Assembly: GCA_947499555.1 (NCBI GenBank)
Contig: CANMOU010000003.1
Span: 186,001-250,000 of the forward strand
DNA length: 64,000 nucleotides
Source of the DNA: an uncultured Roseovarius sp.
GTDB taxonomy: Bacteria > Pseudomonadota > Alphaproteobacteria > Rhodobacterales > Rhodobacteraceae
Direction: 5' to 3'
Within the stretch, counting starts at the first letter, position 1. The number at the start of each line of letters is the position of its first letter. Under the pieces are notes generated by a model, which searched no databases, had not been told where the DNA came from, and was given only the letters and a program-made list of their open reading frames with translations. The translations under genes were made by a program, and so were the position numbers. Of this stretch, positions 1 to 64,000 are shown one piece after another.

Positions 1-2
1 TT

Positions 3-908
3 CACAAAACCGATGCAGGAGAGCTGCATCAGATCATCGCCTCCGCGCAAAAGATGAAAATTGCCCGCAATGGCCGGACACGGGGTGCCTTGGACGATGA
101 CCTGCCACTAAAGGACAGGGTCGTCGCGCTGATCTTCGAAAAACCTTCGACCCGGACGCGCATCAGTTTTGATGTGGGTGTCCGCCAAATGGGCGGCACA
201 ACTATGGTGCTTTCGGGCACCGATATGCAACTTGGTCATGGCGAGACGATTGCTGATACTGCCCGTGTGATGAGCCGCTATGTCGATCTCATCATGATCC
301 GGACGTTTGACGAGAGCGTTCTGATGGAGATGGCGGAATATGCCGATGTGCCGGTGATCAACGGCCTCACCGACCGCACGCATCCCTGCCAGATCATGGC
401 CGATGTCATGACCTTTGAAGAGCATCGCGGCACGATCAAAGGCAAGAAAGTCGTGTGGTCCGGGGATGGCAACAATGTCTGCTCGTCCTTCCTGCACGCA
501 GCGGCGCAGTTCCAGTTTGACCTGACCTTCACCGGCCCGGCACAGCTTGATCCCGAGGACGAGTTTGTCGGGCTGGCGCGCAAGGCAGGTTCAAAAGTGG
601 TCATCGAACGCGACCCTTTCAAAGCCGTGGAGGGCGCAGATCTTGTGGTCACGGACACCTGGGTCAGCATGCATGACAGCCAGTCGAGCAAGGAACGCCG
701 CCACAACATGCTGCGCCCTTACCAGATCAATGAAGAGCTCATGGCCCATGCCAAACCCGACGCGCTCTTCATGCATTGCCTGCCCGCCCATCGCGAGGAG
801 GAGGCCACATCCGTCGTGATGGATGGCCCCAACTCGGTGATCTTCGACGAGGCCGAGAACCGGCTGCATGCACAAAAGGCGATCATGCGCTGGTGTCTGG
901 GCGTGTGA
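3..908 (+). CDS. argF: Ornithine carbamoyltransferase (5' end outside window)
   Basis: Transfers the carbamoyl group of carbamoyl phosphate to ornithine to make citrulline, in cytoplasmic arginine biosynthesis. The frame is open from the first bases of the window, giving 301 visible residues against about 308 for the family, so only a few N-terminal residues are missing. The first in-window ATG at position 54 is not the true start, because typical OTC sequence (HTTDAGEL-like) lies before it. Visible signatures are the carbamoyl-phosphate loop STRTR, the HPCQ motif and the HCLPAHR segment with the catalytic cysteine near the C terminus. A GC-rich palindrome follows the stop. The family assignment is secure. 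Confidence 0.95.
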
Positions 909-920
909 GTCAGGCTTAAA

Positions 921-940
921 GGAGCGCGCTCCGCGCGCGC
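921..940. terminator. GC-rich palindrome after argF
   Basis: GGAGCGCGCTCC (921-932) is a perfect 12-bp palindrome followed by GCGCGCGC, thirteen bases after the argF stop. It can form a hairpin, but no long T-run follows, so intrinsic termination is only possible. Confidence 0.35.
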
Positions 941-980
941 ATGTTGTCTTGGCCTTGCGGTCTTTGACCTCGGCCTCGGC

Positions 981-1015
981 AGCCTCCGGCGGGGGTATTT
1001 CAGAACAAGAAAGAA
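981..1015 (+). repeat. Copy of a dispersed intergenic repeat
   Basis: The stretch CTCCGGCGGGGGTATTTC, followed by GAACAAGAAAG, lies between the ends of argF and the cupin gene. It shares the GGGGTATTT core and a purine-rich AAGAAG-like tail with two other copies in this window (63491-63516 and 63639-63664). Such short motifs next to gene ends are familiar from Rhodobacteraceae. That statement comes from general experience, not from a search. Confidence 0.45.
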
Positions 1016-1024
1016 ACGGGTGGG

Positions 1025-1378
1025 TTATTCCACGATCATGTAGAATTTGCGCAAGCGCTCGGTGATTTCCCAGACCACCGGCGCGCCCTTGGCGATGAAG
1101 AACGTGTCGCCGGGCCCGAATTCCTCGACTGCACCATCGGGGTGCGTCAGGCGCAGGCGGCCTGATAAGAGCGTCATCATTTCATGCACCGGGTAGGCGG
1201 CAATCTCTTCCCGGGTGGGGGCGCATTCCCATGTGCCGGTCAGAACGCTTTCGTCATCGGTCGCGAAATGGGTGTGGTTGAGCTCGGTCTTGTCGTCGGT
1301 GGTGAAGGCTTCTGCGGGGGCAAGGGCAGAGGTTTCCATTGTCGGATTGGCATCGAGGCGAAAAGGCAGGTGCGACAT
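1025..1378 (-). CDS. Small cupin-domain protein
   Basis: A protein of 117 residues with a single cupin fold of the DUF861/EutQ-like type. The core segment at about residues 65-105 carries the HEMMTLLSGRLRL and GPGDTFFIAKG elements typical of the second half of a cupin barrel. The start at 1378 is chosen because AAGGAG lies 7 bases upstream. A longer reading frame from 1399 would place that Shine-Dalgarno inside the coding sequence. Small cupins of this type may bind metal or small ligands, and no substrate can be named here. It ends convergently with argF and is divergent from gnd. Confidence 0.8.
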   Translation of the reverse strand: MSHLPFRLDANPTMETSALAPAEAFTTDDKTELNHTHFATDDESVLTGTWECAPTREEIAAYPVHEMMTLLSGRLRLTHPDGAVEEFGPGDTFFIAKGAPVVWEITERLRKFYMIVE

Positions 1379-1452
1379 GGTGAGGCTCCTTGGCATCATT
1401 GGGATGTCAGTCTACCCTAGCCGGAAAAGACGCGCCGTAAAGGGGAGGCCCC

Positions 1453-2862
1453 ATGGCAGACGACAAGGCACAGATCGGGGTTTACGGTCTGGGGACGATG
1501 GGCAGTGCTTTGGCGCTCAACATGGCTGAGAAGGGCTTTCGCGTGGCGGTCACCAATCGCGAGGTCGACTGGATCGGTGGCTTTCTGAAAGAGGCCGAGG
1601 GCCTGTCAAAAAACCTTGTGGCCTATGAGGCGCTTGACGCGTTTGTGGCTGGGTTGAAGACGCCGCGTGTGATCCTGTTCATGATCCCGTCGGGCAAACC
1701 AATGGACATGATGATCGAGGCGATTGCGCCTTTGCTCGAAGACGGTGATACGATCATTGACGGCGGCAATGCCAATTTCCATGACACAAGGCGACGCTCG
1801 GCGGCTCTTGCCGAGAAGGGCCTGCATTTCGTGGGCATGGGGGTCTCTGGCGGCGAGAAAGGCGCCCGGCACGGGCCGTCGATGATGGTGGGCGGCACCG
1901 ACCACAGCTGGCGACAGTTGCGCGATGTGCTGCGGGCGATTGCCGCGACCTATGAGGGTCAGCCATGCGTGGATCATCTTGGCCCGGATGGGGCCGGACA
2001 TTTCGTCAAGACGGTGCATAACGGGATTGAATATGCCGATATGCAGGTCATTGCCGAGATCTATGCGCTTTTGCATTACGGCGCGGTCTGGCCACCGGCG
2101 GAAATTGGCAAACTCTTCGAGGAATGGAACAAGGGCGCGCTGAAATCCTATCTTGTCGAGATCACCGGTGAGCTGCTGCAATATCACGACCCGCAGACCG
2201 GCCATCCGGTGGTGGATGTGATCAAGGATGCCGCGGGCCAGAAAGGCACGGGCCGCTGGACCGTGGTCGAGGCCGTACGGCTTGGGCAGGCCGCGAATAT
2301 GATCGAGGCCGCCGTGGGCGCGCGTAGCTGGTCGGCCGAAAAAGACGCAAGGCAGAGCGCGCAGGGCATCCTGGGTGGCGGACGCGGGGCGGTCGACGTC
2401 GATGCGGGCGCTCTGGCTCAGGCTTTTCTGGCCGCGCGCATTCTGTGCTATGCCCAAGGCTTCCGCATTCTGGCAGCAGCGTCCGAGGAATATGAGTGGG
2501 GTCTGGATTTTGCCCGCATCGCCGAGGTTTGGCGCGCAGGCTGCATCATCCGGTCGGCTCTGCTTGATGACATCTCGGAAGCGTTTCGCGAAGACCTACC
2601 ACATGGGCAGCTCATCTTGTCGTCGCGCTTTGCCTCGGTTCTGGCCGACACTATCCCGGCTCTGCGGATGGTGGTGTCCACAGCAGTGGCCGAGGGGCAT
2701 GCGATCCCGGCCTTTTCAGCCGCGCTGCAATGGTATGACAGCATGCGTCAGGGTTTTGGCACCGCCAATATCATTCAGGCACAGCGCGATTTCTTTGGCT
2801 ATCACGGGTTTGAACGCCTCGGCGAAGAGGGCAAGCATCACGGGCCCTGGTGGGATGAGTGA
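1453..2862 (+). CDS. gnd: 6-phosphogluconate dehydrogenase (decarboxylating)
   Basis: Oxidises and decarboxylates 6-phosphogluconate to ribulose 5-phosphate with NADP, in the pentose phosphate pathway. The 469-residue length fits the family. An N-terminal Rossmann fold with GLGTMGSALALNMAEKGF at residues 12-29 is followed by the GVSGGEKGARHGPS substrate loop and the catalytic KTVHNGIEY segment. The C-terminal half has the all-helical dimerisation domain. An AGGGGAGG-like purine stretch just upstream of the ATG acts as ribosome binding site. The next gene starts 3 bases after the stop, so the two are probably co-transcribed. Confidence 0.95.
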   Translation: MADDKAQIGVYGLGTMGSALALNMAEKGFRVAVTNREVDWIGGFLKEAEGLSKNLVAYEALDAFVAGLKTPRVILFMIPSGKPMDMMIEAIAPLLEDGDTIIDGGNANFHDTRRRSAALAEKGLHFVGMGVSGGEKGARHGPSMMVGGTDHSWRQLRDVLRAIAATYEGQPCVDHLGPDGAGHFVKTVHNGIEYADMQVIAEIYALLHYGAVWPPAEIGKLFEEWNKGALKSYLVEITGELLQYHDPQTGHPVVDVIKDAAGQKGTGRWTVVEAVRLGQAANMIEAAVGARSWSAEKDARQSAQGILGGGRGAVDVDAGALAQAFLAARILCYAQGFRILAAASEEYEWGLDFARIAEVWRAGCIIRSALLDDISEAFREDLPHGQLILSSRFASVLADTIPALRMVVSTAVAEGHAIPAFSAALQWYDSMRQGFGTANIIQAQRDFFGYHGFERLGEEGKHHGPWWDE

Positions 2863-2865
2863 GCC

Positions 2866-3849
2866 ATGACAGGGACGCCTGACCCGAAGCTGCCCGGCTG
2901 GAACCACGTACCCGATGTCCCGATTGCTGTATCGCCGTTTTTCTCCTGGCCGCCGGATCCGAAGCGCATGGCACGCTGGATCGCGGTGAGCTGGTTTCAG
3001 GTGGCGGAAAACTCGATCCTCGTGCTTCTTGCGCTCTTCTGCTGGGCATTCTTGCAGCCCTCGATGGAGACCGCCAAGACATTGAGCTTTGATTGGGTGG
3101 CGGGCATCTGGCTGCGCAATATGGGGCTCATAATCCTGGTTGCCGGAGGGCTGCACTGGTTTTTCCACGGAGCCCGGCGGCAGGGGGATCGGCTGAAGTT
3201 TGATCCACGTGAGCTGATGCGCAAAGGCAAGCAATTCACCCTTGGCGGGCAAGTGCGCGACAATATGTTCTGGACGCTGACCAGCGGGGTGGGGTTTTGG
3301 ACGGCTTATGAGGTCTTGCTGTTCTGGGCCATGGCGAATGGGTATGCGCCGGTTTTGTTTTGGTCAGATAATCCGATTTGGTTCGTGCTGCTCTTCCTGT
3401 TGGCGCCGGTGTGGATTTCGTTTCACTTCTACTGGATCCACCGCGCCCTGCATTGGGGTCCGCTCTACCGGATCGCGCATTCCCTGCATCACCGCAATAT
3501 AAATGTGGGGCCGTGGTCGGGGCTATCGATGCACCCGGTGGAACATGTGATATTCTTCAGTTCCATTCTCATCCATTTTGTCATCCCCGCACATCCGCTG
3601 CATATCCTCTTTCACATGCAGCATCAGGCGCTGACGGCGGCGACCTCGCATACCGGGTTTGAGAACATGCTGGTGAAGGACCGCAAGACGCTGGCGCTGG
3701 GGACGTTCCACCACCAGATGCACCACCGGTATTTTGAGGTGAATTACGGGAATTTGGAGATGCCTTGGGACAAGTGGTTTGGCACGTTTCATGATGGGAC
3801 GGTGGAGGCGCATGAGGCGTTGAAGGATCGGCGGGGACGGCGAGGGTGA
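2866..3849 (+). CDS. Fatty acid hydroxylase / sterol desaturase family membrane protein
   Basis: A 327-residue integral membrane di-iron enzyme of the sterol desaturase superfamily. Several hydrophobic segments (about residues 45-65, 85-105, 140-160 and 170-190) alternate with the histidine clusters that bind iron: HRALH, HSLHH and a C-terminal HHQMHH. Members hydroxylate or desaturate lipid tails or carotenoids, and the substrate cannot be told from sequence. It starts 3 bases after gnd, which suggests translational coupling rather than a shared pathway. It ends convergently with the orphan gene at 3892-4329. Confidence 0.88.
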   Translation: MTGTPDPKLPGWNHVPDVPIAVSPFFSWPPDPKRMARWIAVSWFQVAENSILVLLALFCWAFLQPSMETAKTLSFDWVAGIWLRNMGLIILVAGGLHWFFHGARRQGDRLKFDPRELMRKGKQFTLGGQVRDNMFWTLTSGVGFWTAYEVLLFWAMANGYAPVLFWSDNPIWFVLLFLLAPVWISFHFYWIHRALHWGPLYRIAHSLHHRNINVGPWSGLSMHPVEHVIFFSSILIHFVIPAHPLHILFHMQHQALTAATSHTGFENMLVKDRKTLALGTFHHQMHHRYFEVNYGNLEMPWDKWFGTFHDGTVEAHEALKDRRGRRG

Positions 3850-3891
3850 TTGCGAGCGAAGTTGGGATAGTGGGTCTGTGCTCGGAGTGCC

Positions 3892-4329
3892 TTAGCGAAA
3901 AGGCCTGCCTTCGTCCAAAAATACCATTAGTCCTGAAGGTCCATCTTCATAGCGCAGCCTGATGTTCGCATCGAGCATGTCTGTTGCGTGTGGATACGTC
4001 TTTTCACTTTTGGCGAAACCTTGCGATGTAAGAAGGTCTACAAAACGATGAACATTTGGTTTGCTGAAGAAGTCACGGTCAAGAAAATCAAACTCACCCC
4101 TGAATGCAGGCCGCTTGTCGCGATTGGGTGACAAGTAAAAGAACAGACCTGATAAAAGTCCATTCTGAAAAAGCAAATCGAACCCATATTCGCGGAAAGT
4201 GAGATAGCTTCTTCCCATCTCTGGATCATTAACTTGTTGACCTTGCAAATCACCGAGCTCTGCTTGTGCTTCGGTTATGGGCATTTCGAGCCGCAAGGCG
4301 TAATCGACGTTCTCAACCGAAATAATCAA
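3892..4329 (-). CDS. Orphan hypothetical protein, low GC
   Basis: A protein of 145 residues that I do not recognise. It is acidic, has no signal peptide or membrane segment, and looks like a small globular cytoplasmic protein with alternating strands and helices. Base composition is clearly more AT-rich than the flanking gnd and hrpB genes, which suggests recent transfer. Size, acidity and isolation resemble orphan immunity proteins of polymorphic-toxin systems, but no toxin gene is nearby. This is an impression, not an assignment. The ATG at 4329 has a poor ribosome binding site. Confidence 0.6.
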   Translation of the reverse strand: MIISVENVDYALRLEMPITEAQAELGDLQGQQVNDPEMGRSYLTFREYGFDLLFQNGLLSGLFFYLSPNRDKRPAFRGEFDFLDRDFFSKPNVHRFVDLLTSQGFAKSEKTYPHATDMLDANIRLRYEDGPSGLMVFLDEGRPFR

Positions 4330-4648
4330 TTTGTTACTCTCGTTTCGGGATTCTCAACGTATTTGCAATGGACACTAATTTGATCTTCCAGACAATGGCC
4401 GCTTCGCCCGCGCCACTGTCCTAACTTCACCTGACCAAAGGCACGGTATCGAGGGGCGTAGCCCCGCCGTGCCAGCGCCGGACCGGCCCTATGGGCCGGC
4501 GCTTTGTTGACGTAAGGCGCTCTGAAAGTTTGGCGGCCTGACTTGTTGGGCATAAAGCGCGTCAATCAGAAGGAGGCCGCGCCGTCCCCCGGTCCGCCGC
4601 TGGCACGGCTTGACACGAGCGGATGCAAGGCATCCCGACAACCATGCC
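4330..4648. other. Intergenic region with nested hairpins
   Basis: No convincing gene lies in these 319 bases. The middle is strongly structured. GGCACGG (4440-4446) pairs with CCGTGCC (4467-4473) around an inner GGGGC/GCCCC stem (4453-4457 with 4461-4465). Immediately after comes a second stem ending in GGGCCGGCGC followed by TTTG, around 4474-4505. It lies downstream of hrpB on the minus strand and could end its transcript, or belong to a dispersed palindromic repeat family. Confidence 0.5.
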
Positions 4649-7099
4649 TCACCCCCGCCGTTTCGCCCTCAGCGTTGGGTCCGCCTCTCGCGGGTCTTCT
4701 GGCCAAGGGTGTTTCGGATAGCGCCCGCGCATGTCTTTGCGCACGTCGGGGTAGGAATTCACCCAAAAGCCCGGGATATCGAGCGTGGTTTGCACCGGGC
4801 GGCCTGCGGGGGACAGGAGTGTGACGCGCAGGGGGGTTTTGCCCACCATCGGGTGCGTGGTCTGACCGAACATTTCCTGCAGGCGCAGGGAAATCTCGGG
4901 GTGGTCGCCGGAATAATCAATAGGAATTTTACGGCCCAGAGGCGTGGTGAAATGCGCAGGCGTTGCGGCATCAAGGCGCTGCATTTGGTTCCAGCTGAGC
5001 CGTGCCCGCAGGGCGTCGAGCATATCAAACCGTTTCCAGTCTTGCGCGGTCTTCACACCGGTGAGATAGGGCAAAAGCCAATCCTCATGGCTGTCCAGTA
5101 GCGCGGCGTCTGACATGTCGGGCAGATCCTCCCCCGCCTGTCGCAGAAGTGCCACGCGCGCCGCAAACCGTCGGGCGGCATCACTCCAGTTGAGGCCTAA
5201 GTCTCCTATACCTTCGAGCATCGCTCTGGCCACGTCGTCATCGGGTGCGTCCTTCCACATCCGGTCATCAAGGGTGAGCGTGCCGAAAACCTCTTGCTGA
5301 CGTGCGCTCACCTTGCGTTCTCGTTTGTCCCAAATGCAGCGGTTTTGCCAGGTGATCTGATTGCCATAAAGCCCGCGCAACTCGGCCTCACTAAATACAA
5401 TTGCCTGCCGAATGCGCGCCTCACGCGGATTGCCGTCAAGATCGGTGACAACGACAAGGCGCGTCGCGGCCAGAGGATCTTCCTCGGACATGACCGCGCC
5501 TTTGCCACCCGACAACACATAGCGTGGCGCCGGACCCTTGCGGCGCAAACCGATGCGGTCCGGATAGGCAAGAGCCGCCATCTCGGCATCACTCAGATCG
5601 CTCGAGGCTGTCTCCGTGAGTTGCCCGCGCAGCCGCTTGGCCTCGGCCCGGATCCGCTGAAGCGCACCGGAATTCGCGGGCCATGGATGTTCGGCGGCAT
5701 AATCCTTGGGATCGCGCAGGGCCTTAAGGCGCAGGGAAAGATCGCTCGGTGCTGCGCGGGGCAAAGGATCGCGCTCTGCCAGAAGGGCGGCCAAAAGCGC
5801 CGCCTCGGGGCCTGCCCGGGTGAGCATATGCGCCAGTCGCGGATGCAGCGGCAGGCGGGCCAGCGCCTTGCCATGGTCGGTGATCCGGGCCTCGGAATCC
5901 AAAGCACCCAGCATCTGCAAAAGACCCCGCGCCTCAGCAAAGCTCCCGGCATTGGGTTGCGTCAGAAGCGGCAGAACATCCGGCGTTGTCCCCCAAAGCG
6001 CCAGTTCCAGCGTAAGGCCAGTCAGGTCAGCCGCTTCAATCTCGGCTGGCGGATAGGCGGGAAGTGCACCTTCCTCTGCCTTGGTCCAGAGCTTGTAGCA
6101 TACGCCCTGCGCCACACGCCCCGCTCGGCCTTGCCGCTGAATGGCTTCGGCGCGGGTGACGGGCTCTGTTACCAACCGTGACATGCCCGAGCCCGGATCG
6201 AACCGCGCGCGGCGCGCCTTACCGCCATCGACCACCACGCGAATGTCTTCGATGGTGAGCGATGTCTCGGCAATTGATGTGGCCAGCACCACTTTGCGGC
6301 CCTGAGCGACAGGCGCAATCGCGGCACGCTGCTCGGTAAAGGGCATTGCACCGTAGAGCGGTCGGAGATGGCAATCGGGGGGCAGGCGATTTTGCAAAGT
6401 GCCTTCCAGACGTCGGATTTCACCTTCGCCGGGGCAGAAGACAAGCACACCGCCGTCTGTCTCGCGGACGGCCTGTTCAACCAGATCGGTCATAGCTGTT
6501 TCCCAGCGGATATCCTTGTGCAACGGTCGCGGCAGATGGCGGCTCTCGACCGGGAAACTGCGCCCTTCAGAGGTGATGACCGGGGCGCGCATCAACTCTG
6601 CAACCGGCTCGGCATCGAGCGTGGCAGACATGGCCAGAAGGATGAGATCCTCCCGTAGCGCGCCAGCCACCTCAAGGCAAAGAGCCAAGCCAAGATCAGC
6701 ATTCAGGGACCGCTCGTGGAACTCATCAAAGATCACCGTGCCGATGCCGGTGAGTTCTGGGTCTTGCTGAATGCGGCGGGTCAGGATGCCTTCGGTCACC
6801 ACCTCGATTTGCGTGGCCTTCGACACCTTGGCCTCTCCGCGCACGCGGTAACCCACGGTTTGCCCCACGGTCTCGCCCAATGACTGCGCCATCCGCTCTG
6901 CCGCGGCGCGCGCCGCCAGCCTGCGCGGCTCAAGCATCACGATACCGCCTCGGCTCAGGTTTGCTGCCAAAATCTCCAGTGGAACAACAGTGGTTTTGCC
7001 TGCTCCCGGCGGGGCTTGCAGAACCGCGCGCCCTTGGGCTTTCAGCGCCTCCAGCAAAGGTGCGATGGCATCGTGGATGGGCAGGCGCGTGGTCGTCAT
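4649..7099 (-). CDS. hrpB: ATP-dependent RNA helicase HrpB
   Basis: A DEAH-box helicase of 816 residues, the usual HrpB length. Motifs in order are the P-loop PPGAGKTT near residue 33, the DEFHERS box, SAT (MSATLD) and the C-terminal helicase motif QRQGRAGR. The helicase-associated and HrpB-specific C-terminal domains follow, ending with the [10 protein letters not shown] segment typical of HrpB. HrpB acts on RNA, but its physiological role is poorly defined in most bacteria. The start at 7099 (MTTTRLPI) is chosen because the open frame upstream has no family similarity. The gene is divergent from meaB across a 441-bp gap. Confidence 0.93.
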
Positions 7100-7540
7100 G
7101 ACTGGTTTATCGACGATGATGGCCCGCTTTGCCAGAGCCTGAGGCGGGGTATCATGGCGCCCGGACACGCCCCTGTGATCTTTGACCGATACCCGCGCCG
7201 AACCAGGACCTGGGGATGGACTGACCCGACGAGAGACGCAAAAACCAGTATCAAGGCGTATCCGGACGCAGACCGGGGTCTGTGGCAGGATCGGGTTTGC
7301 GCCAGAAAGCGCAGGGGGGACCCCGGGATAAGCGAACTCGTTACACAAAGAAGCCTAGCAGGCGCGCTTAGCGCTGTCCGATCCCATTGTAACCGTTGGC
7401 AAAAATCCGGACATGCGCGCGCGGGTCTCTGCCGAGTGGGCAATGGAGCCAAAGCTGGACAAGCTCTGCCGGACTGGGGCAAAAGGCGAAGAGCCTTAGT
7501 TTCAAGGCTCCGCCTGATCGTTTTGAGGACCAAGACTGAA
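7100..7540. other. Intergenic region between hrpB and meaB
   Basis: This 441-bp divergent region is open in several frames, but none of the translations looks like protein, and no tRNA, tmRNA, RNase P or SRP RNA signature could be seen. It must contain the promoters for hrpB and meaB. I see nothing else I can support. Confidence 0.5.
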
Positions 7541-8521
7541 ATGAATGATACGCAAAAGCTTGCCGAGCGGCTTCTTGCCGGGGAGCGTCGCGCGCTGGCG
7601 CGGGCCATCACCTTGGTTGAAAGCGGGCGAGAGGATCATCGGGCGGAGGCGCAGGGGCTTTTGGATCGACTCAGCGGGGCGGGGCGGCAGGCGGTTCGGA
7701 TCGGGCTTTCGGGTACGCCGGGGGTTGGCAAATCAACCTTTATCGAGGTCTTCGGCATGATGCTGACGGGGCTTGGGCTGCGCGTCGCGGTGCTGGCGGT
7801 GGACCCAAGCTCGGCACGCACGGGTGGCTCGATCCTGGGGGACAAGACGCGGATGGAGCGATTGAGCCGCGATCCAAACGCGTTCATCCGACCCAGCCCC
7901 AGCCAGACGCATCTGGGCGGTGTGGCGCGGCGCACACGAGAGGCTGTGGCGCTTTGTGAGGCCTCTGGCTTTGACGTGGTTCTGATTGAAACCGTGGGCG
8001 TGGGTCAGTCGGAAACCGTGGTGGCCGAGATGTGCGATCTCTTCCTGTTGCTGCTGGCTCCGGCCGGGGGCGATGAGCTTCAGGGGGTGAAGCGTGGCAT
8101 CATGGAAATGGCCGATCTTATCATTGTAAATAAGGCCGATGGAGATCTCAAACCGGCTGCGACGCGGACCTGTTCGGACTATGCAGGCGCGCTCAGACTG
8201 ATGCGCAAACGCCCGCAGGACCCGGACGGATTTCCCAAGGCGATGATGGTTTCGGCCCTGCATGAGGAGGGGCTGAAGATGGCGTGGGACGAGATGACCG
8301 CGCTCATTGAGTGGCGGCGCGAGAATGGTCATTTCGAGAGCCGCCGGGCGGACCAGGCGCAGTACTGGTTTGAGCAGGACGTCCGACAGGGCCTTCTGGC
8401 GCGACTGGACACAGCGGAGGCGCGTGCGACCATGGCGCGGGCGGCAAAAGCTGTGGCGTCTGGCGAAAAGACCCCGACAGCGGCGGCGCGAGACGTGCTT
8501 GGAACGCTGAAAGACGGCTGA
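7541..8521 (+). CDS. meaB: Methylmalonyl-CoA mutase-associated GTPase MeaB
   Basis: A G3E-family P-loop GTPase (MeaB/ArgK) of 326 residues that protects and reloads adenosylcobalamin in methylmalonyl-CoA mutase. The Walker A motif GTPGVGKST is near residue 57, the ETVGVGQSE region forms switch II, and NKAD gives guanine specificity. The C-terminal dimerisation helices are present. The ATG at 7541 ([11 protein letters not shown]) is the start consistent with the family. The same frame is open for another 525 bases upstream but is not protein-like. The mutase gene is not in this window. Confidence 0.93.
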
Positions 8522-8844
8522 GAGATCGCAAAACGCCCACGCGAAAGGTTAACGTCCTTATTTTGCTGGAATCCCGACGTCGGTATCACGTCGGTATTAC
8601 GTCGGTATTGCGTCGGTGCGGGGTCGGTAAAAGCCGAAGGTTAAGGGGGCGTCCCGGGCCATTGCAATTTGCTAAGGATTGACCTTGATGGTCTGCCCAA
8701 TGTTGATTGCAGTTTGCCTCGTGATGAGCCGAGTCAAGGAGGATCGCCGTAGACCGAGAGACCGTCTTTGTGACGGCGATGCGGACTTTGACGTCTTTGG
8801 CCAACTCCGAACAGATGTCTGGTTTGGTGATTGTGTTTCTTGGC
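8522..8844. other. Intergenic region with phased 11-bp repeats
   Basis: The 323 bases between meaB and the AraC regulator contain no gene I can support. A weak minus-strand frame ends in INIGQTIKVNP, which faintly recalls a LysM tail, but nothing else in it fits. Near the meaB end lies the tandem repeat described separately. Confidence 0.5.
8577..8631. repeat. Five tandem copies of an 11-bp unit
   Basis: The unit ACGTCGGTATT is repeated with an 11-bp period: ACGTCGGTATC, ACGTCGGTATT, ACGTCGGTATT, GCGTCGGTGCG and GGGTCGGTAAA. Every copy keeps GTCGGT. The period is close to one helical turn, so the GTCGGT cores fall on one face of the DNA. It starts 56 bases after the meaB stop. Confidence 0.75.
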
Positions 8845-9717
8845 CTATGACGCTCGTGCAAGATGATATTTGGGCGAACATCCGAATTTTCGGGAATAGT
8901 CGCGACTGAACTGCGTTGGACTCTCGTAGCCAACCTCGAAACCCGCGAAGGACACGGAAGGGACGCCGCGCTCCAAGAGAGTGCGCGCTTCAATCATCCG
9001 CAGGTCCTTTTGGTACTGAAGTGGCGTCGTACCCGTCACGGATTTGAAGTGCTCGTGAAACGAGGATTGGCTCATTCCGGCGATCCGCGCCAGTTCGCCA
9101 ACTACCAGCGGTTCTCGAAATCTGGCCCTGATCTGCTGGATGGATTTGGCGACACGACTGGCATGGCTGTCCAGAGACAACAGGTTCCGCAGCATACCAC
9201 CGATCGGTGACAGAAGGAGACGATAGTGGATTTCCTTTAAGATCATTGGGCCGAGGACCTGTGCGTCCATCGGCGCATCCATCAACTCCAGATAGCGCGC
9301 CATCGGCTCAGTCCATGCAGGATCGGCTGGGCTAGCAGACAAAGACCTCGCGTGATCCTTGTTGGACATCGCTTCGCCAACCTGTTCGTACAAACCCCGC
9401 AGGATGCTTAAATCCAATGAGAATATGAGTGCCCGATAAGGACGCTCCGCGCTGGCTTGTGTAATCTTAGAGGCCACTGGCAAATCATGACTGACCACAA
9501 GCACGTCGCCCTCGTCAAGCTCGATGAACTGCTGTCCAACACTCATTTCTTTCTTGCCCTGCAGGATCAGGCAAATAACTGGGTTATATACGATAGCTTC
9601 AAATACAGTGACTTCTGTACGTTGAAAGATATGTGCAGCCGGAAGGATTCTGCCAGAAACATCATGTTCTCGAGCTGCAAGCTCAGTTGATAGGTGCTGT
9701 AGTCGTTCCAGTGACAT
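8845..9717 (-). CDS. AraC family transcriptional regulator
   Basis: A protein of 290 residues with an N-terminal AraC-type ligand domain (about 1-180) and a C-terminal double helix-turn-helix (about 190-288). The latter contains the LARIAGMSQSSFHEHFKSVT recognition region and the FAGFEVGYESPTQFSRDYSR second HTH. The start at 9717 (MSLERL) has GGAGAAGGAG close upstream, which is better than the frame start at 9765. It is divergent from the aldo/keto reductase with a shared promoter region of about 160 bp, so it very likely controls that gene in response to a small molecule, perhaps an aldehyde. The inducer is unknown. Confidence 0.88.
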   Translation of the reverse strand: MSLERLQHLSTELAAREHDVSGRILPAAHIFQRTEVTVFEAIVYNPVICLILQGKKEMSVGQQFIELDEGDVLVVSHDLPVASKITQASAERPYRALIFSLDLSILRGLYEQVGEAMSNKDHARSLSASPADPAWTEPMARYLELMDAPMDAQVLGPMILKEIHYRLLLSPIGGMLRNLLSLDSHASRVAKSIQQIRARFREPLVVGELARIAGMSQSSFHEHFKSVTGTTPLQYQKDLRMIEARTLLERGVPSVSFAGFEVGYESPTQFSRDYSRKFGCSPKYHLARAS

Positions 9718-9877
9718 CGGGGGCTCCTTCTCCTGATCTCTAACAGACCATCGATCCAAAAACACGCGTTACCACTGACATTCGGAGGAATTGACAAAAC
9801 TGCTGGAGAATCTGGCAGGACCGCTGGGTGCCTTGCTCATAGCTTCGGATCAACCACGCATTTGAATGGAGCATTGC

Positions 9878-10786
9878 ATGTCTGGATCGCAAACCACCTT
9901 CGCCTTAAATACGGAAACGGCTATCCCCGCAGTTGGGTTTGGCACCTATCTGATCTCGAATGACGATGCCGAAGACGCCATCAGATCTGCGATTTCAGCG
10001 GGGTATCGGCACATCGACACCGCCTCGGGATATAACAACGAAGAAACCGTTGGTGCGGGGATCAGAAAAGGACTTGAAGCGCAGAAGCTTTCCCGTGCTG
10101 ATCTGTTCGTTACGGCCAAGCTTTGGCCGGGCAACCCCGCTTGGGGCGATGCACCGAAAACTGGGGCGCAAACGCTGGAAGAATGCGATGCAAGCCTGTC
10201 TCGATTGGGCTTGGATTATGTGGATCTCTATCTGATCCACGCCCCCTACGGAGGCGACATGCGCCTTGAGCAGTGGCGTGCGCTGTTGGAGTTACAAGCC
10301 GGCGGCAAAGCCCGGTCAGTGGGCGTGAGCAACTTCAACGAAAGCCATTTGGACGAGATCGCAGCGGCCGGGTTGCCCATGCCCGATGCCAACCAAATTG
10401 AATTGCACCCTTGGTCCCAGAAACCGGCCCTGCTGGCGCACATGGCTAAGCATGACATCGCGCCAATCGCCTATAGTAGCCTTGTCCCGCTATCGACGTG
10501 GCGGACAGAGCCCGGTCAGGACTCCGCCAAGACCGACGAGATGAAAGCTGACGGTACAATCTTTAAGGGCATGGCCGAGAAGTACAGCGTTTCAGAAGCA
10601 CAACTGCTGCTGCGGTGGGGTGTCCAGAATGGCTATGCCGTCCTGCCCAAAAGCCTGAACCCTGAGCGGATGCGTCAGAATCTCGACCTCTTTTCCTTTG
10701 CTATCGACGATACCGACATGGCGCAAATGGCAACGATGGATCGCGGCGACGGCGTGGCATGGGCGTCCGGCGACCCCAGCAAATGA
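9878..10786 (+). CDS. Aldo/keto reductase
   Basis: An NADPH-dependent reductase of carbonyl compounds with a TIM-barrel fold, 302 residues. The tetrad is visible: Asp and Tyr in HIDTASGYNNE, Lys in VTAKLWPGN and His in LIHAPYG. The nucleotide-binding end carries VLPKSLNPERMRQNL. The start at 9878 (MSGSQTT) is favoured because GGAG lies 8 bases upstream. An ATG at 9866 in the same frame is the alternative. It is transcribed away from the AraC regulator and resembles small-aldehyde reductases of the 2,5-diketogluconate reductase branch. The substrate is not evident. Confidence 0.9.
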   Translation: MSGSQTTFALNTETAIPAVGFGTYLISNDDAEDAIRSAISAGYRHIDTASGYNNEETVGAGIRKGLEAQKLSRADLFVTAKLWPGNPAWGDAPKTGAQTLEECDASLSRLGLDYVDLYLIHAPYGGDMRLEQWRALLELQAGGKARSVGVSNFNESHLDEIAAAGLPMPDANQIELHPWSQKPALLAHMAKHDIAPIAYSSLVPLSTWRTEPGQDSAKTDEMKADGTIFKGMAEKYSVSEAQLLLRWGVQNGYAVLPKSLNPERMRQNLDLFSFAIDDTDMAQMATMDRGDGVAWASGDPSK

Positions 10787-10841
10787 TTGCCGTCAGCTTG
10801 GCACATTCACACAATCCTAACGAAAATCACATGGAGTGATC

Positions 10842-11027
10842 ATGAAGCTATCCATGTTCATAGCCGCAAGCGCCCTTGCCACTGTCATCTCGACATCACT
10901 GACTGCCGAAACGTCCTGCGACGCGACCTTGATGCAGGGCAGCATCGCGCAGCACAGGGCCACCCATGCAACAGTGGACACTACCGTACTGATCGACGCC
11001 ACCCCCTGGCGGAACTACGCCCCTTGA
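10842..11027 (+). CDS. Small putative exported protein, perhaps truncated
   Basis: A reading frame of 61 residues beginning with a clear signal peptide (MKLSMFIAASALATVIST), with GGAG 7 bases before the ATG. The mature part is only about 40 residues and has one cysteine. It lies 55 bases after the aldo/keto reductase and may share its transcript. No family is recognised. The convincing signal peptide on such a short body suggests either a genuine small secreted peptide or the 5' remnant of a longer periplasmic protein. The 90 bases after it hold nothing I can name. Confidence 0.4.
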   Translation: MKLSMFIAASALATVISTSLTAETSCDATLMQGSIAQHRATHATVDTTVLIDATPWRNYAP

Positions 11028-11118
11028 TCCCGTGCCACGGGTGCAATGGTCAAACGTCCTGAAAGGGCTCAACCAGCCATCTGTGTTCCTATGACAGATG
11101 GCCGCTCGCAGCTCTACC

Positions 11119-12039
11119 TCAGACCGCCAGGTTCGGAATGATCTGTTTCTTGCGGCTCATGATGCCCGGCAGGACCACGGCGTCGCCGCTCACGGACGCG
11201 CCAAAGCTTTTCTCGGCCACGGTCTTGACCAGATCATTGGGCACCAGAAGCGTGGCTTCTTCGTTGAGGATGTCCACGACGAACAAGAGCACCTGATCGA
11301 CGCCATCCTCAGCGGCCACATCCACCATCGAGGCCATCAGGCTGTCCTTGCGGCTCAGCACAATCTCGGGGGCGGTGGTTTCAAGAACGGAGACGCGGAA
11401 CTTGGTGTCGCCGACGCCGTATTCCTTGCTGTCCATGCGCAGAAGCTCTGCATCGGAAAAGGCGGAGACATCGGATTTGGCGGCGAACATGTCGGCCGCG
11501 TAGTCCGCGATTGAAACGCCCAGATCGGCGGCCAGTTTCTCGGCCACGGCGCGGTCATGGTCCGTTGTGGTGGGAGAGCGGAATTCCAGCGTATCGGAAA
11601 GGATGCAGGTGAGCGCCGCGCCCTTGGCCCAGTCGGGCATCTTTGCGGCGTCATCGCCCATCAGATCGACCATGATCGTGGCGGTGCAGGCCAGCGGGCG
11701 GATGGTGATATCGATGGGGCCTTTGGTTTCCAGACCACCCACCAGCTTGTGGTGGTCGATGATCGCCTGCACATCCGCGCCGTTGATATTGGCGGGCAGC
11801 TCGGCGGGGTTATTGGTGTCGACGATGACACAAGGCTGGTCATCAGCCACATCGTCGATGATGCGAGGTTTGGGCAGGTCCCATTTCTGCAGCATGAATG
11901 CGGCTTCGGTATTGGGTTCGCCCAGCAAAACCGCCTCGGCATTGCCGCCTTTGACCTCATTGAGATACCAGGCCCAGAGAATGGGTGAGCCGGTGCTGTC
12001 TGTGTCGGGGGATTTGTGGCCAAATACGAGCGTGGTCAT
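11119..12039 (-). CDS. ppaC: Manganese-dependent inorganic pyrophosphatase
   Basis: Family II (DHH-type) pyrophosphatase of 306 residues, which splits pyrophosphate to phosphate in the cytoplasm. The metal-binding motifs are GHKSPDTDS at residues 7-15, VDTNNP near 73, the DHHK motif near 95 and the C-terminal SRKKQI that binds substrate. The N-terminal DHH and C-terminal DHHA2 domains are both complete. It sits alone, divergent from the SGNH hydrolase gene. The assignment is secure. Confidence 0.94.
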   Translation of the reverse strand: MTTLVFGHKSPDTDSTGSPILWAWYLNEVKGGNAEAVLLGEPNTEAAFMLQKWDLPKPRIIDDVADDQPCVIVDTNNPAELPANINGADVQAIIDHHKLVGGLETKGPIDITIRPLACTATIMVDLMGDDAAKMPDWAKGAALTCILSDTLEFRSPTTTDHDRAVAEKLAADLGVSIADYAADMFAAKSDVSAFSDAELLRMDSKEYGVGDTKFRVSVLETTAPEIVLSRKDSLMASMVDVAAEDGVDQVLLFVVDILNEEATLLVPNDLVKTVAEKSFGASVSGDAVVLPGIMSRKKQIIPNLAV

Positions 12040-12186
12040 GGACGGGTCCTATGCCTGAAAAGGATAATTTGCGGGCCTTATAGGGGCGTTGTTTCGGCTT
12101 GTCACCCAGAAGCGCTGCGGCCAAATTGCACGCATGTTGAACCATTTTTCCTGTGGGCGGCTGTTGCCGCGTGAGCGCGTCTAGTT

Positions 12187-12879
12187 ATGGCCGGTATGCT
12201 GCGCATTCTGCTGCTCTTGCCGGTGCTCATTCCACAGGTGATCTGGGTGCGGCTGCGCGCGGCGCGTTTGCAGGAGGCCGGGGGGACGCGAACTGGCGAG
12301 AGCGGGGCGGGGCCGACACTGCGGCTCTTGATCGTCGGGGACAGCTCGGCGGCTGGCGTTGGCGTGGCGCATCAGGATGACGCGCTTTTGGGGCGGATGG
12401 TGAGGCGCCTGTCAGAGCGTTATCATCTGCACTGGTCGCTTCAGGCGCGTTGCGGGGCAACCACGACGACGGTTTTGGCGGAGCTTGACGCGCTGCCATC
12501 AGCTAAGTTCGATGTTGCTGTTCTGGCATTGGGTGTGAATGACGCCAAGAACGGTATGGCGCGGGCGCGCTGGCGAGGCAACTACACGGCGCTGATCGAC
12601 CTGCTGCAGGCGAAGTTCGGCGTTACGCGCATTCTTGTGACGGGTGTGCCGCCGCTGGGAGAATTTCCGCTGTTGCCGACACCGCTTCGGACGATTTTGG
12701 GGCGCCGGGCGTCGCTGTTTGATGAGGACCTGCAGGCGCTGTGTGCCTCCTTGCGGGATGTTGATCATGTGCCGCTTGATTTTCCGATGGATACGACGCT
12801 GATGGCAACGGATGGTTTTCATCCCGGCCCGGTGATCTATGATCGCTGGGCGGAGCGGATGGTTGATGAGATCGGATGA
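12187..12879 (+). CDS. SGNH/GDSL hydrolase family protein
   Basis: A 230-residue esterase-like protein. Block I is LLIVGDSSAAGVGV with the nucleophilic serine after GD, block III is LALGVNDAKNG with Asn, and block V is TDGFHPG with the Asp-His pair. The first 20 residues are hydrophobic with few charges and may anchor the protein in the membrane or export it. The start has no clear Shine-Dalgarno. The MBL-fold hydrolase gene follows after 27 bases, so the two may be co-transcribed. The ester substrate is unknown. Confidence 0.85.
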   Translation: MAGMLRILLLLPVLIPQVIWVRLRAARLQEAGGTRTGESGAGPTLRLLIVGDSSAAGVGVAHQDDALLGRMVRRLSERYHLHWSLQARCGATTTTVLAELDALPSAKFDVAVLALGVNDAKNGMARARWRGNYTALIDLLQAKFGVTRILVTGVPPLGEFPLLPTPLRTILGRRASLFDEDLQALCASLRDVDHVPLDFPMDTTLMATDGFHPGPVIYDRWAERMVDEIG

Positions 12880-12906
12880 GCCCCCCCGAAAGAGAGGAGC
12901 AGTGCC

Positions 12907-13758
12907 ATGCTGTGTCGAGTTGGACGGATTGAGATCTGGCGGGTGCTGGAGATCTACGGGCCGTTCCTGACCCCGGAGGAGATGTATCCGACCGCCGGTC
13001 CGGACGTTGCCCAGGTGTTCGATGCGCATGTGCCCTATGGTCGGTGCCCCGAGACAGGGCGGGTGCTGTTGGCGGTGCAGGCGTTTCTGGTCAGGACACC
13101 GGATCACGTGATCCTTGTCGATACCTGCGTGGGCAACCACAAGACCGCGCCGAACTTTCCCGACTGGCATCAGCGCGACGACGACCGGTTTCTTGCCGGC
13201 CTGACAGCGGCGGGCATCGGACCGGATCAGGTGGATTATGTTCTGTGTACGCATCTGCATGTGGACCATGTCGGCTGGAACACGCGGTTGCTGGATGGGC
13301 GCTGGGTGCCGACCTTTGCCAATGCCAGATACCTCCTGCCCAAGGCGGATGAGGCGTATTATCGCGAGAATGCGCAGTCCATGTATGCGGAAAGCATCCT
13401 GCCAGTGATCGAGGCCGGGCAGGCGGAGTTTGTCGAAGGCGCGCATGCGATTGGGGATTACGTGACGTTGATGCCGACACCCGGGCATACAGAGGGTCAT
13501 GTTTCGGTGATGGTCCGCGATGGGGCGGCAGAAGCGCTGATCACGGGGGATGCAATCCATTCAGCAGCGCAATGCTGGCATCCAGAGTGGCATTTCAAGT
13601 TTGATCAGGACCCAGAGCGTGCCGTCGCATCGCGCCGCTCTTTGCTTGAAGCGGCCTCGGAGACGGACCGCAGGGTGTTGGGCACGCATTTCAGATTGCC
13701 GTCCCTTGGCAGGGTGCGCCCCAAGGGCGACGCCTTTGTTTGGGAGGAAGAGGGTTAG
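12907..13758 (+). CDS. MBL-fold metallo-hydrolase
   Basis: A 283-residue metallo-beta-lactamase-fold hydrolase. The metal-binding HLHVDH motif is near residue 117, followed by TPGHTEGH, the bridging aspartate in TGDAIHS and a final GTHF histidine. The arrangement matches the lactonase-like branch, which includes N-acyl-homoserine lactonases, but sequence alone does not decide the substrate. GAGGAG lies 8 bases before the ATG. It probably forms an operon with the preceding SGNH hydrolase. It ends 6 bases from the end of the convergent oxidoreductase gene. Confidence 0.85.
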   Translation: MLCRVGRIEIWRVLEIYGPFLTPEEMYPTAGPDVAQVFDAHVPYGRCPETGRVLLAVQAFLVRTPDHVILVDTCVGNHKTAPNFPDWHQRDDDRFLAGLTAAGIGPDQVDYVLCTHLHVDHVGWNTRLLDGRWVPTFANARYLLPKADEAYYRENAQSMYAESILPVIEAGQAEFVEGAHAIGDYVTLMPTPGHTEGHVSVMVRDGAAEALITGDAIHSAAQCWHPEWHFKFDQDPERAVASRRSLLEAASETDRRVLGTHFRLPSLGRVRPKGDAFVWEEEG

Positions 13759-13764
13759 ATACCT

Positions 13765-14352
13765 CTAAAGCGGTGGCTTCAATGCCAGACCGGCCTGATA
13801 AGCGCGCTCGAGCAGGGCCTCACGGCGTGGTGCGGAGCCGGTGGAGCCATTCAGCACATGCAAATCACGCCGGGTGAAGCCGAAATACCCGAACGTGCCC
13901 TTGATCCATGCGGTTTCGATGGCGGTCAGGTAGCCTTCCTGTTCCATCTCATCCGAACGGGCACCTGCCGCTATCAGAAGGACACCGGTGCGGGCGCGCT
14001 GCAGGGATTTCTCGGGGTCGTTAAGCTGGTCATAGGCCCAGCCCCAGGACCAGACACGGTCGATCCAGCCCTTTGTCATTGCTGGCATGCCCCACCAGAA
14101 CAGTGGAAAGACAAGGCAGATCGCATCAGCGCGCGCGATACGGGCCTGCTCGACCTGCACGTCCTTTGGAGCCGTCGCGCCGCCGTCAGCCTCGATATCG
14201 GCGACAGTCCAGCGCGGGTCGAACCCTTCGGCATTGAGATCGGCCAATTCGGTTGAGTGACCAGCGGCCTGGGCCCCCATCATGAACTTCTGCGCCACCG
14301 CGGAACTGAACGAAGCGGGATCGGGGTGATCAAGGACAGTCAGAACGTGCAT
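13765..14352 (-). CDS. NAD(P)H-dependent flavodoxin-fold oxidoreductase
   Basis: A 195-residue flavodoxin-like quinone/NAD(P)H reductase (NQO1/KefF/MdaB type). It starts with MHVLTVLDHPDPASFS, the FMN/FAD phosphate-binding loop, and has the FPLFWWGMPAMTKGWIDRV segment (about residues 85-103) that is nearly diagnostic of this family. GGAG lies upstream of the chosen ATG at 14352. The open frame further upstream (to 14553) is not similar to anything and is rejected. Likely role is quinone or electrophile detoxification. Confidence 0.88.
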   Translation of the reverse strand: MHVLTVLDHPDPASFSSAVAQKFMMGAQAAGHSTELADLNAEGFDPRWTVADIEADGGATAPKDVQVEQARIARADAICLVFPLFWWGMPAMTKGWIDRVWSWGWAYDQLNDPEKSLQRARTGVLLIAAGARSDEMEQEGYLTAIETAWIKGTFGYFGFTRRDLHVLNGSTGSAPRREALLERAYQAGLALKPPL

Positions 14353-14519
14353 ATCACGGCTCCTAGGCGAGATGTGGAAGACGTGACATGGCGCTCCGGA
14401 TTTGTGAAGAGCCAGGCATTTGTCAAGGCTTACCGATTTGTGTGCGCCGCACTTATTGTGAAAGCCGAAGGTTGACGGTAGAAGCGAGGCGGGGTGAGGT
14501 TCAGGCAGGTCCGACGCAG

Positions 14520-14804
14520 ATGAAACACGAAACGCCGACACGCAGAGATCCATTCAAAATGCTGGATGAGGCTCTCAGGTCTGGTTGGAGCACGCTGGAT
14601 AACGTGCCTTTGCGGGGCGAAGGCGAGTTTCTTGTTCTTACCGTGTCGGGGCTCACGCGTCTGGCGCGGAACCGCAAAGAGTTTCGCAATCCTCGGAAGG
14701 CGGATGGCTATGGGCCTGAACGCATGACAGTGGTCTCAGTTGAGACCGGCAATTACCTTGGGGCCATGGCCTGGAAATGGCCGGATTCTGACGCGGCCAA
14801 GTAG
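14520..14804 (+). CDS. Small hypothetical protein
   Basis: A protein of 94 residues starting MKHETPTRRDPFKML, rich in basic residues and without membrane segment or signal peptide. I do not recognise a family. A longer frame exists upstream to 14388, but the extension is Cys/Arg-rich and unlike protein. It is divergent from the flavodoxin-fold gene and convergent with the TraB/GumN gene. Codon use resembles that of the neighbours, which supports it being real. Confidence 0.6.
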   Translation: MKHETPTRRDPFKMLDEALRSGWSTLDNVPLRGEGEFLVLTVSGLTRLARNRKEFRNPRKADGYGPERMTVVSVETGNYLGAMAWKWPDSDAAK

Positions 14805-14838
14805 GGTTTTGGACCGGCGCCGCGGTTGATCTTCACGG

Positions 14839-15834
14839 TCAGAGGTCTAGTCTTTCAATCCTAAAGCCTTCTTCCTCGAGCATCCGTAATACACCGATTT
14901 CACCGGGCAGGTGCCCCGCGCCAAAAGCCACGAAAACCCGCTCGCCGGGCTGTGTGTCAGCCACAAGCCTGTCGACCCATTTACGATTGCGTTCTTCCAG
15001 CAAAAGCTCCGTGAAGCGGGCGAAATCCGCTTCGGCAGTGGGCCCGCCGTATTTCAGAGAGACGGCTTTGGAGAAGGCCCAGGTGAGGCCAACCTGTTGG
15101 GCGAGATAGCGTTCGCGGATCGTGTAGGACATATCGTCAACATTGCCTGGCCATGCGAGCGTCAGGCGGATCAGGTTGAGCTGCTGTTCAAGTGGGTCCT
15201 CGTCGAGCAGTTTGAGCAGGGCGATGAAATCATCCAGAGACTTGCTGCCAGTGCCAATTTCTTCTGCATATTCGCCGACCAGAACATCGATCCCGCGATC
15301 TTCCAATGCGCCTGTGCGCGCCTCACACGGGCCGATGCCCAGCATCATCGTTGCCCAGAATGGTTTGAACTTGGCCGCCATGAAACCCGGGATATTGCGA
15401 TCCTTCATGGCGGCCGAAAACGCCTGCCAGTCTTCCTCGCCCAGCATGTCCACAAGCGTCGGGCCTTCGGTGATGAACATCAGCGATGGGTCACCCGCCA
15501 GTTCGCGTTCCATATTGGCCTGATCGGCGTTCGATATCTCAAGATAGACCGTGTCGGCGGCCTCGATCATGGGTTTCAGACGCTCAAGATGCGCATCGGT
15601 TTGGGCATGCCGAAAATGATAGGTGCCAAAGAATTCGATCAGCTTGTCATCTTTGGTCGCGCGCCATAACAGCCCCTCGGCATAGGGTTCGCCTGCAACC
15701 TCTTCAAACAGGGCCTGCCGCTCATCTGCGGGCATCTGATCAATCAAGTCGATCCCGCCGCAAACCTCTTGTGCGACAGCCAAAGAAGGCATCAGCCCGA
15801 TAACAAAGATGACGGTCCGCCAAATCGCTCGCAT
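14839..15834 (-). CDS. TraB/GumN family exported protein
   Basis: A 331-residue protein with an N-terminal signal peptide (cleavage expected after SLAVA, about residue 21). The two hallmark GxxH motifs of the TraB/GumN family are present: GTYHF near residue 70 and GAGHL near residue 305. Conserved glutamates lie between them. The fold is thought to be Tiki-like, suggesting a metalloprotease-like activity in the periplasm, but bacterial members are poorly characterised. It is divergent from groES and shares the 200-bp upstream region. Confidence 0.85.
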   Translation of the reverse strand: MRAIWRTVIFVIGLMPSLAVAQEVCGGIDLIDQMPADERQALFEEVAGEPYAEGLLWRATKDDKLIEFFGTYHFRHAQTDAHLERLKPMIEAADTVYLEISNADQANMERELAGDPSLMFITEGPTLVDMLGEEDWQAFSAAMKDRNIPGFMAAKFKPFWATMMLGIGPCEARTGALEDRGIDVLVGEYAEEIGTGSKSLDDFIALLKLLDEDPLEQQLNLIRLTLAWPGNVDDMSYTIRERYLAQQVGLTWAFSKAVSLKYGGPTAEADFARFTELLLEERNRKWVDRLVADTQPGERVFVAFGAGHLPGEIGVLRMLEEEGFRIERLDL

Positions 15835-15925
15835 TACAATAACCTTTGTTTTTATGACCTTTTCAACCTACGCGTTGAGGCGTCTGACCGCAATTGGTGT
15901 CGGCAAAAAATTCGCTCACGGGATG

Positions 15926-15955
15926 TTGACAGGCGCGCGATTGCTCCTTAGCTAT
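15926..15955 (+). promoter_or_regulatory. Vegetative promoter of groES-groEL
   Basis: TTGACA at 15926-15931 is followed after 17 bases by TAGCTA at 15949-15954, a good housekeeping sigma-70-type promoter. The CIRCE operator begins 7 bases further on and would cover the transcription start. Confidence 0.7.
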
Positions 15956-15961
15956 GCGCCG

Positions 15962-15988
15962 TTGGCACTCGACTACGGTGAGTGCTAA
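15962..15988. promoter_or_regulatory. CIRCE operator (HrcA site)
   Basis: TTGGCACTC, nine bases, then GAGTGCTAA matches the CIRCE consensus TTAGCACTC-N9-GAGTGCTAA with one mismatch. It lies between the promoter and groES, so repression by HrcA and relief on heat shock are expected. Confidence 0.93.
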
Positions 15989-16039
15989 CGGCCCTGAGGA
16001 GGGGCCAAGGGAGAACTGTACAGCCAAGGAGCAAAAGCT

Positions 16040-16351
16040 ATGGCATTTAAACCTCTGCATGACCGTGTGCTTGTTCGCCGCGTGGAAAGTGAAGAGAAAA
16101 CCGCTGGTGGGCTGATTATTCCCGACAGTGCCAAGGAAAAACCCAGCGAAGGTGAAGTCGTTGCCTGTGGTGACGGCGCTCGTAAGGACAGCGGTGAGCT
16201 GATCGAGATGGCCGTAAAGGCCGGGGATCGCATCCTGTTCGGCAAATGGTCGGGTACCGAAATCACGGTCGAAGGCGAAGAGCTGCTGATCATGAAAGAA
16301 AGCGATATTCTGGGTGTCATCACCGACGCGAAGGCCGCGAAAGCTGCCTGA
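16040..16351 (+). CDS. groES: Co-chaperonin GroES
   Basis: The 10-kDa lid of the GroEL chamber, 103 residues. It begins [14 protein letters not shown], has the mobile-loop region [20 protein letters not shown] at about 16-35, and ends with the alanine-rich tail common in alphaproteobacteria. AAGGAG precedes the ATG. It is the first gene of the CIRCE-controlled operon, followed by groEL after 55 bases. Confidence 0.97.
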
Positions 16352-16379
16352 ATTCCCCGGATCGTTTCGTAAATTCTGA

Positions 16380-18050
<1,671 letters not shown>

Positions 18051-18075
18051 GCCATCCGCGCATTGCGTGAATTAG

Positions 18076-18105
18076 AAGGGCTGTCCATCTGGGCGGCCCT
18101 TTTCT
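18076..18105 (+). terminator. Intrinsic terminator after groEL
   Basis: AAGGGCTGTCC (18076-18086), loop ATCT, then GGGCGGCCCTT (18091-18101) forms an 11-bp stem with two G-T pairs, followed by TTCTT. It starts 26 bases after the groEL stop. Confidence 0.85.
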
Positions 18106-18174
18106 TATGCAGTGGCGTCAACAAGACTGGGTGCGCGAGAAAAAGGCCGAGGTTTGGCAGGGCCATTGCATCGC

Positions 18175-19473
18175 TTAGCTGACACCCCGAGACACCAGTT
18201 CGAGGCCGCGTGAATTCCGGCCGATCCTCTGGTCCCACATCTGCCCCAGATCCTGCATCTCGACCCGCAAAAGCGCTTCGTTCTGCCGAAGCCATTCGGG
18301 AACAGAGCCGAATTCGACCACCCGTGCGCGACCGCCTTGCACCGTCACCACCGGCCAGTCGCCCACCAGCGCGTTGTCGATACCAAACAGATCCTGCCCC
18401 CACCATTCCGCCGGACCAAAGGCGTGGGTGACATGGCCCAGTTGCTTCATCGCGGCGAGCACTGAGGATGGTGTGACGCTATCGGCCTTTTCCACGGCGG
18501 CGTGCCAGATGTCGAAGATTGCGGCGTATTCCCAGCTCACGGCGGTCCAGCTGTTAGGATAGCGGGCATTGTATTCTTCAAAAAACGCGTTGGGTTGATT
18601 GAAGAAGAACGCCTTTTCGCTGAGCGCGGGATCATCGAAATCGGGGAACTGGAAGGTGACACCTTCCATGAACGCCGTGCCCAGGCGTGCAACCAGTTTC
18701 TGGTAATGATCAAGCGTGCAGGACAGGATCTGGCCCAGGTATCCTTGAGCGGCAGCGTATTCGGTCAGCGCATGGACCATGGGCGTGTAGCTCGTGCACC
18801 AGCAAAGGATATCCGGGTTGGCCGCCAGCATGGGGCTGGCCACATACTCTGCCGGAGCGCCCTCGGCGGGGTATTGCACCTCTTTGACAATCTCGATGCC
18901 CGCCGCCTTGAAGGCTGCGCGGTAGGTGGCCAGAGAGGGTAGGCCCATGCCGTCCTGTTGTGCACAGAGTGCGACGGTTTTCAGATTGGGGCGCGTGCGG
19001 GCAAGCCATTCGACACCGGTCACAACGTAGACCGGGTGCACCTCGGACGGGGCAATAAGGTAGGGCGAGTCCGGTGACAGATCGGAAGGAAGTAACGTGG
19101 ATGTCAGGATGCGCCGGGCGTGCAGGTCTTCGGCCACGGCGCCATAGGCCTCACCACCCAGCATCATCATCAGCTTGATGTCGTGGGTCTGCAAAAGCTG
19201 TGCGGCGCCGTCGCGGGCGGCCTGATCGGTGTCGCCGCAGTCCTGCGCGTGGATCGCAATCGGATAGCGCCGCCCGCCGATCAGAACGCCGCCGGCCCGG
19301 TTCAGCCAGCGTTCCCAGATGCGACAGCCCTGCAAGCCGGGCAAGCCCCAGGATTCGGCCTGGCCCGACAAGGGGGCGAGAAAGCCGATGTCCACCGTGC
19401 TGGCCATACCCACCGACAGGCGGGGCATGGCGCCCGAGATGGCCAGTCTCTGCGCAAAGCTCGAAGTTTCCAC
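18175..19473 (-). CDS. Periplasmic-binding-protein-like (type I) protein without signal peptide
   Basis: A 432-residue protein of the Leu/Ile/Val- or amide-binding type I periplasmic binding fold, starting its first lobe with [12 protein letters not shown] near residue 27. It continues through the [22 protein letters not shown] and [18 protein letters not shown] regions typical of urea/amide binding proteins. The N terminus (GTG at 19473; internal ATG alternatives at MPRLSV and MASTVD) has no hydrophobic signal segment, so the protein appears cytoplasmic. The cytosolic amide sensor AmiC has the same fold. It is divergent from tmm with a 123-bp shared promoter and could sense a methylamine or related ligand. 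That role is inference. Confidence 0.75.
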
Positions 19474-19503
19474 CGTTTGAGACGCCTTTTTCAGATGAAT
19501 CTG

Positions 19504-19575
19504 TTGACAGACTGGTCCAGTCTTTGGCTTAATTCAAGGAACCAAAAGAACCAAAGTCAAATATTGGTTCAATAT
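19504..19575. promoter_or_regulatory. Inverted and direct repeats in the tmm promoter region
   Basis: Between the two divergent genes lie two perfect palindromes. AGACTGGTCCAGTCT (19509-19523) directly follows a TTGACA (19504-19509), and ATATTG-GTT-CAATAT (19561-19575) lies just before the tmm ribosome binding site. Between them GAACCAAA occurs twice in tandem (19539 and 19548), and its inverse TTGGTTC is part of the second palindrome. These are likely regulator sites. Confidence 0.6.
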
Positions 19576-19596
19576 CATCCAGGGAGAAAGACCACT

Positions 19597-20940
19597 ATGG
19601 CCAAGAAACGCGTTGCCGTGATCGGTGCAGGTCCATCGGGGCTGGCACAGCTCAGGGCGTTCCAATCCGCCAAGCAGAAGGGCGAGGATATTCCGGAGGT
19701 CGTCTGCTATGAGAAGCAGGACGATTGGGGCGGCTTGTGGAAATACACCTGGCGTACCGGCGTAGGGGCCGATGGCGAGCCGTGCCACGGGTCGATGTAC
19801 CGCTACCTGTGGTCCAATGGTCCCAAAGAGGGGCTGGAATTTGCCGACTACACCTTTGATGAGCATTTCGGCAAAGAGATCGCGAGCTACCCGCCGCGGG
19901 CAGTTCTGTTTGATTACATCGAAGGCCGGGTGAAGAAGGCCGGTGTGCGCGACTGGATCCGTTTCAACAATTCGGTGCGCGATGTGCGCTATGACGAGGG
20001 GTCAGGCAAGTTCACCGTGACCGCGCGGGATGCGGCCAGCGATACCGAAACGGTTGAAGAGTATGACCATGTGGTTGTCGCCACGGGGCATTTCTCATCA
20101 CCCAACGTGCCTTACTACCCCGGGTTTGAAAGCTTCAATGGCCGGGTGCTGCATGCGCATGATTTCCGCGATGCGCGGGAGTTTACCGACAAGGATATCC
20201 TGATACTTGGCACGTCCTACTCGGCTGAGGACATTGGATCGCAATGCTGGAAATATGGCTGCAATTCGGTGACTGTCGCGCATCGGACGGCGCCGATGGG
20301 CTATGACTGGCCGGACAACTGGGAAGAGGTGCCGGCGCTTGTGAAGGTCGAAGGCAAGACGGCGCATTTCAAGGATGGCTCGAGCAAAGAGGTTGATGCG
20401 ATCATCCTTTGCACCGGCTACAAGCATCACTTCCCGTTCCTGCCCGATGACCTGCGACTCAAGACAGCCAACCGTCTGGCGGCGGCGGACCTGTACAAAG
20501 GTGTGGTGTGGAACAAGAATCCAAAGATGTTCTACCTGGGCATGCAGGACCAATGGTACACGTTCAACATGTTTGATGCCCAGGCCTGGTGGGTGCGCGA
20601 TCAGATCATGGGCAAGATCGAATTGCCGGATCAGGCGGCGATGGAGGCCGATCCGGTGGCGCGCGAGGCGGCGGAAGATGCTTTGGAGGATGACTATGCC
20701 TGCATCCGCTATCAGGGCGATTACGTGCGCGAGCTGATTGCCGAGACGGATTACCCGAGCTTTGACGTGGATGCCGCCAATCAGGCGTTCTTTGAGTGGA
20801 AGAAACACAAGAAGAAAGGCATCATGGAGTTCCGCAACCACGGCTATACTTCGCCCATGACCGGCAAGAAGGCCCCGGCACACCATACGCCTTGGAAAGA
20901 CGCGCTGGATGATAGTCTGGAGAGTTACCTGCAGACGTAA
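19597..20940 (+). CDS. tmm: Trimethylamine monooxygenase (flavin-containing)
   Basis: Oxidises trimethylamine to trimethylamine N-oxide with FAD and NADPH, the first step of methylamine use in marine bacteria. The 447-residue length matches bacterial Tmm. The FAD site GAGPSG is at residues 9-14. The flavin monooxygenase fingerprint [11 protein letters not shown] is near residue 180, the NADPH-binding GTSYSAED near 205, and the C-terminal [13 protein letters not shown] segment is conserved in Tmm. The ATG at 19597 has GGGAGA upstream, and the longer open frame is not protein-like. TMAO demethylase and transport genes are not nearby. A strong terminator follows. Confidence 0.92.
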
Positions 20941-20962
20941 GGGGCGTTTCGGCAAGAGTTTG

Positions 20963-20996
20963 ACCGGTCTCATCGAAAGATGAGTCCGGTTTTTTC
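20963..20996 (+). terminator. Intrinsic terminator after tmm
   Basis: ACCGG-T-CTCATC, loop GAAA, then GATGAG-T-CCGGT makes a 12-position stem with one T-T mismatch, followed by a run of six T. It lies 22 bases after the tmm stop. Confidence 0.9.
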
Positions 20997-21099
20997 GTGG
21001 CCTGAGAGACGGCGGATGGAAAGGGTCAGAGCCGGCTCATCCGTAGGACGATCAAACCGGTCCCCCGCCTGCGACCAACAAATTGCGCCGGTCGCGCGG

Positions 21100-22086
21100 T
21101 CACTCTGCCGGAACAACGCCTTCGACGCGCGCGTTCGGGAATGGCACCAGGCGCTCTGCTTCTTCGTCCCAGAGCTTCAGTCGGAAGCTGGCAATCGCCT
21201 GCGCCCAGCGGATTTCGTCATGAACACGCAGCTCATCGGGCAGATTTTTCTGTGCATGGCGCAGACGGTAGGATGGGATCATCGGGTTATAATGGTGCAG
21301 ATCGTGATAGGCGATATTGCCTGTGCCGATGTCCCACCAATGGCCCAGATCAAGGCTGGAGGAGCCTTCAAGCGTGGCCTTGCGGAAATCCAGATCGGGT
21401 TTGCGATCCCAGTAGGTTTCTTCAAAATTATGCTGAAGATAGACAAGGAAGACGCCGATGATGCCTGCCAGAACAGCGCTTGATCCCAGCACGACGAGGC
21501 CCGTGACGCCCAGGAAAGTCCAGACGGCATAGATCCAGACGACCAGCATCAGATTATGCGCAATCACACCCGCAACGCCCACCTTCAAAGTGTTTTTCGG
21601 CCAGCGATAGGCGATGAAATAGGTGTAAATGCCGCCCACGGACAGCATCACGAGCGGGTTGCGGTAGGTGCGATACCAGGTCCGGGTCCAGAACCCTGAC
21701 TTCTGCCATTCACGCAAGGTCATGGTGTAGACTTCGGTTGTCTCGCGATGCTCCAGATTGCCCAGGTAGGCGTGGTGCTGATTGTGGTTGTATTGCATGA
21801 CACGGAAGGGCGTGAGCGAGAAGATCGACAGCACATAGCCTGCTATGTCATTGAGCCACTTGGTGGCAAAGAGCGAGTGATGCCCGCAATCATGTTGCAG
21901 CACGTAAAGACGGACGGACGCGAAAGCCAGAATGACGATGAGGGGCAGGCTGATCCACCAGGCGGGCCAGGCCAGGCTGGCAATGATGAGCGCGGCGAAA
22001 TAGGCCGCGAGCGAGCATAGGAAACTTGTCCAGCCCATCAGGTCTGATTTGTCTGTGTACTCTTTCAGGTAGTCGCGCAAAGTCAT
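21100..22086 (-). CDS. Membrane fatty acid desaturase
   Basis: A 328-residue di-iron acyl-lipid desaturase. The three histidine boxes are HDCGHH (near residue 65), HNQHH (near 100) and HDLHHYNP (near 265). Hydrophobic pairs at about 25-65 and 160-210 supply four membrane spans. The start at 22086 (MTLRDYLKEYTDKSD) follows a GGGGGTG stretch. The frame above it is not protein-like. It probably introduces double bonds into membrane lipids, with regiospecificity unknown. The spacing and boxes fit DesA/omega-3 type enzymes, although some Roseobacter homologues are annotated as carotenoid or hydrocarbon enzymes. Confidence 0.88.
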   Translation of the reverse strand: MTLRDYLKEYTDKSDLMGWTSFLCSLAAYFAALIIASLAWPAWWISLPLIVILAFASVRLYVLQHDCGHHSLFATKWLNDIAGYVLSIFSLTPFRVMQYNHNQHHAYLGNLEHRETTEVYTMTLREWQKSGFWTRTWYRTYRNPLVMLSVGGIYTYFIAYRWPKNTLKVGVAGVIAHNLMLVVWIYAVWTFLGVTGLVVLGSSAVLAGIIGVFLVYLQHNFEETYWDRKPDLDFRKATLEGSSSLDLGHWWDIGTGNIAYHDLHHYNPMIPSYRLRHAQKNLPDELRVHDEIRWAQAIASFRLKLWDEEAERLVPFPNARVEGVVPAE

Positions 22087-22213
22087 ATTCAAATTCACCC
22101 CCGGCAAGCGGGGCGCGGTGGCAGATACGGCCCGTCTTGCTCTTATGTAAGAATGTGGAAGATTTTTCCCGAAAACAAGGGGGTTGGCGCGCATCCGCGC
22201 ATGTTTGCCAACG

Positions 22214-23668
22214 TCAACTGCGCGGGACTTTTTTTGACAAATGTTTGCGCAGGCGCGAGGGCGTTGATTTCTTGCGTTCCTTGTAGGGGTTCTTGTCGGA
22301 TTGCGAGCGCATGGTGAGCCTGATGGGCGTGCCCGGCATGTCGAAATCCTCACGCAAGCCATTAACAAGGTAGCGCGAATAACTTTCGGGCATCTTATCG
22401 GGATGCGAGCACATCACCACAAATCCTGGTGGGCGCGTCTTGGCCTGGGTCATGTAGCGCAGCTTGATGCGCTTACCACCTGGCGCAGGCGGCGGATGCG
22501 CCTCGAGCATGCCGGTCAGCCAGCGATTGAGCTGGGCCGTGGTCACACGGCGGTTCCAGATGTCATAAGCCTGTTCCACCGCAGCATGCAGCCGGTCAAG
22601 GCCGCGGCCTGTCTTTGCTGATACGGTGATAAGCGGCGCGCCGCGCAGCTGTGGCAAGAGCCGCTCGAACGCTTCTTTCAGGTCGCGCAACTTTTGCTGC
22701 TTTTCGTCTTCGATATCCCATTTGTTGACCGCCACGACAACGGCACGCCCCTCGCGCTCGGCCAGATCGGCGATGCGCAGATCCTGCTGCTCAAAGGGAA
22801 TGGCGGCATCGAGAAGAACAATCACAACCTCGGCGAACTTTACCGCCCGCAGACCATCCGAGACCGAGAGTTTCTCGACCTTATCCTGCACCTTGGCCTT
22901 TTTGCGCATGCCTGCGGTGTCAAAGATGCGCACGGGCAGACCCTGCCAGTCGATCTGCACGGAAATGGCATCACGGGTGATACCTGCTTCGGGGCCGGTG
23001 AGAAGCCGGTCTTCGCCCAGGATCTTGTTGATCAGCGTGGATTTCCCAGCATTGGGGCGGCCCACGACGGCAATCTGCAGTGGCTTTGACTTGGTGGGTT
23101 TGCGAAAACCGGTTTCATCCTCGTCGATGCTGACGTCTGTTTCCGGAGCGTCGGCCTCGGTGCGTTTGGCAAATTCATCGGCCAGTGGCATGAGCGCGCT
23201 GTAGAGGTCATTCATTCCCTCGCCGTGCTCTGCGGACAGGCGAATGGGCTCTCCCAGTCCAAGACCATAGGCCTCAATCACGCCAGCATCGGCGGCCGAG
23301 CCTTCCACCTTGTTGGCGGCCAGAAAAACATGTGCAGAGCGTTTTCGCAGGATCTCTGCAAACATTTCGTCGACAGGCGTGACGCCAGCACGTGCGTCGA
23401 TGAGGAAAATGCAGATATCTGCCATATCCACCGCGCGCTCGGTCAGACGCCGCATGCGGCCTTGCAGTGAATCGTCCGTGGCGTCTTCCAGACCGGCGGT
23501 ATCAATGACCGTAAACCGCAGATCGCCCAACCTCGCCTCGCCCTCGCGCAGATCGCGGGTCACCCCCGGCTGGTTATCCACCAGCGCGAGGCGCTTGCCA
23601 ACCAGACGGTTGAAAAGAGTGGATTTTCCCACATTCGGGCGACCCACGATGGCAAGGGTGAAACTCAT
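22214..23668 (-). CDS. der: Ribosome biogenesis GTPase Der (EngA)
   Basis: An essential double-GTPase for 50S ribosomal subunit assembly, 484 residues. Two G domains in tandem are evident. GRPNVGKST at residues 8-16 and GRPNAGKST near 210 are the two P-loops, with NKVE and NKWD as the guanine motifs. A C-terminal KH-like domain follows (about 390-470). It is the last gene of the minus-strand group yfgM-bamB-der, the same gene order as in Escherichia coli. Confidence 0.96.
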
Positions 23669-23713
23669 GTTCTCAAGGCTCCGCGCCCAAGGGAAAGCGT
23701 TGCGTGACCGCCT

Positions 23714-25045
23714 TTAACGAAAGGCCATCAACTGACCCCGGGTGGATACGACGTAAAGCGTGTTGCCCGCCACGACCGGGCCTGTGGTGGCGCCGCTGGG
23801 CATTGCAACCTCACCCAAAGGTGCGCCATTGGTCGGGTCGAAGAAACGCAGCAATCCGTCATTCGACGCCACTACCAATCGCCCGCCTGCGATGATCGGG
23901 CCATGATGGGCGAAAATCTCGTTCTGGCGCTTTGGCTTGCGTTTCGTGAAGAAAGACAGCGGTTGCGACCAGATGCGTTGCCCGGTGTCAGCTGAAAGGC
24001 GCAGAAGCTCATTTCTGTCGGAGATCATGAAGATGGACTCACCGGCAGGCCAGATCGGTGAAAGCGGTCCGTCCGGGGCGGTCCAAAGACGTTCGCCATT
24101 GCCAAGGCTAAGGGCCACCGTACGGCCCGAATGGTTCCCGACAAAGATTCTGTCGCCGTCAATGACGGGATCGCCCGTGATGTCGCCGATCAGACCGCTG
24201 GTAAAGCCCTGACGTTGACCCGCAATTTGCGTATCCCAACGACGCAGGCCGCCCTTGCGGAACGCGCCCTGCACTTCGCCGGATCCAAAGGCGAAGACGA
24301 CATATTTGTCCGAGACTGCCGGAGAGGGCGCGCCAATGACATTGCGAAGATCGGGTGTTGCGGCCAGTTGCCAGCGAACTCGGCCTGTGTCGCGCTCAAG
24401 CGCCCAGGCCAGTTCATCACCCGCCACCACGTAAACCAGATCGCCGGCCACGCTTGGGCTGCCGGAGCCGGTCGCGCGCAGCCTTTGCTGCCAGATCTCG
24501 GCGCCGGTCTGTGCATCAAGCACTGTCAGTGTCCCAAAGCCCGAAGACACGTAGAGCCGACCATCGGCATAAGCCAGCCCGCCGCCGCTTGCATCGCTTC
24601 CGCTGTCATTGGCCGGGGTCAGATCCTGGCTCCAGAGCACCTGGCCGGATGTGGACACGGCAGTGACCAACGCTTTGGAATCAAGCGTATAAATACGGCC
24701 TCCGCCCACGACAGGATCGGCCGTGATGCGGCCACGTTTGCCGTCACCATCGCCGATATTGACCGTCCAGATCGGACGCGGCACAGCGCTGAGCGCAGGG
24801 TGAGCCGTGCGCGTGGCCGGGCTTGAAATCCCTTGCGTCCATTCGGTATTGGCGCGCGTTGCAGGCAGGCTCAGAGGCGGGATGACACCTGTTTCGGCCT
24901 GTTCGGCCAAATTGGTTTCGCCCGGATCGTTCTGCAGGACGGCGCGAATATCCTCGCGTTCCCCGGTCAGGATACGTTCCTTCTCGGTGCAGGCGGCAGC
25001 GAGGCAGATGGCACTCAGGCCCAAAATCCGTGCTACTGAAACCAA
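23714..25045 (-). CDS. bamB: BamB-like outer-membrane assembly lipoprotein (PQQ-type beta-propeller)
   Basis: A 443-residue lipoprotein. The signal peptide ends in the lipobox LAAAC, with Cys at residue 19. The rest consists of repeated beta-propeller blades of the PQQ type, for example VVGGGRIYTLDSKALVTAVS, with VSTRGQLMAFR at the end. BamB assists the BamA complex in inserting outer-membrane proteins. The start codon is TTG, because no ATG precedes the signal peptide in this frame. Position between the YfgM-like gene and der supports the assignment. Confidence 0.87.
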   Translation of the reverse strand: MVSVARILGLSAICLAAACTEKERILTGEREDIRAVLQNDPGETNLAEQAETGVIPPLSLPATRANTEWTQGISSPATRTAHPALSAVPRPIWTVNIGDGDGKRGRITADPVVGGGRIYTLDSKALVTAVSTSGQVLWSQDLTPANDSGSDASGGGLAYADGRLYVSSGFGTLTVLDAQTGAEIWQQRLRATGSGSPSVAGDLVYVVAGDELAWALERDTGRVRWQLAATPDLRNVIGAPSPAVSDKYVVFAFGSGEVQGAFRKGGLRRWDTQIAGQRQGFTSGLIGDITGDPVIDGDRIFVGNHSGRTVALSLGNGERLWTAPDGPLSPIWPAGESIFMISDRNELLRLSADTGQRIWSQPLSFFTKRKPKRQNEIFAHHGPIIAGGRLVVASNDGLLRFFDPTNGAPLGEVAMPSGATTGPVVAGNTLYVVSTRGQLMAFR

Positions 25046-25109
25046 GGTCTAAGCCCCCATCTTCCCTACGATATGGGGCCATCTGGGCCACCGCATCGGC
25101 ATCTTACAT

Positions 25110-25799
25110 TCAGTTGGCGTCACTTTCGCCAGTTTCGGCCAAAGGCTGCTCTTCCGTCAACTCCTGACCCAGCGCGACGGTCACCTGGGCTGCGCGTTGG
25201 CGCAAACCGATCGTGGCCTCGGCACTTTCGCTGATCTCGCGCAGCCGGTCCAGTGCGGCGGCGGTATCGCCCGTTTCAATATCGAGATAGGCAAGCTGCT
25301 CTTCCGCCAGAAGCCGCACAATACCGCCCCCCGGCAAGAGGCTTTCCAACCTTGAGCGGCGGTCTTCGACACTCAGCCCGTTGTCGGGAAGAGACGTGGC
25401 TTTCAGGACGGCAATCTGACGGTAGACCTGTGGCACTGCGGGATTGTCCGCCAGCGCCAGAAAGCTTTGCGCGGCCTCTGTTGGTGTGTCAGCGCCTGCT
25501 TCACTGGCCGCCAGAAGCCCCAGAATAGCTTGCGCACCGCCCTCTGGCGCTTCAATCGCTGCCAGCGCGGTTGCACGTTCCGCCCGGTCATCACTTTCCA
25601 GCGCGCTCAGAATCTCATCGCCAAGCGCCTGCGCCGCCTGCCGGTCTTGCGCCTTGCGCCATTCATTCCAGGCCGTTGCGCCCACAAGAAGGATCACAGC
25701 CAAAATGGCGATCCAGCCATATCGCTTGAGCAGTTTGTAGAACTGATCGCGCCGGACCTCTTCAGAGACCTCTTCGATGAAACTGTCGGTGTTACTCAC
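25110..25799 (-). CDS. YfgM-like membrane-anchored TPR protein
   Basis: A 229-residue protein with a cytoplasmic N terminus, one membrane span (GWIAILAVILLVGATAWNEW, about residues 28-47) and a periplasmic tetratricopeptide-like helical domain. YfgM is a SecYEG-associated protein linking translocation to periplasmic chaperones. GTG at 25799 is the likely start, with AAGGGCAAGG just upstream. The frame extends to 25904, but that part lacks a ribosome binding site and family similarity. It is the first gene of yfgM-bamB-der and divergent from the RND operon. Confidence 0.82.
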   Translation of the reverse strand: MSNTDSFIEEVSEEVRRDQFYKLLKRYGWIAILAVILLVGATAWNEWRKAQDRQAAQALGDEILSALESDDRAERATALAAIEAPEGGAQAILGLLAASEAGADTPTEAAQSFLALADNPAVPQVYRQIAVLKATSLPDNGLSVEDRRSRLESLLPGGGIVRLLAEEQLAYLDIETGDTAAALDRLREISESAEATIGLRQRAAQVTVALGQELTEEQPLAETGESDAN

Positions 25800-25918
25800 A
25801 GCCTTGCCCTTTAGACCTTTCGCCCCTCTTAACGCCTTGCCAAAGCGCTGCCAAGAGGCGCTGGCTGGAACCGGCTTATATGCGTCAGGCTTAACCTTGA
25901 TCACACAGTCTTGCTCAT

Positions 25919-25970
25919 TTAATCTAAACCGTGCGGTTTACCGTAGAAGATTTATGTTTAAGTAGATTAA
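25919..25970. promoter_or_regulatory. Nested inverted repeats upstream of the RND operon
   Basis: TAAACCG-TG-CGGTTTA (25925-25940) is a 16-bp palindrome of the kind bound by TetR-type repressors. It is nested inside a wider inverted repeat TTAATCTA (25919-25926) and TAGATTAA (25963-25970). It lies 49-100 bp before the adaptor gene start. Confidence 0.6.
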
Positions 25971-26018
25971 CATGGCTGCCAATAAGCACGCAGGCATGAT
26001 CGTTCAGAAAGTAAAACA

Positions 26019-27347
26019 ATGCGTTTGTTTTCCATCCTTGCCGCAATCGTCGTCGGAGCGTTGATTTACGCGTTCGTGCTGGAACGCGATCAGTTTGCAG
26101 CGCTATTTGCATCTGACGAAGAAAGCGCGCAGGTCGAGCAGGGCGATGATGCACAAGATGCCGCAGCTGAAGACGAGGGCGGCGATTCAGAGCGTGTGCG
26201 TGTTGTTGCCGTGCGCTCGACGGCACGGCTGGTCGACACATCAATTGTTGTGCGAGGTCAGACCGAAGCCGACCGACAGGTGCAGCTTCTTGCGCAGACC
26301 ACTGGTCAGGTGATCTCTGACCCCCTGAAAAAAGGAGCTTTTGTCGAGCGTGGTGAAATCCTATGCCGTCTTGATCCGGGCACGCGGGAGGCCAACCTGG
26401 CTGAGGCGATTGCACGGCTGGCGGAGGCGCGCGCCCAAGTTCCCTCTGCCGAAGCGCAGGTGCCCTCGGCTGAGGCGAGCGTGGAAGAGGCGCGGGCGCG
26501 GGTCTTGGAAGCCAATGCGCGGCTTAGGGAGGCCCTGATCAATTCCAACGCAGCGTCGCGGCTGAGCGAGGAAGGGTTTGCCTCGCAGACTCGGGTGGCC
26601 CAGACTGAAGCCGAGGTTGAAGGGGCACGCGCCCAGATCGTGAGTGCCGAGGCGGGCCTTAAGGCCGCACAATCCGGCCTGGAAAGTGCCTCAGCCGGGA
26701 TCGAGGCCGCAAGAGCGGGGATCGAAAGCGCGCAGGCGACGGTGGCTGCTGCTCGCAAAGAGATCGAGAATCTCACGATTTCAGCGCCGTTCTCAGGGCT
26801 TCTGGAGAGCGACACGGCGGAATTGGGCAGCCTTCTGCAAACCGGCGGGCTGTGTGCGACCGTGATCCGTCTCGATCCGATGGTGTTAGTGGGTTTCGTG
26901 CCCGAAACACAGGTCAATCAGGTGATCTCGGGCGCGCCTGCCGTGGCGGGGCTGACATCCGGCGATCAGGTTGAAGGCAAGGTGGTTTTCGTGTCGCGCT
27001 CTGCGGACGAGACAACGCGCACCTTCCGGGTTGAGGTTGAGGTGCCAAACCCGGACTACATCCTGCGCGATGGACAAACCGCGGAAATCCGAATTGAAGC
27101 CGAAGGGCAAGAGGCGCATCTGCTGCCGCAATCGGCTTTGACGCTAAATGATGATGGCATGCTGGGCGTTCGCGTTGTGTCTGATCGAGGTGAGGCCAAG
27201 TTCATGCCGGTCAGGTTGCTGCGCGACACGCCCACGGGTGTGCTTTTGACCGGGTTGCCAGACACGGCGGATGTGATCGTTATCGGTCAGGAATTTGTTG
27301 GTGATGGTGTTGCCGTTGAACCAAGTTTTCAGGAGCTTGGTCAATGA
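26019..27347 (+). CDS. RND efflux periplasmic adaptor protein
   Basis: A membrane-fusion protein of 442 residues that bridges the inner-membrane pump and an outer-membrane channel. An N-terminal hydrophobic anchor (about 4-20) is followed by an acidic linker. Then come a lipoyl/biotinyl-like half (LLAQTTGQVISDPLKKGAFV), a long alpha-hairpin (about 125-260) and the barrel and C-terminal domains. The hairpin is built from evident heptad repeats, with AQVPSAE occurring twice and runs such as ESASAGIEAARAGIESAQ. The stop overlaps the next ATG by four bases (ATGA), so the two are translated together. Substrates are unknown. Confidence 0.92.
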   Translation: MRLFSILAAIVVGALIYAFVLERDQFAALFASDEESAQVEQGDDAQDAAAEDEGGDSERVRVVAVRSTARLVDTSIVVRGQTEADRQVQLLAQTTGQVISDPLKKGAFVERGEILCRLDPGTREANLAEAIARLAEARAQVPSAEAQVPSAEASVEEARARVLEANARLREALINSNAASRLSEEGFASQTRVAQTEAEVEGARAQIVSAEAGLKAAQSGLESASAGIEAARAGIESAQATVAAARKEIENLTISAPFSGLLESDTAELGSLLQTGGLCATVIRLDPMVLVGFVPETQVNQVISGAPAVAGLTSGDQVEGKVVFVSRSADETTRTFRVEVEVPNPDYILRDGQTAEIRIEAEGQEAHLLPQSALTLNDDGMLGVRVVSDRGEAKFMPVRLLRDTPTGVLLTGLPDTADVIVIGQEFVGDGVAVEPSFQELGQ

Positions 27348-30300
27348 CCGGAATTGTCGATTGGGCTGCCGCGCGGGCGCGGATGGTTATTGCCTTTATC
27401 GTGCTGTCAATTCTGGCCGGCACGCTGGCCTATATCAGCCTGCCGAAAGAGGGCGAGCCGGATATTGAGATCCCCGCGCTCTTTGTGTCGGTGCCCTTCC
27501 CCGGCATTTCGGCTGAAGACAGCGAGAAGCTTTTGGTCAAGGTCATGGAGACCGAACTGGCCGATCTTGACGGTCTCAAGCAGATGACGGGAACGGCCTC
27601 GGAAGGGTATGCCGGGGTTGCGCTTGAATTCGAGTTTGGGTGGGACAAGACCAAGATCACGGCGGATGTGCGCGATGCGATGAGCGCGGCAGAAGCTGAT
27701 TTCCCGGATGGGTTTGAGACCTACACGATCAACGAGATCAACTTCAGCACCTTCCCGATTATCATTGTCAGCCTGTCAGGCCCGGTGCCCGAGCGCACCA
27801 TGGCCCGGGTCGCCAAAGACCTGCAGGACCGGCTTGAAGCCCTTGATCCGATCCTTGAAGCCGGGATTGCAGGCAACCGCGATGAGATGGTCGAGGTGAT
27901 CATCGATCCGCTGGCGCTTGAATCCTACAACATCACCGCCGATGAACTGGTGAATGTTGTGCAAAACAACAACCAGTTGATTGCTGCAGGTGAGGTGCAA
28001 AGCGGGCAGGGCACCTTTGCGGTGAAAATCCCGTCCTCTTTCGATGAGACGCTTGATATTTACAACCTGCCGGTCAAGACCAATGGCGACCGGGTGATCA
28101 CGCTGGGCGACCTGACAGAGATCAACCTGACTTTTGAGGATCGCCAAGGCACAGCGCGGTTCAATGGCGAGACGACGGTTGCGCTACAGGTGGTCAAGCG
28201 CAAAGGGTTCAACATCATCGATACTGCCGCGCTTGTGCGCGAAGAGGTGGCCAAGGCGGAGCGGACCTGGCCCGAAGGGCTGCGGGCGGTGATTGAAGTG
28301 GACGCCTCGAACGATCAGTCGCGCATCATTGAATCGATGGTCAGCCAGCTTGAGGGGTCGGTTCTGACGGCGATTGCGCTGGTGATGATCGTCACCTTGG
28401 CGGCCCTGGGCATCCGCCCGGCGCTTTTGGTGGGCTTTGCCATTCCAACCTCATTCCTGCTGTGCTTCGCGCTTTTGGCCGTTATGGGCGTGTCTGTGTC
28501 CAATATCGTGATGTTCGGCCTTATCCTTGCTGTCGGTATGCTGGTCGATGGCGCCATTGTCGTCGTCGAATATGCCGATAAGAAAATCGCCGAAGGCGAA
28601 GGGCCGATGCATGCCTATGTGGCCGCCGCCAAGCGGATGTTCTGGCCTGTGGTGAGCTCTACCGCCACGACACTTTGCGCTTTTTTGCCGATGCTCTTCT
28701 GGCCTGGCGTGCCGGGACAGTTCATGCAGATGTTGCCCGTGACGCTGATCTTCGTGCTTTCCGCGTCGCTTTTGGTCGCCCTAGTGTACTTGCCTGTGAT
28801 GGGCGGCGTGACAGGCCGGACAGAGCGGTGGTTTGACGACCGCATTCGCCAGATCGCGCAAGGGCATTGGCTCTGGCACCTGCTGCTGCTGCCCATTGCG
28901 GTTGTGGCGGTGATGCTTGCCGGAGAAGCCGTGCCATTCTTCCTCGAGGCCATCGGCGCGCAATTTTCCGGGCTGGATGCCACGCGTATTCTTGGGTCGG
29001 TTGTCCCGACCCTGATCAATGTCTTCGCGCTGGCGGTCTGTACGGTTCTTTTTGCAGCCATCGGTCTTGCCGGTGTGATTGCCGTTCTCGTGGCCATCAT
29101 GGCGGTGTTTCGGCGGATGCGGTATCTGCGCCGCGCGATCAGCGCCCGCGTTATGCCCAATCGGAATGAAAAGATTCAGGCCGGTTACCAGCGCAGCCCC
29201 TTTGGATGGTTCATCCATATGATTGCCGCCAACCCGGTCGCGCCGCTCATTGCCTTCTGCGCGATCTTCGTCTTCGTGGGATCGGTGACCTTCTACTACA
29301 TGGGCAACAATCGGGGCGTTGAGTTTTTTGTCGAGTCCGAGCCGGAGAACGCGATCGTGCAGGTGCGTGCGCGCGGCAATCTTTCGATCGAGCAGAAAGA
29401 TGCGCTGGTGCGCGAGGCCGAAGCCGTGGTGCTTGAGCACCCGAATGTTCTGAATGCCTTTGCTTTTGCTGGAGACGGCGGTCTTGATGTGAACACGGGC
29501 GGGGCATCACCGCCGCTTGATACCATCGGTCAGGTTCAGCTTGAGATCACCAAGTGGGAAGACCGCCCAACCGCCTACGAGACATGGTTCACCGTGCCGA
29601 TCATCGGCTACGAGGTGCAGCGTCGCGTCATCGATGACCGCGCCGACGGCAACCGAACAATGGACGAACTAACGGCGGCCCTTCGGAAAATTCCGGGCAT
29701 TCAGTTTGACATCCTCGCGCTGGAACAGGGTCCGGCCTCGGCCAAGCCGGTGCATTTGCGCCTGAAAGGCGACAACTGGGAAGAGCTTCAGGCCTTTACC
29801 GAGGAGGCACGCGCGCAGTTCGAGCGGACCAAAGGGTTGAAGCTTATTGAAGACACACTACCGCTGCCGGGGATCGACTGGCAGATTGATGTGGATGTAG
29901 AAAAAGCCGGACGCTATGGCGCCAATGTGGCCGCTGTGGGTGGCATGGTGCAGCTTGTCACGCGCGGGTTGCAAATCGGCACGATGCGGATTCCAAGTTC
30001 GGACGAGGAAATCGACATTCGGGTGCGCCTGCCTGAAGACGAGCGGCTGTTGTCAACGCTCGACACACTCAAGATCCGCACAAATGACGGGCTTGTGCCC
30101 TTGTCGAATTTCATCACCCGCAAACCTGTGCAGAAGCTGGCGCAGATCGACCGGGTGGATCAGAAACGCTATTTCGACGTGAAAGCTGATGTGATCGACG
30201 GGATGACCGCGACGGTCACAGATGAAGACGGCGAGACCACCGAAGTTCTGATGAACCCTAATGAGCGCATCGCGGAACTGACCAAGTGGCTCGAAAGCGG

Positions 30301-31132
30301 TGTCGTTCCTGCGGGCATTGATTGGGAATGGACCGGCGATGCCGAAGATCAAGAGGAATCCGGTGCTTTCCTGATGCAGGCCTTCATGGGCGCGTTGGGG
30401 CTGATGTTCATCATTTTGCTGGCGCAGTTCAACTCGATCTATAACGCGGCTCTGGTGCTTCTGGCGGTCGTGCTTTCAACAACCGGCGTGCTGATCGGGA
30501 TGCTGGTGATGAACCAGCCATTTTCGATCATCATGACGGGCACAGGCATTGTGGCGCTGGCCGGTATTGTGGTGAACAACAACATCGTGCTGATCGACAC
30601 GTATCAGGAATACTCAAAATACATGCCCCGGATCGATGCGATCACCCGCACGGCCGAAGCGCGCATCAGGCCGGTCCTGCTGACGACGATTACCACGATG
30701 GCAGGTCTCGCGCCGATGATGTTCGGGCTTAGTCTGAACTTTGTTGATGGCGGGTATACGTTCAACAGCCCCACCGCCTTGTGGTGGAAACAGCTGGCCA
30801 CAGCCGTGGTCTTTGGGCTTGGCATTGCAACGGTCCTGACGCTGGTCTTCACACCGTCGATGCTGGCGCTACGGATTTGGGCGACAACCTATGTGCTTTG
30901 GGCGTCGCAGCTTCTGGCCAAGCTTTCGATGGGCCGGACCAGCCGCGCGGCCCGCGACTGGGCGCTTGCCAGACAAGCCAAGCGCCAGCGCCTGCCCGAG
31001 GTGATCTGGGAAGATGAACGCGAACCTGCGATTGAGGCCGAGCCCGAGCCGCTGCGCCTGACCTTTATTCACCGGGTCGGCAAGGATGACGGCGACGAGC
31101 CCGGCCGCGGCGGCATCAAGGCGGCGGAATAA
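27344..31132 (+). CDS. RND efflux transporter permease, enlarged
   Basis: A proton-driven inner-membrane pump of the AcrB/HAE1 superfamily, 1262 residues. The first transmembrane helix is at about 14-32, helices 2-6 at about 335-490 and the second set from about 632. The family is usually about 1030-1050 residues. The extra length includes an insert at about 505-600 with two additional hydrophobic stretches between helices 6 and 7, and a charged tail of about 70 residues after the last helix. The frame is continuous with no sign of error. It is co-translated with the adaptor. No outer-membrane channel gene is adjacent. Confidence 0.92.
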   Translation: MTGIVDWAAARARMVIAFIVLSILAGTLAYISLPKEGEPDIEIPALFVSVPFPGISAEDSEKLLVKVMETELADLDGLKQMTGTASEGYAGVALEFEFGWDKTKITADVRDAMSAAEADFPDGFETYTINEINFSTFPIIIVSLSGPVPERTMARVAKDLQDRLEALDPILEAGIAGNRDEMVEVIIDPLALESYNITADELVNVVQNNNQLIAAGEVQSGQGTFAVKIPSSFDETLDIYNLPVKTNGDRVITLGDLTEINLTFEDRQGTARFNGETTVALQVVKRKGFNIIDTAALVREEVAKAERTWPEGLRAVIEVDASNDQSRIIESMVSQLEGSVLTAIALVMIVTLAALGIRPALLVGFAIPTSFLLCFALLAVMGVSVSNIVMFGLILAVGMLVDGAIVVVEYADKKIAEGEGPMHAYVAAAKRMFWPVVSSTATTLCAFLPMLFWPGVPGQFMQMLPVTLIFVLSASLLVALVYLPVMGGVTGRTERWFDDRIRQIAQGHWLWHLLLLPIAVVAVMLAGEAVPFFLEAIGAQFSGLDATRILGSVVPTLINVFALAVCTVLFAAIGLAGVIAVLVAIMAVFRRMRYLRRAISARVMPNRNEKIQAGYQRSPFGWFIHMIAANPVAPLIAFCAIFVFVGSVTFYYMGNNRGVEFFVESEPENAIVQVRARGNLSIEQKDALVREAEAVVLEHPNVLNAFAFAGDGGLDVNTGGASPPLDTIGQVQLEITKWEDRPTAYETWFTVPIIGYEVQRRVIDDRADGNRTMDELTAALRKIPGIQFDILALEQGPASAKPVHLRLKGDNWEELQAFTEEARAQFERTKGLKLIEDTLPLPGIDWQIDVDVEKAGRYGANVAAVGGMVQLVTRGLQIGTMRIPSSDEEIDIRVRLPEDERLLSTLDTLKIRTNDGLVPLSNFITRKPVQKLAQIDRVDQKRYFDVKADVIDGMTATVTDEDGETTEVLMNPNERIAELTKWLESGVVPAGIDWEWTGDAEDQEESGAFLMQAFMGALGLMFIILLAQFNSIYNAALVLLAVVLSTTGVLIGMLVMNQPFSIIMTGTGIVALAGIVVNNNIVLIDTYQEYSKYMPRIDAITRTAEARIRPVLLTTITTMAGLAPMMFGLSLNFVDGGYTFNSPTALWWKQLATAVVFGLGIATVLTLVFTPSMLALRIWATTYVLWASQLLAKLSMGRTSRAARDWALARQAKRQRLPEVIWEDEREPAIEAEPEPLRLTFIHRVGKDDGDEPGRGGIKAAE

Positions 31133-31305
31133 TTGGCCCGAAGCCGCAGCTTTGTTTTGAAAGGCGGTTTGGCGGACAAAGGTGCCATTCATCAGGACGC
31201 CTAAAATTCCGGGAAACCGGCGGCAAACTTGGCCACCACAAAATCAGCCAGAGCGGGCGGCCTTCTTTTCCCAACAGTGGTTCAAAAGTCGGGCTTAGAG
31301 AGTTA

Positions 31306-31336
31306 ACTAGCCCCAAGCTGTTGTTCTGGGGCTAGT
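31306..31336. terminator. Bidirectional hairpin between RND operon and YHS gene
   Basis: ACTAGCCCCA (31306-31315) and TGGGGCTAGT (31327-31336) form a perfect 10-bp stem with an 11-base loop, placed between two convergent transcription units. The T-runs on either side are weak. Confidence 0.65.
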
Positions 31337-31345
31337 CAAACAGGT

Positions 31346-31822
31346 TTAAAGGTCTTTCGGTGCCGTGTTCTGAATTTCAGGCCAATTGGTATCGGCTTTT
31401 GCACCGTTACCTTCCACGTCGCCGCTAAATCCTTCTAAGGCAGCTGCGTATGAGTAGACTGATAGCTTTCCGTTATCGATACGGAACAGATTTGGATCAC
31501 CATCAAGCTTTTTGCCAAGTGCAACACCCATACGGCAGAAGCCACCGTGTTGTGGCACGTATTTTGCTGGATCGGCTTTAAAGGTTTCAAGGTTTTCGGC
31601 GGATGAGAAACGGTAAATTGCGCCTTCGTGCTCAGCTGAAAACTTCTCGGTGCCGAGAACCGGCTTGCCAACGGTAAAGTAGGCGACAGGATCATGGCTC
31701 TTAAGAGCTATCTGTGCGGCGCTGACATTCACCGGAGCTGTCGAGGTGATGTCATACGCCATTGCAGGACTAGTGCTGGCAAATGAAAACGCTAGACCCA
31801 ATGCAATAAGTGTTTTCTTCAT
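31346..31822 (-). CDS. Exported YHS-domain protein
   Basis: A 158-residue protein with a clear signal peptide (MKKTLIALGLAFSFASTSPA, cleavage after AMA). It then has a YHS-type segment, ALKSHDPVAYFTVGKPVLG at about 42-60 and YRFSSAENLETFKADPAKY at about 75-93, and one cysteine in GGFCRMG. YHS domains are thought to bind metal. The ATG at 31822 has GGAGAG upstream. Base composition is lower in GC than the surrounding backbone. It is divergent from a TetR gene, with an inverted-repeat operator between them, so the TetR protein probably represses it. Confidence 0.85.
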   Translation of the reverse strand: MKKTLIALGLAFSFASTSPAMAYDITSTAPVNVSAAQIALKSHDPVAYFTVGKPVLGTEKFSAEHEGAIYRFSSAENLETFKADPAKYVPQHGGFCRMGVALGKKLDGDPNLFRIDNGKLSVYSYAAALEGFSGDVEGNGAKADTNWPEIQNTAPKDL

Positions 31823-31903
31823 GGTGTTCTCTCCATTTTGAATGTGGCTTTTATTTAGGCGAATGTCTGTGAAGCACTCACAGGTCCGCAAATTGAGTTA
31901 AAA

Positions 31904-31917
31904 TGACCAATCGGTCA
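31904..31917. promoter_or_regulatory. Probable TetR operator
   Basis: TGACC-AATC-GGTCA (31904-31917) is an inverted repeat of two 5-bp half-sites with a 4-bp centre, between the divergent YHS and TetR genes. This is the usual place for an autoregulatory TetR site. Confidence 0.6.
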
Positions 31918-32035
31918 ACAACAGGGAGAACACAGTTTCGTGAATTGTTGATCAAGCAGTCAAAAATAGTTACTGGATGGCCGGAGAAAACGTCGTAATC
32001 TCCCCGGAGAATTGCGATCACCCTAGAGAGCACCC

Positions 32036-32539
32036 ATGGCACGCCCATATTCATTCGACCCTAAAGCCGCTCTTGAAGCCGCCATGCATGTCTTCTGGCA
32101 AGAGGGATATGACCTAGCTAGTCTGTCACGTTTACAAGACGCGATGGGCATTCAGCGAGGATCCCTCTACCAAGAGTTTGGGTCCAAGAAAAAACTTTTC
32201 CTAAAAGCACTCAATCACTACGTGGTACATTTTGTTGATCCCGGGATAGAGTTGCTGACGCAATCAGGTGGCTCTGGGCGGGACCGTATTAAGCGCTTTT
32301 TTGATATGGTGCCGACAGATGAGTCGCGCGGTTGTTTGCTGTGCAATTCAGCCGCAGGTGTGGCTGGCACGGACGACGAGGTGCGACAGATTATTTCAAT
32401 GCAGTTGGGACGCTTACGAAAGGCATTCGACAATGCTTTGGTTGAAGAATGCGAGGATCAGAACAAACGCAGAAGTGAAGCGGAACGCCTGACACAATTG
32501 TACATCGGAAAACGAGTTGAAGCCCGCACAATACTCTAG
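32036..32539 (+). CDS. TetR/AcrR family regulator, short C terminus
   Basis: A 167-residue repressor. The N-terminal helix-turn-helix (about 8-55) has the LQDAMGIQRGSLYQEFGSK recognition region, and the ligand domain contains GCLLCNSAAGVAGTDDEV, typical of one TetR branch. Relatives in this branch are about 190-200 residues. The present protein stops just after YIGKRVEARTIL, so the last dimerisation helix seems to be missing. No continuation is seen in the other frames. It may be naturally short or damaged. Codon use and GC are as in the neighbouring YHS gene. Confidence 0.82.
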   Translation: MARPYSFDPKAALEAAMHVFWQEGYDLASLSRLQDAMGIQRGSLYQEFGSKKKLFLKALNHYVVHFVDPGIELLTQSGGSGRDRIKRFFDMVPTDESRGCLLCNSAAGVAGTDDEVRQIISMQLGRLRKAFDNALVEECEDQNKRRSEAERLTQLYIGKRVEARTIL

Positions 32540-32670
32540 TCGAGGGACCAAACTGGCTTCGTCAGTGCGCATGAGAAGAAGTAGTCAAAATGACCGCGTT
32601 GGGCTCAAAGCTGCCCCCAACACGATGTCGCAACATGGCTCAGCAGACGCGTGGCCTAGCGGGGCCTGGC

Positions 32671-33162
32671 CTAGCTTGCCTCCGACGGGCGCACGATATG
32701 GAAGGATCCGCTCATATAGGTCAGCGGTCTTTCACCCGCGTTGGAAATCCCGGTCACATCGCCGATGCAGATGGCGTGGCTGCCATGCACGTGGCGGTGC
32801 GTGAGGCTGCAGGAAAAGGCCGTTGCCCGGGGCAGCAGGGGGCCAAACTCGGTGTCGGCGATATCAAGGCCCTCAAACCGATTGGGCTGATCGGCGTCAA
32901 ACATGCCTGCAAAACGTTTCGCGACATCAACCGCATCTTCAGCCAGGATATTGACGCAGAACGTGCCATTCGCCGCAACGGTCTGCGCTATGTTGCTGTC
33001 GGCCTTGAGGCATACCAGAACAGAAGGAGGATCCGCCGAAAGCGATGTGAAGGCGCTTACTGTGGCACCGGCCTTGCCCGCGGGTCCATCGGTTGTGACC
33101 ACTGTCACAGTCGATGCAACCTGTCGCATGGCCGCAATGAAAGCGTCGCGAGGGCTGTTCAT
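32671..33162 (-). CDS. Flavin reductase family protein
   Basis: A 163-residue FMN-binding split-barrel protein of the flavin reductase (DIM6/NTAB) type. It has the FMN loop SAFTSLSADPPSVLVCL at about residues 36-52, NGTFCVNIL near 65, and the C-terminal HxHG-like HRHVHGSHAICIGDV. It supplies reduced flavin to a partner monooxygenase, which is not adjacent here. The start at 33162 has GGAG 8 bases upstream. It is divergent from the glycosyltransferase gene at 33357. Confidence 0.87.
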   Translation of the reverse strand: MNSPRDAFIAAMRQVASTVTVVTTDGPAGKAGATVSAFTSLSADPPSVLVCLKADSNIAQTVAANGTFCVNILAEDAVDVAKRFAGMFDADQPNRFEGLDIADTEFGPLLPRATAFSCSLTHRHVHGSHAICIGDVTGISNAGERPLTYMSGSFHIVRPSEAS

Positions 33163-33356
33163 CTCAGAACTCCGAAAATATGCGCAGAGAAACAAGAGGC
33201 ACACACAATCTGTTCACCTGCCGCATCCATCAAAACCATACGCTTCCCAATTAGTGCAATGCTTGGGTGCCGTCAAAGCGTTGAGCGATCTCGGCGCGCA
33301 TGATTGCGCTTTGCCGGACAAGCCCGTATCACCGCCGGGCAATATAAGAGCCAGAC

Positions 33357-34226
33357 ATGGACCAGACCGCTCCTGCCATCGCCATCCTTCCCTATCACGT
33401 GAAGCCCGGGCTTTTCCCGCGTCAGATCCCGCTTGATGAGCTCTTTTGGCCCTTGGGACGCCCGGATCGCCTCAAGCTCATGGGCCAGACCCTGCGCGAC
33501 CTGCTGCCGTCGGATCATTTGGTGGCCTTCATCTCTACCGTTTTACATGTGCAACCGTGGCGTGCGACGCGGGCGAAGCTGTCTGCAATGGTGCTTGAGC
33601 CCGAAGCCATTCATGCCAAGCATATGAGGCGCCTGAGGGTGTCGCATCGGCGGTTTCACAAGGTCCTGAGTTGCAACACCGGGCTGTTGGAGGCCATCCC
33701 AAATGGCATCTTCTTTCCTCTGGGCGGGGCTTGGGCAGAGGATTGGCAGGTCCGTCCGCATCTGAAGACGAAAATGTGTTCGCTAATTGCGTCTGCGAAA
33801 CGCGACCTGCAGGGGCATGTTCTGCGCCACAACACGGTGGACTGGGTGCGCGCCGAAGCGCTTGATGTCGATGTTATGGGCGGAGGCTACGACCCGTTTG
33901 AGAAGAAATCCGATGGTTTGTCCCCATACCGGTATTCGGTAGTGATCGAGAACGTCCGGGAACCAAACTACTTTACCGAAAAGTTGATTGACGCGGTTCT
34001 GTGCCAATCCGTGCCGATCTATTGGGGCTGCCCGAATATTGGTGAATTCATGGACACGTCAGGCATGGTGATTTGCGAGACCGAAGAGGCCTTGCGAGCC
34101 GCAATTATGGCGATGTCGGACGATGGCTATGCCGCGCGCTTGCCCGGACTTCTCAAGGCGCAGGAGGCCGCTTCGTCATATGCCAATGTTTATGAGCGTG
34201 CGGCGCGGGCCGTGCTCGAGGCCTGA
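33357..34226 (+). CDS. Glycosyltransferase family 10 (fucosyltransferase-like)
   Basis: A 289-residue protein whose C-terminal half contains the GT10 donor-binding block: YRYSVVIENVREPNYFTEKL, then ID and AVLCQSVPIYWGCPNI (about residues 190-230). GT10 enzymes transfer fucose or related sugars from GDP donors onto surface glycans. The N-terminal half is divergent. The final 37 bases overlap the 3' end of the convergent GT-A gene. With the PAPS synthetase behind it, it suggests a locus for decorated surface polysaccharide. Confidence 0.8.
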   Translation: MDQTAPAIAILPYHVKPGLFPRQIPLDELFWPLGRPDRLKLMGQTLRDLLPSDHLVAFISTVLHVQPWRATRAKLSAMVLEPEAIHAKHMRRLRVSHRRFHKVLSCNTGLLEAIPNGIFFPLGGAWAEDWQVRPHLKTKMCSLIASAKRDLQGHVLRHNTVDWVRAEALDVDVMGGGYDPFEKKSDGLSPYRYSVVIENVREPNYFTEKLIDAVLCQSVPIYWGCPNIGEFMDTSGMVICETEEALRAAIMAMSDDGYAARLPGLLKAQEAASSYANVYERAARAVLEA

Positions 34227-34912
34227 CGCTGAGGCCAGATCCCGAAATGTGCATGAAGCAGGGCCGCTGTGGCGCGATTTGCGGCATCGCGTGAAAGGCC
34301 GTCCGCCATCATGTCTTGCAGCGCATGCGCATCATCAAAAGCTGTTTGTATCAAAGCGCGCGCGGCGGGTGCTTGCGCAACAGGAATGCCCTGCCGGGCC
34401 AACTGGCCGGAAAGCCAGACATCATCGACGGACCGTGCGCAATCTGGCGGCGTAAACTCCGGCCCCGCCAACCATTCCGGTCTGACGGAAACGCCGCTGA
34501 ACCCCTGCGCGATGTCGCAGCCAGTACCAATGCGCCCGAGCCGTTCAACACCCCAGGCAGAGCCGGTTGTCGCGACCTGCCGGTCTTCATCGAGAAGCGC
34601 TGCCGCCCAGCCGGGACCATAGATCCAGTCATCATCGCAATAAAGAAGGCGCAGCCCCTTGCCGACCAAAGCTTCGGCCGCAGGCAGCACTTTGGTGGCA
34701 GGCCCGTAATCTTTCTCGGCCCACAAGATATTGACGCCACTGGGCAGGTCAGGTGGCAAGACTGCCCCGGGAAAACGGGCGTAGCGACGCGGCAGTGCAA
34801 GCAAAATGAATTCTGGCGCAGGTGACTGCGCCAGAAGACTGTTCAAAACAGGTCCGAGACGATCAAATCTCGGCGGGATGGTGGTGAGTGAGACCGCGTA
34901 GCGCGGGATCAT
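34190..34912 (-). CDS. Putative GT-A fold glycosyltransferase
   Basis: A 240-residue protein with the start of a GT-A nucleotide-sugar fold (AVSLTTIPPRFDRLGPVL, residues 6-23) and a LLYCDDDWIYGPGW motif near residue 90. The aspartates there would bind the metal and sugar nucleotide. A second acidic site occurs in SVDDVWLSGQLARQG. The exact family and sugar are not clear. Its ATG overlaps the stop of the upstream PAPS synthetase gene by four bases, so the two form a tightly coupled operon, a strong hint that they work in the same pathway. Confidence 0.72.
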   Translation of the reverse strand: MIPRYAVSLTTIPPRFDRLGPVLNSLLAQSPAPEFILLALPRRYARFPGAVLPPDLPSGVNILWAEKDYGPATKVLPAAEALVGKGLRLLYCDDDWIYGPGWAAALLDEDRQVATTGSAWGVERLGRIGTGCDIAQGFSGVSVRPEWLAGPEFTPPDCARSVDDVWLSGQLARQGIPVAQAPAARALIQTAFDDAHALQDMMADGLSRDAANRATAALLHAHFGIWPQRQASSTARAARS

Positions 34913-36987
34913 CCGGCAATAAGGCCCATCTGCTCCAGCTTCAGGATGACCTGATGCGCGCAGTTGTCGACCTCGACATTTTCGGTTTCGACGCGCAATT
35001 CAGGGCTTTCAGGCACATCGTAAGGATCTGAAATCCCGGTGAATTCCTTTATCTTGCCTTCGCGGGCCAGCTTGTAGAGCCCCTTGCGGTCACGCCGTTC
35101 GCATTCTTCGATCGAGGTTGCGACATGCACTTCGACAAAGGCGCCGAAGGCTTCGATGTCTTCACGCACCGCGCGCCGGGTTGTGGCGTAAGGCGCAATT
35201 GGCGCACAGATGGCGATACCACCGTTCTTGGTGATCTCAGAGGCGACGTAACCGATGCGTCGGATGTTGAGATCGCGGTGCTCTTTGGAGAACCCAAGTT
35301 CGGACGACAGGTTCTTACGCACGATATCCCCATCAAGCAGTGTTACCGGGCGTCCGCCCATCTCCATCAGCTTGACCATAAGGGCATTGGCGATGGTGGA
35401 TTTGCCCGAGCCCGAGAAGCCGGTGAAAAACACCGTGAAGCCCTGTTTGGAGCGCGGCGGTTTCGTCTTGCGCAATTCGGTGACCACCTCGGGGAACGAG
35501 AACCACTCGGGAATTTCAAGACCTTCAGACAGGCGGCGGCGTAACTCGGTGCCGGAGATATTGAGGATGGTCACGTTGTCCTTATCGGCAATCTCATCCA
35601 TCGGCTCGTACTGAGCGCGTTCCTGGACATAGACCATGTGCTTGAAATCGACCATTTCGATTCCGATCTCGGCCTCGTGCTGGCGGAAAAGATCCTGCGC
35701 ATCATAGGGCCCGTAGAAATCCTCGCCAGCAGAGTTCTTGCCGGGCCCGGCGTGATCGCGACCAACGATGAAATGCGTGCAGCCATGGTTTTTGCGAATG
35801 AGCCCATGCCAGACCGCCTCGCGTGGGCCGGCCATGCGCATGGCGAGGTTAAGCAGGCTCATTGTCGTGGTGGAAGCAGGGTACTTATCAAGCACCGCCT
35901 CATAGCACCGTACGCGCGTGAAGTGATCAACGTCACCCGGTTTGGTCATGCCGACGACGGGATGAATGAGCAGGTTGGCCTGCGCCTCTTTCGCTGCGCG
36001 GAAAGTCAGTTCCTGGTGGGCGCGGTGCAAGGGGTTGCGGGTCTGGAAGGCCACAACCTTGCGCCACCCCAGCTTGCGGAAGTAGGCGCGCAGTTCATTG
36101 GGTGTGTCGCGACGTGCGCGGAAGTCATAGTGGACGGGCTGCTGAATACCCGTCACCGGGCCGCCAAGGTAAACCGAACCAGCCGTATTGTGCAGATAGT
36201 TGACCGCGGGATGGGCGTCGTCATCCGCGCCAAAGACCTTCTCAGCCTCACGAGCCTTGTCAGGTGTCCAGCGATCCGTAACGGTCATTGTGCCCAAGAT
36301 CACGCCTTCCTGATCGCGCAGGGCGATGTCCTGGCCCAATTCGATGCTTTCGGCAAAGGCTTCACTCACATCCAGAGTGACTGGCATGGGCCAGAGGCTG
36401 CCATCGGCGAGGCGCATGTTTTCGACAACACCATTATAGTCGTCTTCGCTCAGAAAACCCTTGAGCGGGTTGAAGCCGCCATTCATCAAGAGCTCCAGAT
36501 CGCAGATCTGGCGCGGGCTGAGGTCCCAGCTTGTCAGGTCTGCCGCTTCAACCTTGAGCTTTAGGGCGCTTTCATAAGACACGTACAGTTCGGGGATGGG
36601 GGCGAGGTTACTTTGCACAATCGATGTCCTGTGTTTGAGGGGTACAAGGCCGCTCGTCGTGCCGGTCAGTTCGGCATGAAGAGCATCATATTCAGCGAAT
36701 TTTCGCGTGAGAAACTGATCTGTGAGACGTATTTTTTCTGCCGCACCACGGGAGGTGATAGCGTAGGCGTATCGCTGACGTTTGTCCGGGCCATCGCGGT
36801 CGCCGATCTTGATGAATCCTGCATCGACAGCACGCCGCAAAAGGGCGTTCAGACGCCCAAGTGAAATCCCAAGCGCGGACGCGGTGGTGCGCTGAGACGC
36901 CTCGGGCGCGAGGTCGAGTTGTCGCAAAAGGCGGAAGAGTTGATCTTCCTCCTCCAGGCTTGGCTTTGTCTCTGGAGACAACATCAT
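34909..36987 (-). CDS. sat-cysC: MarR-like winged helix fused to ATP sulfurylase/APS kinase (PAPS synthetase)
   Basis: One uninterrupted frame of 692 residues. Residues about 10-110 form a winged helix like EPS-associated MarR regulators (TASALGISLGRLNALLR, then YAYAITSRGAAEKIRLTDQF). Residues about 124-510 are ATP sulfurylase with QTRNPLHRAH near 312 and GRDHAGPG. Residues about 512-690 are APS kinase with the P-loop GFSGSGKST near 521. Together the enzymes make PAPS from sulfate and ATP. A second start, GTG at 36618 preceded by AGGA at 8 bases, would give a normal 569-residue enzyme, so both fused and unfused forms are possible. The upstream start could be ATG 36987, ATG 36984 or GTG 37023. 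Confidence 0.9.
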   Translation of the reverse strand: MMLSPETKPSLEEEDQLFRLLRQLDLAPEASQRTTASALGISLGRLNALLRRAVDAGFIKIGDRDGPDKRQRYAYAITSRGAAEKIRLTDQFLTRKFAEYDALHAELTGTTSGLVPLKHRTSIVQSNLAPIPELYVSYESALKLKVEAADLTSWDLSPRQICDLELLMNGGFNPLKGFLSEDDYNGVVENMRLADGSLWPMPVTLDVSEAFAESIELGQDIALRDQEGVILGTMTVTDRWTPDKAREAEKVFGADDDAHPAVNYLHNTAGSVYLGGPVTGIQQPVHYDFRARRDTPNELRAYFRKLGWRKVVAFQTRNPLHRAHQELTFRAAKEAQANLLIHPVVGMTKPGDVDHFTRVRCYEAVLDKYPASTTTMSLLNLAMRMAGPREAVWHGLIRKNHGCTHFIVGRDHAGPGKNSAGEDFYGPYDAQDLFRQHEAEIGIEMVDFKHMVYVQERAQYEPMDEIADKDNVTILNISGTELRRRLSEGLEIPEWFSFPEVVTELRKTKPPRSKQGFTVFFTGFSGSGKSTIANALMVKLMEMGGRPVTLLDGDIVRKNLSSELGFSKEHRDLNIRRIGYVASEITKNGGIAICAPIAPYATTRRAVREDIEAFGAFVEVHVATSIEECERRDRKGLYKLAREGKIKEFTGISDPYDVPESPELRVETENVEVDNCAHQVILKLEQMGLIAG

Positions 36988-37002
36988 AACGAAACGACTC
37001 AA

Positions 37003-37030
37003 AATATGTTCACGCGTGAACACATGTCAT
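37003..37030 (-). promoter_or_regulatory. Promoter and 16-bp palindromic operator of the PAPS synthetase gene
   Basis: On the minus strand ATGACA (37030-37025), 16 bases, then CATATT (37008-37003) forms a plausible promoter. The perfect palindrome TGTTCACGCGTGAACA (37007-37022) fills the spacer. A MarR-type dimer bound there would block RNA polymerase. The start codons at 36987/36984 would then lie about 10-15 bases after the transcript start. Confidence 0.6.
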
Positions 37031-37324
37031 AAGTCACGATGTGTTGGAACCCCCTAATTCTAAGGAAACGCACTGTTTCGGAAGTGTTGTCGAAGGGCCA
37101 CGGCCGCGTGGGCGCTCTTGCTTGCTTATGTTTTTGGAAGCGTGACAGGGCGACGGAGGACTGGTTTGCGCCTGAATTGCACTTTGATTGAACGCATCAT
37201 CTCAACGTAATTTGGCCATTTTCCAAAATTAATGCTGTAGCAGAATTGCGTGAAGGAATTTGGTTTGAATACGACCGCCGTTGATTTTGAAGACCAGCAG
37301 TACGTATCTGTGAAGAAACTGCGA

Positions 37325-38125
37325 ATGCACAAGGTCTGGCTTGCGGCTTTTGGAGCCCTCGGATTGACATTGATGTCAGTTCAAGTTGCCAAGGCACAGC
37401 AAACTGACGCGGTAAACTTAGAAGCCGAGGGGCATCTTAAGTCACTTGCTGAAGGCCTGTCGAAACGCTCGCCCTCTCCCAAATTGATAAATGTCCTACG
37501 TGACATTTTCTATCGCTCCGACGTTGATGGCTCGGGTGAAGTCACGGAAAAAGATGCATTGATCAAACAACAAATTGAACATGCCAAGCGCCGAAACAGC
37601 TCGTTTTCTTATTGGGCTTCCCATGATCTGAACGGGGACGCTGTTGTGACCATCGAAGAAATTCGCCAAGTCTACCTGCCCGAAGCGCGCGGTGCCCTGT
37701 TGGGCGTCGGCGTCGCTACAAACACTGTTGACGACGCGAAGATTCAAGTACGGCTTGACGCCAAACTGTCTGGTCGGCTTGAAAGCCTTTTTGACTTTGA
37801 CGGCGACGGCGTCTTCACCTTTGAAGAGGTTGTTGAGGGCGCGGAAGAAAAGTATCCCGCTGATCGTGACGGAATCGCACGACTTGTGCGTGAGCGCGGA
37901 AAACGATGGTCGCCACCAATCCTTGTTGCGCCCATTTTCGATAAAAATAACGATGGCCGAGTGACCGAGGCTGAGTTCTTGGCGCCTTACGAAAGCCTAT
38001 TAGACACCTACGACCAAGATGGAGACGGGGTGCTCGATGCTCAGGAAGTCGAGTCTTTGTCAATCCAGGCGAATGAAAACTTCGAACGAAGACAATCAAC
38101 TGAGCGCTCGCTTTGGCTTGATTGA
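37325..38125 (+). CDS. Exported EF-hand calcium-binding protein
   Basis: A 266-residue protein with a signal peptide (MHKVWLAAFGALGLTLMSVQ, cleavage after AKA) and five EF-hand loops. These are DVDGSGEVTEKD (about 66-77), DLNGDAVVTIEE (101-112), DFDGDGVFTFEE (157-168), DKNNDGRVTEAE (206-217) and DQDGDGVLDAQE (230-241). Most have the full set of Ca ligands. Such periplasmic or secreted calmodulin-like proteins are common in marine bacteria, but their roles are mostly unknown. The start is uncertain, with GTG at 37310 or 37250 as in-frame alternatives. It is divergent from the PAPS synthetase gene. Confidence 0.8.
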   Translation: MHKVWLAAFGALGLTLMSVQVAKAQQTDAVNLEAEGHLKSLAEGLSKRSPSPKLINVLRDIFYRSDVDGSGEVTEKDALIKQQIEHAKRRNSSFSYWASHDLNGDAVVTIEEIRQVYLPEARGALLGVGVATNTVDDAKIQVRLDAKLSGRLESLFDFDGDGVFTFEEVVEGAEEKYPADRDGIARLVRERGKRWSPPILVAPIFDKNNDGRVTEAEFLAPYESLLDTYDQDGDGVLDAQEVESLSIQANENFERRQSTERSLWLD

Positions 38126-38207
38126 GAGGCATGCCGCGTTGCCGGTTTGCAATGAACGCTTTGTTCGCAAAGCAGTCACTCGCTGACGCGCGGGAACAGC
38201 CGTTCCT

Positions 38208-39152
38208 CTAATCTTCCATTTCCGCCAGATATTTCTCGGCATCGAGTGCGGCCATGCAGCCCATGCCTGCGGATGTGACAGCCTGGCGATAGATATGGTC
38301 GGTGAGATCTCCGGCGGCGAAAAGCCCGGGGATCGAGGTGCGCGTGCTGCCGGCTTCGACTTTCACATAGTCGCCATGGTGCATCTCAACCTTGCCTTTC
38401 ACCAGCTCGTTGGCGGGCGCGTGGCCGATGGCAATGAACACGCCCTTACAGGCGATCTCTTTGCTTTCACCGGTCTGGTTGTTTTTCACACGTATGCCTG
38501 TCACCCCTTTGGGATTGTCATCGCCCAGCACCTCTTCAAGCTCGTGGAACCAGAGCGGTTCGATCTTCGGATGCTTCAGCAACCGGTCCTGCAGGATCTT
38601 TTCGGCGCGCAACTCGTCGCGGCGATGAATGAGCGTGACTTTTGACGCAAAATTCGTCAGGAAAAGCGCCTCTTCCACAGCCGTATTGCCGCCGCCGATC
38701 ACCACGATTTCCTCACCGCGATAGAAGAACCCGTCGCAGGTCGCGCAGGCCGAGACACCGAAGCCCTTGAACGCTTCCTCAGATGGCAGGCCGAGCCATT
38801 TGGCGCGCGCCCCGGTGGCCAGAATGACGGCGTCGGCTGTGTAGGTGGTGCCGCTGTCTCCTTTCGCCACGAATGGACGGCTCTCCACGTCAAGCTCTGT
38901 GATGATATCGCCGATGATCTCGCAGCCCATCGCCTTGGCATGCGCTTCCATCCGAACCATCAGATCAGGTCCCTGTACCTCGGTGTCGCCGGGCCAGTTC
39001 TCAACTTCTGTGGTGGTCGTGAGCTGGCCACCGGGTTCGATGCCTTGCACCAGGATGGGCGACAGCATCGCGCGAGATGCATATACACCCGCGGTATACC
39101 CCGCCGGGCCGGAGCCAATGATAAGTGCACGTGTGTGACGGGTCTCGCCCAT
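38208..39152 (-). CDS. trxB: Thioredoxin-disulfide reductase
   Basis: Reduces thioredoxin with NADPH through FAD and an active-site disulfide, 314 residues. The FAD loop GSGPAG is at residues 13-18, the redox pair CATC at 136-139, the NADPH loop [10 protein letters not shown] near 155, and the C-terminal FAD motif [10 protein letters not shown] is present. It is divergent from an Lrp-type gene across 210 bp. Similar ferredoxin-NADP reductases lack the CATC pair, so the call is firm. Confidence 0.96.
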
Positions 39153-39362
39153 GATGTCCCCTTTGCCTGTCCTGCCTGCGCGCCTCTGCGCTTTGAGTCT
39201 GGACAGATATAGCGGTGCTGGCTGGGCAGCGGTAGCCCTGCAAAGCGGCTATGCATCAGGCAATCTCAAATTTTTTCATGAAACGATCTTTCGCAATCGC
39301 GAAATAATATTGCGCGCAACCGTGGTGGTGCTATAACAATCCGCAACGAACGGGGATTTTCA

Positions 39363-39863
39363 ATGCCAGCCACACGCCTTGACGAGATTGATCGAAAGAT
39401 TCTGGCCGAGCTTCAGGCCGATGGCCGGATGACGAATGTTGAATTAGCGCGGCGTGTCGGCATTTCGGCACCACCCTGCTTGCGGCGTGTCCGCACCCTG
39501 GAAGAGATGGGCTATATCCGTGGCTACCACGCCGATGTGGATTCGCGCGAACTTGGGTTCGAGGTGCAGGTCTTTGCGATGGTCGGTCTGCTCAGTCAGG
39601 CCGAGGCAGATCTGACCGCGTTTGAAGCCCGCTGCAACAACTGGCCGCTCGTACGGGAATGCCACATGCTTAACGGCGAAGTGGATTTCATTCTCAAATG
39701 CGTGGCACCGGATTTGTCGACGTTTCAGAGCTTTCTGACCGGCGAATTGACGGCCGCCGACAACGTGGCGTCGGTCAAGACATCGCTTGTAATCCGGGGG
39801 GCCAAGGACGAGCCGGGCGTGCCCTTTGAGGTGCTCGAAGAAAGGCTCAGCAAATCGGCCTAG
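39363..39863 (+). CDS. Lrp/AsnC family transcriptional regulator
   Basis: A 166-residue regulator with an N-terminal winged helix (DEIDRKILAELQADGRMTNV, then ELARRVGISAPPCLRRVRTL, residues 7-45) and a C-terminal RAM ligand-sensing domain (about 70-155). Lrp-type proteins respond to amino acids and act as feast/famine regulators. Its position divergent from trxB does not prove that trxB is a target. Confidence 0.92.
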   Translation: MPATRLDEIDRKILAELQADGRMTNVELARRVGISAPPCLRRVRTLEEMGYIRGYHADVDSRELGFEVQVFAMVGLLSQAEADLTAFEARCNNWPLVRECHMLNGEVDFILKCVAPDLSTFQSFLTGELTAADNVASVKTSLVIRGAKDEPGVPFEVLEERLSKSA

Positions 39864-39878
39864 GGCCGGACGTCTCGC

Positions 39879-40655
39879 TCAGAAAAGATCACTCGGTAGC
39901 CGCAGGTAGCGCGTATTGCCGAATTCGCTGGGCCGCGTGATATGCGGGAACATCGACATGAAGAGCGACAGGGCATTCTGGCCCATGTTGCGCTCGAAAG
40001 CATTGCCGGGATGGAATGACTCCATCTCAAGGCCCGCAGCGGTGATGATCGCGTGCTGCGACAGGCAAATGTGGTAAACCGAGACCGGACGTTGTGGCGT
40101 GATCTCAATCACGTTGAGCCCATCGGCCAGATCGCAGGCCGGCGTCAGCATCTGATCACCTGCCATGCTGTCACGCAGACCTTCGGGGCGCGACATGATC
40201 CGCGCGCCGGGCCCAGCCATCAGATTTGCTTCCGGGCGTCCAAGACCGAAGGCTTCGGGCATCACGCGTGTCATCCGGCATGATCTTGGATCAATGCCCG
40301 GTGCCTGTGGGATCAGGGTCATTGAGCCAACCCACAAGACCGGCAGTGGCCCATTGTCTTTCGTATTAACTTCCATGCCGGGCACGAGGTCTTCAATCGC
40401 CATACGACCGCGCGGCGTATTGATCAAAGTGCCGCGGGAAAAAGCAGAGAACGCCGCTTCGAACTTGGGCAGGGCAGGGCCAATCTGTTCGCGATACTCA
40501 GGCGTGCCATCGCCGCGCAGAAATCCGATCTGAAACCGGCGCATGGGGCGCTGGTTTCGGTCTGGCTGAGGGACATAAGCCTGACCGAAACCATTATCTT
40601 TTTCTCTGATCCGGGAAGCTGCCGGGACCTGGGCAGCCAAGGAGGGGGTAGTCAT
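39879..40655 (-). CDS. Hint-domain protein with no catalytic cysteine
   Basis: A 258-residue protein of the Hint_2 (hedgehog/intein-like) family common in Rhodobacterales. The Hint domain begins at AFSRGTLINTPRGRMAIEDL (about residues 71-90) and ends with the VSVYHICLSQHAIITAAGLE region that forms the second half of the fold. The position normally held by the cysteine nucleophile (CF..GT) is alanine 71 here, so classical self-cleavage is not expected. A proline-rich, polar N terminus precedes it. No signal peptide is seen. Function unknown. Confidence 0.82.
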   Translation of the reverse strand: MTTPSLAAQVPAASRIREKDNGFGQAYVPQPDRNQRPMRRFQIGFLRGDGTPEYREQIGPALPKFEAAFSAFSRGTLINTPRGRMAIEDLVPGMEVNTKDNGPLPVLWVGSMTLIPQAPGIDPRSCRMTRVMPEAFGLGRPEANLMAGPGARIMSRPEGLRDSMAGDQMLTPACDLADGLNVIEITPQRPVSVYHICLSQHAIITAAGLEMESFHPGNAFERNMGQNALSLFMSMFPHITRPSEFGNTRYLRLPSDLF

Positions 40656-40891
40656 GTTGCGTCACCATACTCTTGGCATCACAACCGCGTCGGCCCCCAC
40701 CGACAACGACAGTCAGATGTTTAAAAATTCAACTTCGTTACGTCATCAACACTATGGGGATTTGCCCAAGTTTCACCAAATTTGAGCAAGAATTGTTCAA
40801 GCCGCCGGGACAATTACGCAGGCTTTCGAAGGATTGTCGGGCCCCCATAAACCAAGCCGCCACAATTCGCCTCTAAAGGTTTCCGAATCGT

Positions 40892-40919
40892 AAAGACCGC
40901 CCCCGAAGGAGCGGTCTTT
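40892..40919 (-). terminator. Hairpin downstream of the small gene
   Basis: AAAGACCGC (40892-40900) and GCGGTCTTT (40911-40919) form a perfect 9-bp stem with a 10-base loop, 50 bases after the stop of the small minus-strand gene. TTT at the stem end can act as the T-run in either direction. Confidence 0.6.
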
Positions 40920-40969
40920 GGTGTGTGCCTGTGTGATCTGCCTCTGGCGCTGGGGGAGAATCTGGAGGG

Positions 40970-41101
40970 TTAGGCGGATTTCTTTGCGGCTCGGACCTGT
41001 GTCGTTGCCTTTTCGGTTTTGCGCACAGCGCGGTGAAATGGCAGCGCCACATTCGTGTGGCGACTTGTCTCAAGGATTGATGCCATCCAACGTTTCTTCA
41101 T
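40970..41101 (-). CDS. Small basic protein of 43 residues
   Basis: On the minus strand an ATG at 41101 with AGAGGA 6 bases upstream opens a frame of 43 residues. It begins MKKRWMASILETSRHTNVAL, continues PFHRAVRKTEK and ends in VRAAKKSA before a TAA stop. It is very basic, with one possible amphipathic helix. The good ribosome binding site, sensible composition and downstream hairpin argue that it is translated. I do not assign a family, though its pattern (KKRWM.S near the start, LPF in the middle) feels like a conserved small Rhodobacteraceae protein. Confidence 0.55.
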   Translation of the reverse strand: MKKRWMASILETSRHTNVALPFHRAVRKTEKATTQVRAAKKSA

Positions 41102-41397
41102 TACCTGTCCTCTCGTTCTTGGTGCCGCCTCTGCGTGCGGGCTGTTTGCTGAGATCAGTATGGTCGCGATTTAAGGCCATGTTTTGTCGGCCACAGAAAA
41201 GTCGGAAAAAATTATTCCTGTCCGCATTTCGGATTTGGGCGGTTCAAATCAAATTCTCTTAAATACATGAATTATAATGGTAAATGTTGATGAAACTCAT
41301 CCAATTCTCGCAAAATCGGCTTACTGTTTCCGCAAATGAGGCAAACTTGTGATGGGTCTTGCCGATATCCTGCCGCAATCAAGGTAGCTGGTCGAAG

Positions 41398-42153
41398 CTA
41401 CAGGCGAATAGCTGAAATCAGGCGGCCGTAGTCAACATCACCATCATGTGTCGCCCGCCGATACGAATAAAACCGCTCAGGGTCGCTATAGGTGCAATGC
41501 CGGATCCATTCGGCCTGACCGACATCTGCCTGCCGTAACCGGTGCAACCCGTAGCCTGGCAGATCAAAATGGTATTTGCCGTTCTCCCCATTGCCAAAAA
41601 ACCGGCTGTTCGCGGCATCGTCATCCATGAACCGTTCAAGAAACTCCGGCCCGACCTCATAGGCCTGTTGACTGATCGACGGCCCGATGACCGCGGTGAT
41701 CCGTGCGCGCTTGGCGCCGAGTTTTTCCATGGCGTCAACCGTGGCTTCCAAGACACCGTCAAGCGCTCCGCGCCAGCCCGCATGCGCGGCGCCGATCACG
41801 CCTGCTTTGGAGTCGGCAAAGAGCACCGGCTGGCAGTCGGCGGTCAGAATACCCAAGGCCACACCCGGCGTGGCCGATACCATTGCGTCAGCCTTGGGGC
41901 GCTCCCGATGCGCGCCGTTGATCACCTCGACATCCGCGGAATGGATTTGATGGACGGTGAACAGCTTTTCCACCTCCAGTCCCATCGCATCGGCGACGCG
42001 GGCGCGATTTATGGCGACAATTTCTGCCTGATCGGAAGACCCTTGCCCGCAGTTCAAGCCGGAAAAGACGCCAGACGATGCACCGCCTTTGCGGGTAAAG
42101 AAGCCGTGGCGAAACGGGTGCAGGTCGTCATGTGTCAGAATTTCGAGGGTCAT
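41398..42153 (-). CDS. pgeF: Peptidoglycan editing factor PgeF (laccase-domain, YfiH family)
   Basis: A 251-residue protein of the former multicopper-oxidase-like YfiH family, now known to remove wrongly incorporated residues from peptidoglycan precursors. The conserved zinc-site residues are visible in HQIHSADVEVI (near residue 68), LTADCQPVLF (near 105) and GAAHAGWRGALDGVLE (near 122). Its ATG overlaps the stop of the preceding midA-like gene, and lgt lies before that, forming a three-gene operon. Confidence 0.92.
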   Translation of the reverse strand: MTLEILTHDDLHPFRHGFFTRKGGASSGVFSGLNCGQGSSDQAEIVAINRARVADAMGLEVEKLFTVHQIHSADVEVINGAHRERPKADAMVSATPGVALGILTADCQPVLFADSKAGVIGAAHAGWRGALDGVLEATVDAMEKLGAKRARITAVIGPSISQQAYEVGPEFLERFMDDDAANSRFFGNGENGKYHFDLPGYGLHRLRQADVGQAEWIRHCTYSDPERFYSYRRATHDGDVDYGRLISAIRL

Positions 42154-43220
42154 GTATCCAGACCTGGCGGAGGAGCGGCGGATTCGGGGTAAAGCGCCAT
42201 CACCTTGAAGAGCGTCCCCATTTCCTCGGCATGGGTCAAGCGCCGATGTGCCGCGAGATGCGCGTCAAGCGATGCCCCGGTCATCTGTTTGGCCAGAGCC
42301 TGCGCCCGAGGCGTTATGCCAAGCCGCTCCAAAAACACGCCTTGCGGTGTGAGCCGCGTGTGACAACACCCCGGTGTCAGCCCAAGAGCCAACGCCTCAA
42401 AATCGACATGAGCGCTTAGATCAGCTTCGCCCGGGGCGTCAAAGATCGACGTGACCTCATGATCCTTCACGGCTTGAAGCGTGTCTCCAAGCGATCGCCA
42501 GTCGCCATAATCGATCACAAGCGCCGCGCCACCATGCTGTGCAATGCGCTGGGAAAGCGCCGTCGCGATGGACGCTGAATTCTGTGCAACTTCGATCAGA
42601 TCGCCCTCTTTGGTGTCCTCAAGCCGATGGGCAACCATCTCATTGGAATGGGGGGCACCCAGGCCCAGCGTGAATGCATCGTCTTCGACGCCAACCAGCC
42701 GCTCACACCATCCACTGCCTGCACGCTGGAACTGCCGGATTGGCAAGGCGTCGAAAAACTCATTGGCGACGACAAAAAGCGGCATCGCCGGAAGAGTATC
42801 CACACTGTCATGCCAATGAAGGTCCGCACGGGCCAGTGTCTTGGCTTGAACTGCGCGCAGTGCCGGTGAGGTCTCAACCAGATGAACGCCGCCAAGCGCG
42901 TTGTGAAATCCCGGTACTTTTTGGGTCGCGCGCAGAATATCCGCAAGGAGTGTGCCGCGGCCCGGTCCAAGCTCTGCCAGGGCAAAATTGCGGGCTGCCC
43001 CCTGATCCATCCAGGTTTGTGCAAGGCATAGCCCCACAAGTTCGCCGAACATCTGGCTGATTTCCGGCGCTGTCACAAAGTCCCCCGCCGCGCCAAACGG
43101 ATCATTTGTGCTGTAGTAGCCATGCTCGGGATGCATCAGACACGCGGACATGTAAGTATCAAGCCGCATTGGGCCAGTTGCCGTGATCTGCGTTTTTAGA
43201 AGATCGCCCAGAGCGGTCAT
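42150..43220 (-). CDS. MidA-type SAM-dependent methyltransferase
   Basis: A 356-residue class I methyltransferase of the MidA/NDUFAF7 family, which in mitochondria methylates a complex I subunit during assembly. Typical segments are [20 protein letters not shown] (residues 18-37), [16 protein letters not shown] (46-61), the SAM motif [13 protein letters not shown] near 87 and [13 protein letters not shown]. The ATG at 43220 overlaps the lgt stop by four bases, which fixes the start. It is followed by pgeF with the same overlap. Confidence 0.92.
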
Positions 43221-44122
43221 TCGGCCAGAGCCATGCGCGCCTGACGCCGCGCCCGCATCAGCATATAGATGCCGAAAGCAATCATCGGGATGCAAAGTAT
43301 CTGCCCCATGGTAAGGCCGTACCCGTCGAGATGCCAGGCCAGGCCAAGGGGATTGCCCGGGCTGACAAACTGGGCGTCCGGTTGGCGGACGAACTCGACA
43401 AGAAACCGGCCAACCCCGTACCCGATGAAGAAGAGGCCGGTAATTGCGCCCACCTGTTTCAGCGCGCCACGCCGGTACCCAAGATAGACAAGCACGGCAA
43501 ACAGGATCAGCCCTTCAAGCAAGGCTTCGTAAAGCTGCGAGGGATGACGGGCACAAAGGCCTGCGGCAATGCCCGCGCAATCTTGCGCGGCGGCACCCGG
43601 AAAGATGACACCCCACGGCAAATCTGTGGGGCGCCCCCAAAGCTCGGCATTGATGAAATTGGCCAGACGCCCAAGCAGCAATCCAACAGGTGTCACCATG
43701 CAAAGCACATCGGCCACGGACAGCCAGGGGATGCCATTGCGCCAGGAAAACACGACGCAGGCGATGATCACGCCGATGAGGCCGCCGTGAAAAGACATGC
43801 CGCCTTGCCAGACCATAAGAATCTCGGAGGGGTTTGAGAGATAATAGGCCGGTTGATAAAACAGCACAAAGCCAAGCCGCCCGCCCAGGATCACGCCAAG
43901 GATCACCCAGGTGGCCAGGTCTTCGACCTGTTTGACTGTCATCGGTGCTGTGTCATTGCGCCAAAGATGCGCGCGCTTGACGGTTTGAACAACCAGCCAC
44001 CATCCGATCAAAATCCCAACGATATAGGACAGCGCGTACCATCTCAGGGCGATCTCATAGCCAAAGATGCTAAAAGCAAAGGCATCTGATGAAATCTCGG
44101 GGAAGGGGATGGCTGCGCGCAT
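43217..44122 (-). CDS. lgt: Prolipoprotein diacylglyceryl transferase
   Basis: Attaches diacylglycerol to the lipobox cysteine of lipoproteins at the inner membrane, 301 residues. About seven hydrophobic segments are seen, with the conserved [10 protein letters not shown] near residue 103 and the Lgt signature [20 protein letters not shown] near 150. It heads the lgt-midA-pgeF operon and is divergent from ubiK. Confidence 0.96.
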
Positions 44123-44220
44123 AGAGGCCTCATTCTGATTGCGGCTGCGACGTTAGCGACCTTGCTCGCCACCGCGTCAAAACCCATATAGGGATCAAAT
44201 GTAAGCCCGGAGCAATCCCA

Positions 44221-44466
44221 ATGCAGACACGCAACAAGGTTTTGGACGATTTATCGCAACTGATGACCAATGCAATGGGCGTGGCCCAAGGCGCCAAGCA
44301 GGAAGCGGATACCGCGATGCGTTCGTTGATTGATCGCTGGTTGGCTGACCGTGATTTCGTGACACGTGAGGAATTCGACGCCGTACGTGCCATGGCGCAG
44401 AAGGCGCGCGAGGAAAACGAAGCTTTGAAGGCGCGGATTGAGGCGCTGGAAAACACCAAGTCATAA
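44221..44466 (+). CDS. ubiK: Ubiquinone biosynthesis accessory factor UbiK (BMFP)
   Basis: An 81-residue protein of the BMFP/YqiC family. The N-terminal amphipathic helix is followed by the strongly conserved DFVTREEFDAVRAMAQKARE and a C-terminal coiled coil that trimerises. UbiK assists aerobic ubiquinone synthesis, probably with UbiJ. It is divergent from lgt. Confidence 0.92.
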   Translation: MQTRNKVLDDLSQLMTNAMGVAQGAKQEADTAMRSLIDRWLADRDFVTREEFDAVRAMAQKAREENEALKARIEALENTKS

Positions 44467-44581
44467 CTCCCATCATTTCGTCCACGTATTTGGGTGATTG
44501 AGCCACACTCCGTTCGGGTCGTGGCCCCTCTGATGTTGTCTCACGGCCAAAAAGCCGTTTAAATGCAACAGGGGAGCGCGA

Positions 44582-46465
44582 ATGGCCGGTATCGAACTTA
44601 CACTTGAAATGTCCGTGGTCCTCGGGTTGCTGGCGTTTACCATTTTTCTTTTCGTGTCCGAGATTGTGCGCATCGATCTCGCTGCGATCATGATCATGGT
44701 GCTGTTGGGGCTGCTGAGCCAGCATCCCTCTCTGACCAATCTCGCCGATACAAGCCATCTGTTTGATGGCTTCGCGTCTAACGCCGTAATTTCCATCATC
44801 GCAGTCATGATCGTCGGGGCAGGTCTCGATAAGACCGGGATCATGAGCAAAGTGGCCTCGGTGATCCTCAAATACGGCGGTAAAACCGAAGCGCGCATCA
44901 TACCCATCGTTTCCGGCACGGTCGGTGTCATTTCTTCTTTCATGCAGAACGTCGGGGCGGCGGCCCTCTTTCTTCCTGTTGTCAGCCGCATCTCGGTGCG
45001 GACCGAACTGCCGCTCTCCCGTCTTTTGATGCCCATGGGGTTCTGCGCCATCCTGGGCGGCACAATGACCATGGTTGGCTCGTCGCCGCTTATTCTGCTC
45101 AATGACCTGCTGCTCAATGCCAATGACATGCTGCCTGATGGCGAGAAGATGCAGCCATTCGGTCTCTTCTCCGTGACGCCCATTGGTTTGTGTCTGATCG
45201 TGACCGGAATTCTCTATTTTACACTCTTCGGACGCTGGGTTTTGCCATCAGGTCAATCCAGTGACGACGCCACCAGTGCGCAGTCCCTGAAAGAGTATTT
45301 GAAAAACATATACGGCCTGCAGACCGACATCTTTGAGATATCTATCCCCACCGGGCATCCCTGCGAAGGACAGACCTTTGACGCGATGATGCAGAAGTAT
45401 CACGTCTACATTATCGGCAGCTCTTACCAGGGTAAGCGGTGGTTCGCGCCCGTCATACAAACGCCCATCGAAACACCATGTCGTCTGGCGGTGCTGGGCA
45501 GATCGCGCGTGATCCGACAGATGGTTCTGGAAGAAGGGTTCACCCTTCATAGCGAGCTTGATGTCTTTGCCGAGGATTACGCACCCACCAAGTCGGGCGT
45601 TGCGGAAATGGTGATCCCACCAGGATCAAGCGTCATCGGCAAATGCGCCCATGACCTGATTTTCCGCAAGACCTATGGGGCCAGCCTTCTCGCAATCCAC
45701 CGCGACGAAGAAACCATGAGCTATGTTGAAACCGAAGACCATGCACCCACAGCAGTTGGTGAGGTGCCGTTTCACGCCGGGGACACACTGGTCATTCACT
45801 CGACATGGGACGCGCTCATGCGGCTCACGCGCAACCCCGATTTTGTCGTCGTGACCACGGAATTCCCCCATGAAGAACTACGCCCCTCCAAAGTGGGTTG
45901 GGCCCTGTTTTTCTTCCTTTTGTCCCTAGGCATGATCCTTTTCACGGATGTGCTCTTGTCCTTGTGCCTGCTCACCGGGGCCGTCGGCATGATCGTCACA
46001 CGGGTGGTTGAGATTGATGAGGCCTACCGCGCCGTGAGCTGGAGCACGATCTTCCTGCTGGCGAGTCTTATACCTTTGGGGCAAGCCGTCCAGGCGACCG
46101 GGACGGCGGAATGGATTGCCAGCCAGATCCTGACCTTGTTGAACGGCTGGCCCAACTGGGCGCTTCAGGCGGGGCTTGCGGTGCTGGCAACGGTGTTCAC
46201 GCTGGTGATGTCCAATGTGGGTGCCACGGTGCTTCTTGTGCCGTTGGCTGTTTCAATTGCTGCAGCGGCAGGGGCAGATCCTGCGCTGTTCGCACTGACG
46301 GTTGCAATCTCGACCTCCAATTCCTTTCTGATCCCTACGCATCAGGTCAATGCCCTGATCATGGGGCCAGCGGGCTACAAAGTGACGGATTTCATCAAAG
46401 GTGGCGGGATCATGACGATCCTGTTCCTTGTTGTTTCCCTCGCCGTGATGAACGTCTTTTACTGA
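44582..46465 (+). CDS. SLC13-family anion permease with TrkA-C domains
   Basis: A 627-residue transporter of the divalent anion/sodium symporter (SLC13/CitT-like) type. Membrane helices occupy about 10-70, 90-215 and 435-627. The middle (about 225-415) holds two soluble TrkA-C (RCK_C) domains, visible as EISIPTGHPCEGQTFDAM and EMVIPPGSSVIGKCAHDLIF. This architecture is found in putative sulfate or organic-anion carriers. The substrate is not known. The start at 44582 has AGGGGAGC upstream. Nothing adjacent suggests a pathway. Confidence 0.9.
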   Translation: MAGIELTLEMSVVLGLLAFTIFLFVSEIVRIDLAAIMIMVLLGLLSQHPSLTNLADTSHLFDGFASNAVISIIAVMIVGAGLDKTGIMSKVASVILKYGGKTEARIIPIVSGTVGVISSFMQNVGAAALFLPVVSRISVRTELPLSRLLMPMGFCAILGGTMTMVGSSPLILLNDLLLNANDMLPDGEKMQPFGLFSVTPIGLCLIVTGILYFTLFGRWVLPSGQSSDDATSAQSLKEYLKNIYGLQTDIFEISIPTGHPCEGQTFDAMMQKYHVYIIGSSYQGKRWFAPVIQTPIETPCRLAVLGRSRVIRQMVLEEGFTLHSELDVFAEDYAPTKSGVAEMVIPPGSSVIGKCAHDLIFRKTYGASLLAIHRDEETMSYVETEDHAPTAVGEVPFHAGDTLVIHSTWDALMRLTRNPDFVVVTTEFPHEELRPSKVGWALFFFLLSLGMILFTDVLLSLCLLTGAVGMIVTRVVEIDEAYRAVSWSTIFLLASLIPLGQAVQATGTAEWIASQILTLLNGWPNWALQAGLAVLATVFTLVMSNVGATVLLVPLAVSIAAAAGADPALFALTVAISTSNSFLIPTHQVNALIMGPAGYKVTDFIKGGGIMTILFLVVSLAVMNVFY

Positions 46466-46528
46466 TCCGAACTGCCACATTTGGTCATTCGACGTCTGGC
46501 TGTGCTGTATTTTGATGGCGATTTGAAG

Positions 46529-46557
46529 TCATCCACAACTTATTGCGGTTATCCCCA
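46529..46557. other. Two near-consensus DnaA boxes
   Basis: TCATCCACA (46529-46537) and TTATCCCCA (46549-46557) each differ by one base from the DnaA box TTATCCACA and lie on the same strand 20 bp apart, in the gap before the YbjN gene. Two boxes do not make an origin. They may titrate DnaA, or mean nothing. Confidence 0.35.
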
Positions 46558-46693
46558 AGAAATAGCTTTACAGGTCGTCTGATAGGCCCCACCATATTTG
46601 GTAGGACAGTGGGACATCGCCCCTGAACCTAGAGCAGACACCGAGCGATAGCGGCTCTGCCAGCCCGTCGCTACAACAACAAGAGGTGGCGCT

Positions 46694-47194
46694 ATGGCAT
46701 TATCAGAGCAGTTTCTTCATGAAGACCTTCACCCCATCGATATTGTCGAGCACCTAGCCGAACACCATGACTGGGATTTCGACCGCATTGCCGATGATCA
46801 GATCGCAATGGCCGTCGAAGGCCAGTGGCGCACGTATTCCGTGACGCTGGCCTGGTCGGGGTTCGATGAAACCCTGCGGATGGTTTGCACCTTCGAGATG
46901 GAGCCCCCGGAAGACAAGCTGCCTGTGCTGTATGAGCTTCTCAACAGCGTCAATGATCAATGCTGGGCCGGGGCATTCAGCTATTGGGCGGAGCAAAAGC
47001 TGATGGTCTACCGCTACGGCCTCATCATGGCTGGCGGGCAGGGTGTGGCACCTGAGCAGGTCGATACGCTCATAGGTGCCGCGGTCCTCAGCGCAGAGCG
47101 GTACTACCCGGCCTTTCAACTGGCGGTTTGGGGTGGCAGAAGCCCCGAAGAGGCCATGCAGATCGCCATCGCCGAAGCGTACGGGCGCGCATAA
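46694..47194 (+). CDS. YbjN-domain protein
   Basis: A 166-residue protein of the YbjN (type III secretion chaperone-like) fold, with the acidic DIVEHLAEHHDWDFDRIADD at about residues 17-36 and LLNSVNDQCWAGAFSYWAEQ near 82. The family is widespread in Rhodobacteraceae. Its function is not firmly known, though it may act as a chaperone-like regulator. AGAGGTGG precedes the ATG. It is usually near ubiK and proC in related genomes, in my recollection. Here an SLC13 permease and a SUFU gene separate them. Confidence 0.88.
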   Translation: MALSEQFLHEDLHPIDIVEHLAEHHDWDFDRIADDQIAMAVEGQWRTYSVTLAWSGFDETLRMVCTFEMEPPEDKLPVLYELLNSVNDQCWAGAFSYWAEQKLMVYRYGLIMAGGQGVAPEQVDTLIGAAVLSAERYYPAFQLAVWGGRSPEEAMQIAIAEAYGRA

Positions 47195-47217
47195 GCATCA
47201 CTCACGGACCGACGCAG

Positions 47218-47246
47218 AAGGGCGGGCTCTGGCTCGCCCTTTGGTG
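47218..47246 (+). terminator. Intrinsic terminator after the YbjN gene
   Basis: AAGGGCGGGC (47218-47227), loop TCTG, then GCTCGCCCTT (47232-47241) forms a 10-bp stem with one G-T pair, followed by TGG. It starts 24 bases after the stop. Confidence 0.75.
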
Positions 47247-47420
47247 TTAGAAGGACAGTTTTCGGCGAGGTTCTAACCGTACTGATTTTTGCGCATCCTG
47301 CAGCGGGCAACAGGGTTGTTCAGGGTCCACAGTCCCGACGGTGTAAGTCATACAAAGGTCCGTTCTTCGAAAATTGCCTAAAGCTCCACGGCAAAGTAGA
47401 AGTTTATTGAACAAATTTGG

Positions 47421-48107
47421 ATGGGAAGCGCGTTGGATTTAAAGACCTACAAGGAAACGTTTGACGTCGATGACAGTCCTGGTTGGGCTGCAATAGATGA
47501 AGGCTTAAAAGGCATCTATCCCGAAGTGGAGCCTGATTTTCACTTTGGAACGCTCATATCCTTTGCGCTTGGTGGCCCAGACCCTCTCGATGGCGTGAGT
47601 GTCTACAAGCGCACCGGACCGTCTCCACATCTGCATTACATTTCTTACGGCATGTCGGAACTCTACTACAATGAAGACGCCGTCGGCGGGGAAGTCAGCG
47701 GTTGGGGTTTTGAGTTCACCTTCCGCCTCAAAATGCATGAAACGGAAATGCCGCTTTCTGACAATGATGTTCCTATCTGGCCTGTCAATTTGATGCAGAA
47801 CCTAGCGCGCTATGTATTTCAAAGCCGACAATGGTTCGAAGACGGGCATTTTATTCCTGCAAATGGCCCAATCCATGCAGATGCCGACACCGCAATGGTG
47901 GCTTTGCTTATCGTCAAAGACCCTGAGTTGGGGAGCATCGAGACACCACATGGTCCGATCGACTTCTTACAACTTGTCGGACTGACACAGAAAGAATTCG
48001 ACATGCTGCGTGAAAAGAAAAGCTCTGCGAAGGAAATGGCTCGTGCATTGTCTGACGGAAATCGACTACTGCTGACCGATCTTGATCGCAGCCAGAGTAT
48101 TCTGTGA
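47421..48107 (+). CDS. Suppressor of fused (SUFU) domain protein
   Basis: A 228-residue bacterial SUFU-domain protein. Typical elements are the PDFHFGTLISFALGGPDPLD start (about 34-53), HLHYISYGMSELYYNED (70-86), the GWGFEFTFRLKM strand (95-106) and WPVNLMQNLARYVFQSRQWF. Bacterial SUFU proteins are often immunity proteins of polymorphic toxins, but no toxin is next to it. GC is lower than in neighbouring genes. It sits between the YbjN gene and proC, which suggests a single-gene insertion. No good ribosome binding site is seen before the ATG. Confidence 0.85.
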   Translation: MGSALDLKTYKETFDVDDSPGWAAIDEGLKGIYPEVEPDFHFGTLISFALGGPDPLDGVSVYKRTGPSPHLHYISYGMSELYYNEDAVGGEVSGWGFEFTFRLKMHETEMPLSDNDVPIWPVNLMQNLARYVFQSRQWFEDGHFIPANGPIHADADTAMVALLIVKDPELGSIETPHGPIDFLQLVGLTQKEFDMLREKKSSAKEMARALSDGNRLLLTDLDRSQSIL

Positions 48108-48444
48108 GGCGATGGTGCCAGCTTCTGGCAACTCCTCGCCAGCAGTTCGGAATTGATTGGGCGTAGCCTCACCAGCCGAGAACCGATCAATCGTCGACGG
48201 ATGCAGTTGTTCGCGAAAGGGCCATCAAGGGCGTCTTTTCTCCATAGCTGCTATCCGCCGAAGCTATACCGCAGATTGACGGCTTCACCGCAAACCCCCA
48301 GCCCCAAAACTTGTCGCCGACAAAGGCCATTTGAAACACGGCGCTGCGCGAGGCTTGGCCGAAAGGCGCTTCTTCGATTGCGCCGCCTGCGGGTGCGTTC
48401 TATCAAAAGCTGAAAACAGATGCGGCAGGGCAGGGGTAGTCAGG
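48108..48444. other. Intergenic region before proC
   Basis: No gene is visible in these 337 bases. A plausible proC promoter is TTGCGC (48378-48383), 17 bases, then TATCAA (48401-48406). The open frame running into proC from 48331 is Cys/Arg-rich and not protein-like. Confidence 0.45.
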
Positions 48445-49263
48445 ATGGACATCGAAACAGTTGCCGAAAACGGGCTTGTACTCTTGGGATGTGGCAAGAT
48501 GGGATCCGCCATGCTGTCGGGCTGGCTTGAGGGTGGATTGCCCGCAGGCTCTGTCTGGGTCATCGATCCGCAACCATCCGATTGGCTGAAATCAACAGGC
48601 GTTCATATCAATACCGAATTGCCGCCTCATCCCTCGATTGTCCTGATTGCGGTAAAGCCGCAGATGATGGGTGAGGCCCTCCCGGCAATCGCCGCGATGG
48701 GCAATGGCGGGACACTTTTTGTTTCGGTGGCCGCCGGCACGCCGATTGCTGCCTTTGAGGCGGCATTGGGTGAGCAAAGCCCGATCGTGCGCGCCATGCC
48801 AAACACGCCAGCAGCAGTCGGCAAGGGGATTTCCGCGATGATCGGCAACGCCCTTGTCAAAGAGGATCAGCTGGATATGGCAGAGAGTCTCCTTGAGGCC
48901 GTCGGTCAGGTTGTGCGCCTTGATAGTGAGGACCAGATGGATGCCGTTACCGGCGTCTCTGGTTCGGGACCAGCCTATGTTTTCCATATGATCGAATGTC
49001 TTGCCGCTGCGGGCGAGGCACAGGGTTTGCCGCCTGAACTGGCCATGCAACTGGCCAAGGCCACCGTGGCCGGTTCCGGCGCATTGGCCGAGACAGCGGA
49101 TGAGACGCCTGCGCAACTTCGTGTGAATGTCACAAGCCCAAATGGCACCACGCAGGCAGGGCTTGAGGTACTGATGGATGAGGTCAATGGCTTGCCTGGC
49201 CTGATGGAAAAGACAGTTGCAGCCGCCACGGAACGCTCGAAGGAACTGCGCAATGGCGGATGA
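48445..49263 (+). CDS. proC: Pyrroline-5-carboxylate reductase
   Basis: Last step of proline biosynthesis, reducing pyrroline-5-carboxylate with NAD(P)H. It has 272 residues. The Rossmann motif GCGKMGSAMLSGW is at about 15-27, VRAMPNTPAAVGKG near 117, and the C-terminal family signature SGSGPAYVFHMIE plus LRVNVTSPNGTTQAGLE is clear. The start at 48445 follows a GGCAGGGG stretch. It overlaps the next gene by 11 bases, so proC, the tRNA-binding protein and the dehydrogenase are translated as one unit. Confidence 0.95.
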   Translation: MDIETVAENGLVLLGCGKMGSAMLSGWLEGGLPAGSVWVIDPQPSDWLKSTGVHINTELPPHPSIVLIAVKPQMMGEALPAIAAMGNGGTLFVSVAAGTPIAAFEAALGEQSPIVRAMPNTPAAVGKGISAMIGNALVKEDQLDMAESLLEAVGQVVRLDSEDQMDAVTGVSGSGPAYVFHMIECLAAAGEAQGLPPELAMQLAKATVAGSGALAETADETPAQLRVNVTSPNGTTQAGLEVLMDEVNGLPGLMEKTVAAATERSKELRNGG

Positions 49264-49594
49264 GATCACCTTTGACGATTTTCTCAAGGTCGACATCCGC
49301 GTGGGGCGCGTCATCCGCGCGGAACCCTTTCCCGAGGCGCGCAAGCCTGCAATCAAGATGTGGATCGACTTTGGACCCGACATCGGTGAGCGCAAGACAT
49401 CGGCGCAGATCACGGCGCATTACGCACCTGACGACCTGCCTGGCAAACTTGTCATGGCCGTCACCAATTTTCCGCCCCGCCAGATCGGGCCGTTCATGTC
49501 CGAAGTCCTGGTGCTGGGCCTGAGCGATGCGGATGGTGAGATCGTCTTGCTTGCCCCGGACAAAGACGTCCCCATCGGAGGGCGGATGCATTGA
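49253..49594 (+). CDS. tRNA-binding-domain protein (CsaA/EMAP-II-like)
   Basis: A 113-residue OB-fold protein of the tRNA-binding domain family. It starts MADEITFDDFLKVDIRVGRV, has the KPAIKMWIDFG and KTSAQITAHY strands, and the MAVTNFPPRQIGPFMSEVL core that is conserved in CsaA. CsaA is a chaperone-like protein in Bacillus and binds tRNA-like ligands. The role here is not known. It is nested in the operon, overlapping proC by 11 bases and the next gene by 4. Confidence 0.9.
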   Translation: MADEITFDDFLKVDIRVGRVIRAEPFPEARKPAIKMWIDFGPDIGERKTSAQITAHYAPDDLPGKLVMAVTNFPPRQIGPFMSEVLVLGLSDADGEIVLLAPDKDVPIGGRMH

Positions 49595-50547
49595 AACGCG
49601 TCTATTTCACCCGGCCACTTCCCGAAAGCGTGGTGGATATGGCGCGCGAACATTTCGACGTGGAAATGCGGGCCGAGAACACGCCGCTCAAGATCGGCCA
49701 GATGCGCGCAGCGCTGAACCTTTATGACGGCGTGCTGATGATGTTTGGTGACACGTTTTCGGCTGAAGTCTTTCGCGAGGCACAAGAGCCGCGCTGCAAA
49801 GTGCTGGCCAATTATGGCGTGGGCATCAATCATATTGATCTGCAGGCCGCGCGCAGTGCCGGTGTTATGGTCACCAACGTGCCCGGTGCCGTAACCGATG
49901 CCACCGCCGATATCGGCATGACCCTCATCATGATGAGCGCCCGGCGGGCAGGCGAAGGCGAGCGCATGGTGCGCGCGGGCAAGTGGCCGGGCTGGAACCC
50001 CACGCAGCTTCTGGGCACGCATGTCACCGGCAAGACGGTGGGCATCATCGGTATGGGTCGCATCGGATCGGCCATCGCGCAGCGCTGCCATTTTGGCTTT
50101 GACATGAAGGTGCTCTACTGGTCGCGCAGCGAAAAGGACTTCGCCTATCCAGCCGAGCGGGTGAAAACGCTTGAAGAGCTGATGGCGCGCGCCGATTTTG
50201 CCGTTGTCGCCGTACCCGCCAGTGCCGAGACGCATCACCTGATCAATGATGACGCACTCAGCCACATGGCCCCGACCGCGCATCTGATCAACGTGGCGCG
50301 CGGTGACATCGTGGATGAGGCCGCGCTGATCCGCGCCCTGAAAGACCGCCGCATCGCGGGTGCAGGTCTTGACGTCTACGAACACGAACCAACCGTCCCG
50401 GATGCGCTCAAGGCGATGGAAAACGCGGTTCTCCTGCCCCATATGGGCACGTCAACGCTGGAAGTGCGCGAGAAAATGGGTCGCATCGCGGTAGAGAACC
50501 TGCAAAAGGCGCTGAACGGAGAGACACCACCGAACCTGGTGAATTGA
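49591..50547 (+). CDS. D-2-hydroxyacid dehydrogenase (glycerate/glyoxylate reductase type)
   Basis: A 318-residue NAD(P)H-dependent reductase. The nucleotide loop GIIGMGRIGSAIAQR is near residue 150, and the catalytic Arg (NVARGD), Glu (GLDVYEHEP) and His (LLPHMGTS) are all in place. It resembles glyoxylate/hydroxypyruvate reductases, which act in photorespiration-like and serine-cycle metabolism. The start is TTG overlapping the preceding stop (TTGA), with GGAGGG upstream. Confidence 0.9.
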   Translation: MKRVYFTRPLPESVVDMAREHFDVEMRAENTPLKIGQMRAALNLYDGVLMMFGDTFSAEVFREAQEPRCKVLANYGVGINHIDLQAARSAGVMVTNVPGAVTDATADIGMTLIMMSARRAGEGERMVRAGKWPGWNPTQLLGTHVTGKTVGIIGMGRIGSAIAQRCHFGFDMKVLYWSRSEKDFAYPAERVKTLEELMARADFAVVAVPASAETHHLINDDALSHMAPTAHLINVARGDIVDEAALIRALKDRRIAGAGLDVYEHEPTVPDALKAMENAVLLPHMGTSTLEVREKMGRIAVENLQKALNGETPPNLVN

Positions 50548-50687
50548 AGCAGGTATTAGGATGTCTGCTATGCGGACTTTGCTGCCATTTAGCGAACGGC
50601 AGCTACCGCGATAGTGGCCCACAAAACGGACGCATGAGACCGCCAACAATAGTCAAATCTTAATGCAAAATTGCGTTAAATCGGCAC

Positions 50688-51857
50688 TTAGGCGACCTGA
50701 CAAGACGGGCTTTCTATCTTTTCCGGACAGACGCTTACAAGTTGCGTTGGAAGATCGCGCCTCTTTGCATAGGGAAACTTCGGAGAGCCGTACGCATCTG
50801 CAATTTCTGACGAATTGTAGCCGGGAAATAATGCCAAAAGTAAGCGCTTCGAAATTGGAGCCAGAGTCACAATAGCCCACTCGCCAGGGTAAAAAGACTC
50901 CGTGGCGAGACCATTCGCGAACACGACTTCATGGTTGGGCAGCATGAAATGAACGTAGGTGATCTTTCGAACACCGTTTGCAACGCGGACCGCTCCTCCT
51001 TCCAATTGGGCCAATTGACCGGCGCGCGCGAGGACTCGGTTTTGATTTGCGGATGATCTGACGAGAATGGCGTGTTGCCTTGAAAGGAGTAATCGTTCGT
51101 TGAACCCCGTCCATCGCGGTTCAAGCGCTATTGGTCGGAGTTCTGGGTGGACGGTGAGCGTTTCTTGTCCGAGTGTCCTCGAAGCGATCCAAAGGATAGG
51201 TTGTGCGCCATTGTCAAGCGTTGTCACCAGATCGCCAATTTGCAGGGTCTCGACAAGCCGTGCTCCATCGGGAGTGGTGATCATCGTGCCGGCGGTGAAG
51301 CAAGCAACACCCGGCGAACCCGGGTTGGGGGGCGTTGACTCGACCCAATCGCCATTGGCATCTCTGGCAAAGCTGGTTCCGTTAGGCCCACTGCTGTTGA
51401 GAGACTCACCCGTTCCGATTTGGGTCGTGCCTGGAAAGCCGGTCGGTGGCGACGGCGACGGCGGCGGTTGGCCATAAGAAAACGCAATATACTCGCCAGT
51501 GGCTGTATTGACGAGGTAGATAGTATCACTGCGCGATCCTTCACCATCTTCCAGGAAGTCGCTGCCGTCGGCTAGGCCCGCATCGTAGAATCCCGCAGGT
51601 TCCGTGCCGGCGTACTCACCGACAACGGTCGCGGTTCCGCCCGAAGAGATGGTGGCCCCCGATCCAAAAGAATACAGCAGACCGCGGTCATCCGACCAGA
51701 GTTGATAGCCATCGAGCGAAATGGAGCTGCCCGTCGTGTTCTGCAACTCAATGAACTCGTCCGACTTGTTCGCCGTCCCGTCGCCGTCGGTATCGAACCC
51801 AGATGGGTTATCGACGAGGAACTCGCTAAAAATTAGTCCTTCAAGTTTATCCGCCAA
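50688..51857 (-). CDS. Lamin-tail domain / Hint domain protein
   Basis: A 389-residue protein with two domains. Residues 1-183 form a lamin-tail (LTD) beta-sandwich (ISLDGYQLWSDD, GLLYSFGSGATI) with a DTDGDGTANKSDEF calcium-like loop. Residues about 184-330 form a Hint domain starting VACFTAGTMITTPDG, with cysteine 186 at the nucleophile position, unlike the Hint protein at 39879. A Pro-rich linker joins them. No classical signal peptide is present, so type I secretion is possible. The start seems to be TTG, because two stops lie just upstream in this frame. AT-rich codons suggest it is transferred. Confidence 0.8.
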   Translation of the reverse strand: MADKLEGLIFSEFLVDNPSGFDTDGDGTANKSDEFIELQNTTGSSISLDGYQLWSDDRGLLYSFGSGATISSGGTATVVGEYAGTEPAGFYDAGLADGSDFLEDGEGSRSDTIYLVNTATGEYIAFSYGQPPPSPSPPTGFPGTTQIGTGESLNSSGPNGTSFARDANGDWVESTPPNPGSPGVACFTAGTMITTPDGARLVETLQIGDLVTTLDNGAQPILWIASRTLGQETLTVHPELRPIALEPRWTGFNERLLLSRQHAILVRSSANQNRVLARAGQLAQLEGGAVRVANGVRKITYVHFMLPNHEVVFANGLATESFYPGEWAIVTLAPISKRLLLALFPGYNSSEIADAYGSPKFPYAKRRDLPTQLVSVCPEKIESPSCQVA

Positions 51858-52175
51858 ACGTGTCGCTCATCATTGAAGCTTGAGGTCGCAACTACCTACA
51901 GAAAAAAGAATAAAAATTGGTGAAAGGTCGCCCGAATGTAGACTTCAATAAGAACCCGTGACACGATCCATCATGTTTCGACGAGCGTGTATTCGAAAGT
52001 GAACGCCGCCGTTCGCCGCACCTCGACGAACGGATAAAGAGGGCCCTAAACCGTCATCCAAAACCGGCCACGTGGTGGTCCAACGGGGCCAGCCAACCAA
52101 AGCCTACCCCACCGTCACACTTGACCTTGCCGCGCCATTGCGATGAGGTAGCGCGCACCTCTAGGAGCGCGTTTC
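51858..52175. other. Intergenic region before the KASIII gene
   Basis: No gene is seen in these 318 bases. A stem CCGTTCG (52009-52015) with CGAACGG (52027-52033) is followed by ATAAAG and may be part of a terminator or leader. The region also holds the promoter of the downstream ketoacyl synthase gene. Confidence 0.4.
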
Positions 52176-53297
52176 ATGTACAAGCCCGCCATTACCGGGA
52201 CAGGCGTTTTCACCCCGGATCAGACCATCACAAACGACGAACTGGTCGAGGCCTTCAACGCCTATGCCGAGCGCTTCAACGCCGAACATGCTGATGCCAT
52301 CGCAGCCGGTAAGGTGGAGGCAAAAGATCCCTCTTCCTCAGAATTCATTGTCAGCGCCTCCGGCATCGAACAGCGCTATGTGATGGACAAGACCGGCGTT
52401 CTGGACCCTGCCGTGATGCACCCGCATCTGCCCGAGCGCGGTAATGATGAGCCGGGCCTGATGGCGGAAATGGCGCTTGATGCCTGCACCAAGGCGCTGG
52501 CGCAGGCGGGTCGCGACGCGTCCGAGGTTGATCTGATCATCTGCGCCGCCTCAAACCATGAACGCGCCTATCCGGCAATTGCCATTGAAATTCAGCAGCT
52601 TCTGGGCGCGTCCGGCTTTGCCTTTGACATGAACGTTGCCTGCTCGTCGGCCACATTCGGTATTCAGGCCGCCGCCGATATGGTGCGCTCAGGATCTGTG
52701 CGCTGCGCCATCGTGGTCAGCCCAGAGATTTGCTCGGCCCATCTGGAATGGCGCGACCGGGACTGCCACTTCATCTTCGGCGATGTGTGCACCGCCGTGG
52801 TTCTGGAGCGGGCCGAAGATGCCAAGGGGGCGCATTTCCTCGTGCACTCCACCCGCTGTGCCACGCAGTTTTCCAACAATATCCGCAACAACAACGGCTA
52901 TCTGCGCCGCACACGTAGGGGCCATATGGATGACCGCCGCGACATGCTTTTCGTGCAGGAGGGGCGCAAGGTGTTCAAAGAAGTGCTGCCGCTCGTGTCC
53001 GCGCATATTGCCAGCCATATGGTAGAAGAGGGCGTGAAGGCAGAAGACCTCAAGCGCCTGTGGTTGCATCAGGCGAATAAAACGATGAATGATTTCATCG
53101 GGCGCAAGGTCATGGGCCGCGTGCCAGAGGCCGAAGAACAACCCAATATCCTGCAGGATTATGCCAACACGTCGTCCGCAGGGTCGATCATCGCGTTTTC
53201 AAAATATTCCGACGATCTCGAACCCGGTGATACGGGTCTCATCTGCTCATTCGGGGCTGGGTATTCCGTCGGATCGGTCTTGGTGGAAAGAGCGTAA
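52176..53297 (+). CDS. Beta-ketoacyl-ACP synthase III paralogue
   Basis: A 373-residue thiolase-fold condensing enzyme of the FabH family. The active-site triad is Cys in NVACSSATF (near 152), His in HQANKTMNDF (near 297) and Asn in YANTSSAGS (near 330). It is longer than housekeeping FabH (about 325 residues), with an insert after the N terminus. It is not in a plsX-fabH context. It may use unusual primers or act in a special lipid or metabolite pathway. AGGAGCG lies before the ATG. Confidence 0.88.
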   Translation: MYKPAITGTGVFTPDQTITNDELVEAFNAYAERFNAEHADAIAAGKVEAKDPSSSEFIVSASGIEQRYVMDKTGVLDPAVMHPHLPERGNDEPGLMAEMALDACTKALAQAGRDASEVDLIICAASNHERAYPAIAIEIQQLLGASGFAFDMNVACSSATFGIQAAADMVRSGSVRCAIVVSPEICSAHLEWRDRDCHFIFGDVCTAVVLERAEDAKGAHFLVHSTRCATQFSNNIRNNNGYLRRTRRGHMDDRRDMLFVQEGRKVFKEVLPLVSAHIASHMVEEGVKAEDLKRLWLHQANKTMNDFIGRKVMGRVPEAEEQPNILQDYANTSSAGSIIAFSKYSDDLEPGDTGLICSFGAGYSVGSVLVERA

Positions 53298-53374
53298 ACG
53301 CTGCGTCGCGACGCATCGGCATTGCGAAGGTCTCCTCGTTTCGGATAAAGGCGTTGCAGGGAGGCCGTGCAACC

Positions 53375-53833
53375 ATGAATAAAGCCGGAAGCTATCTGAA
53401 AAAGCATACCGAAAGCCTGGTCAAGGATGTCGGGATCGAGGCGGCTTGTCGGCTGACAGGCAAATCGAAAGCCACGCTAGGGCGATATTACTCCGACCAT
53501 GACGAACATGCGGATCGTTTCATGCCCGTGGATGCCGTTTTCGCGCTTGAGGTCGCAGCGTCTTATCCGCATGTTACGTCGGCTTTGGCCGAGCTGAACG
53601 GCATGCAGCTCGATTTTGACGAGCGGCGCCCCAACAGTGCGGAGTCCGGTGGCGTCAATAGCGATGTCATTGCGCTCAGCCAGCGGTTCGCGATGCTCAT
53701 GGCCGAGTATCAGCAATCGATCGAGGACGGTGTGATCACCGTGAATGAGGCAAAACGCCTTCTGAAGGAAACGACCGCCTTGCAGCAGGTCCTGATCGAC
53801 ATGAAGCTGCATCTCGAAGAAGAAACCGGCTAA
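53375..53833 (+). CDS. Small helix-turn-helix-like protein
   Basis: A 152-residue protein I cannot place in a named family. The N terminus (LVKDVGIEAACRLTGKSKAT, then LGRYYS) reads like a DNA-binding helix-turn-helix of the phage-regulator type, and residues about 105-150 form a helical region rich in Glu and Leu. No membrane segment. GCAGGGAGG precedes the ATG at 53375. It is 77 bases after the KASIII gene and 24 bases before the RidA gene, so the three may be one unit. Confidence 0.65.
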   Translation: MNKAGSYLKKHTESLVKDVGIEAACRLTGKSKATLGRYYSDHDEHADRFMPVDAVFALEVAASYPHVTSALAELNGMQLDFDERRPNSAESGGVNSDVIALSQRFAMLMAEYQQSIEDGVITVNEAKRLLKETTALQQVLIDMKLHLEEETG

Positions 53834-53857
53834 AAAAAAGCTGAAGGGAGAACGCCC

Positions 53858-54208
53858 ATGTCCGACATCACGCGCCATCACACTGGCGACCGGATGAGCC
53901 AGATTGTCATCCATGGCGAAACGATCTACCTGGCCGGACAGGTTGGCAACAAAGGCGACTCTGTTGCCGATCAGACCCGCACCTGTCTTGAGAAAGTAGA
54001 GGCGCTTCTGGCCGAGGCGGGCTCGGACAAGACGCGAATTCTGCAAACCACGATCTGGCTTGCTGATATGGCGGATTTTGCCGAGATGAACGGGGTTTGG
54101 GACGCCTGGGTTGCCAAGGGCCACGCGCCCGCCCGCGCCTGCGGAGAGGCCAAGCTGGCGCATCCGGACCTGAAGGTCGAGCTGTTGGTGACCGCGGCCC
54201 GGGCATAA
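53858..54208 (+). CDS. RidA family deaminase
   Basis: A 116-residue protein of the RidA/YjgF superfamily, trimeric enzymes that hydrolyse reactive enamine/imine intermediates such as 2-aminoacrylate. It has [20 protein letters not shown] near residue 23 and the conserved C-terminal [20 protein letters not shown], including the substrate-binding Arg and Glu. AGGGAGA precedes the ATG. It belongs to the broader RidA group rather than the archetype. Confidence 0.9.
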
Positions 54209-54317
54209 GCAGGCCCGGCAAGTCGACCCAACCTGGCTGTCCTGCGGCAAAGCTGATGGACCTGCCCGTTTGGTTGCGCTATCAGCGGCCCGACGATCTT
54301 CTGCGAAAGGCTCCATG

Positions 54318-55664
54318 ATGTCTGGCCACGGCACTCCGATTCCCATGAGTTCTCATGCCGTGGCGGGCCTGAAAGGCACCGCCAATGTGCCGGGTGACAA
54401 ATCTATCTCGCACCGCAGCCTGATCCTGGGCGCAATGTGCGTGGGCGAAACCACGATCACGGGACTATTGGAAGGCGAAGACGTGTTGGACACTGCCAAT
54501 GCGATGCGCGCCATGGGGGCGGAAGTCACCCGTGATGACGATGGCACCTGGCACGTGTATGGCGTTGGCGTGGGCGGTTTTGCCGAACCCGATCAAGTCG
54601 TTGATTGCGGCAATTCCGGCACGGGGGTGCGGCTGATCATGGGGGCGATGGCCACATCGCCGATCACTGCCACCTTCACCGGCGATGCCAGCCTCAACAG
54701 CCGCCCCATGGCACGCGTGACCGATCCGCTGGCCCTTTTTGGCGCACAGGCCGTCGGGCGTGCAGGCGGGCGGCTTCCCATGACAATCGTTGGCGCGCGG
54801 GATCCGATCCCGGTGCGCTACACCGTTCCCGTCCCATCGGCACAGGTGAAATCAGCCCTGCTGTTGGCCGGGCTGAACGCACGGGGCCAAACCGTGGTCA
54901 CCGAGCGTGAGGCCACCCGCGATCACACCGAACGCATGCTGGCAGGCTTTGGTGCGACCATCACCACGGAAGTGACCAACGACGGGCGGGTCATCACTCT
55001 GACAGGTCAGCCGGAACTGCGCCCGCAAACCATCGCCGTGCCGCGAGATCCCTCCAGTGCGGCTTTCCCGGTTTGTGCCGCCGTGATCACTGAAGGTTCC
55101 GATGTCCTGGTGCCCAATATCGGGCTTAACCCAACTCGCGCCGGGCTGTTTACCACACTGCGCGAAATGGGTGCGGATCTGACCTATGAAAACCAGCGCG
55201 AAGAAGGGGGGGAGCCTGTGGCCGACCTGCGCGCGCGCTTTTCACCCGATCTCAAAGGCATAGAGGTGCCCCCGGACCGTGCAGCAAGCATGATCGATGA
55301 ATATCCCGTCCTGTCGGTTGTCGCCGCCTTTGCCAAAGGCCGCACGGTCATGCGAGGCGTGAAGGAACTGCGAGTCAAGGAATCTGATCGCATCGATGCC
55401 ATGGCCACCGGCTTGCGCGCCTGCGGCGTGACCGTGGAAGACGGCGAAGACTGGTGGATCGTCGAAGGACGCGGCTTTGGCGATGTTCCGGGCGGGGCCA
55501 CCTGCGCCAGCCACCTTGACCACCGCATCGCCATGTCTTTCATGGTGCTGGGGATGGCGGCAAACGCCCCGGTTTCGGTGGATGACGGCAGCCCGATTGC
55601 TACCTCATTCCCAATCTTTGAGGATTTGATGACCGGTCTGGGTGCCGATATCCGCCGCGCTTAG
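54318..55664 (+). CDS. aroA: 3-phosphoshikimate 1-carboxyvinyltransferase (EPSP synthase)
   Basis: Sixth step of the shikimate pathway, joining phosphoenolpyruvate and shikimate 3-phosphate. It has 448 residues. Signatures are [15 protein letters not shown] near residue 20, the [16 protein letters not shown] loop near 100, the Lys/Arg-rich [15 protein letters not shown] near 355 and [13 protein letters not shown] near 400. The start is one of two adjacent ATGs (54315 or 54318) after AAAGG. The stop overlaps the convergent isochorismatase-like gene by four bases. Confidence 0.95.
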
Positions 55665-56299
55665 CCGCGCGTAAGCATCGCACCTTGCGAGGTCAGTGCC
55701 TCGGCGACGGTCCCAAACCTGTCCGTTTTGGAGGTGGCGATGGCATCCACTACCAACGTGATCTCATAGCCGCGATTGAGCCCGCCTTGGACGGTTCGGG
55801 CAACCGCGCGGGTGCCGTCCCGCCCGGCAATTCTCAGATGCCCAATGTCGAGCACCTCAAGCAACGCATCCAGCTCACCTGTTTCAAAACCATCCTCGAC
55901 ACGTTTGACCACAACATGATCGGCCAGCTCTGCAAAGGGCGCGGCAAGCGCGCTCCCTTTTGAATTTGGGACAAGCTCGGCCTGATCTGTGAGATGCGCG
56001 ACAAGCCGGGGGCCAAGCCCTGACCATTCATGGCGCAGCGCGATAACCGGTAGGCCGTCGCGTTTCGCAAGCGACGCTTCGCGGGCGATGGCCGCCTCAA
56101 CCCGCGCTCGCGTGGTTGCCGGATAGGTGCTGTCCGTCCAAACCGCCTCTTGCAAATCGACCAGGATTAGGGCCGTACCAGGTCGCACGCCAATCCGCCG
56201 CCCTTGTGAGGCGCGCACCATGTAGCGCGATGAGGCCCAAAGCCAGATCGCAATGCCAAAAACCAGAATAACCGCCGCCGACCAGACCATGGGAGGCAT
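55661..56299 (-). CDS. Membrane-anchored isochorismatase-fold protein lacking catalytic Cys
   Basis: A 212-residue protein with one N-terminal membrane helix (about 4-22), which is unusual for this family, followed by a complete isochorismatase-like fold. The catalytic Asp (ILVDLQ, residue 48) and Lys ([10 protein letters not shown], residue 132) are kept. The nucleophile position, aligned gap-free from LRIAG (155-159) to VVDA, is alanine 165 where active members have cysteine in a TDYCV-like motif. It is therefore probably not a hydrolase of the usual kind. It overlaps the end of aroA and is divergent from the RACo-like gene. Confidence 0.8.
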
Positions 56300-56509
56300 C
56301 TTTTGAGAGAACGGGCCGCGATGTCAAACCCGACTCAGGCCGTTTTGGCGTCGAATTTTCCAAAAAACCCTGAGATGCCAGAGCCACCGGATCACGCGCC
56401 TCACGCCGATGACGCGGGATTGCCAGATAATGCCGGTTGCGGTCTTTCTTACAAGGCGGAAACGTCTATGTTGCCGCAGAGACATCCTTTGGCCAAAGGT
56501 TCCGGCGAG

Positions 56510-58558
56510 ATGACCAAGACTGATCCTCTAGTGGTGTTCACGCCCTCGGGCAAACGCGGGCATTTTCCGATTGGCACGCCTGTCCTGACCGCCGCGCGGC
56601 AGCTTGGCGTTGATCTTGATTCCGTCTGCGGCGGGCGGGGGATTTGTTCCAAGTGTCAGATCACGCCCAGCTATGGAGAGTTTCCCAAGCACGGTGTGAC
56701 CGTGGCCGATCACGCTCTCTCGGAGTGGAACAGCGTTGAGGCGCGTTATGATGAAAAGCGTGGGCTGAAACCCGGTCGTCGTCTGGGCTGTCAGGCACAG
56801 GTGATGGGGGATGTGGTGATTGACGTGCCGCCGGAAAGCCAGGTGCACAAGCAGGTGGTGCGCAAGGCGGCCTCGGCCCGCGCCATTCAGATGGACCCGG
56901 CCACGCGGCTGTACTTTGTTGAGGTCGACGAGCCTGACATGCACGAGCCCACAGGTGATCTGGAACGGCTGGAACGCGCCTTGCGCGACCAGTGGGAGAT
57001 TGCCGCCGTTACCGCCGATCTGACCTTGCTTGCCAAGCTGCAGCCGGTTTTGCGAAAGGGTAAGTTTCAGGTCACTGTCGCGCTGCACAAATCCCACAAA
57101 GATGAGGTGGCGCGCGTGCTCGACATCTGGCCCGGTCTGCACGAAGGTGGGCTTTACGGTCTGGCGATTGATCTTGGCTCGACCACAGTTGCGGCGCATC
57201 TGACGGATCTTGAGACTGGCGAGGTCAAGGCCAGTTCGGGGATCATGAACCCGCAGATCCGCTTTGGCGAAGACCTGATGAGCCGCGTAAGCTATGCGAT
57301 GATGAATCCCGGCGGCGATCGTGAAATGACCACCACAGTGCGCGAGGCCATCAACACACTTGCCGCTGAAATCGCTGCTGAGGCTGGCATTGATGCAAGC
57401 CTGATCGTCGAGGTGGTCTTTGTCTGTAACCCGGTCATGCACCATCTTTTACTGGGCATAGATCCAGTTGAGCTGGGGCAGGCGCCCTTTGCGCTCAGCA
57501 CCTCGGAAAGCATTTCGATGGAGGCGCGCGAGCTTGATTTGTCTGCCATCAACACCCGCGCCCGTACCTATATCTTGCCATGTATCGCGGGCCATGTGGG
57601 CGCCGATGCGGCGGCGGTGGCCTTGTCCGAAGAACCCGGCAAGTCCGAAGACCTGGCGCTTATCGTCGATGTCGGCACCAATGCCGAGATCTTGCTTGGC
57701 GACAAATCCCGCGTATTGGCCTGTTCTTCGCCGACCGGACCGGCCTTTGAGGGCGCACAAATCTCAAGCGGCCAGCGCGCCGCACCCGGTGCCATCGAGG
57801 CCATCCGCATTGACGTCGACACCAAGGAACCCCGGTTTCGCATCATAGGTTCTGACAAATGGTCTGACGAAGATGGGTTTTGGGAAGAGGCCGCAGACAC
57901 AGGCATCACCGGCATTTGCGGGTCTGGCATTATTGAGGCGGTGGCCGAGCTGCGCATCGCGGGCCTGATGGATGAAAGTGGGCTGATCGGCTCGGCCGAG
58001 CAAACCGGCACATCGCGGTCCGTGCCCGAGGGCCGCACACATGCTTATGTCATTCATGACGCCACTGCAGATGGGGGTCCGCGCATTACAGTGACCCAGG
58101 GTGATATCCGTGCCATTCAGCTTGCCAAGTCGGCGCTCTATGCAGGCGCGCGCCTTTTGATGGATGAGCGTGGCGTCGACAAGGTGGATCGTGTCGTTCT
58201 TGCCGGGGCTTTTGGTGCTCATATCAGCGCCAAGCACGCCATGGTGTTGGGCATGATCCCCGATGTGCCGCTTGAAAAAGTCACCAGCGCTGGCAATGCC
58301 GCGGGCACCGGGGCGCGGATTGCCCTCTGTAACGTTGGGGCTCGCCGCGAGATTGAGAAGGTCGTGCGCCAGATCACCAAGGTGGAAACAGCGATAGAGC
58401 CGAAATTTCAGGATCATTTCGTGGCGGCCAATGCCATTCCCCACAAGACAGATCCATTTCCGGAACTGGCCAAAATCGTCCCTCTGCCGTCACCGTCATT
58501 CAATACGGGCGGCGACAAAGGCGGCGATGGGGGACGGCGCAGACGCAGGCGCGCCTGA
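56510..58558 (+). CDS. RACo-like [2Fe-2S] ferredoxin/ASKHA ATPase (corrinoid protein reactivator)
   Basis: A 682-residue protein. The N-terminal plant-type ferredoxin (residues 1-95) shows VCGGRGICSKC and GCQAQ, the four cysteines of a [2Fe-2S] cluster. A linker and an ATPase of the ASKHA/DUF4445 type follow (AIDLGSTTVAAHLTDLETG near 220, DVGTNAEILLG near 385, VVLAGAFGAHIS near 560). Relatives reduce the inactive Co(II) state of corrinoid proteins in methyltransferase systems. No corrinoid methyltransferase is in the window. The start at 56510 is favoured. The frame runs back to 56303, but that part is not domain-like. The basic GGRRRRRR C terminus is odd. Confidence 0.87.
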   Translation: MTKTDPLVVFTPSGKRGHFPIGTPVLTAARQLGVDLDSVCGGRGICSKCQITPSYGEFPKHGVTVADHALSEWNSVEARYDEKRGLKPGRRLGCQAQVMGDVVIDVPPESQVHKQVVRKAASARAIQMDPATRLYFVEVDEPDMHEPTGDLERLERALRDQWEIAAVTADLTLLAKLQPVLRKGKFQVTVALHKSHKDEVARVLDIWPGLHEGGLYGLAIDLGSTTVAAHLTDLETGEVKASSGIMNPQIRFGEDLMSRVSYAMMNPGGDREMTTTVREAINTLAAEIAAEAGIDASLIVEVVFVCNPVMHHLLLGIDPVELGQAPFALSTSESISMEARELDLSAINTRARTYILPCIAGHVGADAAAVALSEEPGKSEDLALIVDVGTNAEILLGDKSRVLACSSPTGPAFEGAQISSGQRAAPGAIEAIRIDVDTKEPRFRIIGSDKWSDEDGFWEEAADTGITGICGSGIIEAVAELRIAGLMDESGLIGSAEQTGTSRSVPEGRTHAYVIHDATADGGPRITVTQGDIRAIQLAKSALYAGARLLMDERGVDKVDRVVLAGAFGAHISAKHAMVLGMIPDVPLEKVTSAGNAAGTGARIALCNVGARREIEKVVRQITKVETAIEPKFQDHFVAANAIPHKTDPFPELAKIVPLPSPSFNTGGDKGGDGGRRRRRRA

Positions 58559-58710
58559 CCCGCGGGATCGTCTGGCAATGGCCACTTGCCACCCAGGGTT
58601 GCAATTAGCCAATTTCGCTCAAAAAAATCACTGCATCCACTGGATCGCGCTTTCACGAATTTCGAATGGGCTTTTTGGCAAAAGCAACGCTATTTGGCAG
58701 GTTTAGTAAG

Positions 58711-58719
58711 TTATCCACA
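58711..58719 (+). other. Perfect DnaA box
   Basis: TTATCCACA matches the DnaA consensus exactly. It is a single site, and no AT-rich unwinding element or box cluster is seen, so it is not evidence of an origin. Confidence 0.4.
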
Positions 58720-58804
58720 ACTTGACCCCACATGATGTTACGGTTTTGCAGGAAACTGTGACTCCGCTGACCTTGAGTAAACTTGGATTTTTTGTCAGAT
58801 GTGC

Positions 58805-58925
58805 ATCAGGGCCAACGGTACGTAATTAGTTTTCTTTCACCAAATTCTTGTTTGCCAGTGTTGGCCCGTTTGTATCAGTATTTGATTTCTAGGCGCTGCC
58901 CGCTGAGACCGGGCAGCGCTTTTAT
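58805..58925 (+). ncRNA. Candidate small RNA ending in a strong terminator
   Basis: GGGCCAAC (58809-58816) pairs perfectly with GTTGGCCC (58860-58867), enclosing a 43-base AT-rich loop. After a short spacer follows an intrinsic terminator (58893-58919 plus TTTT). The nearest upstream gene on this strand ends 250 bases earlier, so this looks like a separate transcript. No clear promoter and no known RNA family are recognised. The boundaries are approximate. Confidence 0.4.
58893..58924 (+). terminator. Intrinsic terminator
   Basis: GCGCTGCCCG (58893-58902), a 7-base loop, then CGGGCAGCGC (58910-58919) is a perfect 10-bp stem followed by TTTTAT on the plus strand. The minus-strand side lacks a T-run, so it does not serve pcaG. 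Confidence 0.9.
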
Positions 58926-58944
58926 GTTTGGGGCAGGAAAAACC

Positions 58945-59526
58945 CTAGATATCAAAAAACACCGTCTCACCCGGTCCCTGCAACCGGATGTCAAACCGAT
59001 AGACCCCATCTCTCTCTTTCTGAGCCATGAGGGTGGCAGCCTTTCGCGAGTCCGGCACCGATTGCAGGACGGGGTCAGCTTCGTTTGCCTCGGTCTCATC
59101 ATCGAAATAGAGGCGCGTGTGCAGCCCGATATTGATGCCGCGCGCCACGATCCAGAGCGCAATATGCGGCGCACGTGCGCCCACGCGTCCCGGTTTGATT
59201 GTCTCAAAATGCCACAGTCCGGTGTCGAAATCCGCCGCAACCCGGCCCCAGCCGCGAAACTCTGGCGCGCACCCGTCGTCCCCTGCGTGTCGACCTTCCG
59301 CATCGGCTTGCCAAATCTCTAGCATCGCATCCGTCACCGGATCTTGCGCCCCGTCGAAGATAATGCCTCTGACAAGAATACGTTCGCCTGAGACGCGAGG
59401 GCCTGCGATGCTCTGGCCCAGCGGTGTCAAAGGTTTGGTCAACTCAGCAATCTCAGGTGCAAGACCAATATGCACATAAGGCCCCGCCGTCTGTGATGCG
59501 GTCTCGAGGAGTGGTGATTTGGCCAT
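58945..59526 (-). CDS. pcaG: Protocatechuate 3,4-dioxygenase alpha subunit
   Basis: A 193-residue subunit of the ring-cleaving intradiol dioxygenase that converts protocatechuate to 3-carboxy-cis,cis-muconate. It begins with the alpha-type SQTAGPYVHIG (residues 11-21), has DAMLEIWQADAEGRH and RGINIGLHTRLYF, and lacks the full iron-ligand set, as expected for the alpha chain. It follows pcaH by 2 bases. It is the last gene of the operon. Confidence 0.95.
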   Translation of the reverse strand: MAKSPLLETASQTAGPYVHIGLAPEIAELTKPLTPLGQSIAGPRVSGERILVRGIIFDGAQDPVTDAMLEIWQADAEGRHAGDDGCAPEFRGWGRVAADFDTGLWHFETIKPGRVGARAPHIALWIVARGINIGLHTRLYFDDETEANEADPVLQSVPDSRKAATLMAQKERDGVYRFDIRLQGPGETVFFDI

Positions 59527-59528
59527 GC

Positions 59529-60245
59529 CTACATCCCCTCCAGCTTATTTTCGAACAAGCTCGCCCGTCGTCCCCGAAGCACGATGTCAAACCGATATGC
59601 CAGACAATCGAATGGCGACGCCGCCGCCAGATCAAGCCGCGCCGTCAGCCGGTCAATCGCGCTCGCGTCTGGAACAGCCTGCACAATCGGGCAAAGCGGA
59701 ATAAGCGGATCGCCTTCAAAATAAAGCTGCGTGATAAGCCGCTGAGGAAATCCCGACCCCATAATCGAGACATGTATATGCGCAGGCCGCCAGCTGTTAT
59801 CGGAATTGGGCCATGGGTAAGGGCCGGGGCGCAACGTGTGAAACCGGTACCCGCCCGCATCGTCGGTCAGTGTTCGTCCACAGCCTCCGAAATTCGGGTC
59901 AAGTGGAGCAAGATATCTGTCGTTGCGATGCCGGTAGCGCCCACCCGCATTGGCCTGCCAGACCTCAACCAGCGTTCCCGCGACGGGTCGGGCCTCCTGA
60001 TCCAGCACCCGGCCATGCAGCAAAATCCGCTCGCCGATCGGCGCGCCATCCTGAACATGGTTCTGCAACAGATCATGATCCAGCGGCCCAAGATCACCTT
60101 GCCCAAACACCGGGCCGCTCTCTGGCGCACACCCCTCGGGCATTGTGATCAAAGGCGCTGACGGTGCCCGAAGGCGCGTCGTCTTGTAATCCGGGGTCAG
60201 CGCGGGGGGCTGCACCTGCCAATCCCGTGCGCGAAACCCGCTCAT
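59529..60245 (-). CDS. pcaH: Protocatechuate 3,4-dioxygenase beta subunit
   Basis: The iron-bearing beta chain, 238 residues. The four ligands of the non-heme Fe(III) are visible: Tyr in GGRYRHRND, Tyr in RPGPYPWPN and the two histidines in PAHIHVSIMG. The beta-type N terminus RDWQVQPPALTPDYKTT is present. Its ATG overlaps the pcaC stop by four bases, so it is translated together with pcaC and pcaG. Confidence 0.96.
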   Translation of the reverse strand: MSGFRARDWQVQPPALTPDYKTTRLRAPSAPLITMPEGCAPESGPVFGQGDLGPLDHDLLQNHVQDGAPIGERILLHGRVLDQEARPVAGTLVEVWQANAGGRYRHRNDRYLAPLDPNFGGCGRTLTDDAGGYRFHTLRPGPYPWPNSDNSWRPAHIHVSIMGSGFPQRLITQLYFEGDPLIPLCPIVQAVPDASAIDRLTARLDLAAASPFDCLAYRFDIVLRGRRASLFENKLEGM

Positions 60246-60622
60246 ACCGTGATCCCCATCTCGGCATAGGTCGCCTTGGCCAGCTTCAGCGCATGATTGG
60301 CCCGCGGCACGCCCGCATAGATCGCCACATGCATCAGCACCTCGCGCACATCCTCGGGGCTTGCACCGGTATTGACCGTCGCCCGCAGATGCATGGCAAA
60401 CTCATCATCCATCCCCTGCGCCGCGAGCAACGCCAGCGTCAGCATCGAGCGGTCCCGAAGGCTGATCTGATGGCTTGCCCAGACTGTGCCCCAGGCGCTT
60501 TCCGTGATTAGCTCCTGAAACGGCGCGTCAAAGGCCGATGTCGCGGCCTTGGCGCGATCCACATGCGCATCGCCCAGAACCTTGCGCCGCACGGCCTCTC
60601 CGGATTTGGCGCGCCCTGTCAC
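60242..60622 (-). CDS. pcaC: 4-carboxymuconolactone decarboxylase
   Basis: A 126-residue AhpD-like-fold enzyme that decarboxylates 4-carboxymuconolactone in the beta-ketoadipate pathway. The family motif runs through VRRKVLGDAHVDRA (residues 11-24), AWGTVWASHQISLRDRSMLT and the final MHVAIYAGVPRANHAL. The start is GTG directly against the preceding TAG, with a GGAAAGG stretch upstream. pcaB and pcaD, which act before and after, are absent from the window. Confidence 0.94.
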   Translation of the reverse strand: MTGRAKSGEAVRRKVLGDAHVDRAKAATSAFDAPFQELITESAWGTVWASHQISLRDRSMLTLALLAAQGMDDEFAMHLRATVNTGASPEDVREVLMHVAIYAGVPRANHALKLAKATYAEMGITV

Positions 60623-61408
60623 CTACTTGCCTTTCCAGACCGGATCACGCTTTTCCGCAAACGCACGTGCCCCTTCCAACTGATCCTCGCTGTCATAAAG
60701 CACATCCACACAGGCAAACTGGCGCTTGGTGATCCGGTTCATCGCGTCCTGGAATGTCATCGCCTCGGCCTCGCGCACAATTTCCTTGATCGCGGCATAA
60801 ACCAAGGGCGGACCCGACGCCAAAAGATCGGCCATCTCTCGCGCCTTTTCCATCAACTCGGCCCCGGGATGGATCTGGTTGATCATCCCCCAACGCGCGG
60901 CCTCTTCGGCATCAATCCAGCGCCCGGTCAAAAGCATCTCCATCGCGATGTGATAGGGGATGCGCTTGGGCAGTTTCACACTTGCCGCATCCGCGACCGT
61001 GCCAGACCGGATCTCCGGCAAAGCAAACTGCGCATGGTCCGCCGCCAGAATGATATCCGCACTCAGCGCCCATTCCAGCCCTCCGCCACAGCAGATGCCG
61101 TTCACCGCCGCAATCACCGGCTTGTTCATCGCTCGCATCTCCTGCAAGCCGCCAAAGCCGCCAACGCCATAATCCCCGTCGACTGCATCGCCATCGGCCG
61201 CCGCCTTGAGGTCCCAGCCCGGGCAGAAGAACTTCTCGCCCGCACCTGTGATGATCGCGACCCGAAGCTCAGGGTCATCGCGGAAATCCCGGAACACATC
61301 CCCCATGATCCGGCTTGTCGCCAGGTCAATCGCATTCGCCTTGGGGCGATCCAGCGTCACCTCAAGCACATGGCCGCGTGTTTCGGTTCTGATCGGGGTT
61401 TCGGTCAT
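60623..61408 (-). CDS. Enoyl-CoA hydratase (carnitinyl-CoA dehydratase-like)
   Basis: A 261-residue crotonase-fold protein. The oxyanion-hole segments are SAREKF-like GAGEKFFCPGWDLKAAAD (about 56-73) and NGICCGGGLEWALSADIILA (about 103-122), and the catalytic acid lies in ALPEIRSG. It is closest in appearance to CaiD-type dehydratases, but other crotonase activities are possible. The gene is embedded between the acyl-CoA synthetase (4-base overlap) and pcaC (abutting), so it serves the same catabolic operon. Confidence 0.88.
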   Translation of the reverse strand: MTETPIRTETRGHVLEVTLDRPKANAIDLATSRIMGDVFRDFRDDPELRVAIITGAGEKFFCPGWDLKAAADGDAVDGDYGVGGFGGLQEMRAMNKPVIAAVNGICCGGGLEWALSADIILAADHAQFALPEIRSGTVADAASVKLPKRIPYHIAMEMLLTGRWIDAEEAARWGMINQIHPGAELMEKAREMADLLASGPPLVYAAIKEIVREAEAMTFQDAMNRITKRQFACVDVLYDSEDQLEGARAFAEKRDPVWKGK

Positions 61409-63438
61409 GGGGCCTCTCCAAGTCTGATCAATGCGTCCACTGCGATGGCATCGGTCGATGTGCAGATCAGCGGATTGATCTCGACCTCTTCCACACCTGC
61501 CGCATGGGCTGTCACATAATCCTGCACGGCAAGCACCGCGCGCGCAATCGCCTTCCGATCACAGCCCGGCTTGCCGCGATACCCATTGAGCACAGGTGCA
61601 AGGCGCAGGGTCTGCAGGGCCTCGTCCACGTCCTTTTCAGTCACGGGCAGCAGAAGGGATGCGGTATCCGACAAAACCTCGGTCAACGTCCCACCCGCCC
61701 CAAGCGTCAGCACAAAACCATGCGCCGGATCGCGGGTGATCCCGAGCAAAAGCTCGGCCACCGCATCGCCCACCATCTCTTCCACGAGATAGCCGTCGCA
61801 GGTCATCGCCTCCGCCGCTTTCTCCACAGCCTGCGCGGATGTCAGTTGCAGCGCTACCAAACCGGCTTCGGTCTTGTGCGCTGCGCCCAAGCCTTTGAGA
61901 ACCAAGGGAAAGCTCAGGCCGGAAGTGCCCGCCGTGATCTCCGCCGGCGTCCGGGCCGTAACGGCGCTTGGCACCGCAAGGCCAAATGCCTTGAGAGCCT
62001 GTTTGGCCTCCGCCTCGGACAGAACCCGCGGGTTCCGTGGCGTGCCGGGCTGCAAGACCGGGCGTGCATCAGGCGCGTCCTTGGCGCTGGCCGCTTCGAT
62101 CGCGCTCAGCGCGTCATCGAGCCCATGCATTGGGATCATACCACCGGCAATCGCGCGCGCGGCCCTCTCTTCGTTCAGCGCCTCGGGCAAGGTGGCGACA
62201 AGCGCCAGCGGCTTGCCCGCGCGCTGCACAGCCATTTCGCCTGCCGCGATGACGCAATCCCAGGCACTTGGATCACAGCGATCCGGGCGGGGGAAATCGA
62301 CGATGATACAGCCAAGGTCAGCCTCGCCCGACAGCATCTGGCCAAAGACCTCGCCCATCCGTGCGGCATCATTCCAGATAAACGTATGGTAATCCAGCGG
62401 GTTGGCGAGTGCCACCAACGGGCCAAGGGCTTCCCGCATTGCGCTGACCTGCGCATCTGTCAGTGCCGGAAAGACAACATCACGCCCTTCGGCACTGTCT
62501 GCCATCAGGCTGGCCTCGCCCCCGGAACATGACATGGACGCCACCCGGTTTGACGCCAGTGGTCCGGCAAAATGCAAGAGCTTCAAAGCCTCCAGAAGCG
62601 CTGGCAGGCTTTCGACCTGTGCAATACCCAGCCGCTTCAACAACGACCGCGCCCCTGCATCACTGCCAGCGAGCGAGGCGGTGTGCGACACCGCCGCCGC
62701 CTGCGCACGCGCCGATTTGCCCGCTTTGAGAGCGACAATCCGCTTGCCCAGACCCCGCGCTTCACGCGCCAGCGCCTCGAACGCGCCCAGATCGCCGACC
62801 CCTTCAATATGCAGGCCGAGCGCGGTGACACGCGGGTCGCGCAACAGCGCCAACCCGATCTCCGACAATCCGGTCTGCGCCTGATTGCCCGCTGTCATAA
62901 CATAAGCCAGCGGCAGGGCGCGCGCCTGCATGGTGACATTGATCGCCATGTTCGAGCTTTGCATCACCAGCGCAACACCGGTTTCAACAGGCACGCCCCC
63001 ATGCTGATCCGGCCACAAAAGCGCACCATCGAGATAGTTGATAAAGCCGTAGCAATTCGGCCCAAGCACCGGCATCTCGCCTGCGGCCGCCAGCAAATCG
63101 GTCTGCAGGTCGGCACCATCTGCCATCTCGGCCTTGGCCTCCAGAAAGCCCGAGGCAAAACACACCGCGCCACCTGCGCCCATCTCGCGCAAGCTGCGAA
63201 CCATCTCGATGGTCAGGTGCCGGTTGACCCCGATAAACACCGCGTCCGGCACGCCGGGCAGGGCGCTCAGGTCTGCAAAAGCCGCAACACCTGCCACCTC
63301 GGATTTATTCGGATGCACCGGCCAAAGCGCGCCGTCAAAGCCCATCTTCCGGCATTGTTCCACCACGCTGGTGCACCACGCCCCGCCGCCAATGACGGCA
63401 ATAGACTTGGGCTGGAACAGACGGCTCAGGTCACGCAT
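61405..63438 (-). CDS. ADP-forming acyl-CoA synthetase (acetate-CoA ligase family, fused)
   Basis: A 677-residue NDP-forming acyl-CoA synthetase with both halves in one chain. Residues 1-130 are the CoA-binding Rossmann domain (SIAVIGGGAWCTSVVEQ). Residues 130-450 are succinyl-CoA-synthetase-like, with the phospho-histidine in AVSHTASLAGSDAG. Residues 470-677 are an ATP-grasp domain (PLVLKGLGAAHKTEAGLVAL, EEVEINPL). The substrate is an unknown carboxylic acid. The start at 63438 has GGAG upstream. It probably activates an acid that the hydratase and the acyl-CoA dehydrogenase then process. Confidence 0.9.
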   Translation of the reverse strand: MRDLSRLFQPKSIAVIGGGAWCTSVVEQCRKMGFDGALWPVHPNKSEVAGVAAFADLSALPGVPDAVFIGVNRHLTIEMVRSLREMGAGGAVCFASGFLEAKAEMADGADLQTDLLAAAGEMPVLGPNCYGFINYLDGALLWPDQHGGVPVETGVALVMQSSNMAINVTMQARALPLAYVMTAGNQAQTGLSEIGLALLRDPRVTALGLHIEGVGDLGAFEALAREARGLGKRIVALKAGKSARAQAAAVSHTASLAGSDAGARSLLKRLGIAQVESLPALLEALKLLHFAGPLASNRVASMSCSGGEASLMADSAEGRDVVFPALTDAQVSAMREALGPLVALANPLDYHTFIWNDAARMGEVFGQMLSGEADLGCIIVDFPRPDRCDPSAWDCVIAAGEMAVQRAGKPLALVATLPEALNEERAARAIAGGMIPMHGLDDALSAIEAASAKDAPDARPVLQPGTPRNPRVLSEAEAKQALKAFGLAVPSAVTARTPAEITAGTSGLSFPLVLKGLGAAHKTEAGLVALQLTSAQAVEKAAEAMTCDGYLVEEMVGDAVAELLLGITRDPAHGFVLTLGAGGTLTEVLSDTASLLLPVTEKDVDEALQTLRLAPVLNGYRGKPGCDRKAIARAVLAVQDYVTAHAAGVEEVEINPLICTSTDAIAVDALIRLGEAP

Positions 63439-63454
63439 GGTGGTCTCGCTCCAC

Positions 63455-63485
63455 AGGGGCCTTGCCCCTCTTGGCCTTTGGCCAA
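63455..63485. repeat. Two tandem hairpins before the synthetase gene
   Basis: AGGGGC-CTT-GCCCCT (63455-63469) and TTGGCC-TTT-GGCCAA (63471-63485) lie back to back in the 5' region of the acyl-CoA synthetase gene. They may be the terminator of upstream transcription or a leader structure. Confidence 0.45.
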
Positions 63486-63490
63486 TTCAC

Positions 63491-63516
63491 CCCAAGGTAT
63501 TTTCGGCCAGATGAAG
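63491..63516 (+). repeat. Dispersed repeat, copy in plus orientation
   Basis: CCCCAAGGTATTTT, CG, then GCCAGATGAAG. It is an inverted partner of the copy at 63639-63664, with 24 of 27 positions identical when that copy is reversed. Confidence 0.65.
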
Positions 63517-63638
63517 CAAGACTTTGTTAACCCTGTCATGCAAACCTGCCCTTGCGGTACAGGCTGAGGAGCCGATGACCGCGCCAGGTGAAGCCCTTCG
63601 TTCTCATGGAGCGGAGGGTTTCTTTCGTAGCCCATCAC

Positions 63639-63664
63639 CTTCATCTGGCTCAAAATACCTCGGG
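63639..63664 (-). repeat. Dispersed repeat, copy in minus orientation
   Basis: Read on the minus strand: CCCCGAGGTATTTT, GA, then GCCAGATGAAG. Together with the plus copy it encloses about 122 bases in a MITE-like inverted arrangement between two genes of the catabolic operon. Confidence 0.65.
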
Positions 63665-63667
63665 GGT

Positions 63668-63686
63668 TTGGGGGCAGAGCCCCCAA
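63668..63686 (-). terminator. Hairpin after the acyl-CoA dehydrogenase gene
   Basis: TTGGGGGC (63668-63675), AGA, GCCCCCAA (63679-63686) is a perfect 8-bp stem 36 bases downstream of the dehydrogenase stop on the minus strand. No long T-run follows, so it may be an attenuator rather than a full terminator. Confidence 0.5.
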
Positions 63687-63722
63687 CTGGTCGGCGCATC
63701 GAAGATGCGGCGGAATCATGGA

Positions 63723-64000
63723 TCAAGCCCCCAGCGGCCGCAAAAGCTCGCGGCTGATGATGTGGCGTTGAATCTCGGATGTGCCATCCCAGATCCGTTC
63801 CACCCGCGCGTCGCGCCAGAAGCGTTCAATGGGGAAATCATCCATCAACCCCATGCCGCCAAAGATCTGCAGGGTTGTATCCGTCACCCGCGCCAGCATT
63901 TCGCTGGCATAAACCTTGGCCGAGGCGATCTCGCGGTTCGCAGGCAGCCCCTGATCCAGCCGCCAGGCCGAGGCCAGCGTCAGCCAGTCGGCGGCGTCGA
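63723..64000 (-). CDS. Acyl-CoA dehydrogenase, C-terminal part
   Basis: The window ends inside this gene. The last 91 codons are present, with the stop at 63725-63723. The visible part is the C-terminal helical domain of acyl-CoA dehydrogenases, with AKVYASEMLARVTDTTLQIF, the FGGMGLMDD turn and VERIWDGTSEIQRHIISREL, where the Asp-Gly-Thr-Ser-Glu stretch helps hold FAD. The N-terminal two thirds lie outside. It precedes the synthetase by 284 bases and belongs to the same catabolic group. Confidence 0.93.
   Translation of the reverse strand, partial: DAADWLTLASAWRLDQGLPANREIASAKVYASEMLARVTDTTLQIFGGMGLMDDFPIERFWRDARVERIWDGTSEIQRHIISRELLRPLGA

Follow-up and report, generated by a model that had tools for sequence, protein, structure and literature searches.

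A winged-helix regulator joined to a PAPS synthetase suggests a self-repressing, two-product sulfate-activation gene in many marine Roseobacter-type bacteria

BirA and NadR each carry a DNA-binding domain on a nucleotide-using enzyme and control genes of their own pathway, and the corepressor of BirA is its adenylate intermediate. In fungal ATP sulfurylase, the C-terminal domain is a PAPS-binding allosteric site. Stand-alone MarR_EPS proteins (TIGR04176) are small, and the family name links them to exopolysaccharide genes. Two products of one regulatory gene are described for AerR of Rhodobacter capsulatus, whose long and short forms, produced by way of an internal start and its ribosome site, act oppositely, according to the excerpted text of PMC6199135.

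The locus described here lies on the reverse strand of the window, the whole stretch of 64,000 nucleotides of Roseovarius DNA that was analysed. It shares with BirA and NadR the layout of a DNA-binding domain on a nucleotide-using enzyme, but the enzyme is a different one, the domain is of the MarR_EPS type, the only target seen is the gene itself, and an internal start adds a predicted second product free of the regulator. By analogy, BirA may serve as a functional model for the fused enzyme. As in the stand-alone MarR_EPS proteins, the domain scores over the family cut-off, and a strict operator-like site is common to the fused gene and 6 of 28 stand-alone loci, but here the domain is joined to an enzyme. 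The domain order of the bifunctional ATP sulfurylase/APS kinases (NF004040; PDB 2gks, 3cr8) is unchanged and their motifs are retained. AerR differs in being a photoreceptor and not an enzyme, in that its forms differ by 41 residues and in its CTG start, as given in the same excerpted text (PMC6199135). Among the matches listed, we found no published account of a sulfate-activating enzyme fused to a MarR domain, which is weak evidence of absence. The parts appear to be of known kinds, and what appears to be new is the way they are combined, along with the conserved dual start and the site. The features of the locus are the following (window coordinates, strand).

37022..37050, minus: promoter-like stretch upstream of the operator-like site, from the consensus of 145 distinct upstream stretches; promoter role putative
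37008..37021, no strand: operator-like palindrome GTTCACGCGTGAAC, within a perfect 16-base palindrome at 37007-37022
36996..37003, minus: conserved TTTGAGTC between the operator-like site and the long ATG, a putative weak GAG ribosome site that also contains a GANTC sequence of putative role
34909..36987, minus: predicted long product from the ATG, MarR_EPS winged helix, linker, ATP sulfurylase and APS kinase, 692 aa
36664..36951, minus: MarR_EPS winged-helix domain, residues 13-108 of the 692-aa protein
36619..36663, minus: linker holding the internal ribosome site
36627..36630, minus: internal Shine-Dalgarno-like AGGA with the rare Arg codon AGG (AGG in 144 of 145 distinct genes, AGGA in 143 of 145)
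36616..36618, minus: internal start codon GTG (ATG, GTG or TTG in 145 of 145 distinct genes)
34909..36618, minus: predicted short product, bifunctional sulfate adenylyltransferase/adenylylsulfate kinase (NF004040), 569 aa

The open frame 34909..37023 (minus strand) has 704 codons when counted from GTG 37023 and 692 from its first ATG at 36987. Because GTG 37023 sits inside the palindrome, the ATG is the likelier start of the long product. The first-pass annotation, made from the letters alone, had read a MarR-like winged helix in one frame with a PAPS synthetase, and profile searches bear this out. The junction of the two parts is stop-free and in a single reading frame. TIGR04176 matched residues 25-120 of the 704-aa frame at 85.3 bits, against a curated cut-off of 88, and reached 89.7 bits on the excised domain, which places the domain in MarR_EPS. 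The enzyme part matched PF14306 (PUA-like), PF01747 and PF01583, and NF004040 was matched at residues 134-703 of the 704-aa frame with 1047.2 bits (cut-off 669). By sequence, a DNA-binding and a catalytic domain therefore lie on one chain, as in a trigger enzyme. Structure prediction, which the annotation had proposed for the N-terminal part, returned a MarR/PadR winged-helix fold, the fold of the MarR superfamily. The motifs QTRNPLHRAH, GRDHAGPG and the P-loop GxSGSGKST, which we take to be active-site motifs of the ATP sulfurylase/APS kinase enzyme, were invariant in 55 aligned fused proteins (55 of the 90 fused loci). By sequence the best solved relatives were PDB 2gks, 3cr8 and 1i2d/1m8p, the last presumably fungal ATP sulfurylase; in the 36 PDB sequences found, the best stretches started at query residue 130 or later and none covered the winged helix. 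A full-length AlphaFold model for inter-domain contacts was too poor (pLDDT 71, pTM 0.44) and was discarded.

When 394 family genomes (393 genera) were searched with the first 122 residues of the window protein, 90 close matches to the MarR part were obtained (E <= 2.2e-37), of which 88 lay in frames of at least 690 codons, one in a frame of 601 codons ended by the contig and one in a frame of 267 codons. None of the 90 had an internal stop, which disposes of the idea that homologues always carry a stop between the two parts. A further, diverged joined frame of 713 codons was seen in G296 (locus L118), and the full joined frame thus occurs in at least 89 of the 394 genomes, across many genera. 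In a second set of 273 relatives, loci were picked by a MarR-part motif and the best 80 were kept; the enzyme was in frame with the MarR part in all 80, of which 79 were complete and one was shortened. Removal of 22 duplicates and three odd rows left a pooled set of 145 distinct genes, to which the first set contributed 88. Ahead of the internal start, at least 121 codons were open in every one of 167 rows (duplicates included). Named carriers include Roseovarius, Aliiroseovarius, Shimia, Thalassovita, Planktotalea, Phaeobacter italicus and Sulfitobacter undariae. In a family search, some fused matches held one stop inside the match while the downstream frames still ran to about 694-701 codons; we take these single stops to precede the long ATG. 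Outside the family, a search of 385 class genomes gave frames of about 700 codons only in G000 and G210, both of which belong to the family itself, and the other matches listed had frames of at most 343 codons. On plasmids, 522 records matched the protein, and among the 30 matches listed none started before residue 119, so that no fused copy was seen.

Selection on the joined frame was assessed by dN/dS in 61 qualifying pairs, with each gene in at most two pairs and dS outside 0.05-2.5 excluded. In the MarR part the median over 35 pairs was 0.10; the linker, which has only 18 codons, gave 0.04 over 27 pairs, and the enzyme front 0.07 over 34 pairs. The value for the MarR part argues against only the 63-kDa protein being made. 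The absence of stops from the MarR frame of these rows is by construction, the rows having been cut as open frames; the stop-free frame rests on the read-through search of the 394 genomes and on the 80 of 80 motif-picked loci. The MarR domain is absent in many relatives, including one genome of the same genus (G278), and its proposed control is therefore dispensable.

The DNA-binding side also gains an operator-like site, which the first-pass annotation did not contain. Of the 90 fused loci, 88 carried a strict GTTCA-N4-TGAAC upstream of the long start; of the two exceptions, L050 starts inside the site at a contig end and L055 has one base changed. Upstream of 50 unfused orthologues, which are those most similar to the window's enzyme and not a random sample, no strict site was found, and one had a loose site. 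Among 58 further named fused loci, 57 carried the strict site and the remaining one a loose site. Overall, 96 strict sites occurred in 1.22 Mb of fused loci versus one in 0.68 Mb of unfused loci. The loose pattern GTTC-N6-GAAC was present two or more times in 19 of the 90 fused loci. The four central bases of the palindrome are variable, and 29 of 88 sites have a self-complementary centre.

The order in the 145 distinct upstream stretches was CTTT-N-C, TG-N2-AT, palindrome, TTTGAGTC, ATG; in the window, the TG-N2-AT element matches within 37022..37050 and the CTTT-N-C consensus matches partly. Since the site is conserved, the domain has a MarR/PadR fold and the site follows the promoter-like pair, self-repression via this conserved candidate operator is likely. 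GAGTC, found at 36996-37000 in the window and common between the operator-like site and the long start in fused loci, belongs to the GANTC sequence that we take to be methylated by CcrM; at 36996-37000 it may be only a weak ribosome site.

In the genome that contains the window, the perfect 16-base palindrome has no other copy; places with at most two mismatches numbered four, versus seven for the reversed control, and strict 14-base sites numbered two, versus two for the reversed control, so neither pattern is enriched there. The second strict site lies inside a 509-codon frame that presumably resembles lnt. Across 21 fused genomes there were 1-14 strict sites per genome (reversed-pattern control 0-3), and the gene's own site was the sole one in six of the 21. 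G202 has one extra strict site, 111 bases upstream of a stand-alone MarR_EPS match. Some species may have a small regulon.

Our analysis suggests that in many marine Roseobacter-type bacteria one gene makes both a joined protein and the plain enzyme, and shuts its own promoter. Comparison of the loci supports the fusion, selection on both of its parts, the internal start, the conserved site and the active-site motifs; from these we infer repression, dimer binding, metabolite sensing and a role for the short form. We consider it probable that the product is a self-regulating sulfate-activation enzyme, with two proteins made from one message, the long form repressing its own promoter and the state of the enzyme as the likeliest signal. 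The long form (~76 kDa) would bind GTTCA-N4-TGAAC at its own promoter as a dimer through the MarR_EPS winged helix, and the dimer on the palindrome would block the promoter. The short form (~63 kDa, start 36618) would be a plain PAPS synthetase that provides enzyme activity. When sulfate is ample, APS or PAPS on the enzyme part would favour DNA binding, and sulfate activation would thereby turn off its own gene. By mixing with the long form, the short form would set the number of DNA-binding dimers through dilution. A more specific arrangement, in which both forms mix in one oligomer and APS/PAPS occupancy together with the long:short ratio decides promoter binding, is possible and is put forward tentatively.

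In this more specific arrangement, sulfate activation would monitor its flux by itself and need no additional sensor, and lineages would gain or lose the control as a removable N-terminal module. If the self-regulating enzyme is real, sulfate activation would count a trigger enzyme among its components, and the conserved dual start would yield the enzyme with and without its own repressor. A single gene with an operator-like site and an internal start offers a direct way of testing how sulfate activation is controlled in this family, and the natural presence or absence of the regulator among relatives eases comparison in marine strains.

As to the signal, a search of the 3.7-Mb genome containing the window found no ATP sulfurylase other than this one. 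Its one CysH (L306, G000:C1:262738-263250) has the CC and CxxC cysteines, which we take to mark the APS-reductase type, and five sulfotransferase matches are present, so that APS would stand at the branch point of reduction and sulfation. The excerpted text of a review gives APS a key modulating role for bifunctional PAPS synthases (PMC3734648). Because of this, and because the CysH cysteines put APS at the branch point, APS is a plausible regulatory signal.

A metabolite may also be unnecessary: the long form could repress its own promoter simply by its amount, with the enzyme part a carrier that aids dimers of the winged helix. Such plain dose control agrees with the conservation of the strict site and the domain (88 of 90 and 57 of 58 loci), with the shortness of the MarR model (105 positions) and with the own site being the sole strict one in six of 21 genomes. 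It leaves unexplained, however, why the regulator is covalently joined to the enzyme and why the linker hardly varies in length (165 of 167 rows have Gly at column -15), and we regard it as less likely than the self-regulating enzyme.

The first-pass annotation had also noted a GTG at 36618 with an AGGA site that would open a separate 569-residue enzyme. Both are present in the window, with AGGA at 36630-36627 and 8 bases between it and the GTG. When the 145 distinct genes were aligned on the junction, the start column held ATG in 124, GTG in 19 and TTG in 2. The Arg four codons upstream was encoded by AGG in 144 of 145 genes and by CGG in one (L108), and elsewhere within the same genes AGG accounts for 54 of 7518 Arg codons. 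The complete AGGA was present in 143 genes; L105 reads AGGT and L108 CGGA. The spacing is fixed: counted in 167 rows (duplicates included), the gap between the end of the site and the start was 8 bases in 148, 7 in 18 and 9 in one, and 18 of the 167 rows read AGGAG, a site one base longer. Columns adjoining the AGG and the start vary in both residue and codon, and other in-frame ATGs were preceded by AGGA in 21 of 2261 cases. At the start column, Val was always GTG (19 of 19, versus 40% elsewhere in the genes) and Leu always TTG (2 of 2, versus 9% elsewhere), although the 145 genes are related by descent and the codon counts are not independent trials; it is therefore the identity of the start codon that is kept and not the residue. 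The pattern is explained by selection for a translation start and not by selection on the residue. The internal start at 36618 is very probably real, and the existence of two products, long and short, is strongly supported by this conservation. The earlier suggestion that the locus might make both a fused and a plain enzyme has thus gained codon-level conservation of the ribosome site and start, while the two proteins themselves are still predictions.

It is improbable that only the short product counts, with the MarR part derived from a regulator gene that lost its stop and the joined protein a tolerated by-product. The internal AGGA does look stronger, by eye, than the weak GAG of the long form, unfused enzymes start near the same point, and L150 retains the AGG-ATG junction without most of the MarR part; but a tolerated by-product does not fit with 90 close MarR matches free of internal stops, 88 of them in frames of at least 690 codons. 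Ribosome-site-like sequences within genes may slow ribosomes, and on this ground the AGG-ATG junction might be a relic or a pause signal in a gene whose sole product is the long form. The exclusive use of GTG for Val and TTG for Leu at the start column, counted in related genes, makes this very improbable. A sequencing or assembly artefact at the junction, such as the frameshift error that the first-pass annotation had considered, is refuted by 145 distinct genes from many assemblies; at least 89 of 394 genomes, and all 80 motif-picked loci, have the two parts in one frame.

Genes recurring within 6 kb of the 90 fused loci were trxB (69), lrp-like (51), hsp20-like (49), purK-like (42) and purE-like (26), named by eye except for trxB and lrp. 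Upstream, trxB was found at 69 of 90 fused and 37 of the 50 similarity-picked unfused loci; downstream, the corresponding numbers were 49 and 30 for hsp20-like, 42 and 21 for purK-like and 26 and 15 for purE-like genes. These common neighbours indicate that in many genomes one and the same locus either has or lacks the regulator part. Fused and unfused loci were mixed in a tree of the enzyme, built by a quick method from 139 rows, with 29 changes versus a shuffled mean of 41 and at least four forced. They were also mixed in the trxB tree (19 changes versus a shuffled mean of 21.8, with 63 of 500 shuffles as low and at least six forced), which was made from the 75 loci that passed the filter out of 106 having a trxB match. 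The mixing may reflect repeated gain, repeated loss or recombination of the regulator part. The only MarR remnant among the 50 unfused loci was L150 (G157), which keeps about 25 residues from the end of the MarR-linker part together with the AGG-ATG junction and is, judging from this remnant, a natural loss of the regulator. L118 (G296) has an N-terminal part 47% identical to that of the window, an unrelated linker and an enzyme start resembling unfused ones. This diverged fusion carries its own AGGA-ATG junction and two palindromes, and is perhaps a second, independent fusion.

In one alignment (A2), 36 of 36 members matched TIGR04176 at E <= 0.001. Six of 28 stand-alone MarR_EPS loci had the strict site, 63-136 bases upstream of the projected start, and it was not found in the other 22; all six belong to the 20 loci from the window's own family, which are among the best-scoring. 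GCGGTAGC occurred anywhere in 23 of the 28 stand-alone loci versus 2 of 90 fused loci, a count that includes GCGGCAGC and compares different regions, as fused loci were searched in the 400 bases upstream of the long start; we take this sequence to resemble the ops element read by RfaH. Closely upstream of many stand-alone genes, TGCGGTAGC recurs (L257-L259, L271, L272, L274, L276, L280, L281, L283).

Among the neighbours within 6 kb of the 90 fused loci, no exopolysaccharide-cluster context was found, and two glycosyltransferase-like frames near the fused gene in the window had no NCBIfam match. The window domain is of the MarR_EPS type and is not an EPS regulator by context. A 240-aa frame at 34190-34912 (minus strand), glycosyltransferase-like by eye and without an NCBIfam match, has a four-base overlap (ATGA) with the fused gene at the stop of the latter. 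On the other side, a divergent gene at 37250-38125 (plus strand) encodes several EF-hand-like repeats, with weak matches, all below cut-off, that include lanmodulin.
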